DNA of 64,000 nucleotides, from the NCBI RefSeq assembly GCF_018614525.1, contig NZ_JAGGOL010000072.1, positions 601 to 64,600 of the forward strand. Direction: 5' to 3'. Positions 1 to 64,000 of this stretch are shown in pieces. The notes beneath the pieces were generated by a model that saw nothing but the letters and a program-made list of their open reading frames with translations, did no database searches and was not told the DNA's origin. The position numbers were made by a program, and so were the translations under genes. This DNA comes from Streptomyces sp. ISL-11 (GTDB lineage Bacteria > Actinomycetota > Actinomycetes > Streptomycetales > Streptomycetaceae). Position 1 is the first letter of the stretch; each line of letters begins with the position of its first letter.

Positions 1-219
1 CCGGTCGGTGAGGTCGCCGACGGCCGGTGCGGGCCCGGCGGGGGCGCCGCCGTGACCGGGCAGGTCGAAGCGGAACACGCGCCAGTGGCGGGTCAGCTCC
101 GGTATCTGCCGGTCCCACATGTGCCATGTAGTACCGAGGGCCGGGCCCAGGATCAGGGTCGGGGCGTCTTCTGGCCCGTCAAAGCGGTATTGCAGGGTCT
201 CGGCGTTCGTCTCACTCAC
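1..219 (-). CDS. pcaD: 3-oxoadipate enol-lactonase (alpha/beta hydrolase), N-terminal part
   Basis: Only the first 73 codons lie in the window; the gene runs off the left edge. It starts at GTG 219-217. The visible part has the opening strands of an alpha/beta hydrolase: an LILGPALGTTWHMW segment (the HG oxyanion region in related lactonases) and FRFDLPGHGGAPAG before the nucleophile elbow. This pattern is typical of PcaD/PcaL, which hydrolyse 3-oxoadipate enol-lactone in the protocatechuate branch of the beta-ketoadipate pathway. In many actinomycetes it is fused to 4-carboxymuconolactone decarboxylase; that cannot be judged here. The catalytic Ser and His are outside the window, so another alpha/beta hydrolase remains possible. 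Confidence 0.7.
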   Translation of the reverse strand, partial: MSETNAETLQYRFDGPEDAPTLILGPALGTTWHMWDRQIPELTRHWRVFRFDLPGHGGAPAGPAPAVGDLTDR

Positions 220-238
220 CCGCTCACGCTCCCACACC

Positions 239-472
239 TCACAAAGTCTCACCGACGGGGGTAGTGGCCTCCACCAAGCCACCCCAGGTTTCCGCCGCAG
301 GACGGAGGTCGTCCACGCCCGGCTTCATGTGCCACTTCTTCGTCGTACGGACGTTCGTGTGGCCGGACCACCGGGCCAGGAGGTGATCCAGCACCCCCTT
401 TTCCGCCACGTACGTGAGGCACGCGGCGCGGGCATCGTACAGGCGTACGTGACGGAGGCCGCTCCGGTCCAT
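239..472 (-). pseudogene. Tyrosine recombinase (integrase) C-terminal relic
   Basis: About 77 codons match the end of a phage-type integrase: LYDARAACLTYVA carries the Arg of box II and RWSGHTNVRTTKKW the His of the GHT motif. The catalytic Tyr that normally follows (related Streptomyces integrases read about KRWYVKP) is His here (KKWHMKP). The open frame continues a little upstream of the ATG at 472 without a new start and then runs into the end of the DUF1360 gene. Both the N-terminal half and the nucleophile are missing, so this is an inactive scrap of an integrated element. No tRNA or obvious att core was seen beside it. Confidence 0.75.
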
Positions 473-506
473 GATCAGGTATGCGCGGCCTGTTGCGCCC
501 GCCGCT

Positions 507-1040
507 TCATTCCTGTGCTGCCTGCTGGAGCTGGGCGTAACCGAGCTGGAGGGCGTCGGCGGCTGCGACGGCGCTGAGCCCCGATGTCACCCACCGGGTC
601 GGTTCGGGAAAGAACGCGAGGCAGGCCAGCCCCGCCGTTCCTGTCCACTGCGTCATACAGAACGGGCAGGTGAGAAGCTCACCGATGGCATGGCGCAGCA
701 TGCCGGCCCGTGGTGCCTCCATGACCTCCCCCGGCCCTGCCGGGCTCTGGTAGGTGGTGAAGGGGGCCCGTAGCGGGGCGAGGATGGGGTCCTTGGTCAG
801 GGTCCGGCTCACTCGGAACGTCGCAACGGCCAACAAGGCCAGGTCGGTGAACTCCGGCCTCGAGGGCGCGGTCCCGCGCCGCCGGGCCGCCACCGCGGCA
901 GCGGCCACGAATGCCGTGTAGCCGCCGAGCAGGACGGCATACCCTGCCAATGGTCTTTCACGGGCGCCTGCTTCCGCTCCTCGCTCGTACTCGTCACGGG
1001 TTCGCGACCACCACTCCAGCACTCGGCGCCCTCGACGCAT
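507..1040 (-). CDS. DUF1360 family membrane protein
   Basis: A 177-aa protein of the DUF1360 family, whose function is unknown. The start at ATG 1040 is preferred over one at 1085 because GAGGAGG lies just upstream. Two hydrophobic stretches (around LAGYAVLLGGYTAFVAAAAV and the C-terminal SGLSAVAAADAL) suggest a small integral membrane protein. The family-typical LLTCPFCMTQWTG segment contains a CPFC pair and a conserved aromatic region. It follows the UbiA gene on the same strand by about 130 bases and overlaps the end of the decayed integrase frame, so the integrase was lost up to this gene's 3' end. Confidence 0.7.
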   Translation of the reverse strand: MRRGRRVLEWWSRTRDEYERGAEAGARERPLAGYAVLLGGYTAFVAAAAVAARRRGTAPSRPEFTDLALLAVATFRVSRTLTKDPILAPLRAPFTTYQSPAGPGEVMEAPRAGMLRHAIGELLTCPFCMTQWTGTAGLACLAFFPEPTRWVTSGLSAVAAADALQLGYAQLQQAAQE

Positions 1041-1172
1041 CCTGCCTCCTCGCTGCCTGAACCATCCTCGGACACGATGGGGCACAACGCACCGCCGGCG
1101 GTCCGTACCCGGGCGGCTCCCAGGATCGGGCCGGCGGCCTCCCGTTCGCCGACCACCGGCACGCCGGAGCCT

Positions 1173-2039
1173 TCACACCATGCCTCCGCCCCTGGCCAGC
1201 AGCAACACCACGTCCATCACCGCGACCACCACCGCGGCCGCGAACGGTGCCCGGCCTCCGCGCCGGGCGAGGGCCATACCCGTCACGGCAGCCGCCGACG
1301 CCCCGCCCAAGGCCGCCACCTCCGCTCCACCGGGCGGCCCCGGCGGACCGAGCGACAGGACGGCGGTCGCCGCCACCAAGGGGACAGGCAGCGCCCAGCG
1401 CGTCCCGGTGAGACCCATCCGGTGCGGTAGTCCTCGTACCCCGGTCGCCAGGTCGCCGGGGATGTCCGGCAACGTGTCGGCCAGGTGCGCCCCCACCCCC
1501 AGCAGGGCACCGGCCGTCACGACCCACCAGGCCGGCCAGGCCCCGTCCGGCGTACTGAGGGTGACGAAGGCGGGCAGACTCGCGAAGCCCACGGCATACG
1601 GCAGCCATGACCACATCGTGGCCTTGAGCCGCAGGTTGTACGCCCACGCCGCCGCGACCCCCGTCAGGTGCACCGGACCGGCGAGCAGGCCGCACACCAG
1701 CGACAGCACCGCGCATACCGCCAACGCGAGGAACGCGGCGGTCCACACCACGCCCCGGGGCACCGCCCCGACGGCGACCGGCTTGCGGCGGCCGACGGCG
1801 GCGTCACGTCGCGCGTCGAAGGCGTCGTTGCACCAGCCGACCGACAACTGACCGCTCAGCACCGCGGCCGTGATCAGCGCGCATGCCGACCCCGAATGCC
1901 CGGCGCAGACGGCCAGAGCCGCCGCCAAGGCGGTGACCGCCACCGCCGGCCCGAGGTGGCACGACCCGGCCAGCGCCGCCGCCGGCCACGCCCACCGGGC
2001 GCCAGGGGCACCACGCCGCAGCCGCTCCTCGCTCTCCAC
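1173..2039 (-). CDS. UbiA-family prenyltransferase
   Basis: An integral-membrane prenyltransferase of the UbiA superfamily, which transfers isoprenyl groups to aromatic acceptors. From a GTG start at 2039 the protein is about 288 aa and almost wholly hydrophobic helices. Both Asp-rich diphosphate-binding motifs are present: NDAFDARRD at 71-79 and DTLPDIPGD at 188-196. An upstream GTG at 2093 would add 18 residues. It is divergent from the type III PKS gene with an intergenic space of roughly 100 bases, so the promoters probably overlap. The natural inference is that it prenylates the phenolic product of the neighbouring locus; a free-standing menaquinone-type role is less likely but not excluded. 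Confidence 0.82.
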   Translation of the reverse strand: MESEERLRRGAPGARWAWPAAALAGSCHLGPAVAVTALAAALAVCAGHSGSACALITAAVLSGQLSVGWCNDAFDARRDAAVGRRKPVAVGAVPRGVVWTAAFLALAVCAVLSLVCGLLAGPVHLTGVAAAWAYNLRLKATMWSWLPYAVGFASLPAFVTLSTPDGAWPAWWVVTAGALLGVGAHLADTLPDIPGDLATGVRGLPHRMGLTGTRWALPVPLVAATAVLSLGPPGPPGGAEVAALGGASAAAVTGMALARRGGRAPFAAAVVVAVMDVVLLLARGGGMV

Positions 2040-2175
2040 TCCGCGATCGTAAATCGCCTCACCCCGCAGTGCGGGCCCCCGGATGGGCGACACGGAGTAC
2101 TACAACCGCATTTAGAGGGCACTCGACCTCCATGGCCCCCTCGGGCCCCACCAGCGGCCTCAAGGCGGGACACAC

Positions 2176-3237
2176 ATGACGACCTCGATCGCAGCTGTCC
2201 ACGGCGTACTCGCCCCCTATCGCCACCGTCAGCAGGCCATCACCGACACCATCGCCGGTCTCTGCCTGCGCCCGGGGGACGACCGCCGCGTCCTGGACCG
2301 CCTCCACGCCAGTACGACCGTCCGCACCCGCCACACGGTGCTGCCCCTGGAGCAGTACGCCCGACTGGACGACTTCAGCGCCGCCAACGACGTCTTCACC
2401 CGCGCCGCCACCGACCTGGGCGCCCAGGCGATACGCGGCGCCCTGCGCGCGGCGGGGCTGCGGCCCACCGACGTCGACATGCTGATGTGCACCTCCGTCA
2501 CCGGCATCGCCACCCCCTCCATCGACGCCCGGCTCGTCACCCGGCTGGGCCTGCGCCAGGACGTCAAACGGCTGCCGGTCTTCGGGCTCGGCTGTGTCGC
2601 GGGCGCCGCCGGACTCGCCCGCCTTCACGACTACCTGCGCGGCTGGCCCGACCACGTCGCCGTACTGCTCTCCGTCGAACTGTGTTCCCTCACCTTCCAG
2701 CGCGACGACCCCTCGGTGGCGAACCTGGTCGCCACCGGACTGTTCGGCGACGGTGCCGCCGCCGTCGTGGCTTGCGGCTCCCGGCGGCATCCCCGCCCGG
2801 CCGCACCGGCGGTGGTGGCCACACGCAGCCGCCTCTACCCCGACACCGAGCACGCCATGGGCTGGGAGATCGGTGCCTCCGGCTTCCGGGTGGTCCTCGA
2901 CCCGGCGGTCCCGGACATCGTTCGCCGGCACCTCGCCGACGACGTCCACGACTTCCTCGCCGAACACGGCCTCAAGCCCAAGGACGTGACCGCCTGGGTG
3001 TGCCATCCGGGCGGCCCGAAAATCCTCCGGACCGTCGCGGAGACACTCGACCTGCCCGAGGGGGCGCTCGAACTCACCTGGCGCCACCTCGCCGACGTCG
3101 GCAACCTGTCCTCCTCCTCGGTACTCCACGTCCTGCGCGACACCCTCGCCCTGCGCCGCCCACCCGCCGGCTCCCCGGGGCTCCTCCTGGCCATGGGCCC
3201 CGGCTTCTGCTCCGAACTCGTCCTCCTGCGCTGGTAG
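2176..3237 (+). CDS. Type III polyketide synthase (SrsA/chalcone synthase family)
   Basis: A 353-aa iterative ketosynthase, the usual length for the family. The catalytic triad is visible: Cys140 in GLGCVAGAAGL, His277 in WVCHPGG and Asn310 in VGNLSSSSV. The C-terminal GPGFCSELVLL is also typical. It condenses malonyl units onto an acyl starter, giving pyrones, resorcinols or related phenols. The next two genes encode an ICMT-type methyltransferase and an FAD hydroxylase, the arrangement of the S. griseus srsABC locus for phenolic lipids, so an alkylresorcinol-type product is inferred. AAGG about 9 bases before the ATG is a plausible ribosome site. Confidence 0.9.
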   Translation: MTTSIAAVHGVLAPYRHRQQAITDTIAGLCLRPGDDRRVLDRLHASTTVRTRHTVLPLEQYARLDDFSAANDVFTRAATDLGAQAIRGALRAAGLRPTDVDMLMCTSVTGIATPSIDARLVTRLGLRQDVKRLPVFGLGCVAGAAGLARLHDYLRGWPDHVAVLLSVELCSLTFQRDDPSVANLVATGLFGDGAAAVVACGSRRHPRPAAPAVVATRSRLYPDTEHAMGWEIGASGFRVVLDPAVPDIVRRHLADDVHDFLAEHGLKPKDVTAWVCHPGGPKILRTVAETLDLPEGALELTWRHLADVGNLSSSSVLHVLRDTLALRRPPAGSPGLLLAMGPGFCSELVLLRW

Positions 3238-3247
3238 GCGACGCCAC

Positions 3248-3796
3248 ATGACCTGGTACACCGCTCTCGTCCTCGCCGTCGCGGCCGAACGCCTCGCCGA
3301 ACTGCTCATCGCGCGCCGCAACGCCCGCTGGAGCCGGGCCCGCGGCGCGGCCACGGCCGACGGCCGCCACTACCCGCTGATGGTCGCCCTGCACACCGGG
3401 CTCCTGGCCGCCTGCCCGCTCGAAACCTCCCTGGCCGGACGGCCCTTCCCACCAGTCCTCGGCTGGGTCATGCTGGGCATGGTCGCCGCCGCCCAGGCGC
3501 TGCGCTGGTGGTGCGTCCAAGCACTGGGCCGGCAATGGAACACCCGGGTCCTCGTCGTTCCCGGCCTCCCCCTCGTGACCGGCGGGCCCTACCGATGGCT
3601 GCGCCACCCCAACTACGTGGCGGTGGCGGCCGAAGGACTGGCGCTGCCCCTGGTCCACGGGGCATGGGTGACCGCCCTCGCCTTCACCGCACTCAACACC
3701 TGGCTGCTGACCGTGCGCATCCGCTGCGAGGAGGCCGCCCTGACCGCCGCGGCCCCCACCGCCCCGGCCACCGCGCCCATGAGCCCACGCGCGTGA
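3248..3796 (+). CDS. Isoprenylcysteine carboxyl methyltransferase-like protein (SrsB type)
   Basis: A 182-aa membrane methyltransferase of the ICMT/PEMT family. Hydrophobic helices are followed by the C-terminal SAM-binding signature GGPYRWLRHPNYVAV (about 120-134) and the helix with TVRIRCEEAAL. It begins 10 bases after the PKS stop and overlaps the next gene by four bases (GTGA), so the three are probably co-translated. In srs-type loci the homologue O-methylates the alkylresorcinol; here the same role on the PKS product is inferred from context. True isoprenylcysteine methylation is a eukaryotic role and unlikely. Confidence 0.82.
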   Translation: MTWYTALVLAVAAERLAELLIARRNARWSRARGAATADGRHYPLMVALHTGLLAACPLETSLAGRPFPPVLGWVMLGMVAAAQALRWWCVQALGRQWNTRVLVVPGLPLVTGGPYRWLRHPNYVAVAAEGLALPLVHGAWVTALAFTALNTWLLTVRIRCEEAALTAAAPTAPATAPMSPRA

Positions 3797-4806
3797 TCGA
3801 CGTCCTGGTGGCCGGCGGCGGACCGGCCGGACTCGCCGCCGCGATCCACGCCGCCCTCGCCGGCCTGGAACCCGTAGTGATCGAACCGCGCCAGGTCCCC
3901 GTGGACAAGGCATGCGGTGAAGGCATCATGCCCCACGGCGTCGCGGCGCTGCGCTCGCTCGGCATCGAGGTGTCCGGACACGCCCTGCGCGGCATCCGGT
4001 ACGTCGACGGGGCGCGCAGCGCCGAGGCACGGTTCTCCCACCGGACCGGGCTCGGCGTACGGCGCACCGTCTTGCACGCCGCCTTGCACCGGCGGGCGAG
4101 CGACCTGGGAGTCAGGTTCGTGCAGGGCCGGGCCGACACGGTCCACCAGAGCCCCGACAGCGTGACCACAGCGGGCCTGACCGCCCGCTGGCTGATCGCC
4201 GCGGACGGCCTCCACTCACCGCTCCGCCGCGCCCTGGACCTGGAACTGCCCGCCACCGGCCCCGCCCGCTACGGCCTGCGCCGCCACTACCGCACCCCGC
4301 CGTGGACGGACTTCGTGGAAGTCCACTGGTCGCGACACGGCGAGGCCTACGTCACCCCCGTCGCGGAAAACCTGGTGGGCGTGGCCGTGCTGAGCCACGA
4401 ACGCGGCGGCTACGACACCCATCTGAGCGCCTTCCCCGCCCTGGCGCCCTTGCTGAGCGGACCCACCGACAGCACGGTGCGCGGCGCCGGGCCCCTGCGC
4501 CAGCGGGTACGCCGCAGAGTGGCCGGACGCGTCCTGCTCGTCGGCGACGCCGCCGGCTACGTGGACGCGCTGACCGGCGAAGGTGTCGCCCTCGCCCTGG
4601 CCACCGCCCGCGCCGCCGTGCACTGCCTGACCACCGGCCGGCCGCACGCCTACGAAGCGGCCTGGGCCCGCCGGACCAGACGCCACCGACTGCTGACCGA
4701 AGCACTCCTGAGGGCCTGTCGGTACCCCGTCACTGCCCGGTTGATCGTCCCTGCGGCCTGTCGGCTGCCACGTGTCTTCACCGCCGCTGTCCACGCCCTG
4801 CAGTAA
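3793..4806 (+). CDS. FAD-dependent monooxygenase (SrsC-like)
   Basis: A 337-aa flavoprotein of the geranylgeranyl-reductase/aromatic hydroxylase superfamily. The Rossmann fingerprint GGGPAGLAAA lies near residue 8, the middle DG motif is ADGLHSPLR, and the second FAD motif is VGDAAGYVDALTGEGVALA. The start is the GTG that overlaps the stop of the methyltransferase gene (GTGA). In the S. griseus srs pathway the flavoprotein hydroxylates the methylated resorcinol, leading to a quinone; the same step is inferred here. With the divergent UbiA gene the end product could be a prenylated quinone lipid. Confidence 0.85.
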   Translation: MIDVLVAGGGPAGLAAAIHAALAGLEPVVIEPRQVPVDKACGEGIMPHGVAALRSLGIEVSGHALRGIRYVDGARSAEARFSHRTGLGVRRTVLHAALHRRASDLGVRFVQGRADTVHQSPDSVTTAGLTARWLIAADGLHSPLRRALDLELPATGPARYGLRRHYRTPPWTDFVEVHWSRHGEAYVTPVAENLVGVAVLSHERGGYDTHLSAFPALAPLLSGPTDSTVRGAGPLRQRVRRRVAGRVLLVGDAAGYVDALTGEGVALALATARAAVHCLTTGRPHAYEAAWARRTRRHRLLTEALLRACRYPVTARLIVPAACRLPRVFTAAVHALQ

Positions 4807-4850
4807 CCGTGCGCGCACCGGAACATGCTGTCGAAGAATGTGGCGGACTC

Positions 4851-5573
4851 TTATCCGGCACCTGTGACGTCAGGTCGTTTCAGCAGTCGGGGAATTCCGA
4901 GACGGACACGCCGTACTCCGGGCGAGAAGTGGACGACAGGCGGGCCGGACGGGGGCGGCAGACCGGCCGACGTGGTCAGCGTCTGGTCCATGTTCTCCAC
5001 GGCCGCGCTCCGAAGGGGCCACGGCTCATGCTGGACGGGGGTCTGCCACAGCGCACGGTTGCTGCGGCTGAAGGCACGCCACCTGGAGGTCAGCCATGTG
5101 TCGAGACCGCCGGCGACGAGCGGGGCACCGGGGCGGACGGCCAGATCGTACGAGGAATTCCCGCTGCGGCGCGTCCCCGTGTACCGGATGACGGATCCGT
5201 GTTCCCGGACCAGCAGATTGCCCACGTGGTAGGGAACACCGATGATGCGGGCGGCCAGCATGAGAGGGGCGGTGACGTCCAGGGAAAGGAACCATAGGCC
5301 CTCCCGTCCGTCCGGCAAACGAACGTAAGTGCGCAGGTTCGTCTCGGGAAAGGTGAAAGGCGTGGGAGGCACGCACGCCGGACGGACGGCTTCCATGATG
5401 AACGGTGTCAGACTCACCCACGCCTTTTCGCCATAGGTGTCAGCGATCAGCCCCTCGGGAAGAAGGGCCTGCACCGCCTGCGGCTCATACGGCCAGTGCA
5501 CGAACGTCTGACGCAACCACCGCGCCTTGAGCAACGGCACCAGGACGCTCTGCTCAGCACAACGCGACACCAT
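4851..5573 (-). CDS. YqjF family protein (DUF2071)
   Basis: A 240-aa protein matching the YqjF/DUF2071 family: WLRQTFVHWPYEPQAVQALLP near the start, the AWVSLTPFIM strand, and TPFTFPETNLRTYVRLPDG in the middle. Function is unknown; the fold resembles acetoacetate decarboxylase-like proteins, but no catalytic role is established. It is convergent with the phenolic-lipid operon, 44 bases from it. About 250 bases between it and alkB contain nothing recognisable. Confidence 0.75.
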   Translation of the reverse strand: MVSRCAEQSVLVPLLKARWLRQTFVHWPYEPQAVQALLPEGLIADTYGEKAWVSLTPFIMEAVRPACVPPTPFTFPETNLRTYVRLPDGREGLWFLSLDVTAPLMLAARIIGVPYHVGNLLVREHGSVIRYTGTRRSGNSSYDLAVRPGAPLVAGGLDTWLTSRWRAFSRSNRALWQTPVQHEPWPLRSAAVENMDQTLTTSAGLPPPSGPPVVHFSPGVRRVRLGIPRLLKRPDVTGAG

Positions 5574-5824
5574 TGCTCACACCTCTAGTCCACGTGAACT
5601 CCTGCCACCACTCCATACCCGCTGCGATTGAGGACACGACGTATCAGGGCGGGGGAACACCCTGATCGGCCAGTGGCGCTGTCCTGTGCGCTGCCGGGCC
5701 GGCGGGCCCAACCACAGGATGCGCGGCCCCAGCAGACCGACTGCGGTCAGCCCAGGCTCCTCGACGGAGACGGCCCGGAGCCGGCGACCGGGCGCGCCGC
5801 CGGCCGTGCGGGTCCCGACGCGTC

Positions 5825-6457
5825 TCATCCCACGCCGCGCGGCCGGAACTGGATGCTGATGCGCGGGCCCACGGGCTTGGTGGTCTTGGGGATCGAGTGG
5901 TCCCACGTGCGCTGGCAGGTGCCCCCCATGACGATGAGGTCGCCGTGGCCCAGTGGCTGCCGGATGTGCGGGGCGCCACCGCCACGCGGGCGCAGCATCA
6001 GCGGGCGCGGGGCGCCGATGGAGAGGATGGCGACCATCGTGTTCTCACGGTCGCCGCGGCCGATGCGGTCGCCGTGCCAGGCCACGCTGTCGCGGCCGTC
6101 GCGGTAGAAGCACAGGCCCAGGGTGCGGAACGGCTCGCCGAGCTCGGCGGCGTAGTGCGCGCTCAGCGCGTCCCGCGCCGCGGCCAGGACCGGATGCGGG
6201 GGTTCCTCGGCCTCGCCGTAGTGGGCGAGGAGGCGGGGGACGGCCACCACGTTCTCGTACATGTGCCGCCGCTCGGCGCGCCAGGGCACTGATTCCACGA
6301 GGGCCTCGAACAAGAGGTCCGATCCCTGGAGCCAGCCGGGCAGGATATCGATCCACGCGCCGTGTGCGAGCGACGTGCGGCGGGCCTCGTCCAGCGGGCG
6401 GCCGAGATGGGCATCGTCCGCGAGATCGAACAGTGATCCCTGGAGCTGGACTGCCAT
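5825..6457 (-). CDS. alkB: AlkB-type 2-oxoglutarate/Fe(II) DNA repair dioxygenase
   Basis: A 210-aa dioxygenase that reverses N-alkyl lesions in DNA or RNA by oxidative demethylation. The iron ligands are His128 and Asp130 in WHGDRIG and His187 in WDHSIPK. Arg199 and Arg205 in RISIQFRPR fit the 2-oxoglutarate-binding arginine and the family's RxxxxxR pattern. Length and motif spacing are normal. It is divergent from the PP2C gene, with about 200 bases between the starts. Confidence 0.88.
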   Translation of the reverse strand: MAVQLQGSLFDLADDAHLGRPLDEARRTSLAHGAWIDILPGWLQGSDLLFEALVESVPWRAERRHMYENVVAVPRLLAHYGEAEEPPHPVLAAARDALSAHYAAELGEPFRTLGLCFYRDGRDSVAWHGDRIGRGDRENTMVAILSIGAPRPLMLRPRGGGAPHIRQPLGHGDLIVMGGTCQRTWDHSIPKTTKPVGPRISIQFRPRGVG

Positions 6458-6655
6458 GTGCGCAAGCCTACGCCACCCATAGAACCTTTGTGCGAATACA
6501 GGGGCAGGTGGATGCGCCGTGGCCCGTCAGTGCCCATGCGCGCCCGGCCGCCGGCCTCGGCGCGTACCCATACAGCCGCCCCAGGACTGGCAGCCGAAAT
6601 CCGGCCCGACGATGCTTGAACTGTTGCACGGCACCGAAAGAGCGGGAGCGGGCAC

Positions 6656-7768
6656 GTGAGGGCACCGAGCGCGGGGCGCACCACCGTGAAGCGCTGGTGC
6701 CTGCGCCACCTCCTGCTGCTGCCCGTCCTCCTGCTCGTCGCAGGCGCCCTCCTCGATTACCACACCTCTCCGCATTTCAGTGCCGAGGCCTTCTACACGG
6801 CCGCACCCATGGCCGCCGCCGCCCTGCTGTCGCTGCGCGCGACGATCCTGGCAGGTATTGCTGCCTGTGCCACCGACCTCTTGCTGCTCACCCACTTCGG
6901 TTTCATCGAGGATTCCGGTGGGCGAAGCGAGCTGGCAGCGGTGGCGACCGTCTCGGCCATCGCCGTCGTCGTCAACCGCCTCATGTACTACAGCGACGTG
7001 CGGCTGCAGTCCGCACGCAACGTCGCCCTCGCCGTGCAGCGCGCGGTGCTGCCACAGCCGCCGGCCTCGATCGGTACCCTGCGGACCGCCGTGCGCTACC
7101 AGTCGGCTGTGAAGGACGCACAGATCGGTGGTGACCTGTACGGGGTGCAGAACACTCCGTACGGCGTGCGCTGTCTTGTCGGCGACGTACGGGGCAAGGG
7201 CCTGGAGGCGGTCCAGGCGGTCGCTGTGGCGCTGGGCGTGTTCAGGGAGGCCGCCGATGAGGAACCCACGCTCCTCGGTGTCGCGGTCAGGCTGGAGCGG
7301 GCACTGCTACGGGAGAAGGAGCGGCGGGAGGGGTTGGAGCGGATCGAGGGGTTCGTCACCGGCGTTCTGGCCGAGATCCCGCACTCCGGCGATACGCTGC
7401 GGCTGGTCAACCGCGGCCACCCGGCACCACTGCTGCTGCGCGGTGGCCAGGTGCACAGCGTGGAACCCTCCGAACCGGCCCTTCCTCTGGCGCTGACGGA
7501 GCCGGGTTTCGACGAGGGGCGGACGGACATGGTGGCGTTCCCTCCGGGGACGACTCTCCTGCTGTACACCGATGGCCTCACCGAGGCGCGGAACCGCGCC
7601 GGGGTCTTCTACGATCCCGCCGCCAGGCTGACCGGGCATGACTTCCCCGGACCGGACGCGCTGCTCGATGCCCTTCTCGCCGATGTGGCCCACCACGCCG
7701 GCGGCCGCATCACCGATGACATGGCACTGCTCGCGGTCACCCGGACCAGGAGCCGTGAGAACCCGTGA
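6656..7768 (+). CDS. Membrane-anchored PP2C (SpoIIE/RsbU-type) serine phosphatase
   Basis: A 370-aa protein. Residues 1-120 hold several transmembrane helices (LLLLPVLLLVAGALL, a central Ala-rich pair and VATVSAIAVVVNRLM). A PPM phosphatase domain follows from about 135 with the metal motifs GGDLYGV, GDVRGKGLEA, LLLYTDGLTEAR and TDDMALLAV. Such phosphatases usually dephosphorylate anti-sigma-factor antagonists or related regulators. No partner anti-sigma gene is adjacent, so the target is unknown. The GTG start is preceded by GGGAGCG. Confidence 0.85.
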   Translation: MRAPSAGRTTVKRWCLRHLLLLPVLLLVAGALLDYHTSPHFSAEAFYTAAPMAAAALLSLRATILAGIAACATDLLLLTHFGFIEDSGGRSELAAVATVSAIAVVVNRLMYYSDVRLQSARNVALAVQRAVLPQPPASIGTLRTAVRYQSAVKDAQIGGDLYGVQNTPYGVRCLVGDVRGKGLEAVQAVAVALGVFREAADEEPTLLGVAVRLERALLREKERREGLERIEGFVTGVLAEIPHSGDTLRLVNRGHPAPLLLRGGQVHSVEPSEPALPLALTEPGFDEGRTDMVAFPPGTTLLLYTDGLTEARNRAGVFYDPAARLTGHDFPGPDALLDALLADVAHHAGGRITDDMALLAVTRTRSRENP

Positions 7769-7952
7769 CGGCGAGACGCGACGGACGCCCGCGCCCGCGA
7801 GCCGGTCCTCCCCGGCTCACGACGACGGTCGGACCAGTGAACTCCTGCCCTCCAGGGCTGGTCACGACCGGGGAGCCGTCGCCGTCGGCGGTGACCGCAC
7901 GTACACCCCAGGAGCCCCGGCGCCTGGCTTCCCGAACCGTTGGCAGGTGACC

Positions 7953-9551
7953 GTGAGCGCCCCTCGCAAGAAGAGTCCGAAGCCCGGGCGCACCGCCCCC
8001 GCGCGCGGTGGCGCGGCGCGCACCGACCGCATGCTCCGCACCCTGCTGAGGCATGGCAAGAGGCCGCTGAGCATCGAGGACGTCACGGTCACCGACCCTC
8101 CCGAGGTACGCCGCGCGGTCCTGGCCGCCGCGCTGGGCAACATGATGGAGTGGTTCGACTTCGGCGTGTACGCCTATATGGCGGTCACCCTGGGCAAGGT
8201 CTTCTTCCCCTCCAGCTCGTCCGGCGCGCAGGTCGTCGCCGCCTTCGCCACCTTCGCGGCCGCTTTCCTCGTCCGACCGCTCGGCGGCCTGGTCTTCGGC
8301 CCGCTCGGCGACCGCATCGGACGCCAGCGCGTACTCGCCGCCACGATGATCATGATGGCGGTGAGCACCTTCGCCGTCGGCTTCCTGCCGGCCTACGCGA
8401 CGGCAGGATTCGTCGCGCCCGTGCTGCTGCTCGTCTGCCGACTGGTGCAGGGCTTCTCCACGGGCGGTGAGTACGCCGGCGCCACCACGTACATCGCCGA
8501 GTACGCGCCCGATACACGCCGCGGATTCCTCGGCAGTTGGCTCGACTTCGGTACGTTCGTCGGCTACGCGCTCGGATCCGGTCTGGTGACGGTGCTCACC
8601 GCGGTCCTCGGCACCGACGGCATGACCGGCTGGGGGTGGCGCCTGCCCTTCCTGGTCGCCGGGCCCCTCGGGCTGATCGGTCTCTACATGCGGATGCGAC
8701 TCGAGGAGACGCCCGCCTTCCGCGCGAGGGCCGAGGCCGCCCAGGCGGATGCGGCGGGCGCCACCGGCTCCCGGGAGGACGACGCCGAACAGGCGCGCCA
8801 GTCCGGTCACGGGCGACTGAAGGAGATCTTCACCCGGCACTGGCACGCCGTGCTGATCTGCATGGGACTGGTGGTCGTCTACAACGTCACCAGCTACATG
8901 GTCACCTCGTACCTGCCGACGTACATGACCGAGACGCTCGGCAAGGACGCCACGACCGCACAGCTGCTCATCCTCGCCACCATGGTCCTGGTGGCCCTGA
9001 CCATCACCGTCGTGGGCCGCTCCTCCGACCTCTGGGGGCGCAGGCCGATGTTCATGGCGGGCAGCGCCGCCCTGGTCGCGCTCGCCATCCCCTCGATGCT
9101 CCTGGTCCGCGCCGACGGTGCCCTCCTCCCGGCACTCGGCTGCCTGATCCTCGGGCTGCTGCTGGTGTGCTTCGCGGGCACCGCCGCCGCGACGCTGCCG
9201 GCGCTCTTCCCGACCCGACTGCGCTACGGGGCGCTGTCCGTCTCGTACAACCTCTCCGTGTCACTCTTCGGCGGCACCACTCCGCTGGCGGTGTCCGCTC
9301 TCCTCGAAAGCACCCACGACGCCATGATCCCCGCGTATTACCTGATGGCGGCGGGTGCGATCGGGCTCGCCTCGGCATTCTTCCTCCACGAGACAGCAGG
9401 CAGGCCGCTGCGCGGCTCGGGGCCGATGGTGGAGACGTCGGAGGAGGCCCGGCTGCTGGTCGCCGACAGCCGGACCGAGGCCGGCCGGCACGCCAGGGAT
9501 ATCTGGGTACGCCTGCGGCACCCGGGCCACAGACATCACGACGAGCGCTGA
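7953..9551 (+). CDS. MFS metabolite:H+ symporter (ProP/MHS family)
   Basis: About 532 aa with twelve predicted transmembrane helices. MHS-family markers are present: an ALGNMMEWFDFGVYAY first helix, GPLGDRIGRQRVL in the 2-3 loop, and LVQGFSTGGEYAGATTYIAEY in helix 4. It probably imports an organic acid, betaine or proline with protons. GTG 7953 has AGGTGA just before it and is preferred over in-frame GTG 7947. The first 45 residues are basic and cytoplasmic. An insertion of about 30 charged residues lies between helices 6 and 7. The substrate cannot be read from the sequence. Confidence 0.85.
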   Translation: MSAPRKKSPKPGRTAPARGGAARTDRMLRTLLRHGKRPLSIEDVTVTDPPEVRRAVLAAALGNMMEWFDFGVYAYMAVTLGKVFFPSSSSGAQVVAAFATFAAAFLVRPLGGLVFGPLGDRIGRQRVLAATMIMMAVSTFAVGFLPAYATAGFVAPVLLLVCRLVQGFSTGGEYAGATTYIAEYAPDTRRGFLGSWLDFGTFVGYALGSGLVTVLTAVLGTDGMTGWGWRLPFLVAGPLGLIGLYMRMRLEETPAFRARAEAAQADAAGATGSREDDAEQARQSGHGRLKEIFTRHWHAVLICMGLVVVYNVTSYMVTSYLPTYMTETLGKDATTAQLLILATMVLVALTITVVGRSSDLWGRRPMFMAGSAALVALAIPSMLLVRADGALLPALGCLILGLLLVCFAGTAAATLPALFPTRLRYGALSVSYNLSVSLFGGTTPLAVSALLESTHDAMIPAYYLMAAGAIGLASAFFLHETAGRPLRGSGPMVETSEEARLLVADSRTEAGRHARDIWVRLRHPGHRHHDER

Positions 9552-9618
9552 TCCCGGCGCGGACGTGGGGTGTACTGGCTTTGTCCGCCGGGCACGTCCG
9601 CGGCGTCCGAAGGACTGT

Positions 9619-10872
9619 TCAGTAGAGCGGGAATGCCCAGCCGCCGGGGTACCAGGGTTCGCGTTCGCCGCGGAAAGCTGTCGAGGCGAGGGAGAGGGCG
9701 CCGCGCCGCAGTTCCTCGATGAGGCCGGCAGCCGCGAGGGCGGTCAGCGTGGTGCCGCCGAGGAAGGCGGCGCCGAGTTCCGCCGCCGTCAGCCGTATGT
9801 CGGCCGGAGCGGTCGTGGGCTCGCAGATGGCGCTCCCTGCTTCCGCCTGTAGCCGGTGGCGCCCGCCGTTCCACGGGCAGAAGTCGTCCCGCACGTCCAG
9901 GACGAGGTCCAGTGGAAGGCTGTAACTTCGGCCCGCCAAGGCCTTGTCGACGTCGACCGGCCGCAGCCACAGACGGTCCACCGGTGCGCCCTGAACCGCT
10001 CGCGGGTCGACCAGCAGGTAGGGCAAAGACTCGTCCACGGCGCCCTCGTAGTCGATCCAGGTCACCAGGTCGATCCCGGCGAGGAAGCGCCATAGCGCCG
10101 CATATGCCTGGCGCGAGCACGCCGCCAGCTCTGCCACCTCCACCACCCCGGCACCGCCTCCGAGCCCGTCCGGCGCGGAGCTGTGCCGGTAGATTGCGTA
10201 GCCGGTGGCACGTCCGTCGCGCTCCTGGTGCACAGCGAACCGGAACGAGGTCGCCGTACCGCGCCGGTGCGGACAGTCGGCGAGGCGCACCGCCCAGTGG
10301 GCCATCTGTCGGTCGGGCCAGCCGACCGAGGCGGTGCGGACCCGGTCGTAGATCCTCTCCAGGAGGGGGCGGGCCTGGACGGCGTGCTTCAGACGGACGA
10401 TCCCTTCGCCGAAGTCGGTATCAGGGCGGAACCGCATGGCACGTCGGTCGCAGCGCATCCGGTTGCCGACTGTCGCGGGGCCGTAGCCGTACCGTCCGTA
10501 GATGCCGGCCTCGGAGGGGCGGAGCGCGGCGATCGGCTCGCGCCGCTGCTCGTACAGGTCGGTCAGCTGGGCACGCATCATCGAGGTGAGGATGCCGCGG
10601 CGGCGATGCGTCGGGGCCACACCCACGGAGGCGACCCCCGCCACGGGCAGGACGCCCCCGGGCACGGTCAGCATTCGGCTGTAGACAGAGGCTCCGGCGA
10701 CCGGCTCGCCCTCGTCGAACACGGCCAGGGTGCGAGCGAGATCCGTCGCGGCTCGCTGATCGGCCAGTTCCTCCTCCGACCGATCCATGCCATAGGTGTC
10801 GGCAATCATGCGTGCCCAGGGCACGAACTCCTGCTCGGCAACGCAGCGAAGCCGGAACTGAGAAGCGGTCAT
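9619..10872 (-). CDS. Eis-like GNAT N-acetyltransferase
   Basis: A 417-aa protein with the layout of Eis-family acetyltransferases: an N-terminal GNAT domain with VGVAPTHRRRGILTSMM as the acetyl-CoA loop, a degenerate second GNAT-like domain, and a C-terminal SCP2-like domain ending in the carboxyl tail GWAFPLY. Eis enzymes acetylate amines such as aminoglycosides and use the C-terminal carboxylate in catalysis; the substrate here is unknown. ATG 10872 is chosen because homologous sequence begins with MTASQFRLRCV. It is convergent with the MFS gene. Confidence 0.8.
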   Translation of the reverse strand: MTASQFRLRCVAEQEFVPWARMIADTYGMDRSEEELADQRAATDLARTLAVFDEGEPVAGASVYSRMLTVPGGVLPVAGVASVGVAPTHRRRGILTSMMRAQLTDLYEQRREPIAALRPSEAGIYGRYGYGPATVGNRMRCDRRAMRFRPDTDFGEGIVRLKHAVQARPLLERIYDRVRTASVGWPDRQMAHWAVRLADCPHRRGTATSFRFAVHQERDGRATGYAIYRHSSAPDGLGGGAGVVEVAELAACSRQAYAALWRFLAGIDLVTWIDYEGAVDESLPYLLVDPRAVQGAPVDRLWLRPVDVDKALAGRSYSLPLDLVLDVRDDFCPWNGGRHRLQAEAGSAICEPTTAPADIRLTAAELGAAFLGGTTLTALAAAGLIEELRRGALSLASTAFRGEREPWYPGGWAFPLY

Positions 10873-11192
10873 CGGGCATGTGTACAGCACATCGGACCGA
10901 GCTGACGACCCGGCCCACCTGCGCTGTCAGTCGCCCGAACTCCTGCACGGTTCGATGGTTCCTGCGCAGCGGGGAACGGAGGTTCAGCGCGTCCGCGGCG
11001 GGCGCGCCGCCACGCAGGACCGCGGTCACACCAGCCCTTCGACAGGCGTCGAGCCGCGGGGGGTTCGCCTGCTTCGTCGTCGAAGACCGCGATCCACGCC
11101 AGGTAGCGGGCGGTCACCTCGACGAGTCGCACGTCGGCGTCGGGCATGCAGTAGGCGAGGGAGTGCCCGAGCTTGCGGCGGGCCGGACGGGC
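10869..11192 (-). pseudogene. Possible terpene-cyclase fragment
   Basis: In one minus-strand frame a stretch reads ARRKLGHSLAYCMPDADV and then RYLAWIAVFDDEAGEP. This resembles the helix of class I terpene synthases that ends in the Asp-rich metal motif (FDD followed by acidic residues). It is preceded by an alanine-rich open frame without a clear start. After about 20 more codons the sequence loses any family character and ends at 10869. Neither the rest of the cyclase nor an NSE/DTE triad is present. It is called a decayed scrap; a chance resemblance is possible. Confidence 0.3.
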
Positions 11193-11241
11193 GGCACGCG
11201 CAGCTCGTCCCTGGGCCCGTACCGCCGGGCGGACGCTCCGG

Positions 11242-11799
11242 TCACCCGCGGTCGGCCCGCCATTCGGGAGCGAGGATCGCCCAGGCCTCCTTGTCGTGGC
11301 GGGTGCCGCCGTAGGGCCAGTATTCGCGGCGCACGCCCTCGAGCGTCATGCCCAGCCGCTTGGCCACCGCCGCGCTCCGTTCGTTGTCGGCCCGGCAGTG
11401 CCACTCGGCGCGGTGCATCCCCCGGGCGGTGAACGCCCAGTCCAGCAGGTGCCGGCACGCCTCTGTGATCAGGCCGTGGCCCTCGGCGGCCGGCTCCAGC
11501 CAGCAGCCGACCTCACATGAGCCCATGGCGGCGTTGAAGTCCACGAACATCACGCCGCCGACCAGCGTGCCATCGAGCCATATGCCGTAGAGGCGGGCAC
11601 CATCCGCCGCCTGGCGCTCGGCGTACCGGCTCAGTGTGGCTCGCGCGCCGTCGAGGTCGTCGGTGACGAACGCCGGCCCGACCCATGGCCGGATGTGCTC
11701 GCGGGCCCGGTCCAGATGGTCGGCGAACTCCTCGGCGTGCCAGGTCTCGAGCGGACGGAGGTGGGCGTTGCCCCGCAGCGGAAGAGAGAACAAGGTGAC
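11242..11799 (-). CDS. GNAT N-acetyltransferase (RimJ/RimL type)
   Basis: A 185-aa acetyltransferase with LRGNAHLRPLETWHAEEF at the start, GTLVGGVMFVDFN and CEVGCWLEPAAEGHGLITEA as the acetyl-CoA motif, and HRAEWHCRADNERSAAVAKR plus GMTLEGVRRE at the end. That is the RimJ/RimL family, which modifies N-terminal amines of proteins or small molecules. The GTG at 11799 is the likely start because homology begins at TLFSLPLRG. It is divergent from the TetR gene by 44 bases, so the two promoters must overlap and the regulator may control this gene. Confidence 0.8.
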   Translation of the reverse strand, partial: VTLFSLPLRGNAHLRPLETWHAEEFADHLDRAREHIRPWVGPAFVTDDLDGARATLSRYAERQAADGARLYGIWLDGTLVGGVMFVDFNAAMGSCEVGCWLEPAAEGHGLITEACRHLLDWAFTARGMHRAEWHCRADNERSAAVAKRLGMTLEGVRREYWPYGGTRHDKEAWAILAPEWRADRG

Positions 11800-11843
11800 C
11801 CCACATTCACACAACACACGTTACGGCTATGTACGGTAGCAGC

Positions 11844-12464
11844 ATGCCACGCACCAAGGGAGATCACGAAGCCCGCCGCCGCGAGGTCTCCGAGGCGGTG
11901 TGGCGGGTCCTGGCCGCGCACGGATTCGGCGGACTGACCCTGCGCGCCGTCGCCGCCGAGCTCGGCGCGACCACCGGCCTGCTCACCCACTACTTCCCCG
12001 CCAAGCGCGACCTGGTCGCGCACGCCCTGGACCTGCTCGAACAGCGCAGCGCCGCCCGCCCCCGGCGCGCTGCCGGGAAGGGCCTGTCCGCCGTACGGGC
12101 CGCTCTGCTCGACATCCTGCCGCTGACGGCCGCGGCCACCGACACCAACCGGATCTGGGTGTCCTCCTGGGACACCGCGCTCGCCGACCCCGAGTTGAGC
12201 GGCGACTACGCCCGCAAGTACGCGCGGAGCCGCGAGAAGCTGCGCGATCTGGTCGCGGCGGCCCAGCAGCTCGGCGAACTGCCCGCCGGGGACCCGGAGC
12301 GCATCGCGGCCGGTGCCCAGTCCTTCGTGCTCGGCCTGGTGGTGCAGGCCCTGTTCGCCCCGCGGGCGTATCCGCCCCACCACCAGGTCGAACTTCTCGA
12401 CGACTACCTGGCCGGGCTGACGTCCCGGCCTTCGCCCGGTGACGGCCGGGCGGCCTCGACCTGA
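11844..12464 (+). CDS. TetR/AcrR family regulator
   Basis: A 206-aa repressor-type protein. The N-terminal helix-turn-helix is GFGGLTLRAVAAELGATTGLLTHYF (about 28-52), and a helical ligand domain with two tryptophans follows (RIWVSSWDTALADP). The C-terminal part resembles TetR_C6-type regulators. TACGGT lies six bases before ATG 11844 and no Shine-Dalgarno sequence is visible, so the mRNA may be leaderless. An upstream in-frame ATG at 11829 falls in the probable promoter. The divergent acetyltransferase is the obvious candidate target. Confidence 0.82.
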   Translation: MPRTKGDHEARRREVSEAVWRVLAAHGFGGLTLRAVAAELGATTGLLTHYFPAKRDLVAHALDLLEQRSAARPRRAAGKGLSAVRAALLDILPLTAAATDTNRIWVSSWDTALADPELSGDYARKYARSREKLRDLVAAAQQLGELPAGDPERIAAGAQSFVLGLVVQALFAPRAYPPHHQVELLDDYLAGLTSRPSPGDGRAAST

Positions 12465-12560
12465 GGGCCGGGCGTCGCAGAGGAAAGGCGCTGTCGATCA
12501 CGGTCGGCAGGAGCGGGCTGTGCCCGGCCAGGGCAGATCACACGCGCGGGGAGTTCCCGT

Positions 12561-12604
12561 GCCGTCATGTCCTTGCCAGTGGTGGCCGTCATGTCCTTGC
12601 CAGT
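12561..12604. repeat. 20-bp direct repeat, two copies
   Basis: The unit GCCGTCATGTCCTTGCCAGT occurs at 12561-12580 and again at 12585-12604, separated by four bases. It lies in the 200-base space between the convergent TetR and membrane-protein genes. No gene or hairpin accounts for it. Confidence 0.8.
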
Positions 12605-12665
12605 ACTGCCCGGCGAGGGGCCGAGTACCGGACCGGCGGGTATCCACCGGGGCGGTGGAGTGGGC

Positions 12666-13238
12666 TCAAGGGGTGGTCGTGGAGACCAGGTAGACCTTCG
12701 GGTACTGCGGATTGTCCAGATTGGCGGTGATCTCCAGGGACGGCTGGGGCTTGTCGTGCTCCAGCTCCAGGCCCGCCCAGTGGTGTCCGGCGCCGAGGTT
12801 CCAGCCGACCTCGGCCGCCTCGTCCTCGCCGATGGTGACCTCGCCGTCCGCCAGGTCGCCCATGTCGTTGCCGGTCCGGGCGAGGAACTTCTGCAGGCCG
12901 TCGCGGGTGGTGGTGAACTGCACGTACAGCGAGCTCGCCTTCCACGAGTTGGTCTCGTAGTGGGCGACGTCCTCGGAGTACGGCGGGATCCACACCTCGT
13001 AGATGCGGCGCTGGAGCCGGGAGGGCCAGCCCTCCTCCAGGCCGGACGCGGCGGCCTGTTCCTTCTTGGACTCGCTGCCGCCGCGGCTCTGCATCGCGGA
13101 GATGTAGAGGTATCCGGCCGGGATGGCGATGAGCAGGAAGACGATGACGGGCTTGGCCCAGCGGTAGCGGCGGCCGCCGCCGGGGCCCTGGGGGCCCTCG
13201 GGTGCGGCGGTGCGTTCCTGTTCCATGGTGGGCGTCAC
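12666..13238 (-). CDS. Single-pass membrane protein of unknown function
   Basis: About 190 aa: a short cytoplasmic N-terminus rich in Gly and Arg, one transmembrane helix (PVIVFLLIAIPAGYLYIS), then a soluble domain of about 135 residues with no recognised motif. The GTG start at 13238 overlaps the stop of the ROK kinase gene (GTGA), which suggests translational coupling; ATG 13226 is the alternative. It is the last gene of the sugar-transport operon. Its soluble part is acidic and contains many aromatic residues, so an extracytoplasmic accessory role is possible but unproven. Confidence 0.6.
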   Translation of the reverse strand: MTPTMEQERTAAPEGPQGPGGGRRYRWAKPVIVFLLIAIPAGYLYISAMQSRGGSESKKEQAAASGLEEGWPSRLQRRIYEVWIPPYSEDVAHYETNSWKASSLYVQFTTTRDGLQKFLARTGNDMGDLADGEVTIGEDEAAEVGWNLGAGHHWAGLELEHDKPQPSLEITANLDNPQYPKVYLVSTTTP

Positions 13239-14353
13239 CCGCGGCCCGCCTGGGCATAGCGCTCGTAGCGCTCGACGCGGCGGCGGTTGGCCCGGCGGAA
13301 GCGGCGGGCGACGAGCCGGGCCAGGTCCGCGGCACCGACCATGCCCGCCTCGGGGCCCAGCTGCGCCTTGACGATCCGGGCCTCGGGGCGGTAGCCGCGG
13401 CCGGTCAGGTGGCGGCGGAAGGCGTCCCGGGCGGGGGCGATCAGCAGGTCGTCGGCGGCGCTGACGCCACCGCCGATGACGAAGCAGGACGGGTCGAGGG
13501 CGGCGGCGAGGTTGGCGATGCCCACGCCGAGCCACTGACCGATGTCCTGGAGCAGCTCGACGCACATGGCGTCGCCGGACCGGGCCAGCTCGGTGATGAG
13601 CGGGCCGGTGATCTCGCCGATGTTGCCGCCGACGCGGTCGGTGATCCCGTACGCGACCGGCGACTCGGCGGCGGCCAGCTCGCGGGCCTCGCGCACCAGG
13701 GCGTTGCCGGAGCTGTACTGCTCCCAGCAGCCGCGGTTGCCGCAGGGGCAGCGGTGGCCGCCGGGCACGACCTGCATGTGGCCGAACTCGCCCGCGACGC
13801 CGAACTTGCCCCGCTTGACCTGGCCGTCCTCCAGGATGGCGCCGCCGATGCCCGTACCGAGGGTGATCATCACCAGGTGGTCCTCGCCGCGGCCGGCGCC
13901 GAAGCGCCACTCCGCCCAGGCGGCGGTGTTGGCATCGTTGTCGACCATGACGGGGACGGCGAGACGGCCGGCGAGACGGTCGCGCAGCGGTTCGTTGCGC
14001 CAGGACAGGTGCGGGGCGAACAGGACGCGGTTGCGGTCGGCGTCGACCCAGCCCGCGGCGCCGATGCCGACGGCGTGCACGTCGTGCCGGTCGGACAGGT
14101 CGAGGACCAGCTCGGTGATGGTGTCCTCGACGACCTTGGGGCTCTTGGACTTGTCCGGGGTCTCCGTGCGGAGCTTCTCCAGGATGTTGCCGTCGGCGTC
14201 CACGACGCCCGCCATGACCTTGGTGCCGCCGATGTCGATCCCGACGGTGGGGACGCGGGGCGCGGTCAGGTGCGAGCGGCGCTCGCGCGTGCCGACGGTG
14301 CGCAGGACGGTCGCTCTGGCCGTACCCCGGTGGAGGTCGCGGTACATGCTCAT
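13235..14353 (-). CDS. ROK-family sugar kinase
   Basis: A 372-aa ROK protein. The ATP motif GIDIGGTK lies at 38-45. The sugar/zinc region contains GEFGHMQV and the zinc motif CPCGNRGCWE (CxCGxxGCxE). A second phosphate-binding strand is LGTGIGGAIL. No N-terminal winged helix is present, so this is a kinase rather than a ROK repressor. Glucokinase-like activity on the sugar imported by the adjacent ABC system is inferred. It lies 585 bases downstream of the ATPase gene, separated by a repeat-rich block, and overlaps the next gene by four bases. Confidence 0.85.
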   Translation of the reverse strand: MSMYRDLHRGTARATVLRTVGTRERRSHLTAPRVPTVGIDIGGTKVMAGVVDADGNILEKLRTETPDKSKSPKVVEDTITELVLDLSDRHDVHAVGIGAAGWVDADRNRVLFAPHLSWRNEPLRDRLAGRLAVPVMVDNDANTAAWAEWRFGAGRGEDHLVMITLGTGIGGAILEDGQVKRGKFGVAGEFGHMQVVPGGHRCPCGNRGCWEQYSSGNALVREARELAAAESPVAYGITDRVGGNIGEITGPLITELARSGDAMCVELLQDIGQWLGVGIANLAAALDPSCFVIGGGVSAADDLLIAPARDAFRRHLTGRGYRPEARIVKAQLGPEAGMVGAADLARLVARRFRRANRRRVERYERYAQAGRG

Positions 14354-14938
14354 CGCGGCACCTCCGCCACGGCGTGGCCTCCGGCGGGTGTACGGGGGCG
14401 TGCTCGCACGAGTCGTCGTCCCTGCGGGATCGGGAGGCTGGGCCTCTGTGGATACGGTCGGTGCGATTGTGCCTCACGGAGGCGGTCCGTACCGCATCGC
14501 GTGCGGCCGGGGGCCGCAGCACGACGGGGGCCGGGCGGCCCGTGTTCCCCGGTGGGCGGGGCGCTGCGCGGTCCGTTTTCGCCGGTGGTCGGGCGCTGCG
14601 CGGTCCGTGCCGCATCGCGTGCGGCCGGGCCGCGGCACGACGGGGGCCGGGCCTCCGCGTCCCCGGTGGCGGGGCGCTGCGCGGTCCGTGCCGCGCCGTT
14701 GTCGGTGGCCCGCCTGCGGCGGGCCCTTCCCTCCCGCCCGCCCATGGCTCGGAACCGTGGGCTCGGCCACTCGCCGGCCGGCGTGCGCTGCCAAGGTGAC
14801 GGGCGGTGGGCGGAAGCCCGCACCACCGGCGGCCGGGGCACGTTTCCGGGTAACGGGCGGGCGGGAGGGGGAAACCCCGCGCCGCAGGCGCGCCCGCCCG
14901 GCCGGCGGGCGCGGGATCCGGCCCCGCCGTGCCGCCCA
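14354..14938. repeat. Repeat-rich noncoding block inside the sugar operon
   Basis: This 585-base gap between the ATPase and kinase genes has no supported gene. It contains a diverged unit of about 118 bases: CGGTCCGT starts at 14483, 14601 and 14682. Each of the first two copies continues with CCGCATCGCGTGCGGCCGGG and then a CACGACGGGGGCCGGGC block. The core GCGCTGCGCGGTCCGT recurs at about 14561, 14593 and 14674. Further G/C-rich inverted segments follow to 14900. Open frames across it are composition artefacts. Confidence 0.7.
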
Positions 14939-15730
14939 TCAGCTCGGATCCAAGCCCCCCGCACGGGACAGCTCGTGGCTGAGTTGGTCGAGTTCGCTGC
15001 CGCCCGCCATCTGGCGGGTGAGCTCGTCCAGGGCGATCTCCGACTTCGCGTGGCTGCCGGCCATCGCACCCCGCTTGAGCAGGACGAAGCGGTCACCGAC
15101 CAGGTACGCGTGGTGCGGGTTGTGGGTGATCAGGACCACGCCGAGGCCCGCGTCCCGGGCCGCCGCCACGTACTTCAGGACGACGCCCGACTGCTTGACG
15201 CCGAGCGCCGCCGTGGGCTCGTCCAGGACGAGGACCTTCGCCCCGAAGTAGACGGCCCGGGCGATCGCCACGCACTGGCGCTCGCCACCGGAGAGCGTGC
15301 CGATGGGCTGGTCGACGTCGCGCAGGTCGATGCCCATGCGCAGCAGTTCCGTGCGCGTCGTCTCGCGCATCTTCCGCACGTCGAGGCGCTTGAAGGGGCC
15401 GGTGCCCTTCGTCGGCTCGGAGCCGAGGAAGAAGTTCCGCCAGACCGGCATCAGGGGGACGACCGCGAGGTCCTGGTAGACCGTGGCGATGCCGCGGTCC
15501 AGGGCCTCCCTGGGCGAGGCGAGCTTCGTCTCCTCGCCCTCGATCTCGAAGCTGCCGGCGTCGTGCCGGTGCAGCCCCGCGATGATCTTGATGAGGGTGG
15601 ACTTGCCCGCGCCGTTGTCACCGAGGACGCAGGTGATCTCACCCGCGTGGACCTCCAGGGACACCCCTTCGAGGGCCTTGATGTTGCCGTAGAACTTGCT
15701 GACGTCCGTCAGCTGGACCAGCGCGCTCAC
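14939..15730 (-). CDS. Sugar ABC transporter ATP-binding protein
   Basis: A 263-aa ATPase with a single nucleotide-binding domain: Walker [10 protein letters not shown] at 37-45, signature LSGGE at 146-150 and Walker [13 protein letters not shown] with Asp170-Glu171. One domain rather than the fused two-domain RbsA form fits the short actinomycete carbohydrate-uptake-2 type. Its start overlaps the permease stop (ATGA), so the transporter genes are co-translated. Confidence 0.9.
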
Positions 15731-16779
15731 TTCTTCGCCTCCGCCCGCTTACGGACCCATGCGTTCAGCAGGGTCGCCAGGAGGAGCATCGCGCCGAGGA
15801 AGAACTTGAACCAGTCCGGGTTCCACTGCGCGTACACGATGCCCTTGCTGGTCATGCCGAAGATGAACGCGCCGACCGCGGACCCGATGGCCGAGCCGTA
15901 GCCGCCGGTCATCAGACAGCCGCCGATGACGGCCGCGATGATGTAGAGGAACTCGTTGCCGACGCCCTCGCCGGACTGCACCACGTCGTACGACATCAGC
16001 AGGTGCTGGCCGGAGATCCAGGCGCAGAAGGCGACGGCCATGTACAGGCCGATCTTGGTCTTGTTGACCGGCACGCCGACCGCGCGGGCCGCGTCGGCGC
16101 CGCCGCCGACCGCGAAGATCCAGTTGCCGACGCGGGTGCGCAGCAGCACCCAGGTGGCCAGCGCGACCAGGCCGAACCACCACAGGATGGTCACCTGGAG
16201 GTCGACGTCGCCGATCGTCAGGTGGGAGGCGAAGAGCGTACGGGCGGACTCGAAGCCCTCCATGTCACCGATGGTCTTGCTGGAGACGGTGCCGCTGATG
16301 AGCTTGGTGAAGCCGAGGTTCAGGCCGGTCAGCATCAGGAAGGTGCCCAGCGTGATGATGAAGCTGGGCAGCTTGGTGCGGGTCAGCATGAAGCCGTTGA
16401 AGAAGCCGAAGGCCAGGGTGACGAGGAGGGAGACCCCCACGCCGACCCAGACGTTCGCCGTCATCTGGTAGCTGAACATCGACGAGACCAGGGCCGACGT
16501 CGTGACCATCACGCCGGTCGACAGGTCGAACTCGCCGCCGATCATCAGCAGCGCCACCGGCACCGCCATGATGCCGATGGTCGAGGAGGCGTAGAGCACC
16601 GTGGACAGGCTGGACGCCTGGAGGAAGCTGCTCGCGACGACCGAGAAGAAGACGAAGACGGCGACGGCGCCGACGACCGAGCCGAGCTCCGGCCGGCCGA
16701 GCAGCCGGCGCAGGTACGAGCGGCGCACCAGCCGCTCGTCGGTGGCGTCCTGCACGGGGGCGGCCGTGGGGGCGCTCAT
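15727..16779 (-). CDS. Sugar ABC transporter permease (RbsC-like)
   Basis: A 350-aa permease of the ribose/xylose BPD_transp_2 family with eight to ten hydrophobic helices. Family markers include [27 protein letters not shown] and [17 protein letters not shown] 16779 overlaps the binding-protein stop by four bases. An upstream extension in frame is only antisense composition. It forms the membrane channel of the importer with the ATPase downstream. Confidence 0.9.
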
Positions 16780-17786
16780 CGGGTGCCCCGCTTGGTGTAC
16801 GTCGCCAGGGCCTTGGCGTCGTCCTTGGTGACGATCTGCGGACCGGTGAGGACCGGGCGGCCGCCGCCGAGCATGTCGGCGTTGTACTTGTAGAGCCACA
16901 GCAGGTCGACGGCCTCGTAGCCCTGGAGGTACGGGTCCTGGTCGACGGCGAAGCCGAGCGTGCCGTCCTTGAGGGCGTCGGCGACCTTGGCGTTGAGGTC
17001 GAAGGTGTCGACCTCGGCCTTGCTGCCGGCCTGCTCGGCGGCCTTGACGGCGGTGGGCGCGAAAGGGGCACCGAGGGTGACGACGGCGTCGATGTCCCTG
17101 TCGGACTGGAGCTTGGCCTCGATGGACGACTGCACGTTGGGCATGTTGGTGCCCTCGACGTAGAGGTTCTGCAGGTCGCCCTTGAAGGTCTTCTTCACGC
17201 CTTCGCAGCGCTGCTCGTGGCCGACGTTGCCCTGCTCGTGCAGGACGCAGACGGCCCGCTTCTTCCCGCGCTGGTTGAGCTGCTCGCCGACGGCCTCGCC
17301 GGCGATGGTCTCGTCCTGGCCGATGTGGGTGAGCGCGCCGAACTGCTGGGACTTCTCGGAGCCGGAGTTCACGGTGATCACCGGGATGCCGGCCTTCTTC
17401 GCCTTGGCGACGACGTCCTTCATGGCGTCGGGCTTGGCGAGCGTGACGATCAGGCCGTCGACCTTCTGGTCGATCATGGCCTGGACGTTCTGGGCCTGCT
17501 TGTTGCCCTCCACGTCATGGGCGTAGAGGAACTTGATGTTGTCCTTGGCGGCCGCCTGCTTGGCGCCGCTCTGGACGATGTCCCAGAAGGTGTCGCCGTC
17601 GCCTGAGTGGGTGACCATCGCGAAGGTCCAGCGGGGCGTGCTGACGTTGGCGCGCCCCTGGGCAGCCTTGGCGGCCCGCTCCTCCGCACGCTTGCCGCCC
17701 GTACTGCTGCACCCCGCCAAGGTGGCGCCGAGCACCGCTGCCAGCACGGCGCTCACCGCACGTACGCCTGTCCGAACCCTTGCCAC
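16776..17786 (-). CDS. Sugar ABC transporter substrate-binding lipoprotein
   Basis: A 336-aa periplasmic-binding-protein homologue of the RbsB/XylF class. A lipoprotein signal ends in LAGC with the lipidated Cys at 26, so it is anchored outside the membrane. The mature part shows the two-lobe pattern: FAMVTHSGDGDTFWDIVQSG, DQKVDGLIVTLAKPD and a C-terminal YLQGYEAVDLLWLYKYN. The sugar is not evident. It is the first gene of the operon; the promoter region carries a candidate GntR operator at 17966. Confidence 0.9.
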   Translation of the reverse strand: MARVRTGVRAVSAVLAAVLGATLAGCSSTGGKRAEERAAKAAQGRANVSTPRWTFAMVTHSGDGDTFWDIVQSGAKQAAAKDNIKFLYAHDVEGNKQAQNVQAMIDQKVDGLIVTLAKPDAMKDVVAKAKKAGIPVITVNSGSEKSQQFGALTHIGQDETIAGEAVGEQLNQRGKKRAVCVLHEQGNVGHEQRCEGVKKTFKGDLQNLYVEGTNMPNVQSSIEAKLQSDRDIDAVVTLGAPFAPTAVKAAEQAGSKAEVDTFDLNAKVADALKDGTLGFAVDQDPYLQGYEAVDLLWLYKYNADMLGGGRPVLTGPQIVTKDDAKALATYTKRGTR

Positions 17787-17965
17787 GAGGAGTTGCCCTT
17801 CTCACTGTCTGTCACGGTGCGGCCGGGCCCTTGTCCTGTGGGACCGACCGCCCAAGTATCCGTCACCATCCGTCACCGCTGACCGCGGGGGCTTCAGCGG
17901 GTACCGCTCGGGCTGCTGCATGTGGGTGGAGTTCTAGCGGCGGGCGCCGCACCGCGTCAATACTT

Positions 17966-17975
17966 TGTCCGAACA
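17966..17975. promoter_or_regulatory. Candidate GntR operator upstream of the sugar transporter
   Basis: TGTCCGAACA differs by one base from the perfect palindrome TGTCCGGACA in front of the GntR gene at 18816. The wider context is also similar (TTTGTCCGAACATT against GTTGTCCGGACATG). It lies 180 bases upstream of the binding-protein start, in the 230-base space after the regulator gene. Confidence 0.5.
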
Positions 17976-18015
17976 TTCTGACGGACTGACCTGTCCGGCG
18001 CCGCCGCGAGCGCCC

Positions 18016-18765
18016 TTATGGACGCACCAGGAGCTGGAAGTCGAAGGCGTAGCGCGACGCCCGGTAGATGTGCGAGCCGAACTCCACCGCGCGCCCGGTG
18101 TCGTCGTACGTCGTCCGCTCCATCGTCAGCAGCGGCGCGCCCTCCGGCTCGGCCAGCAGCTCCCCCTCGGCGGCGGTCGCGGCGCGCGCCCCGACCGTCT
18201 GGCGGGCGCTGTGCAGGGTGATGCCGGCGGTGCGGATCAGCCGGTAGAGGCCGGTTCCGGTCAGCTTGTCGTCGTCGAGGTCGAGGAGGCCCGCGGGCAG
18301 GTGGTTGCACAGGCGGGCCATGGGCTCGCCGTGCGCGAGGCGCAGCCGCTCGACGAAGACGACCTCGGCGCCCTCGGGGACGCCGAGGGCGGCGGCGACG
18401 CGCGCGGTGGCGGGTTCGGTGGTGTGGCGCAGGACGCGGGTGGCGGGCTGCTGTCCGGCCGCCTCCAGGTCGTCGTAGAGGCTGCTGAGCTCCAGCGGGC
18501 GCTTGACCTGGCTGTGCAGGACCTGGGTACCGACGCCCCGGCGGCGTACGAGCAGCCCCTTGTCGACCAGCGACTGGATGGCCTGCCGGACGGTGGGCCG
18601 GGACAGCCCGAGCCGCGCGGCGAGGTCGATCTCATTGCCGAGGAGACTGCCCGGCGCCAGTCCGCCCTGCTCGATCGCGGCTTCGAGCTGCTGGGAGAGC
18701 TGGTAGTAGAGCGGGACAGGGCTGCTGCGGTCCAGGGTGAACTGGAGGGATGGATGCTTCGCCAC
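18016..18765 (-). CDS. GntR/HutC-family regulator
   Basis: A 249-aa regulator. The N-terminal winged helix runs from SPVPLYYQLSQQLEAAI to RRRGVGTQV, with recognition segment LGLSRPTVRQAIQSL. The UTRA ligand domain contains ELSSLYDDLEAAG and ends MERTTYDDTGRAVEFGSHIY. GTG 18765 is chosen because homology starts just after it. TACGCT sits six bases upstream with no Shine-Dalgarno sequence, so a leaderless transcript is likely. It precedes the sugar ABC operon on the same strand and is the natural candidate for its sugar-responsive control. Confidence 0.85.
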   Translation of the reverse strand: MAKHPSLQFTLDRSSPVPLYYQLSQQLEAAIEQGGLAPGSLLGNEIDLAARLGLSRPTVRQAIQSLVDKGLLVRRRGVGTQVLHSQVKRPLELSSLYDDLEAAGQQPATRVLRHTTEPATARVAAALGVPEGAEVVFVERLRLAHGEPMARLCNHLPAGLLDLDDDKLTGTGLYRLIRTAGITLHSARQTVGARAATAAEGELLAEPEGAPLLTMERTTYDDTGRAVEFGSHIYRASRYAFDFQLLVRP

Positions 18766-18815
18766 GAAGGGAGCGTAGCCGGGGGACCGGATGACGGGAA
18801 GTTCGGAGGTCAGGT

Positions 18816-18825
18816 TGTCCGGACA
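18816..18825. promoter_or_regulatory. Palindromic candidate operator upstream of gntR
   Basis: TGTCCGGACA is a perfect 10-bp palindrome about 50 bases upstream of the proposed GntR start. A near copy lies in front of the ABC operon at 17966, suggesting autoregulation plus control of the transporter. Confidence 0.5.
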
Positions 18826-18941
18826 TGCGCCCATCCCTGGGGCGAACTGACCGATATGAGTGAGCGTGCCGTCAACTCGGCGCCTCTCGGTCGCGTCTTG
18901 TGCAATACAGATGTCAGCGCAGATGTCCTATGCATTCAGGA

Positions 18942-18957
18942 GATATCAGCTGATATC
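18942..18957. promoter_or_regulatory. 16-bp palindrome upstream of the LysE gene
   Basis: GATATCAGCTGATATC is a perfect palindrome ending 26 bases before the LysE start. Two direct CAGATGTC copies lie just upstream (18918 and 18930). It is AT-rich against its surroundings and placed like an operator. Confidence 0.5.
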
Positions 18958-18983
18958 CGGTGTGCTGAGGGAAGGGCGAGGCC

Positions 18984-19613
18984 GTGGAAGAGCTGGCTCT
19001 GGGGGTGGCACTGGGCTTCAGCGCGGGGATCAGCCCGGGCCCCCTGCTCGCGCTGGTGCTCTCGGGGACGCTGCGCGGCGGCCTGGGCGTGGGGCTGCGG
19101 GTGGCGGCGGTGCCGCTGCTGACGGACCTGCCCGTGATCGTCCTGTGCGTGACCGTCCTGTCGGTGCTGCCGGAGCGGGCGATCGCCGCCGGCGGGGTCG
19201 TCGGCGGGCTCTTCCTGGCCTGGCTGGCGGTGACGACCCTGCGCGAGGCGCGGACCGCCGAGATCCCGGCCGCCGGGCAGACCGCCGGGGCGCGGGCCGA
19301 GGGCAGGCGGACCCTGTGGCAGGGGGCGCTGGTCAATCTGCTCAGCCCGCATCCGTGGATGTTCTGGCTGACCACCGGGGGGCCGCTGCTGGTCGCGGCC
19401 TGGCGGCACGGCCCGCCGGGCGCCGGGGGCTTCCTCCTCGGCTTCTACGCCCTGCTGGTCGGCAGCAAGGCGGCGCTGGCGCTGATAGTGGCCCGCGCCC
19501 GCCACCGGATCGGGACCCGCGGCTACCGCCTGCTGCTCGGCGGCTCGGGGGTACTGCTGCTGGCGGCCTCGGCCTTACTGCTGGCCGAGTTCGGGGGCGA
19601 GCTGGCGGCGTAG
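18984..19613 (+). CDS. LysE-family amino-acid exporter
   Basis: A 209-aa membrane protein with six hydrophobic helices and LysE/RhtB markers: the first-helix GFSAGISPGPLLALVL and the middle NLLSPHPWMFWLTTGGP. Such proteins export basic amino acids, homoserine or related compounds. GTG start with AGGGCGAGG upstream. Its promoter region carries a perfect palindrome. No regulator of the LysG type is adjacent; the divergent GntR protein may or may not control it. Confidence 0.85.
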   Translation: MEELALGVALGFSAGISPGPLLALVLSGTLRGGLGVGLRVAAVPLLTDLPVIVLCVTVLSVLPERAIAAGGVVGGLFLAWLAVTTLREARTAEIPAAGQTAGARAEGRRTLWQGALVNLLSPHPWMFWLTTGGPLLVAAWRHGPPGAGGFLLGFYALLVGSKAALALIVARARHRIGTRGYRLLLGGSGVLLLAASALLLAEFGGELAA

Positions 19614-19738
19614 CCGCCCTGGTGCCGATGAATGTCCGGTAGCGACACGATCGAGCGACTTTGTACGCATGGCTCAACCTCGGTCCCGGTCTGGCTCGTT
19701 TTTGTGTTTACCAGACACCATGACCGGGGGAACGAACG

Positions 19739-20450
19739 ATGAGCCTTGGATACGGACACACCGACCTCCCGGGCAGCCGCCCGGCACCCGACCTCTCGCG
19801 CATCCGGCTGTACGACCAGCGGGAGGCCGCCGGGCACGCGGCGCTCCGCCCCGTCCACGACTGGGTCGACCGCCATGTCGCCCGCCCCCACCCCCGACCT
19901 CGGCCGCCGGGGTGCGGTCTGCCCCTTCGTGCCGCTGTCGCAGCGCCTGGACCTGATCCGCTTCGCCCTGGCCGATCCGCCGGCGGGTGACGAGGGCGCG
20001 CTGACGGCCGCCGTCGCCGCCCTCAAGGCGCACTGGCTGGCCATGGAGCCGGTCGGCGGTCAGCACACCATCGACAAGACCATCGTCCTCGTCCTGGCCG
20101 AGGCGCCCGCCGAGGTCGTCGTCCGCGTCCACGACCGCGCCAAGCCGGAGTTCGTGGCCGACGGCATGATGCTCGGCGAGTTCTTCCCCGGACACCCCGG
20201 GCCGGGTCTGCACAACCCCGATTTCCGGCCGTTGCACAGCGACACCCCGCTGCTCGTCGCCCGCAGCATGGTCGCCAACGACCTGCCGTTCCTGACGCAG
20301 GACCGCTATCCGCCGGACCGCCGCGCCGGCTTCGTGGAGTCCTTCCTGGAGCACCAGCCGTCGGCGGGCGCGGCCACCAGGCGGCGCGCCCGGGAGGAGC
20401 TGGCGCGGGCCCGCGGCGAGCTCGCGCGGCGGCCGCCTGCCGCCGGCTGA
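19739..20450 (+). pseudogene. DUF6875-like protein, frameshifted
   Basis: The protein appears split over two frames. The N-terminal part from ATG 19739 reads DLSRIRLYDQREAAG and ends ...DWVDRHVARPHP. The continuation DLGRRGAVCPFVPLSQ is one base out of frame. The join falls in a run of five C at 19891-19895, where removing one C restores a continuous PHPDLGRRGAVCPF. The C-terminal half (to 20450) looks intact, with IDKTIVLVLAEA and FFPGHPGPGLHNPDF. An ATG at 19874 would give a shorter in-frame protein. Function is unknown. A sequencing error is as likely as real decay. Confidence 0.6.
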
Positions 20451-20460
20451 GCGCGCGGGG

Positions 20461-21663
20461 TCAGAAGCGGACCGGCAGGCGGTGCGGGCCCCGGATGAGC
20501 AGGCCCTGACGCCAGGTCAGTGAGTCGGGGTGGGCGTCCAGGGCGAGGTCCGGGAAGCGCTCCAGCAGCGAGCGGACGGCGATCCGGGCCTCCAGGCGGG
20601 CCAGCGGCGCGCCCAGGCAGTAGTGGATGCCGTGCCCGAAGGCGATGTGGCCGCGCGCGTCGCGGCGGATGTCGAAGCGGCCGGGGTCGTCGAAGCGGGC
20701 CGGGTCGCGGTCGGCGTCGGCGAGGACGGGCAGGACCAGTTCGCCGCCGCCCGGTATGAGGGTGCCGCCGATCTCGATGGGCTCGGTGGTGAAGCGGTAC
20801 GTCGGGGTCTCCAGCGGCCCGTCGTAGCGCAGCATCTCCTCGACCGCGTTCTCCAGCAGGCCGAAGTCCGCGCGCAGGTCCGCCAGCTGGTCGGGGTGGC
20901 GCAGGAGCGCGAGGACGCCGTTGGAGATGAGGTTGACGGTCGTCTCGTGGCCGGCCACGAGCAGGATCCAGGCCATGCCGAGGAGCTCCTCGGGCGAGAG
21001 CCGGTCGCCGTCCTCGTCGGTGGCGCGGATCAGCGCGCTCAGCAGGTCGTCGCCGGGCGTCTCGCGCTTGGCGGCGACCAGCTCGGCGAGATAGGCCCCG
21101 ACCTCGCGGGCCGCGACGGCCTTCTCCGCCGCCGGGGCGGATCCGACGGCCGTGTTGGACCAGGCGCGGAACGCCTCCCGGTCGAGGGAGGGCACGCCGA
21201 GCAGCTCGCAGATGACGCCCATGGGCAGCGGGAAGGACAGCGCGTCGACGAGGTCGGTGCGCCGGTCCGGGGCCGCGAGCATGGCGTCGAGCAGCTCGTC
21301 CGTCATCCGCTGCACGCGCGGCGCCATCTCCTCGACGCGCCGCGGGGTGAACTCCTTGGCGACGAGCTTGCGCAGCCGCGTGTGGTGGGGCGGGTCGAGG
21401 ATCAGCATGTGGGGGCCCGAGGCCACGGGCGTCAGGCCGATCGCCTCGGAGGCGCTCCGCCAGTCCTTCGACAGGCGCGGGTCGTTGAGCGTGGCGCGTA
21501 CCTCTTCGTACCCGACCACCAGCCACGCGAGTGCGCCCTCCGGCATGCGCACCCGGTGTACCGGTCCCCGCTCGCGGAGCTCCGCGTAGACCCGGTGCGG
21601 GTGTCTGGCGAACTCGTCCCCCGACGCTGCCAGATCCACTACCGCACTCGTGTCGGCCACCAT
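20461..21663 (-). CDS. Cytochrome P450
   Basis: A 400-aa bacterial class I P450. The haem-ligand motif is FGHGIHYCLGAP with Cys349, the I-helix is AGHETT (237-242) and the K-helix ExxR is Glu276-Arg279. The sequence resembles CYP107/CYP105-type enzymes of Streptomyces, which hydroxylate or epoxidise secondary metabolites or xenobiotics. ATG 21663 has GGGGGAG upstream. No ferredoxin gene lies next to it, so electrons must come from elsewhere. It is convergent with the DUF6875 gene, 10 bases apart. Confidence 0.9.
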   Translation of the reverse strand: MVADTSAVVDLAASGDEFARHPHRVYAELRERGPVHRVRMPEGALAWLVVGYEEVRATLNDPRLSKDWRSASEAIGLTPVASGPHMLILDPPHHTRLRKLVAKEFTPRRVEEMAPRVQRMTDELLDAMLAAPDRRTDLVDALSFPLPMGVICELLGVPSLDREAFRAWSNTAVGSAPAAEKAVAAREVGAYLAELVAAKRETPGDDLLSALIRATDEDGDRLSPEELLGMAWILLVAGHETTVNLISNGVLALLRHPDQLADLRADFGLLENAVEEMLRYDGPLETPTYRFTTEPIEIGGTLIPGGGELVLPVLADADRDPARFDDPGRFDIRRDARGHIAFGHGIHYCLGAPLARLEARIAVRSLLERFPDLALDAHPDSLTWRQGLLIRGPHRLPVRF

Positions 21664-21781
21664 GGCTCCCCCTTGTTCTCCGAGATCATCCACGCAGCGA
21701 GCGGCCGAACTCAAGAGCGAAATCCGGACAGTCGTCCGGTTCTCGATCCCCCGAGGCCGAGGGGCACGGCGGAACCACCGG

Positions 21782-23518
21782 CTACGGATACGACACGACC
21801 TGGGCCACCCCGCTCCTCGCGTCCGCGGGGCCGCCGGTTCCGTTGATGACATGGCGGATCGTCCCCTTGCCGCCGAGGGAGACCGTGACCAGGTCGTGGA
21901 AGCGCACCCCGGGCCGGCGCGGGGCCTCGAAGGCGCGGTCGGCGACGATGTCCGGGTCGGCGTCGAAGGAGCAGTAGCTGCCCATCCCCCACGCTTCGTG
22001 CCGGGTGACACCGGCGGCGACCTTGTAGGCGGGATAGCCCTGAGCGGCGCCGCTCCGCCAGGCGGCCTGGCCCGGCGGATCGTAGGGCATCTCGTTCTGG
22101 AAGAAGTACGTGCGTCCGCCCTCGCCGTTCCAGAGGGTCTGGTGACGCTGGTAATGCTCGACGAACAGCCCGTACATCGTGACGCGGTCGCCGTTGACGA
22201 CCAGCCCCTCGGCCGCGGTGTTGACGGTCCATCCGATGCCGTCGCCGTGGTCGGCGCGCCAGAGCCAGAGGTTGTCGCCGATCACGTCGGAGCTGTTGAC
22301 GACGAGGCTCCTGGTGGCCCGGCCGGCGCCGGCGCCACCGATCCGGAAGAAGACGTCGTGGAGGGAGACGGGGTCGGCGGAATGGCGCCGCCGCGCGTCC
22401 GGCGGGCCGATCTCCATCAGCGCCGGCGACCCGGCCGGCCCGGCGTCGACCAGCAGGCCCGCGATCCGTACCCCGTCGACGTCGGCGACGGACAGCGCGG
22501 TCCGGCCGGTGTCGGGGACGAGGGTGGCCAGGCCCAGGCCGAGGACGACCGTGCCGGGGCGGGTGACCCGCAGCGTGCGGTCGAGGTGGTGGATGCCGGG
22601 GGTGAACAGCAGGTCCTTGCCGCGCGCGAGCGCCGCGTCGATGCGGGCCGCGCCGGTGCCGGGCCGGACGACGAAGAACCGGCCGAGCGGCCGGGAGGTG
22701 CCCGCCGGCCGGGCGCCGTGGGCCCAGGTGGTGCCCCGGCCGCCGGTGCGCAGGGCGGGGACGAAGACGCGGTACGCGCCCGCCCGGTCCACGTGGAGGA
22801 AGGGCTTCTCCCGCATGACGGGGGTGCGGTCGACGCGGGTGTGCGGCGGGCGGGGGAAGGCGCCGGGAGGTGCGTTGCGCACCCCGACGAAGACCATGTT
22901 CCAGATGGCGCCGGTCCACCCGCCGAACTCGCTGTCGCGCGAGAGCCACTGCTGCTGGGTGCCGGAGCGCACCGTTCCGTCGATCAGCGAGTCGGCGATG
23001 AGCCCCCCGCTGGACCAGCCGCCGTCGTCCAGGCGCAGATCACCGCGCAGGTGCATCCGGCGGTACGGGGCGGCCTGCGAGACGGCCCAGCGGTCGGCGC
23101 CGGAGGCGGGGGTGACGGAGAGGTTCTCGGCCGCGCGCCAGAAGTTCTGGGTGGCGTTGCCGCCGAACCAGTCGGCCTCGGCGCGCACCGCTCCCCTGAT
23201 CGTGACGTCGTCGGGCGACAGCCCCAGCCCCGCGACCTGGGTGTAGAACCCGGTGTCGACGTCCACGTCGTACGTACCCGGCTTGAACAGCAGCGCCTGG
23301 CGACCGGTGCCGAACTGCGCGCGCTCCTGCCGCCGGAAGACGGCGTCCACCGCGTCCTGCACCGCCTCCTTGGGCATCGAGGGATCGAAGACGCGGACGT
23401 CCGGGCCCAGTTCGGGACCACCGGAGGGAAGCGGCGGCGCCCCGGGGGTCTGCGCGAGGGCGAGACAGGCGACGGTGGCCGTCAGCAGGGCGGCGGTCCA
23501 GGCACCGGTGGAGGTCAC
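21782..23518 (-). CDS. Secreted right-handed beta-helix protein
   Basis: A 578-aa protein with an N-terminal signal sequence (ALLTATVACLALA). The body shows features of pectate-lyase-fold proteins: LLFKPGTYDVDVDTGFYTQV, repeated short strands ending in small residues, and DSLIDGTVRSGTQQQWLSRD. Close relatives in Streptomyces are, as far as I recall, often labelled adenylyl cyclase or coagulation-factor 5/8 protein without biochemical support. A polysaccharide-binding or lyase role outside the cell is inferred. The two Cys-poor halves may each form a coil stack. Confidence 0.6.
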   Translation of the reverse strand: MTSTGAWTAALLTATVACLALAQTPGAPPLPSGGPELGPDVRVFDPSMPKEAVQDAVDAVFRRQERAQFGTGRQALLFKPGTYDVDVDTGFYTQVAGLGLSPDDVTIRGAVRAEADWFGGNATQNFWRAAENLSVTPASGADRWAVSQAAPYRRMHLRGDLRLDDGGWSSGGLIADSLIDGTVRSGTQQQWLSRDSEFGGWTGAIWNMVFVGVRNAPPGAFPRPPHTRVDRTPVMREKPFLHVDRAGAYRVFVPALRTGGRGTTWAHGARPAGTSRPLGRFFVVRPGTGAARIDAALARGKDLLFTPGIHHLDRTLRVTRPGTVVLGLGLATLVPDTGRTALSVADVDGVRIAGLLVDAGPAGSPALMEIGPPDARRRHSADPVSLHDVFFRIGGAGAGRATRSLVVNSSDVIGDNLWLWRADHGDGIGWTVNTAAEGLVVNGDRVTMYGLFVEHYQRHQTLWNGEGGRTYFFQNEMPYDPPGQAAWRSGAAQGYPAYKVAAGVTRHEAWGMGSYCSFDADPDIVADRAFEAPRRPGVRFHDLVTVSLGGKGTIRHVINGTGGPADARSGVAQVVSYP

Positions 23519-23586
23519 CCGGGCATTAAAGCGAATGTCCCGCCGTCATCCGGTGACGACGGGACACGCGCCGCGCGTCATCGCGC

Positions 23587-24012
23587 TCAGCAGGAGAAGT
23601 TCACCAGTTTGAAGCTCGCGTAGTGGTCGGCCGTGTAGTAGTCCTCGTGTGCCGCCTCACCGGTGATGACGCGGCGGGCACCGCGGTCGGGCGAGCCTGG
23701 GGTCTTGACGGTGTACTCGTGGTAGTAGCCGGAGGTGTGCTGGGGCAGGACGCCCTCACGGTTGGAGAAGACCGTGCCGTCCTTGGGGTACGGGTACGGG
23801 CCGCCGGCGTCGATCAGCTTGATGGTGTCGTGGGCCTGCGAGGGCAGGGCCGAGTAACAGATGTCGCCGATGGCCTTCACGGACACGGTGGTCGTCGCGC
23901 CGGCGGTGGGAGCGGCCGGGCTCGCGGCCACGGCGGTGCCGCCGAAGAGCAGGGCGGAGGCCAGGGCGGCGGTCAGGGCAGAGGTGCGCACAAAGCGTGG
24001 GGGGTTGGTCAT
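23587..24012 (-). CDS. Secreted guanyl-specific ribonuclease (RNase Sa type)
   Basis: A 141-aa preprotein with a signal peptide to about residue 30. The mature part aligns with RNase Sa of S. aureofaciens: ICYSALPSQAHDTIKLI, GPYPYPKDGTVFSNREGVLP and YYHEYTVKTPG. The catalytic residues are Glu99 (HEYTV), Arg113/114 (GARRVITGE) and His130 (DHYASF). The single conserved disulphide would join Cys52 and Cys141. The enzyme cleaves RNA after G outside the cell. No barstar-like inhibitor gene is adjacent, and family members with secretion signals often manage without a linked one. Confidence 0.88.
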   Translation of the reverse strand: MTNPPRFVRTSALTAALASALLFGGTAVAASPAAPTAGATTTVSVKAIGDICYSALPSQAHDTIKLIDAGGPYPYPKDGTVFSNREGVLPQHTSGYYHEYTVKTPGSPDRGARRVITGEAAHEDYYTADHYASFKLVNFSC

Positions 24013-24075
24013 GACGCCAGCTTGACCCGGATAGGGGTTGTCATGTCAACGCCAATAGGGGGGTGTTTTCCGGGT

Positions 24076-24152
24076 GTTAACCGATCAGGGGTGATCGTTA
24101 ACCCGCCCGGAGAGCTTTTTGCCTCTGAGGCAAAACTTTTGCCTCTCAGGCA
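24076..24152. promoter_or_regulatory. Tandem operators between the RNase and XRE genes
   Basis: Two related sites lie 20 bases apart, about two helical turns. TTTTGCCTCTGAGGCAAAA (24117-24135) is a perfect 19-bp palindrome, and TTTTGCCTCTCAGGCA (24137-24152) is a diverged copy. Just upstream GTTAACCGATCA and TGATCGTTAAC (24076-24102) form a second inverted repeat. The placement in front of the XRE-cupin gene suggests autoregulation. Confidence 0.55.
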
Positions 24153-24173
24153 TGGCAGGGCTATACCGGAGCC

Positions 24174-24816
24174 ATGAACCCGTCCACCACCCCGTCCCCG
24201 CCGGACGGCGGCCCCGGAGACGACCTGCCGGCCGTCGCCCCGCGCCTGCGCGACCTGCGCCGGCACAGCGGGCTGACCCTGGAGGCCGCCGCCGGACGCG
24301 TCGGGCTCTCGCCCGCGCACCTGTCGCGGCTGGAGACCGGACGCCGGACGCCCTCGCTGCCGATGCTGCTGGCGCTGGCGCGTACGTACGGTACGACGGT
24401 ATCCGACCTGCTGGGCGAGGTGCCCCCCCCGAGCGCGACCCGATCGTGCGGGGCGAGCGGATGGAACCGCAGGAGGCCGGTGGCTGGACGTACTGGCGGG
24501 CCGGCGGCTCCGGGAGGGCGATGCAGGCGCTGCGGCTGCGCGTACCGCCGAGCGCGGGCGGCCAGGCGGAGCTGGTGCGGGTGCACCCGGGCGAGGAGTG
24601 GCTGTACGTCACCGCCGGCCGGCTGCGGCTGACGCTCGGCGAGGCCACGCACGTCCTGGAGCCGGGCGACTCCGCGCACTTCGACTCCCTCACCCCGCAC
24701 CGCATCGCGGCCGCCTCGCCCGGCGGGGCGGACCTGCTGTTCCTGCATTGCTGCAGAGCGGCGCGACCGAGCTGTGTCTCGGGGGCGCCGCGCCGACCCG
24801 GAGGGGAATGCCATGA
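24174..24816 (+). pseudogene. XRE-family regulator with cupin domain, two frameshifts
   Basis: The N-terminal helix-turn-helix is intact (LRDLRRHSGLTLEAAAGRVG and SPAHLSRLETGRRTPSLPML, about 25-65). The frame then breaks in a run of eight C at 24423-24430; adding one C continues into ERDPIVRGERMEPQEAGGW and a cupin domain (VHPGEEWLYVTAGRLRLTLG, LEPGDSAHFDSLTPH). A second break near 24750 is fixed by one added T, giving LQSGATELCLGG and a stop at 24816. The full protein would be about 214 aa. The stop overlaps the next start (ATGA), which supports the reconstructed ending. Sequencing error or recent decay are both possible. Confidence 0.75.
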
Positions 24817-24962
24817 GGGACACGATCCGCAGCGGAAAGCCGATGAACGAGGAGGACCGGGCCCCGATGGGGATGACCGTCCGGGTCGTCATCTATCTCG
24901 TCGCGGTGCACTTCTTCGCGGGCTTCCTCTTCCTCCTGTTCTATCTCGCCGGGGCGAAGTGA
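24813..24962 (+). CDS. DUF6126 family small membrane protein
   Basis: A 49-aa protein: a polar N-terminus then one transmembrane segment (VVIYLVAVHFFAGFLFLLFYL) ending GAK. It matches the DUF6126 pattern of tiny proteins coded directly behind XRE regulators in Streptomyces. ATG 24813 overlaps the regulator stop by four bases and GGAGGGG lies upstream. Function is unknown; the fixed pairing suggests it works with or senses for the regulator. Confidence 0.75.
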   Translation: MRDTIRSGKPMNEEDRAPMGMTVRVVIYLVAVHFFAGFLFLLFYLAGAK

Positions 24963-25029
24963 GCGCGGGCCGCGATCTTCTGGGAGCCTGGAGGGGTTGC
25001 GGACCGCTCCCGGCAGGAAGGTCGTGGCG

Positions 25030-25685
25030 ATGGCGCGTACGGCTCAGGACGTCCTCGCGGACGCGGCACGGCGGACGGCCCCGGCCGCTGACGCGAACCG
25101 GCTCGTGGCGCTGATCGCGGCCGGCGAGGCGCCCCGCGAGGTGATCGGCGCGCTGGCGCTGGAGCAGCACCACATCATCGCGAGCGACCGCCGCAGCTTC
25201 CTTCACCTGGCCGAACGGGCCGCGCTCCCCGCCGTCACCGGGTTCTTCCGCTCCCTCGCCCAGGGCGAGGGCCTGGCACTGGACCACCTCGGCCCGCTGG
25301 CGGCGGCCTGCGGGCTGGACGAGCGGGCCGTCGGCGCCCACGAGCCGCTCCCCGGCTGCCAGGCGTATCCGGCGTACGTGGCGTGGCTGGCGCTCGGCGC
25401 CGAGCCGGCCGACGCGGTCGTCGCGCTGTCGGCCACCTTCGCGACCTGGTCCGGCTATTGCGCCACCGTCGGGCGGGCGCTGCGCGAGCACTACGGCTTC
25501 GACGACCGGGCGTGCGGGTTCTTCGACCTCTTCGCCGCGCCCGCGCCGGAGGCGGCGGCCCGGGCCCTGTCGGCGGTGACGGCCGGCCTGGAGGCCGGGC
25601 GCTGTCCGAGCCGCTGGCCCACCGCTACGGACGCACGCTACAGGCCTATGAGTTGATGTTCTGGGAGACCCTCGCTGTACGGTGA
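25030..25685 (+). pseudogene. TenA/PqqC-like helical protein, frameshifted near its end
   Basis: The frame from ATG 25030 (GGAAGG eight bases upstream) encodes an all-helical protein resembling the TENA/THI-4 superfamily: ALEQHHIIASDRRSFLHLAE and FATWSGYCATVGRALREHYG. Near 25600 the reading frame is lost; one added base after GGGCGC continues into LSEPLAHRYGRTLQAYELMF and a stop at 25685. The unshifted frame ends at 25656 with an unrelated tail. The repaired protein is about 218 aa, close to the family length. Enzymatic thiaminase activity is not implied, since many actinomycete members are of unknown role. Confidence 0.6.
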
Positions 25686-25689
25686 ACGC

Positions 25690-26229
25690 ATGGCACATCA
25701 CGACGACGCGGAAGTGACCTACCGGCTCGCCCGGCCGGAGGAACTCCCGGGCATCGAGGCCCTCGACAACTCCTTCACCACCGACTCCGTCATCGAGGTG
25801 CGCGCCACGGACGAGGGCTTCCACCTCCACGCCAGGCCGGTCGACCCGCCGCTGCGCAAGGTGTATCCGGCGGAGGAGGACGAGGAGGACCCCGACGCGC
25901 GGGCGATCGTCGCGCACTCCGGCGACCGGCTGTGCGCCGCCCTCACCTTCGCGTACGCCGCCTGGAACCGCCGCCTGCTGATCGCCGACCTCCGGGTGGC
26001 CCCCGCTCACCGCGGCCGGGGCGTCGGCTCCGCCCTGATGCGCCGCGCCCTGGAACAGGGGCGGGAACTGGGCGCGCGGGCGGCCTGGTTGGAGGTCACG
26101 AGCGTCAACGCCCCGGCGGTGCGCGCGTACCGCCGGATGGGCTTCGCGGTGTGCGGCCTGGACACCTCCCTCTACACGGGCACGGCGTCCGAGGGCGAGA
26201 CCGCCCTGTTCATGAGCCGCCCGCTGTGA
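25690..26229 (+). CDS. GNAT acetyltransferase, streptothricin-acetyltransferase-like
   Basis: A 179-aa GNAT protein. The acetyl-CoA motif is VAPAHRGRGVGSALMRRAL and the C-terminal half has WLEVTSVNAPAVRAYRRMGF, which closely resembles streptothricin acetyltransferases (Sat/SatA type). It starts five bases after the TenA-like stop. An amine antibiotic or amino-acid derivative is a plausible substrate, but resistance cannot be claimed from sequence alone. Its end overlaps allantoicase on the other strand by 20 bases. Confidence 0.75.
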   Translation: MAHHDDAEVTYRLARPEELPGIEALDNSFTTDSVIEVRATDEGFHLHARPVDPPLRKVYPAEEDEEDPDARAIVAHSGDRLCAALTFAYAAWNRRLLIADLRVAPAHRGRGVGSALMRRALEQGRELGARAAWLEVTSVNAPAVRAYRRMGFAVCGLDTSLYTGTASEGETALFMSRPL

Positions 26230-27337
26230 GCCGGCGGACGCCGTCCTCGGTCAGCGAGCCGTGGACGCGCAGCCGGGCGATGCCGCCGTCGGGGTAGGTG
26301 TCGACGCGCAGGTGCGTGGCGACGGGCCGGCCGTCCAGGACGAAGCGGTGGACGGTGTCGGGCTGGAGGCGGGTGCGGGGCAGGATCTCCCGCCAGCCGG
26401 TGGCGTGGTCGGCGGGATCGGCGCCGGTGGTGGCGTCGAGGACGGACAGGGCGGCCCAGCCGACCGCGTTGCCCTTATAGCAGCCGGTGTCGATCTCGAC
26501 GGCCCGCAGGTGGGCCTGGCCGGTGAGGCGGAAGCGGACCCAGTCGTGGCCCCGGTCGCGGCGGCGGCGGGTCTCCCAGCCGTCGTCCATCTTGCGGGAG
26601 CGGCCGGGGTGGATGGCGTGCGACGGCGGGGAGTAGAAGCGGTCGGAGGCGTCCTCGGCGTGGCCGCCGTGCTCCAGCGCGGCCAGGTCGAAGGTGCCCA
26701 GGGCCGCGAGCCAGGCCGGGTCGGGCGCGGCCTCGCCGTGGACGCGCAGCCGGGCGATGCCGCCGTCGGGGTACTGGATCAGCCGCAGGTGGGTGAGGCG
26801 GCCGGGGTGGTCGACGGCGAAGGCGTTGGCGGCGTGGCCGCCGACGGGGGTGCGGGGCACCAGCGGCGTCCACGTCACGCCGTCGGCGAGGAGCTCCTCC
26901 GGGGAGGGCGCGCCGGGGAGGCAGGTGCCCTCGACGGCGACGGCCTGGGGGTGGTTGCCGCGGAAGTGGGCGGTGTCGACGACGACGCCGCGGACGAGGC
27001 CGGGCACGCCGAGGCGGATCAGCGCCCAGTCGTGATCGCCGTCGGCCGGGTGCGGGGTGCCGGGGCCCGCGCCGCGCCGACGGCGGGTCTCCCAGCCGTC
27101 CATGACCTTGCCCTTGTGGCCGAAGTGCTCGGGGTCGAAGTGGGCGGCCTCGGGCTTGAGGAGGTTCTCGCGCTCGGCGAAGAACTCGTCGTTGGCGGCG
27201 ATGACCCCGGCGCCCAGCCGCCGGTCGGCGAGGTCGGGCAGGTGGCCGAAGGGGAGGTCGGTGGAGCGGTAGTCGGCGTACGGGTCGCCACCGGTGTAGG
27301 GGTCGGCGCCGCCGGTGAAGGAGGATATGCCGCTCAT
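26210..27337 (-). CDS. alc: Allantoicase
   Basis: A 375-aa enzyme that hydrolyses allantoate to ureidoglycolate and urea. Two homologous beta-sandwich domains are visible: each has a [12 protein letters not shown] or [12 protein letters not shown] start, a DWALIRLG or DWVRFRLTG strand, a DTAHFRGN or DTGCYKGN segment, and ends with [16 protein letters not shown] 27337 overlaps the allantoinase stop by four bases, so the two are co-translated. This is the second step of allantoin degradation. Confidence 0.93.
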
Positions 27338-28731
27338 GCGCTGCGCTGCCTTTCGATCAGGAGGCCGGTGGGGTCGGTGGGTCGGCCGTGGTCGGCGATC
27401 CTGCGGCCGCGCAGCCAGGTGGACCGTACGACGCCGTGCAGCGTCTTCCCGGCGTAGGCCGTGACGCGGTTGCGGTGGTGGAGCGCCGCCGGGTCGACGG
27501 TGAAGGTCTCGTCGGGGGCGAGGACCGCGAAGTCGGCGTCGCGGCCGGGTGCGATGGCGCCCTTGTGGGCGAGGCCGGCGAGGGCGGCCGGGGCGGTGGA
27601 CATCCAGTGGGCCAGGTCCTGGAGGGTGTGGCCGCGGCGCCGGGCGGCGGTCCAGACGGCCGGGAGGCCGAGCTGGAGGGAGGAGATGCCGCCCCACGCG
27701 GCGCCGAAGTCGGGGACTTTGAGGCCGGTGGTGCAGGGCGAGTGGTCGGAGACGACGCAGTCGAGGGTTCCGGCGGCGAGCCCGGCCCAGAGCGCGTCCT
27801 GGTTGGCGGCCTCGCGGATGGGCGGGCAGCATTTGAACTCGGTGGCGCCGTCGGGCACTTCCTCGGCGGTGAGGGTCAGGAAGTGCGGGCAGGTCTCGGC
27901 GGACACGGGCAGGCCCTCGGCCCTGGCGGCGGCGATCAGCGGCAGCGCGTCGGACGACGACAGGTGCAGGACGTGCACGCGGGTGCCGCGCCGCCGGGCA
28001 ACGGATATCAGGCCGGCGACGGCGTCGTTCTCCGCGGCGCGCGGCCGGGAGGCGAGGAAGTCCGTGTAGCGCGGGCCGTCCGGCTCCGGGGCGCGCTCCA
28101 GGTGGGACGGGTCCTCGGCGTGCACGATCAGCAGGCCGCCGAAGCCGGCGATCTCGGCGGCGACGGCCTCCAGGTCGGCCGGGCCGAGGGAGGGGAACTC
28201 CTCGACGCCCGAGGGCGAGAGGAAGGACTTGAAGCCGAGGACCCCCGCGTCGTGCAGGGGCCGCAGGTCGGTGAGGTTGCCGGGCAGCGCGCCGCCCCAG
28301 AAGCCGACGTCGACGTGCACGGCGCCGCGCGCCACGTCCTGCTTGACCCGCAGATGCTCGACGGTGGTGGTGGGCGGGAGGCTATTGAGGGGCATGTCGA
28401 CGAGCGTGGTGATGCCGCCGGCGGCGGCCGCGCGGGTGGCGGTGGCGAACCCCTCCCATTCGGTGCGGCCCGGGTCGTTGATGTGCACGTGGGTGTCGAC
28501 GAGGCCGGGGAGCAGGACGTCGTCCCCGAAGTCCTCGACCACGGCGGCGGCCTGCGGCCCGGCCTCGTACGGCAGGACGGCCGTGATGCGTCCGTCGGTG
28601 ACGGCGACGCGGGCGGCGCGGATGCCCTCCGGGGTGACGACGCGCGTCGAGCGCACCAGGAGATCCACTGGTCGCACGGGTTCCACTGGGGGCACGCGCC
28701 CCTCCTCGGTCTCTCGGCGGTCCGTTGCCAT
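27334..28731 (-). CDS. allB: Allantoinase
   Basis: A cyclic amidohydrolase of about 465 aa that opens allantoin to allantoate. The metal site is visible in [17 protein letters not shown] and in LIVHAED and VLHLSSSD; the carboxylated Lys is in GFKSFLSP; the late Asp is in [11 protein letters not shown] 28731 is preferred; a TTG at 28749 would place the start inside an inverted repeat that looks like an operator. It is divergent from the IclR-type regulator and leads the allB-alc operon. Confidence 0.93.
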
Positions 28732-28744
28732 GGCGAGCGAGATT

Positions 28745-28761
28745 TTCAACGTTCTGTTGAA
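28745..28761. promoter_or_regulatory. CAAC-N5-GTTG inverted repeat at the allB start
   Basis: TTCAACGTTCTGTTGAA lies immediately before the allantoinase coding region. A close match, GTCAACACTTTGTTGAA, lies at 44158 ahead of the urate operon. Both share CAAC-N5-GTTGAA and are candidates for one regulator of purine catabolism. Confidence 0.5.
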
Positions 28762-28858
28762 CGGCGGTGCAGGCAGTCTTCAACCGGCTCGCGTACACGT
28801 CAAGACCTTGTCGTCGATCGCGGCGCACGCAGGTTCTTTCCGTACAACAGAAGAGGCA

Positions 28859-28873
28859 TTTCTCCTTACGGAA
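28859..28873. promoter_or_regulatory. TTYC-N7-GRAA site in the allB-allR space
   Basis: TTTCTCCTTACGGAA fits a pattern also found ahead of malate synthase (30976) and hyi (47111). The position between the divergent regulator and allB fits an AllR operator for both genes. The rest of the 190-base space holds no gene. Confidence 0.5.
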
Positions 28874-28938
28874 GGTGACCACCGAGGGGCGTGGCGGCCC
28901 GGTAGGCTGCTGCCACCCCCGTCCCGGAAGGACCCGCC

Positions 28939-29721
28939 GTGCCCTCGTCCGCCGAGCCCCGAACCGCCGCGCCCAGTGGAGGCGTGCAGTCCCTGGAGCG
29001 CGCCTTCGACCTCCTGGAGCGCATGGCCGACGCGGGCGGCGAGGTCGGCCTGAGCGAGCTCTCCACCAGCAGCGGGCTGCCGCTGCCCACCATCCACCGG
29101 CTGATGCGCACGCTGGTCGCCTGCGGATACGTGCGCCAGCAGCCCAACCGCCGCTATGCGCTCGGCCCGCGGCTCATCCGGCTCGGCGAGAGCGCCTCCC
29201 GGCTGCTGGGCACCTGGGCGCGCCCGCACCTGGCGCGCCTGGTCGAGGAGACCGGCGAGACCGCGAACATGGCGCTGCTCGACGGCGACGAGGTCGTCTA
29301 TGTGGCCCAGGTGCCCTCGCGGCACTCCGTGCGGATGTTCACCGAGGTCGGCCGGCGGGTCCTGCCCCACACCACCGGCGTCGGCAAGGCCCTGCTGGCG
29401 CGGAGCGCCGACGACGAGGTGCGCGCGCTGCTGGCCCGTACGGGCATGCCCGCCGCGACCGAGAAGACGATCACCACGCCCGAGGGCTTCCTGGAGGCGC
29501 TGGCCCGGGTGCGCGAGTCGGGCTACGCCGTGGACGACAACGAGCAGGAGATCGGCGTCCGCTGCCTCGCGGTGCCGGTGCCCGACTCCCCCACGGCGGC
29601 GGCCATTTCCATCTCCGGCCCGGCCGGCCGGGTCACGGACGCGGCCACGGAACGGATCGTCCCCCTGCTGCAACAGGTCGCGGCGGAGCTGTCGGTGACC
29701 CTGGCCAGCGCTTCCGCCTGA
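28939..29721 (+). CDS. allR: IclR-family regulator of allantoin catabolism (AllR-like)
   Basis: A 260-aa IclR protein. The winged helix spans about 14-75 (VQSLERAFDLLERMADAGGE, LPLPTIHRLMRTLVACGYV), and the GAF-like effector domain follows with EETGETANMALLDGDEVVYV and HTTGVGKALLA. GTG 28939 has GGAAGG nearby. In S. coelicolor the IclR protein AllR represses allantoin-pathway genes; the identical position next to allB and alc makes this the orthologue by inference. Glyoxylate-pathway genes in the window carry similar upstream inverted repeats. Confidence 0.85.
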   Translation: MPSSAEPRTAAPSGGVQSLERAFDLLERMADAGGEVGLSELSTSSGLPLPTIHRLMRTLVACGYVRQQPNRRYALGPRLIRLGESASRLLGTWARPHLARLVEETGETANMALLDGDEVVYVAQVPSRHSVRMFTEVGRRVLPHTTGVGKALLARSADDEVRALLARTGMPAATEKTITTPEGFLEALARVRESGYAVDDNEQEIGVRCLAVPVPDSPTAAAISISGPAGRVTDAATERIVPLLQQVAAELSVTLASASA

Positions 29722-29751
29722 CGGCGGCCGAGCCGGGCGCGGGGGCGGGCC

Positions 29752-30111
29752 TCAGGCCCCTTCCCGGGGCCCCGGGACCCGCGGCGCACTCTCGTCCGCG
29801 GTCTCGCCGAAGCGGTCGACCGCCGCTCTGACCTCGCCGAGGGCCGGGGCCAGCGCGCTCACCGAGCCCACCGCGCCGGCCACCAGGAGCAGGGAGCGGC
29901 GCAGCCTCGGCACTTCGGGCCGGCCCTCGCGCGCCATCGCGTCCAGCGCGGCCAGTTCGTCCTCGGCGGCGTCCCGGTCGGGTAACAGGGCGGGGTGGCC
30001 GGCGAGCGCCCGGCGCAGCCGGGATACCGCGTCGCACAGCTCACTGACTCTGGGATCCTCGCCGACGCGTCCCACACGCTGCTCTTCCACCACTCCGGCG
30101 CCCTCCGCCAC
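29752..30111 (-). CDS. DUF5955 family protein
   Basis: A 119-aa protein of a small actinomycete family with unknown function. The first half is helical and charged (DPRVSELCDAVSRLRRALAG, DAAEDELAALDAMAREG), followed by a hydrophobic helix (LLLVAGAVGSVSALAPALGE). It resembles effector-associated small helical domains but carries no catalytic motif. It is convergent with allR. Confidence 0.6.
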   Translation of the reverse strand: MAEGAGVVEEQRVGRVGEDPRVSELCDAVSRLRRALAGHPALLPDRDAAEDELAALDAMAREGRPEVPRLRRSLLLVAGAVGSVSALAPALGEVRAAVDRFGETADESAPRVPGPREGA

Positions 30112-30264
30112 GACACTCCCCCTCCCACGCGCTCGCGCCGATCAGTTAACGCACTTTCCGTACGACGCGCTATACGCACAGCGAAATTGAGTCCGTACTC
30201 CGCACGCACGGGTGATGCGGGCGCCGCCCGGCGGCCCGGCGGACGGATGCGGTATGCAGGGGCC

Positions 30265-30903
30265 ATGACGCGCACCACGGGCACGACACAAGGCGAGCCG
30301 GCCGCGCCGGGGAAGGTCGCCGGACTCCTGCTGGCAGCGGGCGGCGGTCGCCGGCTCGGCGGCCGGCCCAAGGCGCTGCTGGAGTTCCGGGGCCGGCCGC
30401 TGATCGAACACACGACCCACGTCCTGCGCGAGGGCGGCTGCGCACCGAGGTACGTAGTCCTCGGAGCGGCCTCGGCGCAAGTGCGGGCGCGTACCGGATT
30501 GCGGGGATGTGTCCTGGTGGACAACCCCGACTGGCCGGGCGGCATGGGCTCCTCCCTGCGCGCCGGGCTCGCCGAACTGGCCTCGCGGGAGGCGGCGGGC
30601 GTCTCGGCGGTGCTGGTCACGCTCGTGGACCAGCCGGGCGTCGGCGCGGAGGCGGTGGCCCGGCTGCTGGCCGCGCACCGGGCGGGGGCGCGGCTGGCGG
30701 CAGCCTCCTACGGCGGCGAGCGCGGCCATCCGGTGCTGTTCGCGCGCGAGCACTGGGAGGGCGTCGCCCGGTCGGCCGGCGGCGACCGCGGGGCCCGCGC
30801 GTATCTGCGGGAGCACGCGGCGGCGGTCACGCTCGTGGAGTGCGCCGACATCGCGGACCCCGCCGACATCGACACCCCGGACGATCTCCCGCTGCTGGAC
30901 TGA
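30265..30903 (+). CDS. MobA-like NTP transferase (MocA type)
   Basis: A 212-aa nucleotidyltransferase. The N-terminal signature is LLLAAGGGRRLGGRPKALLEF, followed by VDNPDWPGGMGSSLRAGL, VTLVDQPGVG and GHPVLFAREHW. This is the molybdenum-cofactor cytidylyltransferase pattern (MocA/MobA-like). MocA enzymes mature xanthine-dehydrogenase-type molybdoenzymes, which make urate, so its place beside the allantoin genes may be functional. ATG 30265 is preferred over ATG 30247. Confidence 0.82.
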   Translation: MTRTTGTTQGEPAAPGKVAGLLLAAGGGRRLGGRPKALLEFRGRPLIEHTTHVLREGGCAPRYVVLGAASAQVRARTGLRGCVLVDNPDWPGGMGSSLRAGLAELASREAAGVSAVLVTLVDQPGVGAEAVARLLAAHRAGARLAAASYGGERGHPVLFAREHWEGVARSAGGDRGARAYLREHAAAVTLVECADIADPADIDTPDDLPLLD

Positions 30904-30975
30904 CGGCCGAGGGCGTGGCACTGAGCGCCGGGGGCCGGTTTCCCGACGTCAGCCGCCCCCAACTCCCCATTGAAC

Positions 30976-30990
30976 TTCCACTATGAGAAA
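30976..30990. promoter_or_regulatory. TTYC-N7-GRAA site upstream of malate synthase
   Basis: TTCCACTATGAGAAA matches the pattern at 28859 and 47111. It lies 67 bases before the aceB start, within an AT-rich stretch suited to a promoter. Confidence 0.45.
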
Positions 30991-31056
30991 ACTATTCTCC
31001 ACTGATCAGAAGCCGCGCGGCACTCCGTGCCGTCATCTCCGAGGGAGTGACCGCCC

Positions 31057-32676
31057 ATGTCCGCACCAGTGCCGTCCCCACTGGCCGTCGTCGACGCCCC
31101 GCTCGTGGAGCGGCAGGCCGAGGTCCTCACGGCGGAGGCGCTCGCCTTCATCGGCGAGCTGCACCGCCGCTTCACCCCCCGCCGCGACGAACTGCTCGCC
31201 CGCCGTGCGGAGCGCCGCGCGGAGATCGCCCGTACGGGCACGCTGGACTTCCTCCCGGAGACCGCGCACATCCGCGAGGACCCCGACTGGCGCGTCGCCC
31301 CCGCCCCGGCCGCGCTGGAGGACCGGCGGGTGGAGATCACCGGTCCGACCGACCGGAAGATGACCGTCAACGCCCTCAACTCGGGCGCCCGTGTGTGGCT
31401 CGCCGACTTCGAGGACGCCTCCTCCCCCACCTGGGAGAACGTCGTCCTCGGCCAGCTGAACCTTAGGGACGCCCACGAGCGCCGCATCGACTTCACCGAC
31501 GCCCGCGGCAAAACCTACGCGCTGCGGCCCGCCGAGGAGCTCGCCACCGTCGTGGTCCGCCCGCGCGGCTGGCACCTCGACGAGCGCCACGTCACCGACG
31601 GCACCCGCGCCGTGCCCGGCGCCCTCGTCGACTTCGGCCTGTACTTCTTCCACAACGCCCAGCGGCTGACCGACCTCGGCAAGGGGCCGTACTTCTACCT
31701 GCCCAAGACCGAGTCACACCTCGAAGCACGCCTGTGGAACGAGGTGTTCGTCTTCGCGCAGGAGTACCTCTCCCTCCCGCGCGGCACCGTCCGCGCGACC
31801 GTCCTCATCGAGACGATCACCGCCGCGTTCGAGATGGAGGAGATCCTCTACGAACTGCGCGAACACGCCTCGGGGCTGAACGCCGGCCGCTGGGACTACC
31901 TCTTCTCCATCGTGAAGAACTTCCGTGACGCGGGCGAGCGGTTCGTCCTGCCGGACCGCAACGCCGTGACGATGACGGCGCCGTTCATGCGCGCGTACAC
32001 CGAGCTGCTGGTGCGTACGTGCCACAAGCGCGGCGCGCACGCCATCGGCGGGATGGCGGCGTTCATCCCCTCCCGCAAGGACCCGGAAATCAACAAGGTG
32101 GCCTTCGAGAAGGTCAAGGCGGACAAGGACCGCGAGGCCCGCGACGGCTTCGACGGCTCCTGGGTCGCCCACCCCGACCTGGTCCCCGTCGCCCGCGCCT
32201 CCTTCGACGCCCTCCTCGGCGACCGCCCCCACCAGAAGCACCGCCTGCGCGAGGACGTCGACGTGTCGGCCGGTCAGCTCCTCGCGGTCGACTCCCTGGA
32301 GGCCCGCCCGACCTACGAGGGGCTGCGCAACGCGGTCGCCGTGGGCATCCGTTACATCGAGGCGTGGCTGCGGGGGCTGGGCGCGGTGGCCATCTTCGAC
32401 CTGATGGAGGACGCGGCGACGGCGGAGATCTCCCGGTCGCAGATCTGGCAGTGGATCAACGCGGGGGTCGTCCTCGACAACGGGGAGAAGGTGACGGCGG
32501 GGCTGGTCCGGGGGGTCGCGGCGGAGTCGCTCGCGGCGATCCGTTCGGAGGCGGGGGACGAGGCGTTCGCGGCGGGGCGCTGGCAGGAGGCGCACGATCT
32601 GCTGCTCAGGGTCGCCCTGGACGAGGACTACGCGGAGTTCCTGACCCTGCCGGCGTGCGGGCTGCTGCGCGGCTAG
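31057..32676 (+). CDS. aceB: Malate synthase A
   Basis: A 539-aa enzyme condensing glyoxylate and acetyl-CoA to malate. Family markers are WLADFEDASSPTWENV, VRPRGWHLDERHV, YFYLPKTESHLEARLWNEVF and IGGMAAFIPSRKDP. The length fits isoform A. GAGGGAG precedes the ATG. With isocitrate lyase absent here and allantoin genes beside it, the enzyme probably assimilates glyoxylate from purines. The gene is the last intact one before the IS cluster. Confidence 0.95.
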   Translation: MSAPVPSPLAVVDAPLVERQAEVLTAEALAFIGELHRRFTPRRDELLARRAERRAEIARTGTLDFLPETAHIREDPDWRVAPAPAALEDRRVEITGPTDRKMTVNALNSGARVWLADFEDASSPTWENVVLGQLNLRDAHERRIDFTDARGKTYALRPAEELATVVVRPRGWHLDERHVTDGTRAVPGALVDFGLYFFHNAQRLTDLGKGPYFYLPKTESHLEARLWNEVFVFAQEYLSLPRGTVRATVLIETITAAFEMEEILYELREHASGLNAGRWDYLFSIVKNFRDAGERFVLPDRNAVTMTAPFMRAYTELLVRTCHKRGAHAIGGMAAFIPSRKDPEINKVAFEKVKADKDREARDGFDGSWVAHPDLVPVARASFDALLGDRPHQKHRLREDVDVSAGQLLAVDSLEARPTYEGLRNAVAVGIRYIEAWLRGLGAVAIFDLMEDAATAEISRSQIWQWINAGVVLDNGEKVTAGLVRGVAAESLAAIRSEAGDEAFAAGRWQEAHDLLLRVALDEDYAEFLTLPACGLLRG

Positions 32677-32825
32677 TGATCTGGCTGTGAGGTGCCTCGG
32701 CACCACGTGAGTCGCTTTGCGTACCAGTTTGTGGGTTTGGCTGACGGGTGCCGGTTGGGTTCGGTCTGCTGTGGGTTGTGGGTGACAGCAGGCTGGAGCC
32801 GCTGGTCCTCAGTGAGGCCGAGCGG

Positions 32826-33450
32826 CAGGTGTCGGTGCCGATAATGAGGTCGCCCTCCCAGTGGCCCGGGACCGCACGGTCCTCGGCCTCGGCGGGCCGC
32901 TCGCTGATCAGCACATCGGCGGTGGCGTGCCCACGGACGCTCTGCCTGGAGCGTTCCCTCGGAACCCGCAGCGATCGCCCAGTGCGCAGGCAGGCGACCA
33001 GCTCGCGCTTGAGCGCCCCGCGTCCTTGCACGTAGAGGGCCTGGTAGACCGCCTCCGGGGAGATGCGCATGGACTCATCTTCGGGGAAGTCCACCTTGAG
33101 CCGCTGCGATATCTGCTCCGGGCTCCACGCCGTCACCCAGAGGCGGTCCTGCCGCTGCGGCTTGTTCCGGCCCTTCCACGGCGGCACCTGCGGTCCCTCG
33201 ACGATCTGACCGTCCATCGCGTGGGCGACGGTCCCGGCCAGCCGGTCCTGTACGTAGTCGTGCAGGCGCTCATTGGCCACCAGCTTCGCCGTCTTCTGCC
33301 TCTGCGCGCGCCGCTCGGCGTGCCACGGCGCCAGCGAGGCCCGGTACTCCAAGTGGTAGGTCCGGGTCGAGGCGTTGCGCCGCAGCTCCCGCGAGGCCGT
33401 CGAGGGCGAACGCCCCAGACTCCGCGCGATCGCACGGACACCGATATCTC
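32826..33450 (-). mobile_element. IS30-family transposase, truncated
   Basis: The frame shows the IS30 helix-turn-helix (GVRAIARSLGRSPSTASREL), the linker (WSPEQISQRLKVDFPEDESM, ISPEAVYQALYVQGRGALKR) and the first catalytic Asp (GHWEGDLIIGTD). Homology stops there, at about 32826; the second Asp and the Glu of the DDE triad are gone. The N-terminus is fused to an unrelated gene remnant at about 33450. The copy cannot transpose. The flank from 32677 to 32825 holds nothing else recognisable. Confidence 0.75.
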
Positions 33451-33724
33451 GGACGCGGTCTCCGCGGCATCGGTCAGGGCGGCGGCCCGGTCGGCGAACT
33501 CGCCGTCGAACTCGCCGGCCTCGAAGCGGTCGGCGTCGGTGATCCGCAGGCCACCGAGCTGTGTGTCGAACTCCTCGATCCGGTAGGCGGGATCGAGGCG
33601 GATAGATCGCGGCGGAGCTGGTCGAGGAGGGCTGTCCAGCCGGTCCGACGGTGGGAGCCCAGGTGGGAATCTGCCGGTCTGAGGCTTCGGTGAGCCGGGC
33701 ATTGTCCGCCATGAGGTCCATCAT
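33447..33724 (-). pseudogene. Gene remnant interrupted by the IS30 copy
   Basis: From ATG 33724 the translation starts MDLMADNARLTEASDRQIPT, then moves through a second frame (GWTALLDQLRRDLSA) and a third (LDPAYRIEEFDTQLGGLRIT, ADRFEAGEFDGEFADRAAAL). The three pieces read as one small protein with two frameshifts. It ends abruptly where IS30 sequence begins. The family is not recognised; the tail resembles small actinomycete proteins that continue into a Cys-rich end, which is missing here. Confidence 0.45.
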
Positions 33725-34002
33725 TGCGCCTGGTCTGACAACGGGCCGGGGCGGCCGACGACGCCTCGCGGTTCCGGGCCGCACGCCCTCCGGCGGGTTG
33801 TGCGGCCCGGTACCGGGGCGTAGTTGGGCTCAACATCGTAGCGTTTACGTTCTTCGGCGGGATGCAAGTCCGGCGTTCATGAACTCGATGGCCACTCTTG
33901 TAGAGGCCGACATCGTGGCTGACGGGCCGCATCACCACACTCCTCCGCACTCCTCCGCGCGATCCTCGTCTTCCGGCGCGGAAGATGCTCGCTCACAAGG
34001 AC

Positions 34003-34064
34003 GTAAATCAGAAGAGCGATTTACACGGCTCTAGGAATGATCATCGGATACGCCGTAAATTACG
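34003..34064. promoter_or_regulatory. GTAAAT inverted repeats upstream of the secreted protein
   Basis: GTAAATC (34003-34009) and GATTTAC (34018-34024) form an inverted repeat, and CGTAAATTACG (34054-34064) is an 11-bp palindrome with the same core. The AT-rich block sits 60-120 bases before the secreted-protein gene and looks like a promoter/operator region. The rest of 33725-34127 shows no gene. Confidence 0.4.
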
Positions 34065-34127
34065 AGTTGCAACCAAACGAGCACGTGGGGTGCCGAATTC
34101 AGCGGCAGCCCGGGAAGGAAGGTCACC

Positions 34128-34541
34128 ATGCCTCGTCTCGCAAAGCTCACACGCGTCGGTGTGGTCCTCACCGCAGTCTTCGGGACGGCTCTGGCCGTCA
34201 CCACTCCCGCATACGCCGACACATCGCTGGGAGTGAAGGGCCAGGGCCAGATCGTGCAGTCCGACGGTACCGCGAAGGTCTTCGGCGAATGGACCTGCAG
34301 CGGTCAGAGCGATGCCACGCTGACCGTGACCGTCACGCAGGCCGGCGGCTCCAACCGGGAGGTAACCAACACGGCAACCAGATCTCTCAAATGCCCCCAG
34401 AATCTGAAGGGTTCCTGGACTCTCGACGTTCCCCCGCCGGCCGGCCTCCGATTCGAGCACGGCAGCGGCTACGTCGCAGCGACCATGACAGCCCCGGGTG
34501 AAATCCCAGCCGTGGTCGCCAAGGACGTCACCTTCCCCTGA
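34128..34541 (+). CDS. Small secreted protein of unknown function
   Basis: A 137-aa preprotein with a clear signal peptide ending near TTPAYA. The mature part (about 107 residues) is strand-rich, with two Cys (WTCSGQ and SLKCPQ) that could pair, resembling the small beta-sandwich exported proteins of Streptomyces such as DUF6299. GGAAGG precedes the ATG. It is flanked on both sides by IS debris and has a somewhat lower GC than its neighbours, which suggests that it arrived with mobile DNA. Confidence 0.65.
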   Translation: MPRLAKLTRVGVVLTAVFGTALAVTTPAYADTSLGVKGQGQIVQSDGTAKVFGEWTCSGQSDATLTVTVTQAGGSNREVTNTATRSLKCPQNLKGSWTLDVPPPAGLRFEHGSGYVAATMTAPGEIPAVVAKDVTFP

Positions 34542-34710
34542 CCCGATCCCAGAGAAGGCCCGTGGCTCCGACTGCGGGCCTTCCGCTTGCGGCCGGGGGA
34601 GCCGCGTTTGGTGATGAAGGGGCAGGTCAAGGGGGGATTGAACGAGACAACGGGACTCCTGTAGACCAACGTTCGGCGAAGAAAGTCGATCAAGTACAGG
34701 GGAAGTCCCG

Positions 34711-36051
34711 TTGCTGGAGCAGTCTGTCATCACCCGGACGATCACGATGGCCGGGGGCGTGTACGCGCCGGGCCATCTGGGCGAGTTGACCCAGATCGTG
34801 GACTTCGATCTCGTGGACGCGGTCCTTGAGGAGACCGCGGCGAAGGAGAAACGGCTGCGGTTGCTGCCCTCCCAGGTCGCGGTGTACTTCACCCTCGCGC
34901 TTGCCCTGTTCGAATACTGCTCCTACCTCGCGGTGTGGGACAAGCTCACCGCCGTCCTGGGGCCGCTGGACCTTGTGCGTCGGGCGGCCTCCTCGCTGTC
35001 CCGGGCCCGGCGCCGGATGGGGACCGCGCCCCTGCGCCGCCTCTTCGAGACCCTCGCCGGCCCCCTCGCCCGCCCCGGACAGGCCGGTTCCTTCTACCGG
35101 GGCCTGCGCACGGTCGCGCTGGACGGCACCCACCTGCACACCCCCGACCTCGAAGAGATCACCTGGCACTACCCCAAACGCTCCGGTCCCGACCGGGAGT
35201 TCGGCTACCCGCTGCTGCGGCTGCTCGTCATCGTCGAGTGCGGCACCCGCGCCGTCCTCGCGGCCGCCTTCGGACCCGAGAACGAATGCGAAATCCCCTA
35301 CGCCCGCCGCCTGCTTGGACTGCCTGAACGCCTCGATGCTGCTGCTGGCCCACGCCGGCTTCGACGCCGTCGGCTTCCTGCGGGACATCTGCACCATCGG
35401 CGCGCAGTTCCTCGTCCGCTCCTCCGCACGCCGACGCCCCACCCCCTACCGGCACCTGTCCGACGGCTCCTACCTGGCCCGTCTGGCCGCCCCCTACCGC
35501 ACTGGACACGCCTACAGCCTGCTGCCCGTCCGCGTCATCGAGGCGTGGATCACCTCACCCTCGCCGACGGCACCGTCAGACGCGAGCCCTGGCGTCTGGT
35601 CACCAGCCTCCTCGATGAAGACCCGTACCCCGCCCATGAGTTGGCTGATCTATGTCATCGCAGGTGGCAAGTGGAAACCACGTACGTGTCCATCAAGGCG
35701 ACCATGCTCGACGGTCGTGTCCTGCGCTCGCGCAGCATCCCCGGCCTCGACCAGGAGGTCTACGCCCTGCTGACCGTCTACCAGGCAATCATCCGCACGG
35801 CCGGTGACGCGATCACCACCAGAGCGGACATACCGATGGAGCGGATCAGCTTCACCGTCCTCCTCCAGGCCGCCGGCGACCAGGTCACCACCGCCACCGG
35901 CATCCACCTACCCCAGGCCGGCACGCGGGCCGGCCTTCTCCTCGGCGTGATCGGCCGCACCCTCCTGAACAACCTGCTGCCCGCCCAGCGCCGCCAACGT
36001 GTCAAGGCCCGCACCCACAAGAACACGACCAGTAAGAACGTCCGCCAGTAG
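34711..36051 (+). mobile_element. IS4-family transposase with compensating frameshifts
   Basis: The start (TTG 34711) leads to an IS4-type N-terminal domain (FDLVDAVLEETAAKEKRLRL) and the first catalytic segment VALDGTHLHTPD. At about 35317 an extra T shifts the frame; the continuing protein (CLNASMLLLAHAGFDAVGFL, FLVRSSARRRPTPYRHL) is read one base off until about 35541, where a lost base restores the original frame (LTLADGTVRREPWRLVTSLL, RRWQVETTYVSIKATMLDGR). The middle third would therefore be nonsense, so the copy is inactive. CAACGGGACT and AGTCCCGTTG (34648 and 34704) form an inverted repeat at its left side. Confidence 0.75.
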
Positions 36052-36123
36052 GTGGCTGAAGTGGTGCAGGCACGGGCCCCGATCATGGAGTTCTTCACGC
36101 TTCATGATCATGGGGGGGGATCC

Positions 36124-36270
36124 GTGCCTGCTGTTCCATCATGCATTCTCGAGCCGCTCCGGGACCAGTTCCTTGCGCTGCTGCCGTTGCGGGAGGACCG
36201 TCATCCGCTGGGTTTTCACAATCCGCGGATCAGCGATGTGGTGGTCTTCGACAGGCTGGTGCAGGCCCCC
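36124..36270 (+). mobile_element. IS5-family transposase N-terminal fragment
   Basis: From GTG 36124 the reading VPAVPSCILEPLRDQFLALL and HPLGFHNPRISDVVVFDRLV matches the first 50 residues of Streptomyces IS5-type transposases. Homology ends at about 36268, where sequence from the XF1762-like gene on the other strand begins. CAGGCACGG and CCGTGCCTG (36069 and 36122) form an inverted repeat around its left end. Confidence 0.6.
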
Positions 36271-36503
36271 TTTGGCACATCCCGCTGTACCAGCAGGGTG
36301 CGGCCATCGTCCAGGTGGCGCGCAACAGGACGGCCAACAATGGCGACGGCGTGAAGGACGCCGCCTTGGTCTTCAGCTCCAATGGCAAATACCTGGCCTG
36401 GCGGTGGCCTGTGATGCCGGTGCCACAACCGCACAAATTCCGCAGCCTCCCGGAACCTGACTGGCGCCAGCGCAAGCCGCAGATTGTCCGCAGGTTCGCT
36501 CAC
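36248..36503 (-). pseudogene. XF1762-type protein, C-terminally truncated
   Basis: The N-terminal reading LRLALAPVRFREAAEFVRLW then HRHHRPPPGQVFAIGAED and VAIVGRPVARHLDDGRTL matches the XF1762 family, small proteins found in phages and mobile elements of actinobacteria. The conserved continuation (about VTRxxTDGTxNACS) is degraded and then replaced by the IS5 fragment. It is a broken cargo gene; the function of the family is not established. Confidence 0.55.
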
Positions 36504-36578
36504 CTTTCGACCACCAGCATCCGGGCGCTACGACAGAGTCGAGCCAGAGGCGGCTGCACCGGAGAACGGTCGAGAGGT

Positions 36579-36785
36579 TCAGCGTCGGCGGCGCGGGCGC
36601 AGCGTCACCGTGGTCAGCAGCTCACGTCCCGCCGAGGGGGCGTCGTCCGGTGCGGCCTCGGCGGCCACAGCGGCGATCCGCCGCTCCAAGGCGGAGGCGT
36701 TGGCGGACTGGTCGATCGTTACCACGCCGTTGACGGTGACTTTCAGAGGTTCGGCGAGCAGCTTGGACAGGCGTTCGCTCAGGAC
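36579..36785 (-). pseudogene. C-terminal fragment of an unknown protein
   Basis: One minus-strand frame reads [20 protein letters not shown] then TIDQSANASALERRIAAVAA and ends TLRPRRRR before a TGA at 36579-36581. It has the regular helix pattern and codon use of a real gene tail, but a stop codon directly before 36785 and the IS701 fragment beyond it show that the 5' part is lost. I do not recognise the family; phage or plasmid proteins are the likely source, given its company. Confidence 0.4.
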
Positions 36786-36786
36786 T

Positions 36787-37404
36787 CAAGGGCGGCGACG
36801 GCGCGGGCGGAGCGGAGACGGGCGTACCGGGCAGGCTGCCGGCCATCCCCGACTTCGACGGCGACCGCCCGACTCACCAGCGGTGGGTGATGGCCCGCCG
36901 CAGCCTCGCCAGGCCCGACGAGATCACCTACTACCTCGCCTACGCACCCAACGGCACTACCGTCGAGGACCTGGTGCGGATCGCCGGCTCCCGCTGGGCG
37001 ATCGAGGAAGCCTTCCAGGCGGCAAAGAACGAGTGCGGCTTGGATCAGTACGAGGTCCGCCGCTATCCGGGCTGGTACCGGCACATCACCCTTGCCATGC
37101 TCGCCCACGCCTTCCTCGCAGTCAGGGCTGCGGACGCCCGAGGAGAGAAAGCAGAAACGGTTCCGGCACGCATGTTTCCCTCACGGTGGCGGAGATCCGA
37201 CGGCTCCTGGCAGCTGGACGCGCCGCCCCGGAACAACGCTGCCGACTCGACCGCGCGCTGAAGTGGTCCGTCTGGCGGCGCAGGCACCTGGCCACCGCCA
37301 GACGCTGTCACTACAAACGCCGCGCCGCCGGTCGCGAACTCCCACCATATGACGTCACGTCAGCTCACTACACTCAAAAACAGGCCCCTGAACAGCAGAA
37401 ATAG
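36787..37404 (+). mobile_element. IS701-like transposase C-terminal fragment, frameshifted
   Basis: The frame contains the end of an IS701-type transposase: [40 protein letters not shown] with the catalytic Glu region, and [20 protein letters not shown]. At about 37140-37170 it shifts frame and continues as [20 protein letters not shown] and WSVWRRRHLATARRCHYKRR to a stop at 37404. The whole N-terminal half is missing. Confidence 0.7.
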
Positions 37405-37431
37405 CGAACCGCAACTGGAGTACTAGGGCGA

Positions 37432-38982
37432 TCACCCCATCGCCGCACCCAGCGCCACGAATCCGCAGATCAGCAGGGCCAGAATCACCAGCAACGGCCA
37501 GACGAAGCGCAAGTACTTGTCGTAGCCGACCTTCGCCAGCGCCACCCCGCCCATGATGACGGCCGTGGTCGGCACCCACAGATTCATCAGGCCGCTCGCC
37601 GACTGCCACGCCGTGACGACCACCGCACGCCCCACGTCCGCGAAGTCGGCCAGCGGGGCGAGGATCGGCATGGCGAGCGTCGCGTGGCCCGAGGTCGAGG
37701 GGATCAGGAAGGCCAGAGGGAGGTTCACCAGGAAGACCATGATGCCGAAGAACGCGCCCGGCGTACCGGAGACGGCGCCCTCGATGGAGTGCAGCACCGT
37801 GTCCGTGATCCGGGCGTTGTTCATGATCACGGTGACGCCGCGGGCCAGCACGATCGTCAGCGCGGGGCCCATGAAGTCGCCCGCGCCCCGGACGACGACC
37901 GCGCTCAGCCGCTGCTCGCCCAGTCGGGCGAGGACGCCGATGAGGATCGCCGCGACGAGGAAGAGCGCGGCCAACTGCGGGAAGGACCAGCCCAGTTCCC
38001 AGCCGTAGGGCTCGGCGTCCGCCTCGCCCGTGAGTGCGCCCGCCCAGGGGATCACCGAGAAGATCATGAAGGTGAAGACGAGGACGACCCCGGTCAGCAC
38101 CGCCTTCTGAAGCCCGGTCAGCTCCGGAGGCTCCTCCGCCTCGGCCGCCAGTTCGCGGTCGCCGGGCAGGAAGCCGACCAGTGAACGGTCCGGCGCAGTG
38201 CGCACCTTGTGTGCGTACCGGACGACATAGGCGATGGCCACGGCCGTGAGGACCGCCCACATCGCGAAGCGCAGCGCGATGCCGTCGCCCAGTGAGACGT
38301 CGGCGGCGGAGGAGGCGACACCCGTGGCGAAGGGGTTGACGGTCGAGCCGAGGACGCCGATTCCCGCCCCGAGGATGATGGTGCCGGTGGCGACCATGCG
38401 GTCGTAGCCGAGCGCCAGCATCAGGGGCACGATCAGCCCGTAGAAGCCCAGGGTCTCCTCGGCGAAGCCCTCGACGGTGCCCAGCAGGGAGAAGACGGTC
38501 ATGACGCCGGCGATCAGCAGGGCGCCGCGGTCGCGCAGGCGGTGGGCGAGGCGTTCGATGCCGCGGTCCAGGGCGCCGGTGGCGAAGACGACCGTGATGA
38601 ACGCGCCGATGGCGAGGACGAAGAGGAAGACCCCGGCGCTGCCGTAGAGCGCGCCGACCGCGTCCGGCGCGACCTCGCCGGTGTCCGCGTCGCGCACGCC
38701 GTAGAGGCCGTTGACGGGGGCGAGGAAGAGGTCGCCGAGGCGGTGGACGAAGCCTCCGGGGGCGGCCTCGCGGTGGTACGTGCCCTGGACGGGGTCGCCG
38801 GCGCCGTCGCGGCGGTAGGTGCCGGAGGGGATGACGAAGGTGAGGATCCAGACGGCGAGGGTCACGACCGCCAGGACGGTCAGCGCGCTGGGGAAGGTGA
38901 AGCGCTTCTTCTCCCCTGCGGGCGGCTCTCCGGCCGGTGGTTCCCCCGCGGTCGGTTCCTCGCCCTCGGCCTGCTGGTCCAC
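37432..38982 (-). CDS. YfcC family integral membrane transporter
   Basis: A 516-aa membrane protein with about twelve helices, matching YfcC (C4-dicarboxylate/arginine-ornithine antiporter superfamily): TLAVWILTFVIPSGTYRRDG, GAFITVVFATGALDRGIERL, LILGAGIGVLGSTVNPFATG-like and AFLIPSTSGHATLAMPILAP. The N-terminus carries a short imperfect repeat (AGEPPAGEPPAGE). The substrate is unknown; beside purine genes an organic acid or amino acid is possible. It begins the block right of the IS cluster. Confidence 0.82.
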   Translation of the reverse strand: MDQQAEGEEPTAGEPPAGEPPAGEKKRFTFPSALTVLAVVTLAVWILTFVIPSGTYRRDGAGDPVQGTYHREAAPGGFVHRLGDLFLAPVNGLYGVRDADTGEVAPDAVGALYGSAGVFLFVLAIGAFITVVFATGALDRGIERLAHRLRDRGALLIAGVMTVFSLLGTVEGFAEETLGFYGLIVPLMLALGYDRMVATGTIILGAGIGVLGSTVNPFATGVASSAADVSLGDGIALRFAMWAVLTAVAIAYVVRYAHKVRTAPDRSLVGFLPGDRELAAEAEEPPELTGLQKAVLTGVVLVFTFMIFSVIPWAGALTGEADAEPYGWELGWSFPQLAALFLVAAILIGVLARLGEQRLSAVVVRGAGDFMGPALTIVLARGVTVIMNNARITDTVLHSIEGAVSGTPGAFFGIMVFLVNLPLAFLIPSTSGHATLAMPILAPLADFADVGRAVVVTAWQSASGLMNLWVPTTAVIMGGVALAKVGYDKYLRFVWPLLVILALLICGFVALGAAMG

Positions 38983-39018
38983 GACGGAACACCCCTCCGC
39001 ACTGCTGGGCGGTCGATT

Positions 39019-39036
39019 TGCGCCGATTGTGGCGCA
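39019..39036 (-). terminator. Short hairpin downstream of the purine permease
   Basis: TGCGCC and GGCGCA (39019-39024, 39031-39036) form a perfect stem with a six-base loop, 16 bases after the permease stop and followed by an AT-rich stretch on the minus strand. It could alternatively act in the YfcC promoter. Confidence 0.4.
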
Positions 39037-39051
39037 GCGGGAGGGGGATCC

Positions 39052-40443
39052 CTAGTCGCCACGCACGGGGCGGCGCGCTCCGAGGTGGTGGAAGGCCAGG
39101 TTGAGGACGACGGCGGTCAGGCAGCCGGCGCTGACGCCCGAGTCCAGGATGATCTTCAGGGTCTCGGGGATGGCGGCGTTGTCGTAGAAGGTCCGGGAGA
39201 CCACCGGGATCATGCCGATGCCCAGGGAGGTGGCGGCGATCAGCAGGTTGTCGCCCTTGTCGAGGCCGGCCTTGAGCAGGACGTCGATGCCGCTGGCGGC
39301 GACCGTGCCGAACAGCACGATGCCCGCGCCGCCGAGTACCGGCTTGGGCACGACGGCGATGAGCGAGGCGAAGACCGGGCTCAGGCCGAGCAGGAGGAAC
39401 ATCAGCCCGCAGGTGGCGACGACGAAGCGGCTGCGCACCCTGGTGAGGGCGACCAGGCCGATGTTCTGGGCGAAGGCGCTGTTGGCGAAGCCGTTGAAGA
39501 GCGGGCTGAGGGCGGTGCCGAGGGTGTCGGCGCGCAGGCCGCGCGCGATGACCTTCTCATCGGCCTCCCGGCCGACGATCTCGCCGAGGGCGAGCATGTC
39601 GGCGGTGCTCTCCGTCATGCACACCAGCATCAGGACGCACATGCTCACGATCGCCGCGGCCGTGAAGTGCGGGGCGCCGAAGTGGAAGGGGACGGGGAAG
39701 CCGACGAGACGGGCGTGGGTGGCCGGGGCGAAGTCGACGGCTCCGGCCGGGATCGCGATCAGGGTGCCGGCGATCAGCCCGAGGAGGATGGCGATCTGCT
39801 GGAGGAAGCCGCGCAGCAGCCGGCGCAGCGCGAGGACGACGACCAAAGTGGCCCCCGCCAGGCCGAGGTTGGTGAGGGAGGCCGGCCGGCCGGGCTGTCC
39901 GCCCTGGATCCAGCCGAACGAGACGGGCAGCAGGGTGATCCCGATGAGGGTGATCACGGTGCCGCTGACGACCGGCGGGAAGAAGCGGACGAGCTTGCAG
40001 AAGTAGGGGGCGAGGAGGAAGCCGAGGGCGCCGGCCACGATGACGGCGCCGAAGATGACCGGCAGGGCGTCCCTCTTGTCGGCCTGGGTGTCGGCCACGG
40101 CCAGCATCGGGGCGACCCCCGCGAAGGAGACACCGTTGACGAACGGCAGCCGTGCCCCGACCTTCCAGAAGCCGATCGTCTGGAGCAGGGTGGCGATGCC
40201 GGCCGTGAAGAGGGCCGCGCCCACCAGGAAGGTGATCTCCAGCGGGGAGAGCCCGACGTACGCCCCGAGGACGAGCGGCGGGGCGACCACGCCCGCGTAG
40301 CTGGCGGCGACGTGCTGGAAGCCGCCGGCGAGCAGCCTGCCGGGAGGCAGCAGCCGGTCCACGGGATGGACGGCTTCGCTCCCCCCGCCGTCGGCGCCGG
40401 CCGGATCGGGGCTTCGCTCGGTGAACCTGGGCACGGTGGCCAC
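39052..40443 (-). CDS. Nucleobase:cation symporter-2 (urate/xanthine permease)
   Basis: A 463-aa NCS2 permease with about fourteen helices. Family markers include GGFQHVAASYAGVVAPPLVL (the QH motif of helix 1), the signature FNGFANSAFAQNIGLVALT and MTESTADMLALGEIVG. In purine-catabolic clusters this type imports urate or xanthine. It is the last gene of the minus-strand purine block, 255 bases after the deaminase, so it may have its own promoter. The gap is G/C-rich and shows no gene. Confidence 0.88.
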   Translation of the reverse strand: MATVPRFTERSPDPAGADGGGSEAVHPVDRLLPPGRLLAGGFQHVAASYAGVVAPPLVLGAYVGLSPLEITFLVGAALFTAGIATLLQTIGFWKVGARLPFVNGVSFAGVAPMLAVADTQADKRDALPVIFGAVIVAGALGFLLAPYFCKLVRFFPPVVSGTVITLIGITLLPVSFGWIQGGQPGRPASLTNLGLAGATLVVVLALRRLLRGFLQQIAILLGLIAGTLIAIPAGAVDFAPATHARLVGFPVPFHFGAPHFTAAAIVSMCVLMLVCMTESTADMLALGEIVGREADEKVIARGLRADTLGTALSPLFNGFANSAFAQNIGLVALTRVRSRFVVATCGLMFLLLGLSPVFASLIAVVPKPVLGGAGIVLFGTVAASGIDVLLKAGLDKGDNLLIAATSLGIGMIPVVSRTFYDNAAIPETLKIILDSGVSAGCLTAVVLNLAFHHLGARRPVRGD

Positions 40444-40698
40444 GGCGGTTCCTCCTGTCGGTTTTCGTGTCGCCGATGACGTGACACGGCTTCAGGGAGG
40501 GCCTTCTGGGGAGTGAGTGCCTTGCGCGGACGCGGGCGGAGAGCGCCGCCCGGGGACGTACGCGGGCCGGGGCGCGGTGGTGCGCGCGCCCCGGCCCGCT
40601 GCCCGTGGGTCCTCGCGGGTCCACGGGCCCGGCCGAGGTCCGTCCCCCTCGGCCGGGTCTTGGGGGTGTGCCGGGCGGAGTGTGCCGGGCGAGCCGGG

Positions 40699-42090
40699 TC
40701 AGCCGTCGGCGGCGATCCGCGCGAGGCGGCGGGCCTCGTCGCGGGCGGTACGGGCGATGAGGTCCTCGTCCACGGTCGTCAGCCGGCCGTCCTCGACGAC
40801 GGGCCGGCCGTCGATCAGGGAGAGGGTGACGGGTGCGGGGGCGCCGAGGACGAGGGCGGCGACCGGGTCGGCGATGGTGGAGTGGCCGATGCCGTCGAGC
40901 TTCCACAGCACCAGGTCGGCGAGCTTGCCGGCCTCCAGCGATCCGATCCCGTCCGCCCGGCCGAGCACCTGGGCGCCGCCGTAGGTGGCCAGGCGCAGCG
41001 CCTGACGTACGGTCAGCGCGTCGGGGCCGCCGGCGAGCCGGTGGATGAGCAGGGCGTTGCGCAGCTCGGTGTGGAGTTCGCCGGACTCGTTGGAGGCGGT
41101 GCCGTCGACGCCCAGGCCGACGGGGACGCCCGCCCCGATCAGGTCGGGGACGCGGGCGGTGCCGGCCGCGAGCCGGGCGTTGGAGGAGGGGCAGTGGGCC
41201 ACGCCCGTACCGGTGCGGGCGAACGCCGCGACGTCGGCGTCGTTCATGTGGACGCAGTGGGCCATCCAGACGTCGTCACCGAGCCAGCCGGTGGACTCGA
41301 AGTAGTCGGTCGGCCCCATGCCGAACCGCTCCTTGCAGAACCGCTCCTCCTCGACGGTCTCCGAGCCGTGGGTGTGCAGCCGCACACCCTTGCGGCGGGC
41401 CAGTTCCGCGGCCTCGCGCAGCAGGTCGGTGGAGACGGAGAACGGTGAGCAGGGTGCCACCGCGATGCGCAGCATCGAGTCGTACGAGGGGTCGTGGTGG
41501 GTGTCGATGGCCTCCTCGGTAGCGATGAGGGCCGCCTCGGTGGTCTCGACCGCGAAGTCCGGCGGCAGGCCGCCCGCCGACCGGCCGAGGTCCATCGAGC
41601 CGCGGGCGGGGCTGAAGCGGACGCCCATCTCGCGGGCGGCGCGGATCTCGGCGCCGAGGAGGTCACCCGATCCCCGGGGGAAGACGTAGTGGTGGTCCAT
41701 GGCGGTGGTGACGCCGCCGCGGACCATCATGGCCAGGGAGCCCTGGGCGGCGGCGTGGACCATGGGTTCGTCGATGCGCGCCCAGGTGGGGTAGAGGGCC
41801 ACCAGCCAGTCGAAGAGCGGGGCGTTCTGCGCGAGTCCGCGGGTGAGCCACTGGTAGAAGTGGTGATGGGTGTTGACCAGGCCCGGGGTGACCAGATGAC
41901 CGGTGCCGTCGACGCGGCGAACGACGTGGGCCACGCCCTCGGGTGCCGGGCCCGGGCCCACCGATTCGATGCGGTTGCCGGCGACGACGACATGGCCCGA
42001 GGCGTACTCGGTGTCGTGGGCGTCCACGGTGGCGACGGCGCAGTTCTCGATGACGATGCGCTGCGGGGGCGGTGCTGTCGGTGCGGCCAC
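40699..42090 (-). CDS. 8-oxoguanine deaminase
   Basis: A 463-aa amidohydrolase-superfamily enzyme. Metal ligands are visible in VNTHHHFYQWLTRG, LHTHGSETVEEE, AHCVHMNDAD and LGVDGTASNES. The HHFYQWLTRGLAQNAPLFDW stretch is typical of 8-oxoguanine deaminase (8-oxoguanine to urate), a group often mislabelled as hydroxyatrazine or guanine deaminase. It lies directly downstream of the urate-oxidase genes and feeds urate to them. Guanine deaminase activity remains possible. Confidence 0.85.
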   Translation of the reverse strand: MAAPTAPPPQRIVIENCAVATVDAHDTEYASGHVVVAGNRIESVGPGPAPEGVAHVVRRVDGTGHLVTPGLVNTHHHFYQWLTRGLAQNAPLFDWLVALYPTWARIDEPMVHAAAQGSLAMMVRGGVTTAMDHHYVFPRGSGDLLGAEIRAAREMGVRFSPARGSMDLGRSAGGLPPDFAVETTEAALIATEEAIDTHHDPSYDSMLRIAVAPCSPFSVSTDLLREAAELARRKGVRLHTHGSETVEEERFCKERFGMGPTDYFESTGWLGDDVWMAHCVHMNDADVAAFARTGTGVAHCPSSNARLAAGTARVPDLIGAGVPVGLGVDGTASNESGELHTELRNALLIHRLAGGPDALTVRQALRLATYGGAQVLGRADGIGSLEAGKLADLVLWKLDGIGHSTIADPVAALVLGAPAPVTLSLIDGRPVVEDGRLTTVDEDLIARTARDEARRLARIAADG

Positions 42091-42189
42091 GGCTGTTCCT
42101 CGTCCTCGTGTCGTTCTTCTGTCTTCTGCCGGATTGCCGGAATCCGTCCTTCTACCCGGGCCGTCGCGGACGGCTCGTCCTTCCGGCGG

Positions 42190-43086
42190 TCACGGAAGGT
42201 TCGTCAGGTCCACCGGGATGGCGGGCCGTACGCCCTCGCGCAGGACGGTGGCCTCGATGAGGCCGTAGGGGCGGTCGGCCGCGAAGTAGACCTCGTCGTC
42301 GTTCTTGAGGCCGAAGGGGGTCAGGTCCACCAGGAAGTGGTGCTTGTTGGGCAGGGAGAGGCGGATCTCGTCGATCTCCGGTCCGCTGTCGATGACGCGT
42401 GCGCCCATGGCGTAGAGGGTCTGCTGGAGGGAGAGTGAGTAGGTCTCGGCGAAGGCGCGCAGCAGGTGCCCGCGGGTCCGCGCGTAACTGCCGTCCCAGT
42501 CGGGCGTGTTCGCCTCGTCACCGGTCCAGGCGTGCCGCCAGCGGGCGTGGACCTCGGTGGCGAGGATCCGGTCGTCGGTCTCCCGGAGGGTGGTGTAGCG
42601 GTCCTTGACGTAGCCCTTGAACTCGGAGTCGGTGGTGTTCATCACCACCAGGTCCTTCAGGCCCGCGACGATCTCCCAGGCGGTGCCGTCGAAGGTGATC
42701 TGCGCGGTGCGGGTCTCCTGGTTCGTCCGGACGAAGGAGTGCCGGTCCTCGCCCTCGGTCGCTATCCGCTCCCAGGCGTACTCCTCGATCCTGATCCGGG
42801 CCGTGGTGACCGCCGGCTGGCTGGTGACGAAGTGGCGGGCGAGGTGGATGCCGAACTGTTCGGCGGAGGCGATGCCGTGTTCCTTGGCGAAGGCGAACAC
42901 GGTGTTCTTGGTGGCGTCCGTCGTCAGGACGTGGGCGTTGGAGCCGGAGAGGTGGACCTCGTCCATGTCGCCGGAGAGCGCGACGGAGACGTTGAGGTCC
43001 TTGATGTGATGGGTGGCCCCGTCGCGGGTGACCCTCACGACACGGTTCTCGGCTTTGCCGTACTGGTTCTGGCCAAGGACGGGCAT
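42190..43086 (-). CDS. Urate oxidase (factor-independent urate hydroxylase)
   Basis: A 298-aa uricase that converts urate to 5-hydroxyisourate with oxygen. Motifs are GQNQYGKAENRVVRV at the start, LTTDATKNTVFAFAKEHGI (the Thr-Lys catalytic dyad region), HARWRHAW, and IDEIRLSLPNKHHFLVDLTP near the end. GGGAG precedes ATG 43086. It lies two bases after uraH and is the key enzyme of the operon. Confidence 0.95.
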   Translation of the reverse strand: MPVLGQNQYGKAENRVVRVTRDGATHHIKDLNVSVALSGDMDEVHLSGSNAHVLTTDATKNTVFAFAKEHGIASAEQFGIHLARHFVTSQPAVTTARIRIEEYAWERIATEGEDRHSFVRTNQETRTAQITFDGTAWEIVAGLKDLVVMNTTDSEFKGYVKDRYTTLRETDDRILATEVHARWRHAWTGDEANTPDWDGSYARTRGHLLRAFAETYSLSLQQTLYAMGARVIDSGPEIDEIRLSLPNKHHFLVDLTPFGLKNDDEVYFAADRPYGLIEATVLREGVRPAIPVDLTNLP

Positions 43087-43088
43087 TG

Positions 43089-43451
43089 CTAGCTCCCTCG
43101 GTATACGGAGTAGCCGTACGGGCTGAGCAGCAGCGGTACGTGGTGGTGCTCGCCCGGTGCGACGGCGAAGGTGACCGTCACCTCGGGGAAGAAGACCGCG
43201 TCCCCGGCCGGCCGGCTGGAGAGGTAGGGCTCGACGGCGAAGCGCAGCCGTCCGTGGGTGGTGCCGTCCGGCAGCGCCGGGAGGTCCGTACAGCGCCCGT
43301 CGGCGTCCGTCTTGCCGTCGCCGAGCGGCTCCCACCGGCCGGCGGTACCGCGGGCGGACAGTTCGACGGCGACGCCCTCGGCGGGGCGGCCGGCGCTGGT
43401 GTCCAGGATGTGGGTGGACACCGAGGCGTGCGGCGTGCGGCTGCTGCTCAT
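43089..43451 (-). CDS. uraH: 5-hydroxyisourate hydrolase
   Basis: A 120-aa transthyretin-related enzyme that hydrolyses 5-hydroxyisourate. The N-terminal His motif is VSTHILDTSAGRPAEGV, and the C-terminal signature is LLLSPYGYSVYRGS, which contains the active-site YRGS tail. The start overlaps the uraD stop by four bases (ATGA). Confidence 0.95.
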   Translation of the reverse strand: MSSSRTPHASVSTHILDTSAGRPAEGVAVELSARGTAGRWEPLGDGKTDADGRCTDLPALPDGTTHGRLRFAVEPYLSSRPAGDAVFFPEVTVTFAVAPGEHHHVPLLLSPYGYSVYRGS

Positions 43452-44071
43452 GGTGGCGCTCCTCCTCCGGTGGGGGTGTCGTCGGCTCTGCCGCCGGGCT
43501 TGTCGGTGGACTTGCCGCCGGGCTTGCCGCCGGGCTTGCCGCCGTGGTCGTCCGCCCGGGTGCCGCCAGGTGCTCCGGCGAGCGCGGCGAGGCGGATGCG
43601 GTTGATCTTCGCGAGTTCCCGCCGCACGATCTCGCGTTCGCGTTCCGGCGTGTTGTCGATCCTGTTACGGATGGCGTCGCGCAGGGCGCCGGCGGTCATT
43701 CCGGTGGCGCAGATCAGGAAGACGTGCCCGAATCTGTCCTGGTAGGCCAGGTTGAGTTCGAGCATCTCGGCCTTGAGCGCGGCGGAGGCGTCCGCCATGC
43801 CCCGCTGTTCGCGGGCCGAGGTGGCGTCGCCCGGGACGGGCCGGCCGATGGGTGGGTGGCCGGCCATCGCCTCGGCGAGATCCGCCGGGGTCAGGACGGC
43901 CATGGCGGTGTCACTGGCCGTGCGCAGGGCGTGGAGGTCGGGGTAGGGGCGGTGGGCGAGGACCGCCTCGCCCCAGGCCGCGGCGGCGCAGACCTCGCGC
44001 AGCGCGGCGCGGGCCGCGCCCTCCTCCGCCGCGTTGAACCGGGTCAGACCCGGCGTCGAACTCGAAGTCAC
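43448..44071 (-). CDS. uraD: OHCU decarboxylase
   Basis: A 207-aa enzyme making (S)-allantoin from OHCU. The catalytic motif AGHPPIGRP (His and following Pro-Ile-Gly) and SAREQRGM are present, as are the helices LELNLAYQDRFGHVFLICA and AIRNRIDNTPEREREIVRRE. An extra tail of about 30 residues, rich in Gly, Lys and Pro (GGKPGGKPGGKSTDKPGG), follows the conserved core; it comes from a 12-bp repeat. GTG start. It heads the urate operon. Confidence 0.93.
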   Translation of the reverse strand: MTSSSTPGLTRFNAAEEGAARAALREVCAAAAWGEAVLAHRPYPDLHALRTASDTAMAVLTPADLAEAMAGHPPIGRPVPGDATSAREQRGMADASAALKAEMLELNLAYQDRFGHVFLICATGMTAGALRDAIRNRIDNTPEREREIVRRELAKINRIRLAALAGAPGGTRADDHGGKPGGKPGGKSTDKPGGRADDTPTGGGAPP

Positions 44072-44157
44072 GGGCGCCTCCGTGCCGGTGTTCGAATGGC
44101 GTGGGCCGGCAAGAGCCGGTACGGGCTGCGCATAGCTAACGCCCTCGGAAACACCGC

Positions 44158-44174
44158 GTCAACACTTTGTTGAA
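44158..44174. promoter_or_regulatory. CAAC-N5-GTTG inverted repeat upstream of the urate operon
   Basis: GTCAACACTTTGTTGAA matches the site at the allB start (28745). It lies 87 bases upstream of the uraD GTG, between it and the small HTH gene. Confidence 0.5.
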
Positions 44175-44199
44175 ATTCTCGCCCGGCGGACCCGCGAGG

Positions 44200-44580
44200 T
44201 CACTCGCCGCTTCGGGTGGTGTTCTCCCGGTTGAGGTAGTTGTAGACGGTGAAGCGGCTGACGCCCAGGGCCGCGGCCACGGTCTCGACGCCGTGCCGCA
44301 CGGAGAAGGCGCCGCGCGCCTCCAGGGCCGCGACGACCGACTGCTTGGTCTTGCGGTCCAGTTCCGCCAGCGGCACCCCGTGCCGGCGCTCCAGGTCGGC
44401 CAGGATGTGGTCGAGCGAATCGGACAGGTGCGGCAGCCGCACGGCCACGGTCTCGCGGCCCTCCCACGACAACACCACGTCGTCGCCGCGCGCCTGCTCC
44501 GGCTCGATCATCTCGCCGCCCATCGCGTCCACGAGCGGCTTGACGGCGGCACGGAAGGCCCGCTCGGCGGCGCCGGTCAC
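44200..44580 (-). CDS. Small HTH regulator (YheO/DauR-like C-terminus)
   Basis: A 126-aa protein. The C-terminal half ends in a helix-turn-helix much like the HTH of YheO/DauR proteins: GVETVAAALGVSRFTVYNYL. The N-terminal half (DDVVLSWEGRETVAVRLPHL) is short and lacks the PAS domain of full DauR. It precedes the uraD operon on the same strand and overlaps the next upstream gene by four bases. It is a good candidate for regulating urate catabolism, but its operator is not known. Confidence 0.7.
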   Translation of the reverse strand: MTGAAERAFRAAVKPLVDAMGGEMIEPEQARGDDVVLSWEGRETVAVRLPHLSDSLDHILADLERRHGVPLAELDRKTKQSVVAALEARGAFSVRHGVETVAAALGVSRFTVYNYLNRENTTRSGE

Positions 44581-44831
44581 GACCCGTTCTCCGGCACGAC
44601 GTTGACCTGCAGGGAGACCCGCGTGGCACCTGCCCGCAGGGACTCGCGCAGCAGCTCGCCCACGGCCGCGAGCACGGCGTCGTCGGACCCCTCGGCGCTG
44701 GTGCCGAAAGGGCCGACGTCGACGGCGTCCAGCGCGGCACCCCGGACGACCTCACGGGCGGCCACCGCGTGCGGCGGCGGCTCGTCGAGGTCGAACGGCT
44801 CGGTCGTGAACTCCACCCTCAATCGCACCAT
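44577..44831 (-). CDS. Small alpha/beta protein of unknown function
   Basis: An 84-aa protein with a strand-helix-strand pattern: MVRLRVEFTTEPFDLDEPP, a central AREVVRGAALDAVDVG, and a closing TRVSLQVNVVPENG. The layout resembles ferredoxin-like small ligand-binding domains such as the MTH1187/YkoF type, but no family is recognised with confidence. Its stop overlaps the HTH start, so the two are translationally coupled and probably act together as a sensor and regulator pair. Confidence 0.6.
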   Translation of the reverse strand: MVRLRVEFTTEPFDLDEPPPHAVAAREVVRGAALDAVDVGPFGTSAEGSDDAVLAAVGELLRESLRAGATRVSLQVNVVPENGS

Positions 44832-44875
44832 GAACCCACGGTAGCGGCGCGCTCGACCTGGTTTTCCTCCGGCCG

Positions 44876-45208
44876 TCAGACCCCGGAGAACTCCGCATCC
44901 GGCGCGGGCGCGGTCACGTGGACGGCGTCCAGCAACCCCGGGAAGCGGGCATCGATGTCCGCGCGTCGCAGCGTGACCACCCTGGAGGTGCCCCGGATCT
45001 CGGTCGCCATCAGACCCGCTTCCCGCAGGACCTTGAAGTGGTGCGAGAGCGTGGACTTCGCGATCGGGTAGCTGAGCTGACCGCAGACGCGCGGACCGTC
45101 GGCGTGCAGGGTCCGCGCGATGTCACGGCGGATGGGGTCGCTCAGGGCGTGCAGCACCCTGTCCAGGGAGATGTCCTCGCGGTCAGGGTGAAACAGCGCG
45201 GCACGCAT
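44876..45208 (-). CDS. ArsR-family regulator
   Basis: A 110-aa winged-helix regulator: LDRVLHALSDPIRRDIARTL, then YPIAKSTLSHHFKVLREAGL as the recognition helix and RGTSRVVTLRRADIDARFPG as the wing. No Cys pair of a metal site is seen, so the signal is unknown. The gene is followed upstream by an inverted repeat that fits an operator, and a related site stands before the MFS gene at 46909, the likely regulated exporter. Confidence 0.82.
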   Translation of the reverse strand: MRAALFHPDREDISLDRVLHALSDPIRRDIARTLHADGPRVCGQLSYPIAKSTLSHHFKVLREAGLMATEIRGTSRVVTLRRADIDARFPGLLDAVHVTAPAPDAEFSGV

Positions 45209-45235
45209 GCTCGACCTCCTCTTGGCGGCGACCTA

Positions 45236-45257
45236 TAGTTCGATATTCTACGAACTA
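45236..45257. promoter_or_regulatory. Candidate ArsR operator
   Basis: TAGTTCG (45236-45242) and CGAACTA (45251-45257) are a perfect 7-bp inverted repeat with an eight-base spacer, 28 bases upstream of the ArsR start. Confidence 0.6.
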
Positions 45258-45396
45258 GAGCCATGGTATCGGATGCGGCCGGGCCCCTGCCGTCCCGGCG
45301 CCCTTCGGCCGTACGAGCGGACGGGGACGCCCGCGCTCACCTCACCCCTCGGCCTCCTAGGCCGTCCGGCGGATCTTCGGCTGCGGGCCGGCTTTG

Positions 45397-45525
45397 CCGC
45401 CTGGTCGCCTGCGGCGGGCGGGCCGTCTTAGCCGCCTGGTCGCCTGCGGCGGGCGGGCCGTCTTAGCCGCCTGGTCGCCTGCGGCGGGCGGGCCGTCTTA
45501 GCCGCCTGGTCGCCTGCGGCGGGCG
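45397..45525. repeat. 35-bp tandem repeat, about 3.7 copies
   Basis: A 35-bp unit beginning CCGCCTGGTCGCCTGCGGCG and ending GGGCCGTCTTAG repeats at 45397, 45432, 45467 and 45502; the last is partial. The copies are nearly identical. There is no spacer, so it is not a CRISPR. The rest of 45258-45396 has no supported gene. Confidence 0.85.
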
Positions 45526-45537
45526 CCCTGCGGGCGC

Positions 45538-45606
45538 GTCCTCAATCGCGGACGGGCTTGATTTCGCTGGGCTCAGCCACCTTCAGCCCGTCCGGCGATT
45601 GAGGAC
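45538..45606. terminator. Long intergenic hairpin, Streptomyces dispersed repeat
   Basis: The arms at 45538-45558 and 45585-45606 (GTCCTCAATCGC then GGACGGGCT, and its complement) match over about 21 bases with one bulge. The same structure recurs at 51825 and, interrupted, at 56301. It lies downstream of the minus-strand MFS gene and probably ends its transcript. Confidence 0.75.
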
Positions 45607-45676
45607 ACCGCCGCGCAGCGGTGGTGCGCACGACACGGCCCGCAGCCGCCCGCTCACGTGATCCGCCGGACACGGC

Positions 45677-46909
45677 CTATGCCTCCCCGGCCTCCTCAAC
45701 ACGGAAGGCACCGGCCCACGCGTAGATGCCGAGGGCCGCCACGTACGCCGCGACGGCGAGCGCGGCGACACCGAGGAAGCCGCCGGCCCCGGCGAGCAGC
45801 ACGCCGCCGGCCACACCGCCGACCGTCGCGCCGGCGTACATCGCGGCGTTGGCGAGGGAGGACACCGTGCCGCGGGCCGTCTCGGTCCGGGCCTGGAGGA
45901 TGCCCATCAGCACCGGGAAGACGAAGCCGGCGACCATCATGACGAGCGCGAGCGTCACCAGCGCCATGGTGAGGCCGGTCGAGAAGGGCACGACGCAGTA
46001 GAGGGCCATCAGCGCGAGGAGGGCCAGGAGCAGGGAGCGGCGCTGTCCCAGCCGGCGGACGAGGCGGCTGCCGAACAGCGAACCGATCGCGTTGCCGGCA
46101 CCGAGGGCCATCATGGCGAGGCCCACGGAGCCCACGTCGAGCCCGAAGTCCTCGCTGAACCAGGAGCCGAAGAAGGACATGGCACCGAAGTTGCCGGTCT
46201 GGAAGACGAGGTAGGCCAGGAGGTACAGCCTCAGCGTACGGTCGCGGAACAAGGTCGCGTACGCGCCGGACATACCGGTCCGCACGCTCGCCGGGCGCGC
46301 CGGTACCGACGGGAACGCCCTGGCCAGGACGGCCCAGAGGACGACGGACGCTCCGCCGATCGCCCAGAACGGCACGCGCCAGGAGGTGGTGGCCAGCCAG
46401 CCGCCCAGCGGGATGCCCGCGACCTGGGCGACGGCGAGGCCGGCCGTGGCCGCCCCCATGGTCCGTACGATCCGGTCCGGCTTCACCAGCGCGGGGATCG
46501 AGGCCCAGATCTGCGGGGAGACGAAGGCGGCGCTCACCCCGGCGAGGAACCGGAAGAGGATCATCGTCCAGAAGCCCTGCGCGAAGCCGCACAGGGCGGT
46601 CGTCACGGTGAAACCGACGAGGCCCGACAGCAGTACGCCCCGGCGGTCGCGCCGGTCCGACAACGGTCCCGCCACCAGGGCGAACAGCGCGTAGCCCAGG
46701 GCGTAGGCGCTGACCATCCAGCCGGAGATCCCCGAGGAGACGTGGAAGTCGCCGGAGAGGGTGGGCAACAGCGGTGCGACGACGAAGGTGTCGGTCCCGA
46801 TGACGAACATGGTGGCGAAGGACAACAGCGAGACGGACCTGGCCGACGGGGCGGGTGGGCCGGTTTCCGCACCGGTGGTCGCGGGCGGCGCGGAGGAGAG
46901 GGTCTTCAT
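45677..46909 (-). CDS. MFS transporter (DHA1-like)
   Basis: A 410-aa twelve-helix exporter-type MFS protein. The 2-3 loop reads GPLSDRRDRRGVLLSG and helix 4-5 LAVAQVAGIPLGGWLA. ATG 46909 is preferred; the open frame upstream carries no homology. The upstream space has a site resembling the ArsR operator, so the neighbouring regulator may control it. The substrate is unknown; drug or sugar efflux is typical for the group. Confidence 0.82.
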   Translation of the reverse strand: MKTLSSAPPATTGAETGPPAPSARSVSLLSFATMFVIGTDTFVVAPLLPTLSGDFHVSSGISGWMVSAYALGYALFALVAGPLSDRRDRRGVLLSGLVGFTVTTALCGFAQGFWTMILFRFLAGVSAAFVSPQIWASIPALVKPDRIVRTMGAATAGLAVAQVAGIPLGGWLATTSWRVPFWAIGGASVVLWAVLARAFPSVPARPASVRTGMSGAYATLFRDRTLRLYLLAYLVFQTGNFGAMSFFGSWFSEDFGLDVGSVGLAMMALGAGNAIGSLFGSRLVRRLGQRRSLLLALLALMALYCVVPFSTGLTMALVTLALVMMVAGFVFPVLMGILQARTETARGTVSSLANAAMYAGATVGGVAGGVLLAGAGGFLGVAALAVAAYVAALGIYAWAGAFRVEEAGEA

Positions 46910-46965
46910 GGAGTGATCACCGTCCAGTAGGGGTGGCCGCGTCGGCCGGGGGGCAAGCTCATTTA

Positions 46966-46988
46966 TTCGTAGTTCATCGAACATCGAA
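46966..46988. promoter_or_regulatory. ArsR-operator-like site before the MFS gene
   Basis: TTCGTAGTTCATCGAAC followed by ATCGAA shares TAGTTC and CGAAC with the repeat at 45236 and lies 57 bases upstream of the MFS start. It is less symmetrical than the ArsR-gene site. Confidence 0.4.
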
Positions 46989-47110
46989 CCAGACTGTAGC
47001 GCAACCGCGTCGGCGCGCGGCACGGGAAGCCCCCGGGCCGGGGCGACCGGACCGCACCCCTTGACACGCCTCCGAGCCGCCCGGCACGCTTCCGTCACGC
47101 AGAAAATAAA

Positions 47111-47125
47111 TTCCACATTACGGAA
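47111..47125. promoter_or_regulatory. TTYC-N7-GRAA site overlapping the hyi ribosome site
   Basis: TTCCACATTACGGAA is the most symmetrical of the three copies and ends 11 bases before the hyi start; its GGAA is part of the likely Shine-Dalgarno GGAAGG. The TTACGGAAGG stretch is shared with the site before allR. Confidence 0.55.
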
Positions 47126-47136
47126 GGCGACTTCTC

Positions 47137-47991
47137 GTGGGTCTTCTCGATCCGCTCGGGCGGTCCGACCGCCGCTTCGACGTGAACCTCTCGATGCTCT
47201 TCACCGAACTGCCGCTCCTGGAGCGGCCCGCGGCCGCCGCGGCCGCGGGCTTCACGGCCGTCGAGCTGTGGTGGCCCTGGCCCGACGACCCGGTCCCCGA
47301 GCCCTCCGAACTGCACGCCCTGCGGCGCGCGTTGACCGATGCCGGCACCCGGCTCGTCGGCCTGAACTTCTACGCCGGGCGGCTGCCGGGGCCGGACCGG
47401 GGCGCGCTCTCGGTCCCCGGCGCGGAGTCGGAGCGCTTCCGGGCCAACCTCGACGTGGCCGCCGACTTCGCGGCGTCGGTCGGCTGCACGGCGCTCAACG
47501 CCCTCTACGGCAACCGGGTCGCGGGAGCCGACCCCGCCGCGCAGGACGCCCTGGCCCTGGAGAACCTGGTGCTGGCCGCGCGGGCCGCGGACCGGGTCGG
47601 CGCGATCCTGCTGATCGAGGCGCTCAACGCGACCGAGTCGCCGGACTGTCCCCTGGTCGGCGCCTCGCGGGCGGCCGCGCTCGTCCAGAAGGTCAACGCG
47701 GCCTCCGGGCTGGGCAACGCCCGGCTGTTGATGGACCTCTACCACCTGTCCATGGGTGGCGAGGACCTCCACGAGGCCATCGACGACTACGTCCACCTCA
47801 CCGGCCACGTCCAGATCGCCGACAACCCGGGCCGCGGGGCACCGGGCACGGGCGCGCTCGACTTCGACGCCCTCCTGGGCCACTTGGGCAAGGCGGGCTA
47901 CGACGGCTGGGTGGGCCTGGAGTACAAGCCGCGGGGCGCGAGCGCGGACAGCTTCGGCTGGCTGGAGGCGATGTCCCGGCGGGCGGACTGA
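47137..47991 (+). CDS. hyi: Hydroxypyruvate isomerase-family protein
   Basis: A 284-aa TIM-barrel protein of the Hyi/xylose-isomerase-like group: FDVNLSMLFTELPLLERPAA, LVGLNFYAGRLPGPDRGALS, ILLIEALNATESPDCPLV and LLMDLYHLSMGGEDLHEAID with the metal ligands, then GHVQIADNPGRGAPGTG. Hyi interconverts hydroxypyruvate and tartronate semialdehyde. It is the first gene of hyi-glxR-gcl. GTG start with GGAAGG nine bases upstream. Confidence 0.88.
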   Translation: MGLLDPLGRSDRRFDVNLSMLFTELPLLERPAAAAAAGFTAVELWWPWPDDPVPEPSELHALRRALTDAGTRLVGLNFYAGRLPGPDRGALSVPGAESERFRANLDVAADFAASVGCTALNALYGNRVAGADPAAQDALALENLVLAARAADRVGAILLIEALNATESPDCPLVGASRAAALVQKVNAASGLGNARLLMDLYHLSMGGEDLHEAIDDYVHLTGHVQIADNPGRGAPGTGALDFDALLGHLGKAGYDGWVGLEYKPRGASADSFGWLEAMSRRAD

Positions 47992-48128
47992 CGCGGTCCG
48001 TCCCCACGCGGACCGTGGCATCCGCCCCCACGCGGACCGGCGGCGGTCCGGCCCGCCCACGTCGGCCCGTACGAGCCAGCCACCGGCACCCCCACACGTC
48101 CCGTCGACCCGACCGAAAGGACTCCCCC

Positions 48129-49028
48129 ATGCCCACCGCACCTCTCCGCGTCGCCTGGATAGGGCTCGGCATCATGGGATCGCCCATGGCCGAGCACCTG
48201 ATCAAGGCCGGGCACCCCGTCACGGGGTACACCCTCGAACCGCACAAGCTCGACCGTCTCGCCGCCGCCGGCGGCACCCCCGCCGGCGGTGTCGCCGAGG
48301 CCGTCCGGGGCGCCGAGGTGATCGTCACCATGCTGCCGGCCGACCCGCACGTCGAGGCCGTCGTCCTCGGCGAGGACGGGGTGCTCGCGCACGCCGAGCC
48401 CGGCGCGCTGCTGATCGACATGTCGAGCGTCTCGCCCCGCACGGCCGTCGCCCTCGCCGGGGCCGCGGCGGCCGGCGGCAAGGGCGTCCGCGTCCTCGAC
48501 GCGCCCGTCTCCGGCGGTGAGGCCGGTGCCGTCGAGGGCGTGCTGTCCATCATGGTGGGCGGCGACCGGGCGGACTTCGACGCCGCGAAGCCGCTCCTCG
48601 ACGCCCTCGGCACCACCGTCGTCCACTGCGGGCGGCACGGCGCCGGCCAGACCGTGAAGGCCGCCAACCAGCTGATCGTCGCCGTCAACCTCCAGGCGTG
48701 CGCGGAAGCGGTCGTCTTCCTGGAGAAGTCCGGCGTGGACCTGCCCGCCGCGCTCGACGTGCTCGGCGGCGGCCTGGCCGGCTCCGCCGTCCTCAGCCGG
48801 AAGCGGCAGAACTTCCTCACCCGCGACTACCCGCCCGGTTTCCGCGTCGACCTGCACCACAAGGACATGGGCATCGTCACCGAGGCCGCCCGCGCCGTGG
48901 GCGCGGCGATCCCCGTCGGCGGGGTCGTCGCCGGCCTGGTGGCCGCGCTCCGCGCGCAGGGCGACGGCGGGCTGGACCACTCCGCGCTGCTGCGCGGCGT
49001 CGAGCGGCTGTCGGGGGCGGCGTCGTGA
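48129..49028 (+). CDS. glxR: 2-hydroxy-3-oxopropionate reductase
   Basis: A 299-aa beta-hydroxyacid dehydrogenase that reduces tartronate semialdehyde to glycerate. The Rossmann motif is WIGLGIMGSPMAEHL, the substrate motif is DAPVSGGEAGAVEG, and the catalytic Lys is in GQTVKAANQLIV. AAAGGA precedes the ATG. It lies 137 bases after hyi; the spacer has small repeats but no gene. Its stop overlaps the gcl start (GTGA). Confidence 0.93.
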   Translation: MPTAPLRVAWIGLGIMGSPMAEHLIKAGHPVTGYTLEPHKLDRLAAAGGTPAGGVAEAVRGAEVIVTMLPADPHVEAVVLGEDGVLAHAEPGALLIDMSSVSPRTAVALAGAAAAGGKGVRVLDAPVSGGEAGAVEGVLSIMVGGDRADFDAAKPLLDALGTTVVHCGRHGAGQTVKAANQLIVAVNLQACAEAVVFLEKSGVDLPAALDVLGGGLAGSAVLSRKRQNFLTRDYPPGFRVDLHHKDMGIVTEAARAVGAAIPVGGVVAGLVAALRAQGDGGLDHSALLRGVERLSGAAS

Positions 49029-50764
49029 GCGCGGCGCGGATCCCGGCCATGGAAGCGGCCGTGCACATCATGAGGGACGAAGGCGTCGACATCGCCTTCG
49101 GCTGCCCCGGCGCCGCGATCCTGCCGCTGTACAAGGCCATGGAGACCGTCGGCGGCATCGAGCACCTGATCGTCCGTCACGAGGAGGGCGCCACGCACAT
49201 GGCCGACGGGTGGGCCCGTACCAACGGCCGTGTCGGCGTCGCCCTCGCCACGTCCGGACCCGGCGCCACCAACCTCGTCACCGGGCTCTACACCGCCTTC
49301 GCCGACTCGATACCGATGCTGTGCGTCACCGGCCAGGCCGTCTCCACCAAGCTGCACCAGGAGGCGTTCCAGGCGGTCGACATCGTGGAGATCGCCCGCC
49401 CGGTCACCAAGTGGGCCGTGCGGATCAAGGAGGCGGCGCAGATCCCCTGGGCGTTCCGGGAGGCGTTCCGCGTGGCCCGGGAGGGCCGGCCGGGGCCGGT
49501 GCTCATCGACATCCCCGTCGACATCGCCCGGCGCGAGATCCGCTACGACCCGGCCCTCGACGCCCGGCTGCCCGTGACCCGCGTCGCACCGCACCCGCCG
49601 CGCGTCGAGGCCGCCCTGGACCTGCTGCTGGCCGCCGAGCGGCCGCTGGTCCTCGCCGGCGGCGGGGTGATCCTCGCCGAGGCGTCGGCCGAGCTGCGGG
49701 AGCTGGTGGAGTACCTGCGGGTGCCGTTCCAGGTCACCCTCATGGGCAAGGGTGCCATCGAGGACGACCACGAGCTCAACATGGGCACCACCGGTATCCA
49801 GACCTCGCAGCGCTACGCCAACGCCTCCTTCCTGGAGTCGGACTTCGTCCTCGCCGTCGGCGCCCGCTTCGGCGACCGGCACACGGGCGCCGACGTCGGC
49901 GTCTACCGCGGCGAGCGCACGTTCGTCCACGTCGACGTCGAACCGGCCCAGCTCGGCAAGGTCATCGAGCCGGACCTGGGCATCGTCTCCGACGCCCGGC
50001 TGTTCCTCGCCGCGCTGCTGGCCGCCGCCCGGGCCCGCCGGGCGGTCCCCGGCACCGGTCCCTGGGTCGAGCGCTGCCGCACCCTCAAGCGCACGCTCAC
50101 CCGCCGCGAGGACTTCGACACCGTCCCCGTGAAGGCACCCCGCGTCTACAAGGAGATCAACGAGATCTTCGGCCCGGACACGTACTTCGTCACCGCCATC
50201 GGCCTCTACCAGATCTGGGGCGGCCAGCACCAGAAGGCCCATCTGCCCCGCCGCTACCAGGTGTGCGGCCAGGCGGGCCCGCTCGGCTGGGAGGTGCCGG
50301 CAGCCATCGGCGTCAAGAAGGCACTGGAGGGCATGGGCCGCGGCGACACCGAGGTCGTCGGGATCGTCGGCGACTACGGCTTCCAGTACATGGTCGAGGA
50401 GCTGGCGGTCGCCGCGCAGTACGACATCCCGTACGTCCTGATCATGCTGAACAACGAATACCTCGGCCTCATCCGCCAGGCGTCGCTCGGCTACGGCATG
50501 AACTACCAGGTCGACATCCACTACGACGAGACCGGCACCGACCACGTCAAGCTGATGGAGGCGTACGGCTGCGCCGGCCGGCGGGTGGTGGACCCGGCGG
50601 ACATCCGGCCGGCCGTCGAGTGGGCCCGCAAGGAGGCGGTCTCGACCTCCCGGCCGGTCCTGGTCGAGATCCTCATCGAGCGCGAGGCCAACACGCCGCA
50701 CGGTCCGGACATCGACTCCGTGCGCGAGTTCGAGCCCGTACCCGGGGCGCACGGCACCCCCTGA
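49025..50764 (+). CDS. gcl: Glyoxylate carboligase
   Basis: A 579-aa ThDP enzyme joining two glyoxylates to tartronate semialdehyde and CO2. The ThDP motif is GDYGFQYMVEELAVAAQYDI with LNNEYLGLIRQ, and Gcl-like traits include PGAAILPLYKAM, VGARFGDRHTGAD and CGQAGPLGWEVPAAIG. Residue 53 (RHEEGATHMA) is Glu, the residue found in most ThDP enzymes, whereas E. coli Gcl has Val (RHVEGASHMA) and is known for lacking it. The operon context still argues strongly for Gcl. GTG start overlaps the glxR stop. Confidence 0.92.
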   Translation: MSAARIPAMEAAVHIMRDEGVDIAFGCPGAAILPLYKAMETVGGIEHLIVRHEEGATHMADGWARTNGRVGVALATSGPGATNLVTGLYTAFADSIPMLCVTGQAVSTKLHQEAFQAVDIVEIARPVTKWAVRIKEAAQIPWAFREAFRVAREGRPGPVLIDIPVDIARREIRYDPALDARLPVTRVAPHPPRVEAALDLLLAAERPLVLAGGGVILAEASAELRELVEYLRVPFQVTLMGKGAIEDDHELNMGTTGIQTSQRYANASFLESDFVLAVGARFGDRHTGADVGVYRGERTFVHVDVEPAQLGKVIEPDLGIVSDARLFLAALLAAARARRAVPGTGPWVERCRTLKRTLTRREDFDTVPVKAPRVYKEINEIFGPDTYFVTAIGLYQIWGGQHQKAHLPRRYQVCGQAGPLGWEVPAAIGVKKALEGMGRGDTEVVGIVGDYGFQYMVEELAVAAQYDIPYVLIMLNNEYLGLIRQASLGYGMNYQVDIHYDETGTDHVKLMEAYGCAGRRVVDPADIRPAVEWARKEAVSTSRPVLVEILIEREANTPHGPDIDSVREFEPVPGAHGTP

Positions 50765-50773
50765 ACCCCGGGC

Positions 50774-50819
50774 GGCGGTGGCGCCGACATCTGTCGTGTC
50801 GCGCCCAGGTGCCACCGCC
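50774..50819 (+). terminator. Hairpin terminator after gcl
   Basis: GGCGGTGGCGCC (50774-50785) pairs with GGTGCCACCGCC (50808-50819), twelve base pairs with one G-U, starting 10 bases after the gcl stop. No U-run follows, as is usual in Streptomyces. Confidence 0.65.
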
Positions 50820-50948
50820 GTCCGGACCGCCCCTCCGGGCACCCGGGGGGCGCGTCCGCCGCCTTCGCCATTCACTCCCCCAGCGCGCCCGCATCGTGGA
50901 CGATGGGCCCGTACCCCAACACCTACGGACCCGTTGCTGGAGCCGAAG

Positions 50949-51638
50949 ATGGCCAAGAGCGTGCCGGTTCACTGCCCGACGTGCCGCCGGGAGCACTCCT
51001 TCACCCCGCCCACCTTCCCCTGCGCGTGCGGGACCCCGCTGACCCTGCCCGTGCTGCCCGACGCCACCCCGGAGTTGCTGGCCCATCGCACGTGGAGCGA
51101 TTCGTGGGTCGCGGTGCGCTGCCCGTCGTGCGACCGGCAGGACCAGTGGCCCCGGCCGGAGTTCGGCTGCGCGTGCGGCACCGTCGTGCGGCTGCCCGTC
51201 CAGCCGGTGCCCGGGGTCGCGGACACCGACGGCGACGCGGCACCCGCCCTGCTGCGCCCGGACTTCCGCCCGCTCGCCATCCGGACCGCCGACGACGCGG
51301 TCGTGGCGGCGGAACGCTATCTGGACTGGCTGGGCTTCACGGGCGTCACCCGCCCCGGTGACGCCGCCGAGGCCGGCGTCGACCTGCGCGGTGTCGGCCT
51401 GGTCTCCCGGATCGACCCGACGACCCTGCCCACGTCCCTGCGCGCCGTCGAGTGCCTGTGGCTGCACGGGCTGGTCGACTCCGCGACCGGTGTCTTCTTC
51501 TCCCTCGCCGGTTACGAGCGCGAGGCCCGCTCCCGGGCCGACGAGCTGCGGCTGCCGCTGTTCGTGATGGATCTGACCGGCACCCCGCAGCCGCTGAACG
51601 GCCCCGCCGACCAGCTGGTCGAACGCGGTCCGGCGTAA
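50949..51638 (+). CDS. Twin zinc-ribbon protein with Mrr-like C-terminal domain
   Basis: A 229-aa protein. Two treble-clef-like ribbons are clear: CPTC then CAC (9-28) and CPSC then CAC (58-76). The C-terminal 110 residues resemble a restriction-endonuclease (Mrr-type) fold: AAERYLDWLGFTGVTRPGDA, AGVDLRGVGLVSRIDP, LRAVECLWLHGLVDSATGVF and SLAGYEREARSRADELRLPL. GVDL could hold the metal-binding Asp, but the usual QxK or ExK is not obvious. Function unknown; nucleic-acid binding is likely from the ribbons. Confidence 0.6.
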   Translation: MAKSVPVHCPTCRREHSFTPPTFPCACGTPLTLPVLPDATPELLAHRTWSDSWVAVRCPSCDRQDQWPRPEFGCACGTVVRLPVQPVPGVADTDGDAAPALLRPDFRPLAIRTADDAVVAAERYLDWLGFTGVTRPGDAAEAGVDLRGVGLVSRIDPTTLPTSLRAVECLWLHGLVDSATGVFFSLAGYEREARSRADELRLPLFVMDLTGTPQPLNGPADQLVERGPA

Positions 51639-51723
51639 CCGGCCGCACCGCCAACCTCAAGTTATCCTCTGAACTCCCGCATCACCATGGTTTGTTGACC
51701 CTCCACGGGCGGAGACTCGACAC

Positions 51724-51756
51724 GGGCCCGCGACACGGACGGGGGATCGCGGGCCC
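51724..51756 (+). terminator. GC-rich hairpin after the zinc-ribbon gene
   Basis: GGGCCCGCG (51724-51732) and CGCGGGCCC (51748-51756) form a perfect nine-base stem, 85 bases after the stop. Confidence 0.55.
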
Positions 51757-51824
51757 CACCATTTCGCGTGCGCGGCCGGGTGGTCTGCGGGCCGCGTCGT
51801 GCCCTACCACCGCTGCGCGGCGGT

Positions 51825-51895
51825 GTCCTCAAACGCCGGACGGGCTTGATTTCGGCTGGGGTCAGCGGATTCCAGCCCGTCCGGCGTTCGAGGAC
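51825..51895. repeat. Dispersed Streptomyces hairpin repeat, second copy
   Basis: Arms at 51825-51846 and 51874-51895 (beginning GTCCTCAAACGCCGGACGGG) match over 22 bases with one mismatch; the loop begins TTGATTTCG as at 45559. It lies between the convergent zinc-ribbon and acyl-CoA synthetase genes and can act as a bidirectional terminator. Confidence 0.8.
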
Positions 51896-51960
51896 GCGTC
51901 CGCGGGGCGCCCGCCGCCGCCGGCGGCAAAGACGGCCCGCAGCCGAGGACCGGGCACCGG

Positions 51961-53574
51961 TCAGGACCCCGCCGTGGCCCCCTCGCGCAGTTCCACCTTG
52001 CGCACCTTGCCGCTGACCGTCATGGGGAACGACTCCAGGACCCGCAGCCGACGTGGGATCTTGTAGTGCGCGAGCCGCCCGCGGCAGTAGCGGTCGAGCT
52101 CGTCGAGGGTGAGGGTGCCGGCAGGGTCGCGCAGGATGACGCAGGCCATGATCTCCTCGCCGTAGCGCTCGTCGGGTACGCCGATGACCTGCACGTCGGA
52201 GATCTTGGGGTGGCCGTAGAGGAACTCCTCGATCTCCCGGGGATAAATGTTCTCCCCGCCCCTGATGATCATGTCCTTGATGCGGCCGACGATCCGTACG
52301 TAACCGTCCTCGTCCATCACCGCGAGGTCACCGGTGTGCATCCAGCGGTCGGCGTCCACGGCCTCGGCGGTGCGCTCGGGATCGTCCCAGTAGCCGAGCA
52401 TGACCGAGTAGCCGCGGGTGCACAGCTCGCCCGGCTCGCCGCACGGGACCGTCGCTCCGGTGTCCGGGTCGACGACCTTCACCTCGATGTGCGGCAGGAC
52501 CCGGCCGACGGTGCCGGTGCGGCGCGCCAGGTCGTCGTCGCGCCGAGTCTGGGTGGACACCGGTGAGGTCTCCGTCATGCCGTAACAGATCGAGACCTCG
52601 GTCATGTGCATCTCGGTGACGATCCGCTTCATCACCTCCTCCGGGCACGGCGAACCGGCCATGACGCCGGTGCGCAGGGAGGAGAGGTCGTAGGTGGCGA
52701 AGTCGGGGAGGCCGAGCTCGGCGATGAACATGGTGGGCACGCCGTAGAGCGAGGTGCATCGCTCGCGTTCGACCGCGTGCAGGGTGGCGACGGGGTCGAA
52801 GGCGGGGGCCGGGATGACGGCGCAGGCGCCGTGGGAGGTGATGGCGAGGTTGCCCATGACCATGCCGAAGCAGTGGTAGAAGGGCACGGGCAGGGCGACG
52901 CGGTCGGCCTCGGTGTAGCCGAGGAGTTCCCCCACGAAATAGCCGTTGTTGAGGATGTTGTGGTGGGAGAGGGTGGCGCCCTTGGCGAAGCCGGTGGTGC
53001 CCGAGGTGTACTGGATGTTGACGGGGTCGTAACAGTCGATCCGCGCCTCGCGTTCGGCGAGCCGCTCGGGTGCCACGCCGGCGCCGAGGCCGATGAGCTC
53101 GTCCCAGCCGGCGTCCCCGATGTGGACGACGTCGCGCAGCCCGGGGCAGTCGGCGCGGACCTCCTCGGCCATGCTCCGGTAGTCGCTGGTCCGGTGCTCG
53201 GTGGAGGCGATGAGCACGCTGACGCCGGCCTGCCGCAGGACGTACCCGAGCTCGTGGACGCGGTAGGCGGGGTTGATGTTGACCAGGATGGCGCCGACGC
53301 GGGCGGTGGCGTACTGGACCATCACCCACTCGGGGCAGTTGACGGCCCAGATGCCGACCCGGTCACCCTTCTCCACTCCCTTGGCGAGCAGCCCGAGCGC
53401 GACCTCCTCGACCGCCCGGCCGAACTCCGCGTAGGTCCAGCGGCGGCCACTGGGCACGTCGACCAGGGCGTCGCGGTCACCGAAACGCTCCACGGTGAAG
53501 GCCAGATCGGCCCCGATGGTGTCGTCGATCAGCGGGACGGAGGTGCCGCCCGCGGCGTACGAGGGTGTGCTCAC
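51961..53574 (-). CDS. Acyl-CoA synthetase (AMP-binding)
   Basis: A 537-aa adenylate-forming enzyme. The P-loop is [17 protein letters not shown]5 is [12 protein letters not shown]7 is [20 protein letters not shown]8 is [18 protein letters not shown] and the catalytic Lys lies in TVSGKVRK. It is close to medium/long-chain fatty-acyl-CoA ligases. The ATG overlaps the stop of the second synthetase gene by four bases, so the two are co-translated. Confidence 0.9.
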
Positions 53575-55283
53575 CGGTGGTCTTCCTCTCGGTACTCGGT
53601 GCCGCCGCCCCGCACGGTGTGCTCGCGCAGTTCGACGCGGCGGATCTTGCCGGAGACGGTCTTGGGCAGCTCGGCGAACTCCAGGCGGCGGACGCGCTTG
53701 TAGGGGGCGAGCGTGGCGCGCGAGTGGGCGAAGAGGGCCTTCGCGGTGGCGGGGCCGGGCTCGAAGCCCTCGGCGAGGACGACGTACGCCTTGGGCACGG
53801 CCAGTCGCAGCGGGTCGGGGGCGGGGACGACGGCGGCCTCGGCGACGGCCTCGTGTTCGAGGAGGGCGCTCTCCAGCTCGAAGGGGGAGATCTTGTAGTC
53901 GCTGGCCTTGAAGACGTCGTCGGCGCGGCCGATGTAGGTGATGTAGCCGTCCGCGTCGCGGGAACCGATGTCGCCGGTGCGGTAGTAGCCGCCGGCCATG
54001 GCCTCGGCGGTGCGCTCGGGGTCGCCGGCGTAGCCGGTCATCAGGCCCACGGGCCGGACGGAGAGGTCGAGGGCGATCTCGCCCTCGTCGGCGGGCCCGC
54101 CGGTGACGGGGTCGAGGAGGACGACGCGGTAGCCGGGGCTCGGGCGGCCCATGGAGCCGGTCTTGAGCGGCTGGCCGGGCGGGTTGGCGATCTGCACGGA
54201 GGTCTCGGTCTGGCCGAAGCCGTCACGGATGGTCACGCCCCAGGCCCGTCGTACGGTCTCGATCACCTCGGGGTTGAGGGGCTCGCCCGCGGCGACGGCC
54301 TCGCGGGGCGGAGTGCGCAGCGCGCCGAGGTCGGCCTGGATGAGCATGCGCCACACGGTCGGCGGCGCGCAGAAGCTCGTCACCCCCGCCCGGTCCATCT
54401 CCGCCATCAGGCGGGCGGCGTCGAAGCGGGTGTAGTTGTGCACGAAGACGGTGGCTTCGGCGTTCCAGGGGGCGAAGAGGCTGGACCAGGCGTGCTTGGC
54501 CCAGCCGGGCGAGGAGATGTTGAGGTGGACGTCGCCGGGGCGGAGCCCGATCCAGTACATGGTGGTCAAGTGGCCGATGGGGTAAGAGGTATGGGTGTGC
54601 TCGACGAGCTTGGGCTGTGCGGTGGTGCCCGAGGTGAAGTAGAGCAGGAGGGTGTCGTCGGCGCCGGTGGGCCCGTCGGGGGTGAAGTGCTCGTCGGCGT
54701 GCGCGGAGTCCTCGTAGGAGAGCCAGGGCGCGCCGGGCCGGTCCGGCGTGCCGCCGACCGCGATGCGGGTGTAGTCGCCGGGTACGTGCGCGAACTTGTC
54801 CGCGTCCTCGGCCCGTACGATCACGTGTGCGACCCGGCCGCGTTCGATGCGGTCGGTGAGGTCGGCGGGGCCCAGCAGCGGGGTGGCGGGGATGACGACG
54901 GCGCGCAGCTTCATCGCGGCCAGCGCGGTCTCCCACAGTTCGGCCTGGTTGCCGAGCATGACGACGACGCGGTCGCCGGCCCGTACGCCCCGCGACCGCA
55001 GCCAGTTGGCGACCTGGTCGGAGCGGCGGCGCAGCGCGGCGAAGGACAGTTTCGTCTCGCCGCCGTCCGGCTCGACGATCCACAGGGCGGTGCGGTCATT
55101 GCCCTCGGCGATGGCGTCGAACCAGTCGAGCGCCCAGTTGAACTCCCGTGGCCGGGGCCAGTCGAAGCCCTCGTAGGCCGCCGGGTAGTCGTCGCGGTGC
55201 GCGAGCAGGAAATCCCGCGCCGCCCGGAAGCGCGCCGTCCCGCCGCCCGTCCCGTCCGTGTCCGTCAGGCTCATAGACGTCAC
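53571..55283 (-). CDS. AMP-dependent acyl-CoA synthetase (ACS/MACS-like)
   Basis: A 570-aa adenylate-forming enzyme of the acetyl/medium-chain acyl-CoA synthetase branch: an N-terminal [20 protein letters not shown], the P-loop [70 protein letters not shown] and the Lys motif KTVSGKIRR. It begins an operon with the second synthetase and is divergent from a LuxR-type regulator. Substrate unknown; benzoate-like or medium-chain acids are typical of the branch. Confidence 0.9.
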
Positions 55284-55433
55284 TTGTCCTCCAGAGTGCG
55301 GGGCGCGTCGCCGGCCCGCTGGTTAGCATCGTGCGACGGTGATCCGAGTCTCACCACCCCCGGACGGGGGTGGCCGCATTTCATTGGATACGGAGATTCC
55401 GGCTTCGCGTCCAGGACCGGGGAGGCAGCAGCT

Positions 55434-56270
55434 ATGGGAGTTCCGGACGGTGCGGCGGAGGTGCGTGCGGCCCTGTCGCGGATGCGCAGGGGCGCCGGGC
55501 TGCCGGTCGCCTTCGGCGGACTGCTCTCGGGGGCCCGGCAGTTCCGCATATCGGACACGACCGGGACGACGACGCAGGCGCTGCGGGACCTGGCGATCCG
55601 CACGGGCAGCGGCCTGGGCGGCAAGGCCGCGGCCCTGACCCGGCCGCTGTCCGTCACCGACTACCGGTCCTCGCACGTCATCACCCACGAGTACGATGCG
55701 GCGGTGGCGGCCGAGGGACTCTGCTCGGTGCTGGCGGTGCCCGTGGTCGTACGGGGCCGGGTGCGCGGCGTCCTCTACGGGGCGCTGCGGCGGCCGCTCG
55801 CGCTCGGCGACCGCCCGATGACCGCCGCGGTCGACGCGGCGCGCGAGCTGGAACAGGCGCTGGCGGTGCAGGACGAGGCGCGGCGGCTGCTGTCCGTGGC
55901 CCACCGGCCGACGACGGCGGACCCCGCGATGTGGGAGGAGGTCCGCGAGGCCCACGGCGAACTCCGCGCCCTGGCCCACCGCGTCACGGATCCGCTCCTG
56001 CGCCGGGACCTGCTGGCCGCGTGCGAGCGCCTGGCGGCGGCCGGGGCGGGCCCCGGACCGGCGGCGGGTCCGCGCGTCGAGCTCTCGCCGCGCGAGGTCG
56101 ACGTCCTCGCGTGCGTGGCATCGGGTGCCACGAACGCGGCGGCCGCGGAACGTCTGGGCCTGCGCCCGGAGACGGTCAAGAGCTACCTGCGCTCGGGCAT
56201 GCGGAAGCTGGGGGCGCATACGCGGATGGAGGCGGTGGTGGCGGCGCGGAGGGTGGGGGTGTTGCCGTGA
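55434..56270 (+). CDS. GAF/LuxR-type helix-turn-helix regulator
   Basis: A 278-aa regulator. The first 150 residues resemble a GAF sensor domain (GLCSVLAVPVVVRGRVRGVL), followed by a helical linker and a C-terminal LuxR HTH (LSPREVDVLACVASGATNAA, LGLRPETVKSYLRSGMRKLG). GGGGAGG precedes ATG 55434. Divergence from the acyl-CoA synthetase operon across 150 bases suggests that it controls it in response to a small ligand. Confidence 0.85.
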   Translation: MGVPDGAAEVRAALSRMRRGAGLPVAFGGLLSGARQFRISDTTGTTTQALRDLAIRTGSGLGGKAAALTRPLSVTDYRSSHVITHEYDAAVAAEGLCSVLAVPVVVRGRVRGVLYGALRRPLALGDRPMTAAVDAARELEQALAVQDEARRLLSVAHRPTTADPAMWEEVREAHGELRALAHRVTDPLLRRDLLAACERLAAAGAGPGPAAGPRVELSPREVDVLACVASGATNAAAAERLGLRPETVKSYLRSGMRKLGAHTRMEAVVAARRVGVLP

Positions 56271-56300
56271 CGGTTGGCGCTGTGCCTTGGGGGTTCGGGG

Positions 56301-56380
56301 CGGGCTTGATTTCCCACGCGTCCGGACGACAACCAGCCCGTCCGGGGGCACCTCCCAGCGTTAGCTGGGGGAGATTGAGG
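56301..56380. repeat. Third copy of the hairpin repeat, with a 29-bp nested insertion
   Basis: The element starts CGGGCTTGATTT and has the AGCCCGTCC arm at 56335-56343. The arm is then interrupted by 29 bases (56344-56372) that themselves form a hairpin, CTCCCAGC with GCTGGGGGAG, before GATTGAGG resumes. The block 56271-56581 otherwise has no gene. Confidence 0.7.
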
Positions 56381-56581
56381 CCGACGGGGGTCCGGGGGCC
56401 TGCCCCCGGTTGGGGAAGGGGCGGGCAGGGGAAAAGCCCTCCCCGCCCACACCCGTCAAGGAACCGTCAAAGCCATGGCACCCAGGGTCAATGGCCTGTC
56501 AATGAAGCGGTCGACGCGCCGCCGGACGGGCATAGCGTGAGCGGACCACACCGCACCCGACCCCTTCCTCCGAGGACCGCC

Positions 56582-56986
56582 ATGGACCTGAGCCGAACCC
56601 CCGCCGAGGCAGCCGCCGTCGCCGTCGACAGCCCGCAGGCCGACGACGGAGAGCCCTCCGAACCATCCCATCCCGCCGGCCCGGCCTCCGCGCCGCCGCT
56701 GTACGTACCCGTACGGCCCTGCGCCGGCGGCTACGCCCTGCGGGTCTTCCGTTCCCCTCTCGGCACCCGCACCGCCGTCGCCTTCACCACCCAGCGGCGG
56801 CTTTCGGACGTTCTGGGCCCCGGTCAGCGGTCCGTCCGGCTGGCCCTTCCGGCCGTCCGTGCCCTGGCCGCGCCCCTCGGCGTCGAGCTCGTCTCCGTCG
56901 ACCCCCGGCTCACGGCCCCGCCGGTGAAGCCGCTCCCGGCCGGTGAGGACACCGGCCCGCGACCGCTGCGGACGCTTCCCGGGTAA
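56582..56986 (+). CDS. SAV_915 family protein
   Basis: A 134-aa protein. After a low-complexity N-terminus, YVPVRPCAGGYALRVFRSPL and GTRTAVAFTTQRRLSDVLGP match the SAV_915 family of Streptomyces, together with LALPAVRALAAPLGVELVSV. It resembles SseB-like domains. Function unknown. It is 94 bases ahead of the decarboxylase gene on the same strand, and this pairing suggests a common transcript. Confidence 0.65.
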   Translation: MDLSRTPAEAAAVAVDSPQADDGEPSEPSHPAGPASAPPLYVPVRPCAGGYALRVFRSPLGTRTAVAFTTQRRLSDVLGPGQRSVRLALPAVRALAAPLGVELVSVDPRLTAPPVKPLPAGEDTGPRPLRTLPG

Positions 56987-57080
56987 CCCCGGCGGGCGCA
57001 CCGGTCCGTACCGCGCCTCACCACCGGGCCCGGTGCGCCCCGCCCGTACGTCCTCCCCCACCTGCCCCGTAGGAGACCCC

Positions 57081-58427
57081 GTGTCCCTCCCCCTCGCTCC
57101 CGCGTCCCTGCCACCCCTGCCCCACGAGCCCGCGCGCGCCCCCGTCTGGCCGTCCTCCGCCCAGGCGCTGCCCACCGGTGACCTGACCGTCGGCGGGGTG
57201 TCGCTCGCCGAGCTCGCCGACCGCTTCGGCACGCCCTCGTACGTCATCGACGAGGAGGAGGTACGGGCCAGGGCCCGCGCCTGGCGCTCGGCCCTGCCGC
57301 ACGCCGACATCGCCTACGCCGGCAAGGCGTTCCTCTCCCGCGCGATGGTGCGCTGGATCGGCGAGGAGGGCCTGTCCCTGGACGTCTGCTCCGCCGGCGA
57401 GCTGGAGCTCGCCGCGCTGAGCGGCTTCCCCGCCGAACGCGTCGTGCTGCACGGCAACGCCAAGAGCCCCGGCGACCTGCGGGCCGCCCTGCGCCTGGGC
57501 GTGGGCCGTATCGTCATCGACAGCACGGGAGAGATCGCCCGGCTGGCCGCGCTCGTACCGCCGGGCTTCCGCCGGCGGGTGCTGGTGCGGGTCGTGCCGG
57601 GTGTGACGGCGGGCGCGCACCGCGCGGTGCGGACGGGGGTGGAGGGCCAGAAGTTCGGCCTGCCGATCGCCGGTGGGGAGGCCGAGGAGGCGGTGGCGCG
57701 GATCCTGGACCAGCCGCGGCTCGAACTCGTCGGCCTGCACTGCCACCTCGGCTCGCAGATCGCCGACCTCGGCCCGTACGTGGAGGCGGTACGCCGGCTC
57801 GTACCACTGCTGGCCCGGCTCCGCGACCGGCACGGCGTGACGTTTCCCGAGCTCGATCTCGGCGGCGGCTTCGCCATCGCCTACCGCGACGGCGACCCGG
57901 CCCTGTCGCCGCGCGCGTACGCCGACCGGGTGGGCGGCGAACTGGCCCTGCTGTGCGCGCGGTTCGACCTGCCCGTGCCGCGGCTGACCGTGGAGCCGGG
58001 GCGCTGGATAGCCGGCCCGGCCGGTGTCGCGCTGTACCGGGTCCTGGCGGTCAAACGCAGCGGTGAACACACGTTCGTCGCCGTGGACGGCGGCATGAGC
58101 GACAATCCGCGCCCGGCGCTGTACGGCGTCCGCTACACCGTCCGCCTCGTGGGCCGCGCCGGCACCGAACCGCCGCGCGCGATGACCGTGGTGGGACGGC
58201 ACTGCGAGGCCGGGGACGTCCTCGCCGAGGACGTCCCGCTGCCGGGCGACGTCCGTCCCGGGGACGTGCTGGCGGTCCCGGCGTCCGGCGCGTACCACCT
58301 GTCGATGTCCTCGGCCTACAACCTCGTCGGCCGGCCGCCCGTCGTCGCCGTGTCGGAGGGCCGCGCCCGGCTGCTCGTACGCCGCGAGACGCTGGAGGAC
58401 CTGCGCCGGCGCGACGTCGGGGAGTGA
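57081..58427 (+). CDS. Diaminopimelate decarboxylase-like PLP enzyme
   Basis: A 448-aa fold-III PLP enzyme. The cofactor Lys is in DIAYAGKAFLS, the phosphate loop region includes HCHLGSQIADLGPYVEAV and ELDLGGGFAIAYRDGD, and the C-terminal domain has GRHCEAGDVLAEDVPLPGDV and SGAYHLSMSSAYNLVGRPP. Together these fit meso-DAP decarboxylase (LysA). Streptomyces usually carry a main lysA elsewhere, so this may be a paralogue serving a secondary pathway or lysine supply. GTG start with AGGAGA upstream. Confidence 0.85.
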   Translation: MSLPLAPASLPPLPHEPARAPVWPSSAQALPTGDLTVGGVSLAELADRFGTPSYVIDEEEVRARARAWRSALPHADIAYAGKAFLSRAMVRWIGEEGLSLDVCSAGELELAALSGFPAERVVLHGNAKSPGDLRAALRLGVGRIVIDSTGEIARLAALVPPGFRRRVLVRVVPGVTAGAHRAVRTGVEGQKFGLPIAGGEAEEAVARILDQPRLELVGLHCHLGSQIADLGPYVEAVRRLVPLLARLRDRHGVTFPELDLGGGFAIAYRDGDPALSPRAYADRVGGELALLCARFDLPVPRLTVEPGRWIAGPAGVALYRVLAVKRSGEHTFVAVDGGMSDNPRPALYGVRYTVRLVGRAGTEPPRAMTVVGRHCEAGDVLAEDVPLPGDVRPGDVLAVPASGAYHLSMSSAYNLVGRPPVVAVSEGRARLLVRRETLEDLRRRDVGE

Positions 58428-58430
58428 CCG

Positions 58431-59546
58431 TCAGGCCGCGGCGGCGGGCACGACGCGCACGTCGTGGGCGGTGTCCTGCGCCGCCATGGCCAGCAGCCGG
58501 GCCGCCTCGTCCTCCAGTGCGGCCCGGTCCGCCGCGCGGATCCGCTCGAACGGTTCGACGGTCAGCGTCGTGGTGCCCGGCGCGCGGTCGAGGCGCCAGA
58601 CGCCGCGGATGAAGCCGTCGAGGACGACGGTGGGCGCGGCGCGGTTGACGCGCCGGACGCGGCGCCAGGACGCGGGGTCGACGACGCGGGCGCGGTCGGC
58701 GTAGGAGAGCGCGATGTTGTCGAACTCGGGCAGGAAGCGCACGGGAGCGTCCGTGTCCGGGTCGGGCAGCGGGGCGTCGGGCAGGTCGAACAGCTCGGTG
58801 CCGTTCTCGTCGCGGAAGGTCCGCAGGCCGGGGCGGATGCCGTCGACGACCGTGCGCAGCCCGGTCAGGCCGCACCACTTCTGCATGTCCTTCACGGACG
58901 CGGGGCCGAAGGCCGCGAGGTAGCGCCGCAGGACGGCGCCGGCGTCCGGGCGGGGGTCGGGCTCCTGGCCCAGCCAGGCCGCCGTGGTGGTGTGCGCGGC
59001 CGGTCCGCCGCGCCCCCACAGGCCGCGCGGCGGCACCTGGACGAGCGGGAGCAGCGCCCGTGCGGCCATGGCCAGGTCCTGCGGGGCACTGCCGGGCCAC
59101 TCGCGGGCGAGTGCCTGTCCGAGCTCGTGGAAGGTGTACGGGCGCTCGGCGACGAGGTCGCGGGCGAGCGCGGCCACCCGGGAGAGGTCCACTCCGGTGA
59201 GGCGCTTGCCCTGGTTGCCCCGGAAGGAGCGCTCCTGCACGGGCTGGCACAGGGCGCGCAGGGTGAGGCAGTCGCGGGCGCCGACGAGGTGCAGGGTGGA
59301 GCGCATCACGGCGATGCGGACGGCGGCGCGGGAGGCCAGGAGGCCGGACAGCTCCTCGGGGTCGAAGCCGTCGAGGCGGGCGGCGAGTGCGTAGTAGGGG
59401 TCCATCGGCGACTGGGCCTGGAGCCCGACCAGGTGCTCGACGGCGTCGAGGGCGGGCAGCGCGGCACGGCGGAGCAGCAGCTGGCGCTCCAGGAGGGCGC
59501 GATTGAGGGCACGTACGGTCAGAACAGGAGCCCCGGTCGGTGTCAT
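58431..59546 (-). CDS. AlkZ-family winged-helix DNA glycosylase-like protein
   Basis: A 371-aa protein of the HTH_42 family. It shows the QxQ motif VGLQAQSPMDPYYAL near residue 40 and the conserved RSTLHLVGARDCLTLR, YLAAFGPASVKDMQKWCGL and FLPEFDNIALSY. S. sahachiroi AlkZ excises azinomycin crosslinks, and relatives act on alkylated DNA or are resistance factors, though most members are untested. It is convergent with the decarboxylase gene, three bases apart. Confidence 0.82.
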   Translation of the reverse strand: MTPTGAPVLTVRALNRALLERQLLLRRAALPALDAVEHLVGLQAQSPMDPYYALAARLDGFDPEELSGLLASRAAVRIAVMRSTLHLVGARDCLTLRALCQPVQERSFRGNQGKRLTGVDLSRVAALARDLVAERPYTFHELGQALAREWPGSAPQDLAMAARALLPLVQVPPRGLWGRGGPAAHTTTAAWLGQEPDPRPDAGAVLRRYLAAFGPASVKDMQKWCGLTGLRTVVDGIRPGLRTFRDENGTELFDLPDAPLPDPDTDAPVRFLPEFDNIALSYADRARVVDPASWRRVRRVNRAAPTVVLDGFIRGVWRLDRAPGTTTLTVEPFERIRAADRAALEDEAARLLAMAAQDTAHDVRVVPAAAA

Positions 59547-59719
59547 GCGTTCACGTTAGGAGAGATCGAGGACAGATTCTGTCCGCCTCCGGGCCGAGTT
59601 CTTGTTCAGATGCCGTAAATCGATCCGTATATCCTGGTCCGCGGTCCCGCTTTCACGGCCCTGTTCCAGGATCCCGTTCCGCGTGCCGGCCGCCCACGAC
59701 GAGCGAGAGGGAGTGCCCC

Positions 59720-60859
59720 ATGCCCGAGAACCCTCCGCGCCGTCGGCGTTCCACGCCGAAGAAGCACTCCCGGCTGTGGCCGGCGGTCCCCGACGGCGAC
59801 GCCTCCGGGACGCCCGCCGCCGGCCCCGCCAACGGCGACGGGAGCGTCGTCCACGCCGCCGTCTACCGCGACGGCCACCGCGTGAGCACCCCCGTCTCGC
59901 TGGCCGACACCTACCGCCAGCTGCGCGCGCAGCCCGACGGCATGGCCTGGATCGGCCTGCACCGGCCCACCGAGCGCGAACTCCTCTCGCTCGCCGAGGA
60001 GTTCGACCTCCATCCGCTCGCCGTCGAGGACGCCCTCGAAGCCCACCAGCGCCCCAAGCTGGAGCGCTACGGCGACATCCTCTTCGTCGTCCTGCGCGCC
60101 GCCCGCTACCTCGACGCCCCCGAGGAGGTCGACTTCGGCGAGCTCCACCTCTTCGTCGGCCCCGACTTCCTCATCACCGTCCGGCACGGGGCGGCCCCCG
60201 ACCTCTCCGCCGTCCGCGCCCGCATGGAGGCCACCCCCGAGCTGCTGGCCCTGGGCCCCGAGGCGGTGCTCTACGCCATCCTCGACGCCGTGGTCGACGG
60301 CTACGCACCGGTCGTCGCGGGCGTCCAGAACGACATCGACGAGATCGAGACCGAGGTCTTCGGCGGCGACCCGGCGGTCTCCCGCCGCATCTACGAACTC
60401 GCCCGCGAAATGGTCGAATTCCAGCGCGCCACCCGCCCCCTGGTCGGCATGCTGCACGGCCTCATGGCAGGCTTCGCCAAATACGGCACCGACGACGAAC
60501 TCCAGCGCTATCTGCGCGACGTCGCCGACCACGTCACCCACACCAGCGAACGCGTCGACGGCTTCCGCTCGGCCCTCGCCGACATCCTCGCGGTCAACGC
60601 CACCCTGGTCACCCAGCAGCAGAACGCGGAAATGCGCGCCCTGGCGGAGGCGGGCTTCGCACAGAACGAGGAGATCAAGAAGATCTCGTCGTGGGCGGCC
60701 ATTTTGTTCGCGCCGACGCTGGTGGGGACGATCTACGGCATGAACTTCGATGCCATGCCCGAGCTGCACTGGGCCTTTGGCTACCCCTTCGCGATCCTGC
60801 TGATGGCAGTGGTCTGCGTCAGCCTCTACGTCATCTTCAAGAAGCGCGACTGGCTGTAG
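59720..60859 (+). CDS. corA: CorA-type magnesium/cobalt transporter
   Basis: A 379-aa channel protein. A basic N-terminal extension precedes the cytoplasmic funnel (DLHPLAVEDALEAHQRPKLE, VQNDIDEIETEVFGGDPAVS), and two C-terminal transmembrane helices flank the selectivity motif YGMNF in LFAPTLVGTIYGMNFDAMPE. Ends KKRDWL, as usual. GAGGGAG lies upstream of ATG 59720. It imports Mg2+ in pentameric form. No riboswitch-like leader was recognised. Confidence 0.92.
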   Translation: MPENPPRRRRSTPKKHSRLWPAVPDGDASGTPAAGPANGDGSVVHAAVYRDGHRVSTPVSLADTYRQLRAQPDGMAWIGLHRPTERELLSLAEEFDLHPLAVEDALEAHQRPKLERYGDILFVVLRAARYLDAPEEVDFGELHLFVGPDFLITVRHGAAPDLSAVRARMEATPELLALGPEAVLYAILDAVVDGYAPVVAGVQNDIDEIETEVFGGDPAVSRRIYELAREMVEFQRATRPLVGMLHGLMAGFAKYGTDDELQRYLRDVADHVTHTSERVDGFRSALADILAVNATLVTQQQNAEMRALAEAGFAQNEEIKKISSWAAILFAPTLVGTIYGMNFDAMPELHWAFGYPFAILLMAVVCVSLYVIFKKRDWL

Positions 60860-61327
60860 GCGGCACATCGACGTCATTGATCAACTTAGCTCTTGCGAAC
60901 GCATGGAGGCGGCCAGCAAGGCCCCTGGGGAGAATCTGGGGAGAATGCGCAGCCCGCCCCCGCGAGGCGCTCCCCTGCACCTTGAGGATGCCCCTGCCGC
61001 GCCGTCGACCGCCTCCAGCAACACGCGGCTGCGGGGGGTGACGAAATCGGGTGGCACGGCATCTGCTGCGCCAGATCATCCACCGCGCAGGCCCCGGTCG
61101 TAGCCGAGCGGACCCCGGGCGCTCGCCGGAGGCCCGGCCGACGCCGGGTCGGCGAAAGGCCTGGCGTGCGGGACCGACGGAACCGGGTAACGTCTTTGTC
61201 ATGTTCTTCCAGACGCCGATTTACGAGTGAGAGCGTGACGGGCCCCTGCTGATGTCCTTCGACGTCGCCGCGCCCGTCCCCCACCGATGAATCCGTAGAT
61301 CACTTCACATCATCACCGGGAGAACCC
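60860..61327. other. Intergenic space without a supported gene
   Basis: The 468 bases between corA and the DUF6243 gene show no protein with family character. A small direct repeat (TGGGGAGAA, near 60930 and 60941) and a possible promoter (TAACGT, eight bases before an ATG at 61201) are the only marked features. Confidence 0.6.
61201..61290 (+). other. Thirty-codon frame with an in-frame UGA
   Basis: ATG 61201 encodes MFFQTPIYE and then TGA; the same frame continues ERDGPLLMSFDVAAPVPHR to a second TGA at 61288-61290. TAACGT lies eight bases upstream. It could be a nine-residue leader peptide, a decayed short gene or chance. Nothing supports stop readthrough. Confidence 0.25.
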
Positions 61328-61543
61328 GTGACCGACAGCAAGAACATCAACAACCCCGTGGGCCAGGGCGGCGGCCAGCGCAAGAAGCTGTCCCGCGCCG
61401 AACGACAGAACAACGGTCCGCACCGCAACCGCGACCGCCAGAGTGCCGCCGACCAGAAGGCCGAGCTGGTGCGCAAGATGCGCGAGAAGGCAGCCGCAGC
61501 TGAGGGCGCCGGGCAGGCGAGCGACGACACCGCAGAGAGCTGA
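61328..61543 (+). CDS. DUF6243 family protein
   Basis: A 71-aa basic protein beginning TDSKNINNPVGQGGGQRKKL and containing LSRAERQNNGPHRNRDRQSA, DQKAELVRKMREKAAAAE. This is the DUF6243 pattern, conserved in Streptomyces with unknown function. It is highly charged, helical at the C-terminus and probably cytoplasmic. GTG start with GGGAG upstream. A perfect terminator follows 33 bases after the stop. Confidence 0.8.
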   Translation: MTDSKNINNPVGQGGGQRKKLSRAERQNNGPHRNRDRQSAADQKAELVRKMREKAAAAEGAGQASDDTAES

Positions 61544-61575
61544 CGCACCGCCGCCGCAGGGCGGCACCGCACGGG

Positions 61576-61612
61576 GCAGGGCCCGGACCGCGACGCGCGG
61601 TCCGGGCCCTGC
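61576..61612 (+). terminator. Strong hairpin terminator after DUF6243
   Basis: GCAGGGCCCGGACCGCG (61576-61592) and CGCGGTCCGGGCCCTGC (61596-61612) form a perfect 17-bp stem with a three-base loop. Confidence 0.85.
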
Positions 61613-61658
61613 TGCCGTATCGGGGCTCTGCTGCCGTACCGGGCGCGGCCGGTCCCGC

Positions 61659-62000
61659 TCAGACCAGCAGCGTCACCACCAGCGCGTCCCCGTACCTAGC
61701 CCCGGCGACACCGCCGGGAAGAGCGTGCCGAGCGTCGCCACCCCGACGGCCAGCGAGGACTGCTGCGCGATCACCATCACCCCGCTGCCCACCCCGCCCG
61801 GTCCGCCGGAGCGCACGATCCGCAGCAGCACCGGGAGCTGGCAGCCCTGGCCAGCCCGGCCAGCAGCAGGCTGGAGGAGGTCCACGAACCCCAGGCCGGC
61901 CAGTCGCACCGGACCGCCAGCACCAGCAGCACGATGCCCGTCCCCTGAATCAGCGCACCGGCGGCCGTGACCCGGCCGCCGTACTGCTGCCGACCGACGG
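61659..62000 (-). pseudogene. MFS transporter C-terminal relic, multiply frameshifted
   Basis: Pieces of an EmrB/QacA-like transporter are scattered over the minus-strand frames: GGRVTAAGALIQGTGIVLLV, FVDLLQPAAGRAGQGCQLPV, GVGSGVMVIAQQSSLAVGVA with TLGTLFPAVSPGLG, and a final DALVVTLLV before TGA at 61659-61661. Each frame shift costs a few residues. The N-terminal ten or so helices are absent. The remainder to 62170 has no recognisable gene. Confidence 0.6.
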
Positions 62001-62171
62001 CACCGTGACCGTCTACACGCTCCAGGCCCCGGGCCAAGGCGGCTGGCTGACCGGCCCTTCCGGAGAATCACAAGTGAATCTGGACTCCGGTCCCGTACAG
62101 GCGAACGTCATACCGGGCATCCAGCCACCTCCCGAGGGCAACCTGACACCCCGAGCCCGTACCCGGCTGCC

Positions 62172-62339
62172 ATGTCACGCCTCGAGGAGTACCGCGCCAT
62201 CGTGCACACAACCCGTCGCACCCGGCCCCTTCTCGCCTGGGACGAGAAGTGGGGCAGCCATGTCTCCGTGCATGCCGACGGATCCGTACTCGCTATCCGG
62301 CTGCTGCCGAACCAGCGTCAAGCGCGTCGCTCACGCTGA
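62172..62339 (+). CDS. Short open frame, possible gene tail or small protein
   Basis: ATG 62172 gives 55 aa: MSRLEEYRAIVHTTRRTRPL, then LAWDEKWGSHVSVHADGSVL and a basic end. The composition looks protein-like and less GC-biased than chance frames, but no family is recognised and no clear ribosome site was found. It lies in decayed sequence, so it may be the surviving end of a lost gene. Confidence 0.3.
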   Translation: MSRLEEYRAIVHTTRRTRPLLAWDEKWGSHVSVHADGSVLAIRLLPNQRQARRSR

Positions 62340-62443
62340 CCCGAGAACGCCAGAGTTCACAGCCGCCCGGCACGACACCGAGCCCCCGACCAATCGTGAG
62401 CCATAGGCCCCCGTCGTTCCAGAGGCTTGCCCCCAGGACCGGG

Positions 62444-63112
62444 TCACTCCGCCAGCACGATGGTGTGCGGTGTCGGCGCGAGCTGCGCGCGGTAGCGGCG
62501 GACGCCCCAGCTGCGGTGCTCCAGCTCCGCCGCGACCAGCACCTCGGCCGTGTTCATACAGTCGGGCACGAGCTCCACCAACGCGGCCACCGGGTGATCG
62601 CCGACCAGAGGGAAACCCCTGACTCGCCGGAACTCCCACTGCGGGTTCGGCTGGGAAGCTCCGTGGCCCCGGACGATCCACTCCTCCCTCGTCGGTCCGG
62701 ATCCTGGCGGCTTCTCCACCCCTACATCCAGCACTCCTGTCGTGACCGTGAAGCTCACGCCCGTCCCGAGGCCGGGGACCGGGCGGGTGCGCTCGCCGGG
62801 GTCGATCAGGCGCGCGATCGGCTGTACCTCATGCTCCAGTGTGGACAGTGCGACGCCCAGGGAGGCGTGGCGGAATACGCCTTTGCCCTCCGGTGTCTCA
62901 GGGCGAAACGAGCACACCATGAGCAGTTGCCGGAACTCCCGGTCGGGTGTGGCCCTGAGGTAGGACAGCCAGCCCTCCGGCGCGCCCGCGTGGTCGGCAG
63001 GCAGTAGGTCCCAGCCGAAAGTGAGCCTGCCGCGTAGCGGTGCGTCATCCACCGGGCTGCCGAGCGTACGCTCCGGCACGAGTTCGACGTCGTGCAGCCG
63101 AATCTCGATCAT
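62444..63112 (-). CDS. Unknown protein coupled to the CHAT protease gene
   Basis: A 222-aa soluble protein, MIEIRLHDVELVPERTLGSP at the start and mostly beta strands after that (EFRQLLMVCSFRPETPEGKG, TGVSFTVTTGVLDVGVEKPP, HPVAALVELVPDCMNTAEVL). No catalytic motif or family is recognised. Its ATG overlaps the stop of the CHAT gene by four bases (ATGA), so both are made together, and it may be a substrate, adaptor or inhibitor of the protease. Confidence 0.65.
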   Translation of the reverse strand: MIEIRLHDVELVPERTLGSPVDDAPLRGRLTFGWDLLPADHAGAPEGWLSYLRATPDREFRQLLMVCSFRPETPEGKGVFRHASLGVALSTLEHEVQPIARLIDPGERTRPVPGLGTGVSFTVTTGVLDVGVEKPPGSGPTREEWIVRGHGASQPNPQWEFRRVRGFPLVGDHPVAALVELVPDCMNTAEVLVAAELEHRSWGVRRYRAQLAPTPHTIVLAE

Positions 63113-64000
63113 GCGGCGGCTCCCTTGGTCCTACCGTGCACATAGGTGAACGCTCCCCAGTCACGGTAGTGGGGATACGTGGCACGCGTGGCGAGTTGGG
63201 CACCGCGGAAGGCCTGCTCCGGATCCGCGCCGCGGGCGACTCCTTGGTGCAGGTGGTGGTAGAAGTACGTGACCGGATCCGGGCGCACGGGCCACAGGCA
63301 CCCGACGACGGCCTGCGCTCCGGCGGTGATCAGTGCCGAAGGGATGCCACGAATGTTGTCTCCGCGGTCGAATCGGCCGAGCGCCGACTCGCAAGCGGCG
63401 AGTGTGACAAGGCGGACGCCGCGCAGGTCGACATCCAGGAAGTCGTACGCGAATACGCGGCCGTCGTCGTCGCCGTCCGGCGTGAGGTAGAGGCAATGCA
63501 TCCACGGCGCGTCCTCGTCCAGCGCCCCGTGTACGGCAATGTGGACGACGTCCGCCGTGGACATCTCTGCGCGCAGCCTGTCGCGAGTGGCCGCACAACC
63601 GGTGAGGGCTTCAGCGCCTACCGCCTCGGCAACCCTCCGCGCGTGCTCCTCCAGCGCCAGTTCGGCATGCAGACCGAAAGGAACACCCCCGGCAGCGGAG
63701 GCCACTACAACGGTGTGGCCCTCACGCGCAGGCACTTCGACGGGTGCCAGGGCTTCGATGCCGGCGACCGTGGTGACCGTCCAGTCGTCGGCGATCAGAC
63801 GGCCGCCCCTGCGGCACAGCGGTAGGGGCAGGTAGTGCAGAGCGCCGTGCGGCCAGGCCAGGATTCGGTCCTTACCCTGGGAGCGCCACTTGTCCCACAG
63901 TTCGCTGCCCCCAAGCGGCAGGCCGACCGACTCCAGCAGCCGACTGCCCTCCGGTGTCACGTCGCCGAACAGCGGGTCGCGTTCGATCTCCGTGCGGATC
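63109..64000 (-). CDS. CHAT-domain cysteine protease, 5' end outside the window
   Basis: At least 296 residues of the C-terminal part are visible and the frame is open to the edge (IRTEIERDPLFGDVTPEGSR before the first in-window GTG at 63960). The caspase-like CHAT domain is clear: the His in ADVVHIAVHGALDEDAPW (codon 63531-63529) and the Cys in RLVTLAACESALGRFDRG (codon 63393-63391), followed by GIPSALITAGAQAVVGCLWP and YFYHHLHQGVARGADPEQAF. CHAT proteases process partner proteins, often in conflict or death pathways. The N-terminal domains, needed to name the system, are outside. Confidence 0.85.
   Translation of the reverse strand, partial: IRTEIERDPLFGDVTPEGSRLLESVGLPLGGSELWDKWRSQGKDRILAWPHGALHYLPLPLCRRGGRLIADDWTVTTVAGIEALAPVEVPAREGHTVVVASAAGGVPFGLHAELALEEHARRVAEAVGAEALTGCAATRDRLRAEMSTADVVHIAVHGALDEDAPWMHCLYLTPDGDDDGRVFAYDFLDVDLRGVRLVTLAACESALGRFDRGDNIRGIPSALITAGAQAVVGCLWPVRPDPVTYFYHHLHQGVARGADPEQAFRGAQLATRATYPHYRDWGAFTYVHGRTKGAAA

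What the first reader, a model, noticed from the sequence alone, without database searches (positions are those of the whole stretch)
63109..64000. CHAT protease with a translationally coupled unknown partner at the edge
A complete His/Cys dyad is present and the next gene overlaps by ATGA. Such pairs commonly belong to conflict or programmed-death systems. The partner is of no recognised family and the protease's sensing domains lie outside the window.
Basis: partly seen in the sequence, partly recalled or inferred. Interest (0 to 1): 0.6.

Follow-up and report, generated by a model that had tools for sequence, protein, structure and literature searches.

The report
CHAT protease with dedicated beta-rich partner
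A caspase-like protease and a small, apparently all-beta protein of no known family travel together as a two-gene cassette in Streptomyces and relatives, and probably form a protease-plus-substrate switch of a bacterial defence or cell-death system.

Summary
The window's edge carries the last quarter of a CHAT protease gene (about 1146 aa, 63109-66549 in window coordinates) with an intact His/Cys dyad, followed by a 222-aa gene (62444-63112) overlapping it by ATGA. The partner matches no Pfam, NCBIfam, PHROG or PADLOC model. The exception lies near a contig end. Eight partial copies mostly lack CHAT. Among 295 genus genomes, the 8 with a (near-)full match to the protease's N-terminal part are the 8 with a close full-length partner. 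The dyad is kept in 21 of 21 pairs tested. The partner family recurs with other CHAT proteins, including EAD1-CHAT plus an EAD1-helicase (Hachiman-like) and EAD1-CHAT plus ClpN-EAD1: a constant CHAT+partner core with swapped sensors. Best reading: the partner is CHAT's dedicated substrate/effector (0.45); a securin-like inhibitor is the main rival. Cleavage, toxicity and phage defence are not shown; both structure models are weak.

The parts
62444..63112 (-). Partner gene, 222 aa; predicted all-beta, soluble by hydropathy, no known family; proposed substrate/effector of the CHAT protease
   Evidence: ORF; no Pfam/NCBIfam/PHROG/PADLOC hit; AF2 model mean pLDDT 56.7, 12 strands and 1 helix; no strongly hydrophobic segment
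63109..64000 (-). 3' part of the CHAT protease gene (last 296 aa, catalytic domain); the CDS continues beyond the window to about 66549 in window coordinates (L003:5710-9150, 1146 aa)
   Evidence: PF12770 E 1.8e-36; full ORF on the contig; start by comparison with relatives
63529..63531 (-). Catalytic His codon (VHIAVHG)
   Evidence: His kept in 21 of 21 partner-linked CHATs aligned
63391..63393 (-). Catalytic Cys codon (TLAACESA)
   Evidence: Cys kept in 21 of 21 partner-linked CHATs aligned
63109..63112 (-). ATGA overlap of CHAT stop and partner start (translational coupling)
   Evidence: same 4-bp overlap in 10 of 10 intact named relatives, not in all distant pairs
63120..63126 (-). AAGGGAG Shine-Dalgarno-like run inside the CHAT 3' end, 7 nt before the partner ATG
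   Evidence: read from the sequence; A/G-rich run at the same place in relatives

Best explanation
The two genes form a mobile protease-substrate cassette. The protease is a separase/Csx29-like protein: an N-terminal helical solenoid senses a trigger and holds a C-terminal CHAT cysteine protease inactive. When triggered, the CHAT domain cuts its dedicated, co-translated partner, a soluble all-beta protein, and the cut or released partner does the damage or sends the signal that stops growth, as a defence against phage or other invaders. Shown here: gene structure, intact dyad, tight conserved linkage, unrelated genomic sites, and re-use of the same partner family with other CHAT architectures whose sensors differ. 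Inferred: that CHAT is active, that the solenoid is the sensor, that the partner is the substrate, that the outcome is growth arrest or death, and that phage is the trigger.
For: Linkage: 31 of 32 distinct intact-length partner loci have a CHAT gene beside them or one gene away, although the 21 other partner-positive genomes scanned (of 29) hold only 1-11 CHAT matches each. Full or near-full N-terminal matches occur in 8 of 295 genus genomes, the same 8 that hold the close full-length partner. The dyad is intact in 21 of 21 pairs aligned, so catalysis seems to be under selection where the partner is present. Constant core, swapped sensor: partner with long CHAT proteins that show no other Pfam domain (9 of 10 long ones scanned); with CpXC-CHAT and weak TPR matches (L037); with EAD1-CHAT plus EAD1-DEAD helicase (L035; best PADLOC match HamB of Hachiman, E 7e-17); with EAD1-CHAT plus ClpN-EAD1 (L076). 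CHAT and partner distances correlate (21 pairs r 0.90, 0 of 5000 permutations; 13 pairs without most of the close clade r 0.51, 23 of 5000). Precedent: PMC9729208 (passages read) reports that TPR-CHAT cleaves Csx30, encoded in the same type III-E locus, and states that CHAT substrates are commonly encoded near the protease.
Against: No conserved cleavage site was found by eye: a basic residue soon after the invariant Pro105 is seen in many but not all members (alignment). The partner has no known effector domain and no membrane segment. The structure model is weak (pLDDT 56.7) and its best PDB matches (Z 6.4 or less) are within the range of a common arrangement. Linkage and co-inheritance fit an inhibitor or a cofactor as well. 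No EAD is detected in the window's own pair. The window's other neighbours were not scanned for defence genes; the few scanned with Pfam are ordinary or unassigned. Of 10 neighbour proteins from 7 other copies, most are ordinary or unassigned.
Confidence: 0.45

Rival explanations
1. Securin-like inhibitor/chaperone: the partner binds and holds the CHAT protease inactive (perhaps as a pseudosubstrate), and the protease itself, acting on host or phage proteins, is the effector.
For: CHAT is the bacterial relative of separase, and separase is held by the inhibitor securin (PMC9729208, passages); the full-length model's best Foldseek hit is human separase, E 4.1e-5 but TM-score 0.10 (poor model). 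Translational coupling suits a 1:1 inhibitor. No full or near-full protease N-terminal part without a close partner was seen in 295 genomes.
Against: The partner is conserved about as well as CHAT itself (mean pairwise identity 82% against 84%) and recurs with CHATs of different sensor architecture. It is predicted to be a folded beta protein (weak) rather than a disordered peptide like securin (recalled).
Confidence: 0.22
2. Recognition or scaffold subunit: the partner is a non-cleaved cofactor that presents the trigger or the real substrate to CHAT.
For: All-beta model; PDB matches include adaptor ear domains, Z 6.4, rmsd 3.0 over 108 residues. It occurs together with the solenoid or EAD proteins rather than instead of them, so it could add specificity.
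Against: Putative sensors vary between systems while this protein is constant, the opposite of what is expected from a recognition subunit.
Confidence: 0.15
3. Ordinary cellular regulation: the pair is a developmental or stress protease module of actinomycetes with no role in conflict.
For: Nothing here proves defence; the genes scanned beside the window's pair include a GH19 chitinase and a DPBB-domain protein, and most of the 10 neighbours scanned at other copies are ordinary or unassigned.
Against: Patchy presence (18 of 295 genus genomes), unrelated flanks in 13 of 18 copies compared, a copy at 82% partner identity in Pseudofrankia, a copy on a plasmid beside abiE genes, decayed copies, EAD1/HamB-like coupling of relatives.
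Confidence: 0.15

Closest known systems
Type III-E CRISPR Craspase (TPR-CHAT/Csx29 with substrate Csx30)
   Same: Helical-repeat protein ending in a CHAT protease with a His/Cys dyad; substrate encoded in the same locus (PMC9729208, passages)
   Different: NCBIfam Csx29 model gives only 15.9 bits against a cut-off of 300, over profile 513-624 of 670; the partner matches no known family; CRISPR genes and arrays were not searched for
Borvo (BovA)
   Same: CHAT domain; only PADLOC hit of the window protein, 30.7 bits; CHAT listed as Borvo's domain in PMC10952713 (passage)
   Different: Match covers only BovA 545-669 of 711; here there is a second, linked gene (that Borvo is a single-gene system is recalled)
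Bacterial gasdermin-protease operons
   Same: Logic: a caspase-like protease (CHAT counted among them) next to the gene of its substrate, cell death as outcome (PMC9612521, passages)
   Different: Partner matches no profile and is modelled as all-beta with one short helix (weak)
EACC1-caspase two-gene system
   Same: Two genes, prevalent in actinobacteria, a constant component paired with a caspase-superfamily protease whose other domains vary (PMC7159879, passages)
   Different: EACC1 is a 5' gene with one membrane helix; here the partner has none and is 3' of CHAT in 27 of 32 distinct intact loci
EAD-coupled conflict systems
   Same: Relatives L035 and L076 carry EAD1 on CHAT and on a second protein
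   Different: No EAD found in the window's own two proteins

Membership tests
CHAT peptidase (PF12770) | Profile match above the curated cut-off | tested here: met
   126.5 bits against 24, E 1.8e-36
CHAT peptidase (PF12770) | His/Cys catalytic dyad | tested here: met
   H1007 and C1053 of the 1146-aa protein; aligned in 21 of 21 partner-linked CHATs
CHAT peptidase (PF12770) | Proteolytic activity | not testable with these tools
   needs an assay
Type III-E TPR-CHAT (Csx29) | Full-length match to the Csx29 model NF041237 | tested here: not met
   15.9 bits against cut-off 300, profile 513-624 of 670 only
Type III-E TPR-CHAT (Csx29) | Adjacent gRAMP effector and CRISPR array | not tested
   no search for gRAMP or arrays was made
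Borvo (BovA) | Full-length match to BovA | tested here: not met
   PDLC03832 matched only at 545-669 of 711, 30.7 bits
Bacterial gasdermin system | Partner is a gasdermin | tested here: inconclusive
   no profile match; structure model too weak to exclude
EACC1-caspase two-gene system | 5' component with a single membrane helix | tested here: not met
   highest 19-residue Kyte-Doolittle mean 0.58-1.69 in 18 aligned members; partner is 3' of CHAT in the window
EAD-coupled conflict systems | Effector-associated domain on the protease or partner | tested here: not met
   window pair: none in Pfam; met in relatives L035 and L076
Beta-pore-forming proteins of the hemolysin fold | Fold of the partner | tested here: inconclusive
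   VIA Z up to 5.9, rmsd 4.4 over 153 residues, on a pLDDT 56.7 model

The most novel reading that the evidence does not exclude
The partner defines a new class of protease-gated executioner: a soluble all-beta protein, unrelated to gasdermins, kept next to CHAT proteases across actinomycetes and released by cleavage to form a membrane pore or another lethal assembly. It would be plugged into interchangeable invader sensors (helical solenoid, CpXC-TPR, EAD1-coupled Hachiman-like helicase, EAD1-coupled ClpN protein).
Probability: 0.2. Interest if true: 0.82.

Novelty: new variant of a known kind. Interest (0 to 1): 0.56.

Why it matters
CHAT proteases are widespread, but few of their substrates are known; Csx30 and gasdermins are the cases met in the passages read. 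A family of small proteins tied to CHAT in nearly every intact locus seen, across CHATs with different sensors, is a tractable set of likely CHAT substrates or controllers. The system is two genes and can be tested directly by co-expression. If the partner is an executioner, bacteria would have another kind of protease-released killer, which bears on how caspase-type cell death arose.

Tried and rejected
Chance ORF or misread: rejected; the partner is conserved at 73-93% identity in 10 named relatives with an intact gene.

Type III-E CRISPR (by the Csx29 model), Borvo, EACC1: a defining feature was tested and not met.

Fold of the partner: AF2 with 11 close sequences gave pLDDT 56.7. Foldseek against PDB gave no match at E 0.001 or better, best 0.011. 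VIA gave adaptor ear domains (best Z 6.4) and many hemolysin/leukocidin/cytolysin-fold chains (Z 4.7 to 5.9). I do not build on this: Z under 8 may be a common arrangement, the rows are many entries of one family, and the model is weak. Gasdermins were not among the 50 rows shown; that excludes nothing.

Fold of the protease: pLDDT 47. Separase is first in Foldseek (E 4.1e-5, TM-score 0.10) but is not among the 50 rows of VIA, which are mostly helical-repeat proteins. This supports only the coarse layout. Profile of the partner against PDB sequences: best E 1.8; of the protease: best E 0.32, Csx29-type CHAT proteins.

Phages: no tblastn match to the window partner in 50,697 records. Plasmids: one record, with the pair. 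Draws of genomes, each counting the window's own: genus 18 of 295, family 10 of 200, class 5 of 394, phylum 1 of 396. The draws overlap.

Empty site: a search with the CorA-side flank gave scattered matches; I did not read those places, so no empty site is shown. Mobility rests on the flank comparison.

Cleavage site: looked for by eye in the alignment; no conserved residue found.

Papers: searches (open-licence PMC only) gave listings in which I saw no description of this partner family. Passages only were read, of PMC8195603, PMC7159879, PMC10910872, PMC10952713, PMC9729208 and PMC9612521. Most subscription papers are not in the library, so absence from print is not shown.

Results against the reading: 8 of 43 partner loci are partial (L038 matched by tblastn only). 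In seven of these (L032, L038, L063, L069, L070, L072, L073) my CHAT profile found no catalytic domain nearby, although L063 keeps an N-terminal piece of the protease; L064 keeps a shortened CHAT. Some of the weak ones may be chance matches. That profile also missed the two EAD1-CHAT genes that Pfam found (L035, L076), so its misses are not proof of absence. L036 is intact-length with no CHAT seen, but its 3' end lies about 295 bp from the contig end. The ATGA overlap is not universal: gaps separate the genes in L029, L067 and L071 and L077. CHAT genes without this partner also exist, for example a second one in L053 with no partner match of its own in the region held.

Full report
What is there. 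The window is bases 601-64600 of an 82,946-bp contig of a 6.67-Mb draft genome in 219 contigs. The genus is unnamed in the tool; the named relatives by sequence are Streptomyces and one Pseudofrankia. On the minus strand at the window's end lies the last quarter of a CHAT protease gene. On the contig its ORF is 1207 aa from the first GTG; relatives suggest a start at or near the ATG that gives 1146 aa, equal to window coordinates 63109-66549. The catalytic domain scores 126.5 bits against Pfam CHAT. His1007 and Cys1053 are present. The partner, 222 aa at 62444-63112, starts in an ATGA overlap behind an AAGGGAG run. The same 4-bp overlap is found in 10 of 10 intact named relatives, but gaps separate the genes in some other pairs (L029, L067, L071, L077).

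Do the two genes belong together? I searched with the partner alone, so a neighbouring CHAT is independent evidence. Places came from 295 genus genomes (18 hit), 200 family (10), 394 class (5), the named genome collection (12 loci) and plasmids (1); the draws each include the window's genome. All places were read with flanks, 43 loci in all including the window. Of these, 35 hold an intact-length partner (at least 80% of the profile) and 32 of those sequences are distinct. From the gene maps and profile hits I count among the 32: CHAT directly upstream on the same strand in 26; CHAT upstream with one gene between in 1 (L037); partner first, then EAD1-CHAT, in 2 (L035, L076); convergent neighbours in 2 (L039, L068); none seen in 1 (L036, whose 3' end lies about 295 bp from the contig end). 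That is 31 of 32. The 8 partial copies are told under Tried and rejected. Of 29 other genomes with a partner match, 21 were scanned with the CHAT family; each has 1-11 matches. In the window's genome there is one over the cut-off, this one, and one below it. A search with the protease's N-terminal 847 residues, which leave out the CHAT domain, found full or near-full matches in 8 of 295 genus genomes. These are the same 8 that hold a full-length partner at 71% identity or more. Three more genomes had short fragments only.

How they evolve. In 10 named relatives the mean pairwise identity is 84% for the CHAT region, 82% for the partner, 78% and 72% for two parts of the solenoid and 74% for the N-terminal region. 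Both catalytic residues are kept in 21 of 21 pairs aligned, a selection of the 32. CHAT and partner distance matrices correlate with r 0.90 (0 of 5000 permutations reach it). With most of the close clade left out, 13 pairs give r 0.51 (23 of 5000). This shows joint inheritance, not contact.

Mobility and decay. Flanks of up to 8 kb were compared among 18 copies. Only one group of five (L027, L028, L029, L065, L066) shares more than 1 kb; the other 13 share at most 810 bp with any copy. A Pseudofrankia copy has 82% partner identity to the window. A copy lies on a Streptomyces plasmid beside abiEi/abiEii genes. I scanned 10 neighbour proteins from 7 other copies with Pfam. A transposase and an integrase-core protein lie at L053, a helicase-nuclease at L061 is close to PDC-S37 and Mokosh in PADLOC, and a second helicase lies at L061. 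The others are ordinary or unassigned, among them transporter, AMP-binding and hexapeptide proteins. Decayed copies exist: in L063 the front of the protease gene runs into the back of the partner gene, in L064 the protease is shortened and the partner frame is interrupted, and in L032 a short C-terminal stretch of the partner remains.

Constant core, changing sensor. In 9 of 10 long partner-linked proteases scanned, CHAT is the only Pfam domain. The AF2 model is poor (pLDDT 47) but shows a mixed alpha/beta start, a helical solenoid from about residue 168 to 780, then CHAT. Separase is the best Foldseek hit, and helical-repeat proteins fill most of the VIA list, without separase. In the tenth, L037, the protease has CpXC and a weak TPR match and lies between genes with TPR matches below Pfam's cut-off. 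In L035 the order is partner, EAD1-CHAT, EAD1-DEAD helicase, and the helicase is closest to HamB of Hachiman in PADLOC. In L076 it is partner, EAD1-CHAT, ClpN-EAD1. EADs are described as adaptor domains that link effectors and sensing modules in predicted counter-invader systems (PMC8195603 and PMC7159879, passages). The partner family therefore follows CHAT through different sensors. This is what one expects of a substrate, or of an obligatory controller, of CHAT itself.

What the partner is. The window partner has no Pfam, NCBIfam, PHROG or PADLOC match, and 16 family members scanned against Pfam give only scattered single weak hits (best E 0.027). It is soluble by hydropathy. The model is all-beta with one short helix but weak, and fold comparisons are not decisive. 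Leu11, Pro105 and Trp159 are invariant in 18 aligned members.

Mechanism. In type III-E CRISPR a TPR-CHAT protein is released from autoinhibition by its sensor and cuts Csx30, encoded in the same locus. The same paper states that CHAT substrates are commonly encoded near the protease (PMC9729208, passages). Caspase-like proteases, CHAT counted among them, sit next to bacterial gasdermins (PMC9612521, passages). By this logic the partner is most likely the CHAT's substrate and the effector of the system. The inhibitor reading (securin to separase) is the main rival and is not excluded. Shown: linkage, dyad, unrelated genomic sites, modularity. Inferred: cleavage, sensing by the solenoid, outcome and trigger.

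Verdict. The system is a new two-gene variant of CHAT protease modules with a partner family that I found undescribed, as far as the open-licence library could tell (searches listed under Tried and rejected).

Noticed in passing
L035:5133-10520 (minus strand; genome G099): Three-gene locus: partner-family gene, EAD1-CHAT, and an EAD1-fused DEAD-box helicase closest to Hachiman HamB (PADLOC E 7e-17). It looks like a separate candidate anti-phage system.
   Followed up: partly
L076:7520-10405 (minus strand; genome G542): Partner-family gene, EAD1-CHAT and a ClpN-EAD1 protein in a row.
   Followed up: partly
L075:10811-11161 (+): A third gene of 116 aa overlaps the partner's end by 4 bases; no Pfam family. 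The other copies were not checked for such an overlap.
   Followed up: no
L063 around 10001; L064 8889-10707: Decayed copies: the protease front runs into the partner back (L063), shortened protease and interrupted partner (L064).
   Followed up: partly
window 60980-61113: In relatives the CorA-like gene side (59540-60859; family name recalled) and the stretch with the 71-aa ORF 61328-61543 match at separate places, so a genomic junction probably lies near 61.0-61.1 kb.
   Followed up: no
L003:10226-11056 (-) and 11357-11860 (+), beyond the window: GH19 chitinase and a DPBB (lytic transglycolase-like) protein upstream of the cassette.
   Followed up: no
L053:1-3747 (-): A second CHAT gene lies about 3 kb from the cassette in Streptomyces sp. 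AC1-42W.
   Followed up: no
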